Program-made: the position numbers and the translations under genes | In this document: positions 1 through 9,965 of the stretch, in pieces | Layout: each line of letters opens with the position of its first letter | How positions within the stretch are numbered: the first letter of the stretch is position 1 | The notes under the pieces: model-generated | Told to the model about the DNA's origin: nothing | Seen by the model: the letters and a program-made list of their open reading frames with translations, nothing else | Database searches by the model: none | From: Flavobacterium psychrophilum | GTDB taxonomy: Bacteria > Bacteroidota > Bacteroidia > Flavobacteriales > Flavobacteriaceae | Reading direction: 5' to 3' | Length of the DNA stretch: 9,965 bases | Assembly (NCBI GenBank): GCA_945907225.1 | Contig: CAMDSN010000045.1 | Location: forward strand, 1-9,965

Positions 1-1217
1 CTCTTAATTTGAATCGGAATATCTAATTTCAATGCGAGTAAAGGTTCAACTGTATCTAAAAATTTAATGGGATGTGCCGTTTCAAGGAAAACACCCACAC
101 AATTAGGTTGTTTTTTCATTTCCTTTTTTAAGCCAAGATACCCAACGGCGCCGTGAGGTTCGGCAATGTATTTGGTTTGTTTATATATGTTTTTAATGGC
201 AACTTCAGTTTCAGCATCGGTAAAGGAATACGAGCTGAAGTCTTTTTCAAATTCACTTAAGTTATTATCATATAATTCTTGAATTCTGATAAAATTACTT
301 GGGTTACCCACATCCATTGCATTTGAAATAGTTGCTATAGAAGGTTTTGGATTATAGTTTCCGTTTTCTAAAAATCTTGGAACGGTATCGTTAGCGTTTG
401 TCGAAGCCACAAAATGGGAGATAGGCAAACCCAAACGTTTGGCTATAATTCCGGCACAAATATTTCCAAAGTTGCCACTTGGACATGATAAGATAATTGG
501 TTTTTTTTCTTTTTTTAATTGTTGGTAGGCAAAGAAAATATAAAACATTTGCGGTAGCCATCGGGCAATATTAATTGAATTGGCCGACGTTAGATTTTTG
601 TGTTTTAAGCTTGCATCTAAAAATGCTTTTTTAACCATATCTTGGCAGTCATCAAATACGCCATCAACTTCTAAAGCTTTTATATTTTTTCCTAAAGTTG
701 TTAATTGTCTTTCTTGAATGTCGCTTACTTTGCCCGAGGGATAAAGGATAACAACTTCTATTCCTTTCGCGTCCAAAAAACCACTAGCAACTGCACCACC
801 TGTGTCTCCTGAAGTAGCAACTAAAACAGTGTTTCTGATGTCTTTTCCTCTATTGAAATACTCAAGGCAGCGTGACATGAAACGGGCGCCTACATCTTTA
901 AACGCCATTGTAGGTCCGTGAAAAAGTTCTAAAGAATACACATCCTCTTCAACACAAACACAAGGAAAATCAAAGCAAAGGGTATCGGCAATTATTGACT
1001 TTAACTCGGATTCTGGAATTTCCGATCCAATAAATTGTTTTATAGCTTCAAAGGCAATTTCGTTGTTAGAATAATTTTCAATATTTTCAAAAAATGAATT
1101 GGGCAACGGCAAAATAGATTCGGGAAAATACAACCCTCTATCAGGAGCTAATCCCGAAACCACTGCTTCTTCGAAACTAACTTTAGTTATTCTATTATTT
1201 AAACTATAATACTTCAT
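1..1217 (-). CDS. thrC: Threonine synthase, 3' end cut by window edge
   Basis: PLP-dependent cytosolic enzyme that converts O-phospho-L-homoserine to L-threonine and phosphate, the last step of threonine synthesis. I translated 405 uninterrupted codons from the ATG at 1217 to the window edge. The start MKYYSLNNR and an N-terminal arm (about residues 1-100) are typical of the bacterial ThrC family. MAFKDVGARFMSR (from residue 104) contains the PLP-binding lysine K107. VATSGDTGGAVASGF (from 133) and SCPSGNFGN further on are the substrate- and phosphate-binding loops of fold-type II PLP enzymes. The last visible residues, VFLETAHPIKFLDTVEP and onward, belong to the C-terminal part, so I estimate that only about 20-30 residues are missing. 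The ATG follows the thrB stop by a single base (TAA G ATG), so thrC is very probably translationally coupled to thrB. The assignment is firm; only the 3' end is unseen. Confidence 0.97.
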   Translation of the reverse strand, partial: MKYYSLNNRITKVSFEEAVVSGLAPDRGLYFPESILPLPNSFFENIENYSNNEIAFEAIKQFIGSEIPESELKSIIADTLCFDFPCVCVEEDVYSLELFHGPTMAFKDVGARFMSRCLEYFNRGKDIRNTVLVATSGDTGGAVASGFLDAKGIEVVILYPSGKVSDIQERQLTTLGKNIKALEVDGVFDDCQDMVKKAFLDASLKHKNLTSANSINIARWLPQMFYIFFAYQQLKKEKKPIILSCPSGNFGNICAGIIAKRLGLPISHFVASTNANDTVPRFLENGNYNPKPSIATISNAMDVGNPSNFIRIQELYDNNLSEFEKDFSSYSFTDAETEVAIKNIYKQTKYIAEPHGAVGYLGLKKEMKKQPNCVGVFLETAHPIKFLDTVEPLLALKLDIPIQIK

Positions 1218-1218
1218 C

Positions 1219-2154
1219 TTAAATTATTTTAGTCCCTTCTGCATTAATTAGCGATAGATGTATATCAAACGAAAGTTGACTATCCTGGAAGGCAATTTGC
1301 ATGGCATTGGCTACTATTTTGGCATTGGCTTTGCCATTACATAGTGCAAAAATTGATGGTCCGGCTCCCGAGATCCCGGCTCCCAAAGCACCATTATCAA
1401 TAGCAGTTTTTTTAACAGCATCAAAATAGGGAATCAAATGTTTTCTCGCGGGTTCTATCAACACATCTTTTAGCGACCGACCAATAAGTTCATAATCCTG
1501 AGTAAATAATCCTGCAATAAAACCGCCGAGATTTCCGGTTTGTGTAATGGCATCTTTTAACGGAACATATTCGGGTAATACGGCTCTTGAGTCTGATGTT
1601 TTTAGTTCTATATCGGGATGTAGTACCACAGCGTACATTTCTATCGGACTATCAATTCGAATTACATTCAAGGGATTATAACCACTAACCAGAGTGAATC
1701 CTCCTAAAAGACATGGAGCAACGTTGTCTGCGTGTTCTGAACCACTGGCAACTACTTCGCCTTTCATAGCAAATTCTATCAATTGATGTTTTGTGTATGG
1801 CCTACCAAGAAGTTCGTTAATTCCAAAAACAGCACCAGCAGCACTTGCAGATGAACTTCCTATTCCACTCCCTAGTTTTAGTTTTTTATGGATTTCTATT
1901 TCAAAACCAAAGTCCATTTCACCATGTTGTAAAACGTGATTATTTAGGAGTGCCAAAGCGGCTACACCCGCCACATTTTTTTCGATTTCTAATGGTAAAT
2001 CAGCACCAGTAATTTTGGAAATTCGAACTCCATTTATTGCAACTTTTCTAATAATCATTTCATCACCAATGCCATCTAGGCAAAGTCCCATTACATCAAA
2101 TCCGCAGTTTAGATTGGCAATAGTGGCAGGACAGAATATTTTGATTTCGTTCAT
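1219..2154 (-). CDS. thrB: Homoserine kinase (GHMP kinase family)
   Basis: Phosphorylates L-homoserine with ATP to give O-phosphohomoserine, the substrate of the downstream ThrC. The 311-residue length is normal for ThrB. All three GHMP-kinase motifs are visible. Motif 1 near the N-terminus is CPATIANLNCGFDVMGLCLD (residues 8-27). The glycine/serine-rich ATP phosphate loop is KLGSGIGSSSASAAGA (about 93-108). The C-terminal motif is GALGAGISGAGPSIFAL (255-271). HADNVAP (141-147) is a further conserved ThrB segment. The start is the ATG at 2154, preceded on the coding strand by a run of A, as is common in Bacteroidota, and there is no Shine-Dalgarno sequence. It lies between thrA (74-base spacer with a palindromic repeat) and thrC (1-base spacer) and is presumably co-transcribed with both. 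No defects are seen. Confidence 0.98.
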   Translation of the reverse strand: MNEIKIFCPATIANLNCGFDVMGLCLDGIGDEMIIRKVAINGVRISKITGADLPLEIEKNVAGVAALALLNNHVLQHGEMDFGFEIEIHKKLKLGSGIGSSSASAAGAVFGINELLGRPYTKHQLIEFAMKGEVVASGSEHADNVAPCLLGGFTLVSGYNPLNVIRIDSPIEMYAVVLHPDIELKTSDSRAVLPEYVPLKDAITQTGNLGGFIAGLFTQDYELIGRSLKDVLIEPARKHLIPYFDAVKKTAIDNGALGAGISGAGPSIFALCNGKANAKIVANAMQIAFQDSQLSFDIHLSLINAEGTKII

Positions 2155-2165
2155 TTTTTTTTATA

Positions 2166-2224
2166 GTTGTTGGTTGTCGGTTGTCAGTTGTTGGATATTT
2201 TCCTATCAACTATCAACGGTCAAC
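2166..2224. repeat. Inverted array of GTTG heptamers (REP-like palindrome)
   Basis: The 74-base thrA-thrB spacer is almost filled by an inverted repeat. On the plus strand four tandem heptamers, GTTGTTG, GTTGTCG, GTTGTCA and GTTGTTG, occupy 2166-2193. On the minus strand three heptamers, GTTGACC, GTTGATA and GTTGATA, occupy 2224-2204. The 18-base arms 2173-2190 and 2207-2224 match at 14 of 18 positions around a 16-base centre, which itself can pair GGA with TCC. The element starts just outside thrB and ends five bases from the thrA stop codon. The layout resembles repetitive extragenic palindromes, and GTTGTC/GACAAC-type repeats are, from memory, common between flavobacterial genes. In RNA it would form a hairpin between two operon genes. 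Copy number cannot be judged from one window. Confidence 0.7.
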
Positions 2225-2228
2225 TTTT

Positions 2229-4676
2229 TTACACGTTTCCAATTCTAATTACGTCGGCAAAAATACCAGAAGCCGTAACAGCAGCACCAGCACCGGCGCC
2301 TTTAATAATTAATGGTTGGTCTACATATCGATCTGTGAAAAATTCTACAATATTGTCTTTGCCTTCTAAATTGTAGAACGGACTTTCCTTGGGTATAAAC
2401 TGCAAGCCAACAGCGGCTTTTCCATTATCAAATTTTGCCACAAATTTTATTCTGCATTCTTTCGCTTTTGCTTCGGCTAATAGTTTGTTAAAATGCGCTT
2501 CATGAGTAATGAGGGATTTAAAAAAGTCTTCATTATTTGTAGTATCCATACACGCTTTTGGTAAGAAGCAATTATTCTCAATTTCTTCAATATCCATTTT
2601 ATATCCACTTTCGCGAATAAGAATTAGAATTTTCCTTGCTACATCAACGCCACTTAAATCAATTTTCGGATCAGGCTCTGTAAAGCCTTGAACACCTGCT
2701 TCTTTTACAACATCATGAAAGTTATAATTTTCGCTAAAATTATTAAAAATAAAGTTTAAACTACCCGAAAGCACAGCCTGTATTTTATTTACTTTATCGC
2801 CTGAAGCAATCAAATGCTTGAGCGTGTCAATAATAGGTAATCCAGCTCCAACATTAGTTTCAAATAGGAACGGAGCATTGTATTTTCGAGATAGATTTTT
2901 TAGATTTTTATAATTTTCAAATTCAGAAGAACAGGCAATTTTATTACAAGTAACCACAGCAATATTTTGACTTAAGAATTTATCATACATAGATGCAATA
3001 TCCGAGTTTGCGGTTATATCAACAAAAATGCTATTGCGTAGATTTAATTTTTTGACGGTAGCAATAAAAACAGTATTATCAGTGTTTTCGCCTTCAGTTA
3101 GCTTATTCTTCCAGTCGTTTAGGTCAATTCCTTCCTCGTCAAACACCATTTTTTTAGAATTTGTTAGTGCAATAACTCGTAGATTGATCTTTAAGTTGTC
3201 TTTTAAGAAATTTTTCTGTTGTTTAATTTGATCAATGAACTTTTCTCCAACATTACCAACTCCCATCACAAATAGGTTTAATTGCTTTGTATTGTCTTCA
3301 AAAAATCTTTCATGAAGCGTGTTCAATGCTTTTACTACGTCTTTTTCATTAATCACAACCGATATGTTTCTTTCTGAAGCACCCTGTGCAATAGCTCTAA
3401 TATTAACGTTGTTTTTACCCAATGTGCTAAACATTTTACCACTAATTCCTTGGTGATTTTTCATGTTTTCGCCAACTAAAGCTACTATGCATAACTCTTT
3501 TTCAACAATGCAGGGCTCTACTCTGTTTTGTGAAATTTCAATTTCAAAGGTTTTGTCAATCGCGTCTTTGGCTTTAGCAGCATCCGAATTTAAAATGCCA
3601 ATGCAAATGGAATGTTCGGAAGAAGCTTGGGTTATAAAAATTACATTAATATTATGTTGAGATAAGACCTCAAATAATCGTTTTGATGAACCAGCAACGC
3701 CAATCATACCGGAACCTTCTAAAGTTAGTAAAGCTATGTTGTCTATATGCGAAATTCCTTTTATAGGGTTTGTAGTCGATTTTGAATTGCTAGAAATTAA
3801 GGTCCCCTTAGTATTGGGTTCAAATGTATTTTTAATTAATATTGGAATACTATCTTTTAAAACAGGTTGAATGGTTGGCGGATATAGAACTTTTGCTCCA
3901 AAATGAGATAATTCCATAGCTTCTTGATAGGATATTGTATCTATAGGTTGGGCTTGTTTTACAATTTTTGGATTTGCTGTAAACATTCCATCAACGTCGG
4001 TCCAAATTTCAAGAATTTCGGCTTTTAGGGCTGCGGCTAAAATTGCAGCCGTATAATCAGACCCCCCTCTACCAAGGGTGGTGCTGTTGCCATCTAGAGA
4101 AGAGGCAATAAATCCGGGCAAAACAACAACTTGAAATGAAATTGATTTATAAAAATCAGTTATTAAAAGATTTGTTTTTTCAAAATTAACTTGGGCCATT
4201 CCAAAATTTGAATCGGTTTTAATTAATTCTCTGCTGTCTTTAAAACAGGAATTAGCAACACTTTCTTTGAGAGCCAAAGCTATAATTTGAGAGGATAACA
4301 ACTCTCCAAATCCCGCAACGATATCAGCGGTACGATCTGAAATTTCACCCAAAAGATAACAGCCGTCCAAGAGTGTTTTTAAATGGTTGATAGCGCCATT
4401 AACGGTGTCTATTATTTCATTTTGATCACTTATTGGTATTAATTGATCTATTACTGCTTTGTGTTTTTGCTCAATTTCCGCAACAATTTCTTTGTATTTT
4501 TTATCTTTTGCCGAGGCAGTTTTTCCGGCTAGAAGTAATAAATCTGTTACACCACTAAATGCTGAAACTACAACATTTAATTTATGAGATTTACTTTTGT
4601 TTGCTACAATTGCAATTGTTTTTGAAATATTTTCTGAATTGGCTACTGATGTGCCGCCAAATTTTAATACTATCAT
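2229..4676 (-). CDS. thrA: Bifunctional aspartokinase / homoserine dehydrogenase
   Basis: Fused enzyme catalysing the first and third steps from aspartate to threonine: ATP-dependent phosphorylation of aspartate and NAD(P)H-dependent reduction of aspartate semialdehyde to homoserine. The length of 815 residues fits the family (E. coli ThrA is 820). The aspartokinase domain (about 1-300) shows KFGGTS (5-10), GRGGSDYTA (202-210) and DVDGMFTANP (227-236). Two ACT-type regulatory segments follow (about 315-460), including VALVGENMKNHQGISGKMFS and NVNIRAIAQGASERNISVV; in this family such domains bind threonine for feedback inhibition. The dehydrogenase part begins with the Rossmann motif GVGNVG (472-477). 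It continues with LSGSLNFIF (636-644) and FTEPDPKIDLSGVDVARK (665-682), where D678 and K682 match the catalytic aspartate and lysine of the family. It is the first structural gene of the thrABC operon and is preceded by a threonine-rich short ORF. Confidence 0.98.
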   Translation of the reverse strand: MIVLKFGGTSVANSENISKTIAIVANKSKSHKLNVVVSAFSGVTDLLLLAGKTASAKDKKYKEIVAEIEQKHKAVIDQLIPISDQNEIIDTVNGAINHLKTLLDGCYLLGEISDRTADIVAGFGELLSSQIIALALKESVANSCFKDSRELIKTDSNFGMAQVNFEKTNLLITDFYKSISFQVVVLPGFIASSLDGNSTTLGRGGSDYTAAILAAALKAEILEIWTDVDGMFTANPKIVKQAQPIDTISYQEAMELSHFGAKVLYPPTIQPVLKDSIPILIKNTFEPNTKGTLISSNSKSTTNPIKGISHIDNIALLTLEGSGMIGVAGSSKRLFEVLSQHNINVIFITQASSEHSICIGILNSDAAKAKDAIDKTFEIEISQNRVEPCIVEKELCIVALVGENMKNHQGISGKMFSTLGKNNVNIRAIAQGASERNISVVINEKDVVKALNTLHERFFEDNTKQLNLFVMGVGNVGEKFIDQIKQQKNFLKDNLKINLRVIALTNSKKMVFDEEGIDLNDWKNKLTEGENTDNTVFIATVKKLNLRNSIFVDITANSDIASMYDKFLSQNIAVVTCNKIACSSEFENYKNLKNLSRKYNAPFLFETNVGAGLPIIDTLKHLIASGDKVNKIQAVLSGSLNFIFNNFSENYNFHDVVKEAGVQGFTEPDPKIDLSGVDVARKILILIRESGYKMDIEEIENNCFLPKACMDTTNNEDFFKSLITHEAHFNKLLAEAKAKECRIKFVAKFDNGKAAVGLQFIPKESPFYNLEGKDNIVEFFTDRYVDQPLIIKGAGAGAAVTASGIFADVIRIGNV

Positions 4677-4758
4677 GATTTTAATATGCGTTGAAATTAT
4701 TAGTAATAAGTTGTCCTACTTTTTGTAAAAGTCAATTAACGTGGATTATATGAAATGA

Positions 4759-4857
4759 TTATACCCCAAATGGGGTTGAAGTTGTTTTGGTAACAACTAT
4801 AAATATAGCTGAATTAGCTGGAGCATATAAAGTAATTATGTTGTTTAAATTCCACAT
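4759..4857 (-). CDS. Candidate thr operon leader peptide, 32 aa
   Basis: A short ORF lies 82 bases upstream of thrA on the same strand, from ATG (4857-4855) to TAA (4761-4759). The peptide begins MWNLNNIITLYAPANSA and ends IFIVVTKTTSTPFGV. Residues 23-28 are T-K-T-T-S-T, giving four Thr in six codons (ACC, ACA, ACT, ACC), preceded by the Ile/Val run I-F-I-V-V. Overall there are 5 Thr and 4 Ile in 32 codons. Thr and Ile codons are what enterobacterial thr leader peptides use to sense charged tRNA, so this is a good candidate for ribosome-mediated attenuation of thrABC. The frame stays open upstream to a TGA at 4992-4990, but no ATG, GTG or TTG occurs there, so this ATG is the only plausible start. 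Two small hairpins lie within its 3' half. It is too short for routine gene finding; expression and function are inferred. Confidence 0.6.
   Translation of the reverse strand: MWNLNNIITLYAPANSAIFIVVTKTTSTPFGV
4763..4798 (-). promoter_or_regulatory. Two hairpins inside the candidate thr leader ORF
   Basis: Reading the minus strand, AGTTGTT and AACAACT (bases 4798-4792 and 4786-4780) form a perfect 7-bp stem with a 5-base loop that contains the first Thr codon of the Thr-rich tail. Immediately downstream ACCCC and GGGGT (4776-4772 and 4767-4763) form a 5-bp, mostly GC stem with a 4-base loop just before the stop codon. This is the only GC-rich stem in a very AT-rich spacer. A ribosome stalled at the Thr codons would cover the first stem and disturb the second. 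A further copy of ACAACTT lies at 4715-4709 on the same strand and could compete for pairing with the first arm. No U-run follows the GC stem, so it is not a standard terminator. The pairing is seen; the regulatory role is inferred. Confidence 0.4.
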
Positions 4858-4862
4858 GATTT

Positions 4863-4870
4863 CAAAAATA
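4863..4870 (-). promoter_or_regulatory. Candidate -7 box for the thr leader/operon
   Basis: The minus strand reads TATTTTTG, a full match to the Bacteroidota -7 consensus TAnnTTTG. It ends five bases before the ATG of the candidate leader ORF, so a transcript from it would start at or within a few bases of that AUG. This would make the leader peptide nearly leaderless. A matching TTTG -33 element is not visible at the usual distance; only a T-rich run is present there. In such AT-rich DNA a chance match is possible. Confidence 0.35.
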
Positions 4871-5013
4871 CTACTTTTTGTATAGTAAAAAAGGATATAG
4901 GTTATTTTTATTAAAATCGTAGTTATCGGGATAGTAGCTAAAAAAAATAACTTTTTTAAAAGCTTTCGTACTCTTATATTATTGAATTCTCAATAAAATA
5001 CTATACATAAAAC

Positions 5014-5044
5014 TTGTTTATTAATTAATGTTTATTGAATTTTG
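5014..5044 (+). promoter_or_regulatory. Candidate hutH promoter
   Basis: TTG at 5014-5016 and GAATTTTG at 5037-5044 are separated by 20 bases. The second differs from the Bacteroidota -7 consensus TAnnTTTG only at its first base, and the spacing to a -33 TTG is right. Transcription would begin about 5048-5050, giving a short 5' UTR of roughly 16-18 bases ending in the A-rich stretch before the hutH ATG. No Shine-Dalgarno sequence is present, which is usual in this phylum. No clear operator dyad was found around it. Confidence 0.4.
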
Positions 5045-5065
5045 AGCACGATTTGAAAGTAAAAA

Positions 5066-6568
5066 ATGGAAAATACGTACTATATCAGTTCTCAATTATT
5101 GACATTAGAGGATTTACAAATAATTGTTTCTCAAAACAAATTGCTTTCACTCTCAGATGAAGCAAAAATTAATATTCAAAAATGTAGAGCGTATTTAGAC
5201 AAGAAAATGGCGAATCAAGACAAGCCAGTTTATGGAATAAATACAGGTTTTGGTGCCTTATGCAATGTAAAAATTTCTAATAACGACTTGTCTGCTTTAC
5301 AAGAAAATTTGGTTCGCTCACATGCCTGTGGGATTGGAGATAGTGTTCCAATTGAGATTGTGAAAATCATGCTTTTACTTAAAATACAATCTTTAAGTTA
5401 TGGTCATTCTGGAGTTCAATTGATTACTGTTGAACGTTTGATAGATTTTTATAACCATGATATTTTTCCAGTAATTTATGAGCAAGGTTCCTTAGGTGCC
5501 AGTGGTGATTTGGCGCCATTAGCGCATTTGTCACTTCCATTGCTCGGTGAGGGAGAAGTATATTTTGAAGGAAAAAAAGTTGATAGCGCATTTGTATTGA
5601 AGAAATTTAATTGGAAGCCCATTATATTGCAATCAAAAGAAGGCTTGGCACTTCTTAACGGAACCCAATTTATGAGCGCTTATGGTTGTTATATTTTATT
5701 AAAAGCTTCAAAATTTTCATATTTTTCAGACTTGATTTCGGCTATATCGTTGGAAGCATTTGATGGTAGAATTGAGCCGTTTAATGAATTAATTCACTTT
5801 GTTCGGCCGCACAAAGGACAAATTAATACGGCAAAACGAATTAAGGAATTGCTTGATGGAAGTGAAATTATTTCACAAACAAAAGATCATGTTCAGGATC
5901 CTTATTCTTTTAGATGTATTCCTCAAGTTCATGGGGCATCAAAAGATACTTTGTCATACGTAAAAAAAGTGTTTACAACCGAAATTAATTCGGTTACAGA
6001 TAATCCGAATATTTTTGTTGAAAGTGACCAAATTATTTCTGGTGGTAATTTTCATGGGCAGCCCTTGGCATTAGCATTAGATTTTTTGTCAATTGCTTTG
6101 GCAGAATTGGGAAGTATCTCTGAGAGACGGACATATCAATTAATTTCGGGTTTAAGAGGCTTGCCGCCTTTTTTGGTTAACAATCCCGGACTTAATTCAG
6201 GATTTATGATACCGCAGTATACAGCTGCAAGTATTGCAAGCCAAAACAAACAATTGGCAAGTCCGGCTAGTGTTGACAGTATTGTTTCTAGTAATGGGCA
6301 AGAAGATCATGTCAGTATGGGCGCCAATGCTGCTACAAAATGTTTGAAAGTGATGGTAAATTTAGAACGAATTTTGGCGATTGAATTGATGAACGCTTCG
6401 CAAGCAATTGAATTTCGAAGACCACTGCAATCGAGCCCTTTTGTAGAATCTTTTTTGAAGTCATTCCGTTCGGAAGTTTCACTCGTGAAAGAAGACAGAA
6501 TATTACACTATGATATTCAAAATTCAATATCTTTTTTAAATACAATTAGTGTTGATTTTGATGAATAA
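5066..6568 (+). CDS. hutH: Histidine ammonia-lyase
   Basis: Deaminates L-histidine to trans-urocanate and ammonia, the first step of histidine degradation, in the cytosol. The length of 500 residues is normal. The Ala145-Ser146-Gly147 triad in GSLGASGDLAPLAHLSL cyclises to the electrophilic MIO cofactor. The active-site tyrosine loop is VYGINTGFG (Y56). Substrate-type residues point to histidine rather than tyrosine or phenylalanine: NLVRSHACG has Ser85-His86 where tyrosine lyases have His-Leu. Further signs are QDPYSFRC (Q277, Y280, R283), NFHGQP (F329) and GQEDHVSMG (E413). The gene stands alone between the divergent thr operon and the convergent clpC; hutU, hutI and hutG are not in the window, so the rest of the pathway must be elsewhere if present. 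The ATG at 5066 follows an A-rich stretch. Histidine lyase is favoured over related aromatic lyases on residue evidence alone. Confidence 0.94.
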   Translation: MENTYYISSQLLTLEDLQIIVSQNKLLSLSDEAKINIQKCRAYLDKKMANQDKPVYGINTGFGALCNVKISNNDLSALQENLVRSHACGIGDSVPIEIVKIMLLLKIQSLSYGHSGVQLITVERLIDFYNHDIFPVIYEQGSLGASGDLAPLAHLSLPLLGEGEVYFEGKKVDSAFVLKKFNWKPIILQSKEGLALLNGTQFMSAYGCYILLKASKFSYFSDLISAISLEAFDGRIEPFNELIHFVRPHKGQINTAKRIKELLDGSEIISQTKDHVQDPYSFRCIPQVHGASKDTLSYVKKVFTTEINSVTDNPNIFVESDQIISGGNFHGQPLALALDFLSIALAELGSISERRTYQLISGLRGLPPFLVNNPGLNSGFMIPQYTAASIASQNKQLASPASVDSIVSSNGQEDHVSMGANAATKCLKVMVNLERILAIELMNASQAIEFRRPLQSSPFVESFLKSFRSEVSLVKEDRILHYDIQNSISFLNTISVDFDE

Positions 6569-6581
6569 TTAAAGTTAATTG

Positions 6582-6628
6582 AAAAAAAATAACCCAAAAA
6601 ACAAACAAGAGTTGTGTTTATTGGGTTA
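6582..6628 (-). terminator. Intrinsic terminator of clpC in the hutH-clpC convergent gap
   Basis: TAACCCAA (6590-6597) and TTGGGTTA (6621-6628) form a perfect 8-bp stem. After one mismatch it is extended by five more pairs (AAACA with TGTTT). On the minus strand the stem is followed directly by eight T (6589-6582), the classic rho-independent arrangement, beginning 21 bases after the clpC stop. For hutH, read on the plus strand, the same hairpin is followed only by AAAATG, so it is a weaker terminator in that direction, although the stem could still protect the mRNA 3' end. Confidence 0.8.
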
Positions 6629-6648
6629 AAATGTATCCAAAAATGAAA

Positions 6649-9192
6649 TTAGCTTGTTGGCTTTTTGGCTTTTTTGACAACCACCTTTAATTCCTGAGTA
6701 GCTTCCTCTAAGTCCATAAAAATTATATCTCCTGAAGAAATTTTAGAGGTAATTATTTCTTCTGCAAGGGCATCTTCTACATATTTTTGTATGGCTCTTT
6801 TTAATGGTCTAGCGCCAAATTGTTTATCAAAACCTTTTTCTGATATATATGATTTTGCTGCATCAGATAAGTTGAGCGTATATCCTAATTCGGCAATCCT
6901 GACGTATAATTTTTTTAATTCTATTTCAATGATTAAATCAATATCATGTTTTTCTAGTGGATTAAAAACAATAACATCATCAATTCTATTTAAGAACTCG
7001 GGCGCAAAAGTTTTTTTCAACGCATTTTCAATTACACTTTTCGAATTATCATCTGCTTGTGCAATTTTTGCTGCTGTACCAAATCCAACTCCTTGGCCAA
7101 AATCTTTTAGTTGGCGTGCACCAACATTAGATGTCATAATGATTATAGTATTTTTAAAGTCTATTTTTCTACCCAAACTATCCGTTAAATAGCCATCATC
7201 CAGAACTTGTAACATCATATTAAATACGTCAGGATGCGCCTTTTCAATTTCGTCAAGTAATACAACGCAATAGGGTTTTCTCCTTACTTTTTCAGTAAGT
7301 TGCCCGCCTTCTTCGTAGCCAACATATCCTGGAGGTGCTCCAATAAGTCGTGAAATGGCAAATTTTTCCATATATTCACTCATATCAATTCTAATCAAGG
7401 CATCTTCTGAGTCAAATAGTTCTTTTGAAATTACTTTAGCCAACTGAGTTTTTCCCACACCGGTTTGGCCTAAGAAAATGAATGAGCCAATTGGTCGGTT
7501 TGGATCTTTTAAACCTGCACGATTTCTTTGTATAGAGCGTGATATTTTTAGGACGGCCTCATCTTGCCCAATGACCTTTCCTCTAATTAATTCTGGAAGG
7601 TGAGCTAATTTGTTGCTTTCGGTTTGTGCAATTCGATTAACGGGTATTCCTGTCATCATGGAAACTACGTCGGCAACATTGTCTTCTGTAACCAGTATGC
7701 GATTATTTTTAGAGTCTTCTTCCCATTGTTCTTGTGCTATTGCTAAATCTTTTTCGAGTCGCTTTTCGTCATCACGAAGTTTAGCTGCCTCCTCATATTT
7801 TTGTTTTTTAACAACATTATTTTTTAGTTCTCTAACTTCTTCTAGCTTACGTTCTAGTTCTAAAATTTGTTTAGGAACATCAATATTAGTAATATGTACC
7901 CGTGAACCGGCCTCGTCCAATGCGTCAATAGCTTTGTCAGGTAAAAACCGTTCCGACATATAGCGATTCGTTAATTTTACGCAGGCTTCAATAGCTTCAT
8001 CACTATAGGTTACACTGTGGTGATCTTCATATTTATTTTTTATATTATTTAAAATTGTAATTGTTTCCTCAACCGAAGTGGGTTCAACAATAACTTTTTG
8101 AAAACGTCTTTCTAGCGCACCATCTTTTTCTATATACTGACGATATTCATCTAAAGTGGTTGCACCAATACATTGAATTTCGCCCCTTGCAAGAGCTGGT
8201 TTAAACATATTAGACGCATCTAATGAACCGGTTGCGCCACCTGCACCAACAATGGTATGAATTTCATCAATAAACAAGATGATATCATCATTTTTCTCTA
8301 ATTCATTCATCACGGCTTTCATCCGCTCTTCAAATTGCCCACGATATTTTGTTCCTGCAACTAACGAGGCTAAGTCAAGCGTTACAACTCTTTTATTAAA
8401 TAGTATGCGAGAAACTTTCTTTTGAATAATCCGCAGTGCTAAACCCTCAGCTATAGCAGACTTACCAACACCAGGTTCTCCAATGAGTAGTGGATTATTT
8501 TTCTTTCTTCTACTAAGGATTTGAGATACTCTTTCGATTTCTTTTTCACGACCAACAACAGGATCAAGTTTTCCAGCTTCTGCCATTTCGGTCAAATCTC
8601 GTCCGAAATTATCCAATACGGGGGTTTTTGATTTTTTATTTGTTTTATTTGCCGGATTATTAAAGTTGCCCTCCTTTAAACTATCGTCTTGCCCTGAGTC
8701 ATCATTATACGATTCGTTAGTAGGTAAATTATCATTAAAATCTTCTTCACTTGGAGTCATATTTAAATATTGTTCTTTAACCAAATTATAGTCTATTTTT
8801 AAACGATGAAGTAGTTTGGTGGTTGGGTCATTTTCATTTCGTAAAATACATAACAATAGATGTGCGGTGCTAATAGATAAACTTTGAAAAACTTTAGCTT
8901 CGAGAAACGTAGTTTTAAGTGCGCGTTCCGCTTGACGTGTCAAGTGAAGATTTTTTTTATCGTTATTGTTCTCTATGTTAGGATTGGCTGGACTAAGTAT
9001 TTCCACCTTTTTACGTAAATGATCTAAATCAACTGATAGATTATTTAAAATTGCAATGGCTTTTCCGTTTCCATCTCTTAACATTCCGAGCATTAAATGC
9101 TCTGTTCCAATAAAATCGTGACCTAAACGCAGCGCTTCTTCCTTGCTGTACGTAATCACATCTTTAACTCTTGGGGAAAAATTATCGTCCAT
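6649..9192 (-). CDS. clpC: ATP-dependent Clp protease ATPase subunit ClpC
   Basis: Hsp100 hexameric unfoldase that feeds proteins to ClpP for degradation. The 847 residues show the full order. A double Clp_N repeat occupies about 1-145. An acidic, low-complexity linker follows (about 147-190, rich in D, E, N and S). The first AAA+ domain has Walker A GEPGVGKSA (238-246) and Walker B ILFIDE (305-310). The middle region contains a UVR-type helix QKYEEAAKLRDDEK (464-477), which separates ClpC from ClpA. The second AAA+ domain has Walker A GQTGVGKTQ (575-583), Walker B VVLLDEIE (643-650), sensor-2 GARPLKRAIQ (793-802), and GVGFG (701-705) at the place of the ClpP-docking loop. The ATG at 9192 gives the expected N-terminus MDDNFSPRVKDVI. 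It is divergent from gyrA and convergent with hutH, hence monocistronic, ending at a strong terminator. No clpP or mcsAB genes are adjacent in the window. Confidence 0.96.
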   Translation of the reverse strand: MDDNFSPRVKDVITYSKEEALRLGHDFIGTEHLMLGMLRDGNGKAIAILNNLSVDLDHLRKKVEILSPANPNIENNNDKKNLHLTRQAERALKTTFLEAKVFQSLSISTAHLLLCILRNENDPTTKLLHRLKIDYNLVKEQYLNMTPSEEDFNDNLPTNESYNDDSGQDDSLKEGNFNNPANKTNKKSKTPVLDNFGRDLTEMAEAGKLDPVVGREKEIERVSQILSRRKKNNPLLIGEPGVGKSAIAEGLALRIIQKKVSRILFNKRVVTLDLASLVAGTKYRGQFEERMKAVMNELEKNDDIILFIDEIHTIVGAGGATGSLDASNMFKPALARGEIQCIGATTLDEYRQYIEKDGALERRFQKVIVEPTSVEETITILNNIKNKYEDHHSVTYSDEAIEACVKLTNRYMSERFLPDKAIDALDEAGSRVHITNIDVPKQILELERKLEEVRELKNNVVKKQKYEEAAKLRDDEKRLEKDLAIAQEQWEEDSKNNRILVTEDNVADVVSMMTGIPVNRIAQTESNKLAHLPELIRGKVIGQDEAVLKISRSIQRNRAGLKDPNRPIGSFIFLGQTGVGKTQLAKVISKELFDSEDALIRIDMSEYMEKFAISRLIGAPPGYVGYEEGGQLTEKVRRKPYCVVLLDEIEKAHPDVFNMMLQVLDDGYLTDSLGRKIDFKNTIIIMTSNVGARQLKDFGQGVGFGTAAKIAQADDNSKSVIENALKKTFAPEFLNRIDDVIVFNPLEKHDIDLIIEIELKKLYVRIAELGYTLNLSDAAKSYISEKGFDKQFGARPLKRAIQKYVEDALAEEIITSKISSGDIIFMDLEEATQELKVVVKKAKKPTS

Positions 9193-9300
9193 AATTATTT
9201 TATTCTTGATGTAAATTTAAATAATATTAATCTTATTTTAAAAAAAAAGTGGATTAAAACTACTGTCAGCTAATAGACAAAAAAATATCAATAATAAAAG

Positions 9301-9326
9301 TAGTTAATGTACTATTTTATTAACTA
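9301..9326. repeat. 8-bp perfect inverted repeat in the clpC-gyrA intergenic region
   Basis: TAGTTAAT (9301-9308) and ATTAACTA (9319-9326) are exact reverse complements separated by 10 bases. They sit about 110 bases upstream of clpC and 130 bases upstream of gyrA, between the two divergent starts. The centre-to-centre spacing of 18 bases would fit a dimeric regulator or a weak AT-rich hairpin. It does not resemble the CIRCE (HrcA) or CtsR operator sequences known for clp genes in Firmicutes. In this AT-rich stretch a chance palindrome is possible. The rest of 9193-9453 shows only A/T runs and weak promoter-like sequences. Confidence 0.35.
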
Positions 9327-9400
9327 AAAACCACCCCGCATTTGTTAATAAATCATTGAAATTTATTAGCAAAAAACGGACATTAAATTTATAAATATTC

Positions 9401-9408
9401 TATATTAG
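9401..9408 (+). promoter_or_regulatory. Candidate -7 box of gyrA
   Basis: TATATTAG followed by CA matches the Bacteroidota -7 consensus TAnnTTTG at all fixed positions but one. It would place the transcription start near 9412-9416, about 40 bases before the gyrA ATG. A -33 TTTG is not evident at the right distance. This is the best candidate in the 261-base region, but the call rests on one short AT-rich match. Confidence 0.35.
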
Positions 9409-9453
9409 CACGTTTTGAAATTAAACTAATTTTATTTAAATAATTTATAATTT

Positions 9454-9965
9454 ATGTCTGACGGAGAAAGGTTAATTCCAATAAATATAGAAGATGAAAT
9501 GAAATCAGCTTACATCGATTATTCGATGTCAGTTATTGTTTCAAGAGCTTTACCGGATGTTCGTGATGGCCTTAAGCCAGTTCATAGAAGGGTATTATAC
9601 GGAATGTATGATTTAGGAGTTTTTTCTAATAGAGCTCATAAAAAATCGGCTAGAATTGTGGGAGAGGTTTTAGGTAAGTATCACCCACACGGAGACACCT
9701 CTGTTTACGACGCAATGGTGCGTATGGCCCAAGAATGGAGTTTACGTTACTTATTGGTTGACGGTCAAGGTAACTTTGGATCAGTTGATGGTGATAGTCC
9801 AGCAGCAATGCGTTATACAGAAGCTAGAATGAAAAAAATGTCGGAAGACATTATGGCAGATATCGACAAAGAAACTGTTGATTTTCAACTAAATTTTGAT
9901 GATACCCTTCAAGAACCCACCGTTATGCCAACACGGGTTCCAAATTTGTTAATAAACGGTGCCTC
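9454..9965 (+). CDS. gyrA: DNA gyrase subunit A, 5' part (cut by window edge)
   Basis: Subunit A of type II topoisomerase that introduces negative supercoils; it carries the DNA breakage-reunion activity. I translated 170 complete codons from the ATG at 9454 ([20 protein letters not shown]), open to the right edge. The sequence covers the N-terminal part with [20 protein letters not shown] (24-43). The winged-helix/QRDR segment is [20 protein letters not shown] (74-93), and AMRYTEARM holds the catalytic tyrosine Y121. The QRDR positions equivalent to E. coli S83, A84 and D87 are T82, S83 and D86. The remaining core and the C-terminal beta-pinwheel lie beyond the window, so gyrase rather than ParC is inferred from the N-terminal similarity. 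The start follows an AT-rich leader with no Shine-Dalgarno sequence. Confidence 0.95.

What the first reader, a model, noticed from the sequence alone, without database searches (positions are those of the whole stretch)
4759..4857. Unannotated 32-codon Thr-rich leader ORF upstream of thrA
Seen: a short ORF with its own ATG and stop, co-directional with thrA and ending 82 bases before it. Its tail is IVVTKTTSTPFGV with four Thr codons in six. Known: thr operons of enterobacteria are attenuated through a leader peptide rich in Thr and Ile codons. Inferred: this is an analogous leader peptide in a Bacteroidota thrABC operon. Unlike the enterobacterial peptide, Thr codons are clustered at the 3' end and mixed with Lys, Ser and Pro, and the peptide ends in a conserved-looking PFGV. 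That could mean either tRNA sensing or a nascent-chain effect.
Basis: partly seen in the sequence, partly recalled or inferred. Interest (0 to 1): 0.72.

Follow-up and report, generated by a model that had tools for sequence, protein, structure and literature searches.

The report
Threonine leader switch without a terminator
A short threonine-rich reading frame in front of the threonine-making genes of a Flavobacterium is kept in frame in many relatives, and it likely lets a ribosome short of threonine switch those genes on; unlike the histidine and isoleucine/valine leaders of related genomes it has no ordinary terminator hairpin, so its off-switch is predicted to work in another way.

Summary
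The ORF is real: 4759-4857, minus strand, 32 codons, 82 bases before thrA of thrABC. Of 70 same-genus thrA upstreams examined, 65 (focal included) carry one module: a Thr-rich ORF ending at a CCCC/GGGG hairpin (H2) that holds or touches its stop codon, then a CATAT motif. The ACC frame is open for 22 or more codons in 65/65 genus and 95/95 family loci. Similar modules precede thrA in three further families. Rfam has no match. The PFGV tail is a by-product of H2 (peptides end P*, PLG* or PFGV*), which argues against a nascent-chain effect. Threonyl-tRNA sensing is the best reading, but the classical form fails: hisG and ilvD leaders of related genomes and three other thr leaders of the family have U-tract terminators; 156 of 160 leaders of the focal type, the focal one included, do not. 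A helix between the leader's 5' end and its Thr zone (P1) is supported by cognate-versus-swapped tests. I infer that a stalled ribosome holds H2 open and that a closed H2 otherwise leads to pausing and premature termination, perhaps by Rho. That step is untested, and the rut-like C>G bias of the family is absent in the focal genus.

The parts
4863..4870 (-). Bacteroidota-type -7 promoter box TATTTTTG (TAnnTTTG; consensus recalled), 5 bases before the leader ATG, so the transcript would start at or near the ATG
   Evidence: the only TAnnTTTG match on the minus strand between thrA and the divergent gene; a box lies upstream of an in-frame ATG in 65 of 65 genus and 76 of 95 family loci. Note: 12 matches in the window against 16 expected, so the box alone proves nothing.
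4759..4857 (-). Leader ORF, 32 codons plus TAA; Thr codons 9, 23, 25, 26, 28
4840..4846 (-). 5' strand of helix P1 (AAACAAC)
   Evidence: Focal pairing; P1 as a class.
4792..4797 (-). 3' strand of helix P1 (GUUGUU), just before the Thr zone; in the focal copy it can instead pair with the following AACAAC (4780-4786)
4807..4819 (-). Hairpin H1 (AGCU-AAUUC-AGCU) inside the ORF
   Evidence: Focal fold; consensus pairs; window MFE z -1.8 (65 genus loci) and -1.0 (95 family loci).
4774..4791 (-). Thr zone: codons 23-28, ACC AAA ACA ACT TCA ACC
4763..4776 (-). Hairpin H2 (ACCCC-AUUU-GGGGU); the last Thr codon lies in its 5' arm and the stop codon 4759-4761 follows it directly
4743..4752 (-). Conserved motif CATATAATCC, 11 bases after the last G of H2
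4718..4732 (-). Counterpart of hairpin H3 (ACUUUU-ACA-AAAAGU), weak in the focal copy and not in its minimum-energy fold; no U-tract after it
2229..4676 (-). thrA, aspartokinase-homoserine dehydrogenase; thrB 1219-2154 and thrC 3-1217 (runs off the window) follow

Best explanation
The 32-codon ORF is a thr-operon leader, kept in frame in relatives, that likely senses charged threonyl-tRNA through the position of its ribosome and would control thrABC in cis through a hairpin at its own stop codon, with no intrinsic terminator. Shown: the ORF and its conserved frame, its Thr codons at the 3' end, hairpin H2 at the stop codon, the 11-12 nt distance from H2 to the CATAT motif in the genus, the P1 pairing as a class, and the absence of a U-tract terminator. 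Inferred: with threonyl-tRNA short, a ribosome stalled in the Thr zone covers the CCCC arm, H2 cannot form and RNA polymerase runs on into thrA. With threonine ample, the ribosome ends at the stop codon and leaves, H2 closes behind the polymerase, which would then stand at CAUAU (the geometry of a hairpin-stabilised pause, recalled), and the paused polymerase is released before thrA, most likely with the help of Rho. P1 would fold the untranslated leader and be opened by the first ribosome.
For: Frame: the ACC frame is open for 22 or more codons upstream of H2 in 65/65 genus and 95/95 family loci (other two frames .26 and .72.24 and .52), with an ATG 18-60 codons back in 65/65 and 85/95. Codons: 436 of the 640 in-frame codons in the last 30 nt before H2 are Thr in 64 genus loci, none in the shifted frames. 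H2: segment test z -4.7 in the family; one outer pair covaries, 100 of 160 standard against 76.7 +/- 5.2 shuffled. P1: cognate against swapped 5' ends, genus p 1.5e-4 and .009, family p 2e-7 and 2e-6. No terminator: 4 of 160 pass a lax scan (scores 9-10, three of them H2 itself) against 12 of 13 hisG/ilvD upstreams (13-17) and 3 of 3 classical thr leaders of the family (12-17). H2 to CATAT is 11 or 12 nt in 62 of 65 genus loci. Rho gene in 12 of 12 genomes searched, focal included. All 5 class-level hits of the extended pattern lie before thrA.
Against: No expression data; the output step is untested. The C>G bias after H2 is strong in the family (p 5e-12) but absent in the genus (p .18). A ribosome at the stop codon masks H2 as much as one stalled on Thr, so the switch would have to work by dwell time. 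In the genus alone H2 shows no covariation (invariant arms; R-G p .06; flank pair p .38). The H2-to-motif distance scatters from 5 to 13 nt in the family by the simple rule used. P1 in the narrower window is not significant in the family (p .14). One close relative has lost the leader (L267); 5 of 70 genus upstreams lack the pattern, one of them (L067) with a variant by eye. The focal copy has fewer Thr codons than most.
Confidence: 0.55

Rival explanations
1. Classical attenuation with a weak terminator: H2 or H3 itself would end transcription without a proper U-tract.
For: Three H2 hairpins (L036, L250, L261) and one H3 hairpin (L097) pass a lax scan. R pairs with the H3 zone better than chance in the genus (p .014), which could be an antiterminator. 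H3 windows fold better than shuffles (mean z -1.5 genus, -1.1 family).
Against: 156 of 160, the focal one included, fail even the lax scan, while his, ilv and the three type-A thr leaders pass clearly. The R-H3 signal is absent in the family (p .43). GGGG:AUCC pairing is not supported.
Confidence: 0.15
2. Translational control: the leader ribosome sets a fold that frees or hides the thrA start region.
For: H3 zone against thrA start region z -3.5 in the family. In many family loci thrA starts only 65-110 nt after H2.
Against: The family signal is confounded, because the two segments overlap in short leaders; in the genus there is none (p .33). The stop-to-thrA distance in the genus runs from 63 to 267 nt, with inserts in some members.
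Confidence: 0.15
3. The ORF is translated but not regulatory, or only the RNA hairpins matter.
For: The focal ORF is poorer in Thr than its relatives'; L267 and some family members do without a leader.
Against: Frame, Thr/Ile codon run and position of the stop at H2 are kept in all 160 loci that carry H2, apart from 10 family loci without an ATG in range.
Confidence: 0.08
4. Nascent-chain arrest: the peptide tail acts in the ribosome tunnel.
For: A shared TTTTP/TPFGV-like end.
Against: The last residues change with the loop length of H2 while the nucleotides stay; the N-terminal half varies.
Confidence: 0.03

Closest known systems
Enterobacterial thr operon leader, thrL (recalled)
   Same: Leader peptide rich in Thr and Ile codons directly before thrABC; likely the same input.
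   Different: No intrinsic terminator here; the Thr codons abut a hairpin at the leader's own stop codon; no Rfam match.
hisG and ilvD leaders of Flavobacterium relatives (L138-L142, L144-L150)
   Same: Leader ORFs with runs of the cognate codons in the same genus.
   Different: They end in clear U-tract terminators. The focal genome itself gave no HisG or IlvD hit (76% complete).
Classical thr leaders within the same family (L252, L254, L260)
   Same: Short Thr/Ile leader peptides before thrA.
   Different: Terminator with U-tract present and no CCCC/GGGG hairpin at the stop codon.
Leader-peptide attenuation in Flavobacterium psychrophilum, PMC9723704 (passages and section 19 read; supplement not open to me)
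   Same: Reports 'strong clues' for leader-peptide attenuation upstream of amino-acid operons in this genus.
   Different: The words thrA and threonine do not occur in its main text; no terminator-less type is described in what I read. Whether its supplementary table lists thrA I cannot say.
E. coli tnaC and other Rho-dependent leader ORFs (recalled; search listing only)
   Same: A leader ribosome decides whether polymerase is terminated before the first gene without a terminator hairpin.
   Different: tnaC senses free tryptophan through its nascent chain (recalled); here sensing is predicted to be by codon, and Rho is untested.

Membership tests
Classical ribosome-mediated transcription attenuator | Leader ORF rich in codons of the operon's amino acid, co-directional and upstream | tested here: met
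Classical ribosome-mediated transcription attenuator | Rho-independent terminator (stem plus U-tract) between leader and first gene | tested here: not met
   none in the focal locus, 4 of 160 by a lax rule; controls 12 of 13 and 3 of 3.
Classical ribosome-mediated transcription attenuator | Mutually exclusive antiterminator pairing | tested here: inconclusive
   GGGG:AUCC not supported. Leader 5' end with the CATAT motif (P0) is in the focal minimum-energy fold but not general (family p .011, genus .61; family p .18, genus p .93).
Classical ribosome-mediated transcription attenuator | Expression rises when the amino acid is scarce | not testable with these tools
   Needs RNA or reporter data.
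Any Rfam family (4227 models; enterobacterial Thr leader and T-box belong there, recalled) | Covariance-model match at the gathering score | tested here: not met
   Searches (window; 9 loci): no match. (E up to 5): one sub-threshold match, on the plus strand, to a Streptococcus sRNA.
Rho-dependent leader (tnaC type) | Rho encoded | tested here: met
   12 of 12 genomes, focal included.
Rho-dependent leader (tnaC type) | C-rich, G-poor stretch after the leader stop codon | tested here: inconclusive
   family p 5e-12 against 60 control 5' regions; genus p .18 against 58.
Rho-dependent leader (tnaC type) | Rho-dependent 3' ends before thrA | not testable with these tools
   No expression data held.
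Nascent-chain arrest peptide | Conserved peptide motif at the stall site | tested here: not met
   end residues vary with the hairpin; the nucleotides are kept.

The most novel reading that the evidence does not exclude
A new class of amino-acid leader: a terminator-less attenuator, spread over several families of the class, in which the hairpin at the leader's own stop codon is the switch. A ribosome waiting for threonyl-tRNA holds it open; without a ribosome it closes and traps RNA polymerase at a conserved CAUAU site a fixed 11-12 nt downstream.
Probability: 0.4. Interest if true: 0.72.

Novelty: new variant of a known kind. Interest (0 to 1): 0.55.

Why it matters
Amino-acid attenuators are textbook, and their textbook form needs a terminator. 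Here, within one bacterial family, hisG, ilvD and a few thrA leaders keep that form while the common thrA leader does not. That gives a natural comparison of two ways to read the same ribosome signal, in a phylum where such control is little studied. A conserved hairpin at the stop codon with a fixed distance to a conserved motif also makes the polymerase step directly testable by 3'-end mapping. It may be a candidate for a new RNA family.

Tried and rejected
P0, a pairing between the leader's 5' end and the CATAT motif, looked striking by eye and is part of the focal minimum-energy fold. As a general feature it failed: family p .011, genus p .61; family p .07, genus p .011; in full-fold context family p .18, genus p .93. 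Kept only as a focal-clade possibility (L002, L003, L004).

GGGG pairing with AUCC as an antiterminator: not supported (family p 1.0, genus p .73). Thr zone with H3: genus p .014, family p .43. H3 with the thrA start region: family p .0025, but the segments overlap in short leaders; genus p .33. One search made 40 tests, so p values near .01 count for little; its U2 rows in the family are void (empty segments gave energies near 2734).

Rho and rut: C>G bias in the family, not in the genus. In one search the genus region was no more C-rich than the upstream control (C/G 1.45 against 1.54).

RNAalifold on 50 of the 65 genus loci (A1; 15 near-duplicates left out by me) gave 10 pairs, H1 and H2 only, with a covariation term of just -0.53 kcal/mol; 5 pairs had a two-sided change.

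Selection to bear in mind. Genus: 70 of the 101 genomes were examined; 30 with only weaker thrA-like matches and one without a match were not fetched. Family set of 95: 34 were found by the motif itself and 61 more come from a thrA search that ignores the motif. In one search, 36 of 57 loci had thrA nearby; 27 of the 57 had been picked by me from the listing because they looked alike. In one search, of 108 upstreams, the rule found a core in 77. I dropped six of these (L230, L233, L234, L237, L253, L254), leaving 71. By eye 15 more have H2 (L237 and 14 missed by the rule), 3 are classical (L252, L254, L260), 13 have none or are unclear, and 6 could not be parsed. work on subsets thinned for similarity (25-36 genus, 67-73 family).

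Patterns at wider range: one search found 4 of 196 order-level genomes, two before thrA (L154, L155), two not. One search found 5 of 295 class-level genomes, all before thrA, but its reversed control also matched 3 places. In one search (78 of 299 family genomes) many matches were chance, and the reversed control matched often too.

Literature: 8 full-text searches in an open-access library found no paper on a thr leader in this phylum; subscription papers are not held. PMC9723704: passages and section 19. PMC7366714, PMC2864571, PMC4833913: passages only. A 2010 comparative study of attenuators was seen only as an entry in a reference list. The rest were listings.

Full report
What is there. 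The window lies in contig C45 of a 1.65 Mb, 76% complete assembly; the nearest named relatives by thrA are Flavobacterium. On the minus strand run thrA, thrB and thrC; a histidine ammonia-lyase-like gene (Pfam aromatic amino acid lyase) leaves divergently at 5066. It starts 5 bases after a TAnnTTTG box, the recalled Bacteroidota promoter element, so its message would begin at or next to the start codon.

It is conserved. Of 70 same-genus thrA upstreams, 65 match a core of CCC, short loop, GGG, spacer and CATAT-like motif (the focal locus is one of the 65). In a test that does not choose the ORF, the frame that reads ACC into the hairpin is open for 22 or more codons in 65/65 genus and 95/95 family loci, the other frames much less often. 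In 64 genus loci, 436 of the last 640 codons before the hairpin are Thr and 52 Ile; over the family the fractions are .42 Thr and .20 Ile. Of 10 loci near named relatives examined, 8 carry the module, Winogradskyella ouciana (L270) does not, and L267 has a decayed copy. The motif occurs once in the focal genome and once in each of 8 of 11 other genus genomes, each time just upstream of the thrA found.

It reaches beyond the family. Two order-level loci of another family (L154, L155) and four class-level loci of two more families (L298-L301) show Thr/Ile leader ORFs ending in the same hairpin before thrA. I take the class to be Bacteroidia from the genus name (recalled; no call names it).

The PFGV tail. 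The hairpin H2 is kept, the residues are not. With a 3-nt loop the frame ends inside H2 (P* or L*, 42 of 64) or just after it (PLG*, 5); with a longer loop it runs to a stop directly after H2 (PFGV, PLGV or PFGVY, 15). So the tail is a consequence of RNA structure.

Structure. H2 is supported by the segment test in the family (z -4.7) and by covariation of one outer pair; within the genus it is too invariant to test. A helix P1 between the first 40 bases of the transcript and the stretch before and within the Thr zone is supported when each leader's own 5' end is compared with 5' ends of other species: genus p 1.5e-4, family p 1.8e-6 for the stretch 50 to 10 bases before H2, and p .009 and 2e-7 for the last 26 bases. 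Examples read from the sequences include GUAACAGCA with UGCUGUUAC and GCAACAGCG with UGCUGUUGC. H1 sits inside P1. H3 is a weaker, not universal hairpin further down.

No terminator. A lax scan finds stem plus U-tract in 12 of 13 hisG and ilvD upstreams of the same genus (the thirteenth, L143, gave none; a fourteenth locus, L151, was left out) and in 3 of 3 classical thr leaders within the family, but in 4 of 160 loci of the focal type, with lower scores, three of these being H2 itself. The classical mechanism is therefore excluded in its defining feature for the focal locus.

How it would work. The Thr codons lie directly before H2, so a ribosome waiting for threonyl-tRNA would cover the CCCC arm. 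H2 can close only when no ribosome is there, that is, after normal release. The conserved CATAT lies 11 or 12 nt after H2 in 62 of 65 genus loci, about where polymerase would stand when H2 emerges. I read this as a pause that becomes premature termination unless a stalled ribosome keeps H2 open. Rho is encoded (12 of 12) and the region after H2 is C-rich and G-poor in the family (p 5e-12) but not in the genus (p .18), so Rho is the likeliest but unproven executor. Input (threonyl-tRNA) I hold at about 0.85, the H2 occlusion step at about 0.5, Rho at about 0.35.

What is known. Leader-peptide attenuation upstream of amino-acid operons has been reported for F. psychrophilum (PMC9723704, passages and section 19); thrA and threonine are absent from its main text, and its supplement was not open to me. 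Nothing in Rfam matches. I file the finding as a new variant of leader-peptide attenuation, not as a member of the classical type.

Noticed in passing
L252, L254, L260 (family loci, upstream of thrA): Classical thr attenuators (e.g. MRQSNITTTIITSIP* followed by a U-tract terminator) occur in the same family as the terminator-less type, so the two forms have replaced one another.
   Followed up: partly
L138-L142, L144 (hisG) and L145-L150 (ilvD): His-rich and Ile/Val-rich leader ORFs with textbook terminators; none of the two of these loci sent to Rfam (L140, L145) matched a family.
   Followed up: partly
L267, about 250 bases upstream of thrA: Decayed leader in a Flavobacterium MAG: early stop, Thr codons and H2 lost, while promoter box and part of the CATAT motif remain. 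A natural loss variant.
   Followed up: no
L044, L046, L047, L049, L051, L052 and others, between leader and thrA: A repeated insert of about 80 bases (GTTTTCAGTTTCAGTTCACAG... AACCTTTGAACCTTTGTTACTC) lengthens the distance from leader to thrA in some members of the genus.
   Followed up: no
L273: A contig filed under a Candidatus Nitrotoga bin carries a thrA 85% identical to the focal one with the same leader; probably a mis-binned Flavobacterium contig.
   Followed up: no
window 4780-4798 (-): In the focal copy the P1 3' strand can pair with AACAAC within the Thr codons (AGUUGUU-ACCAA-AACAACU), an alternative to P1 also seen by eye in L003 and L004.
   Followed up: no
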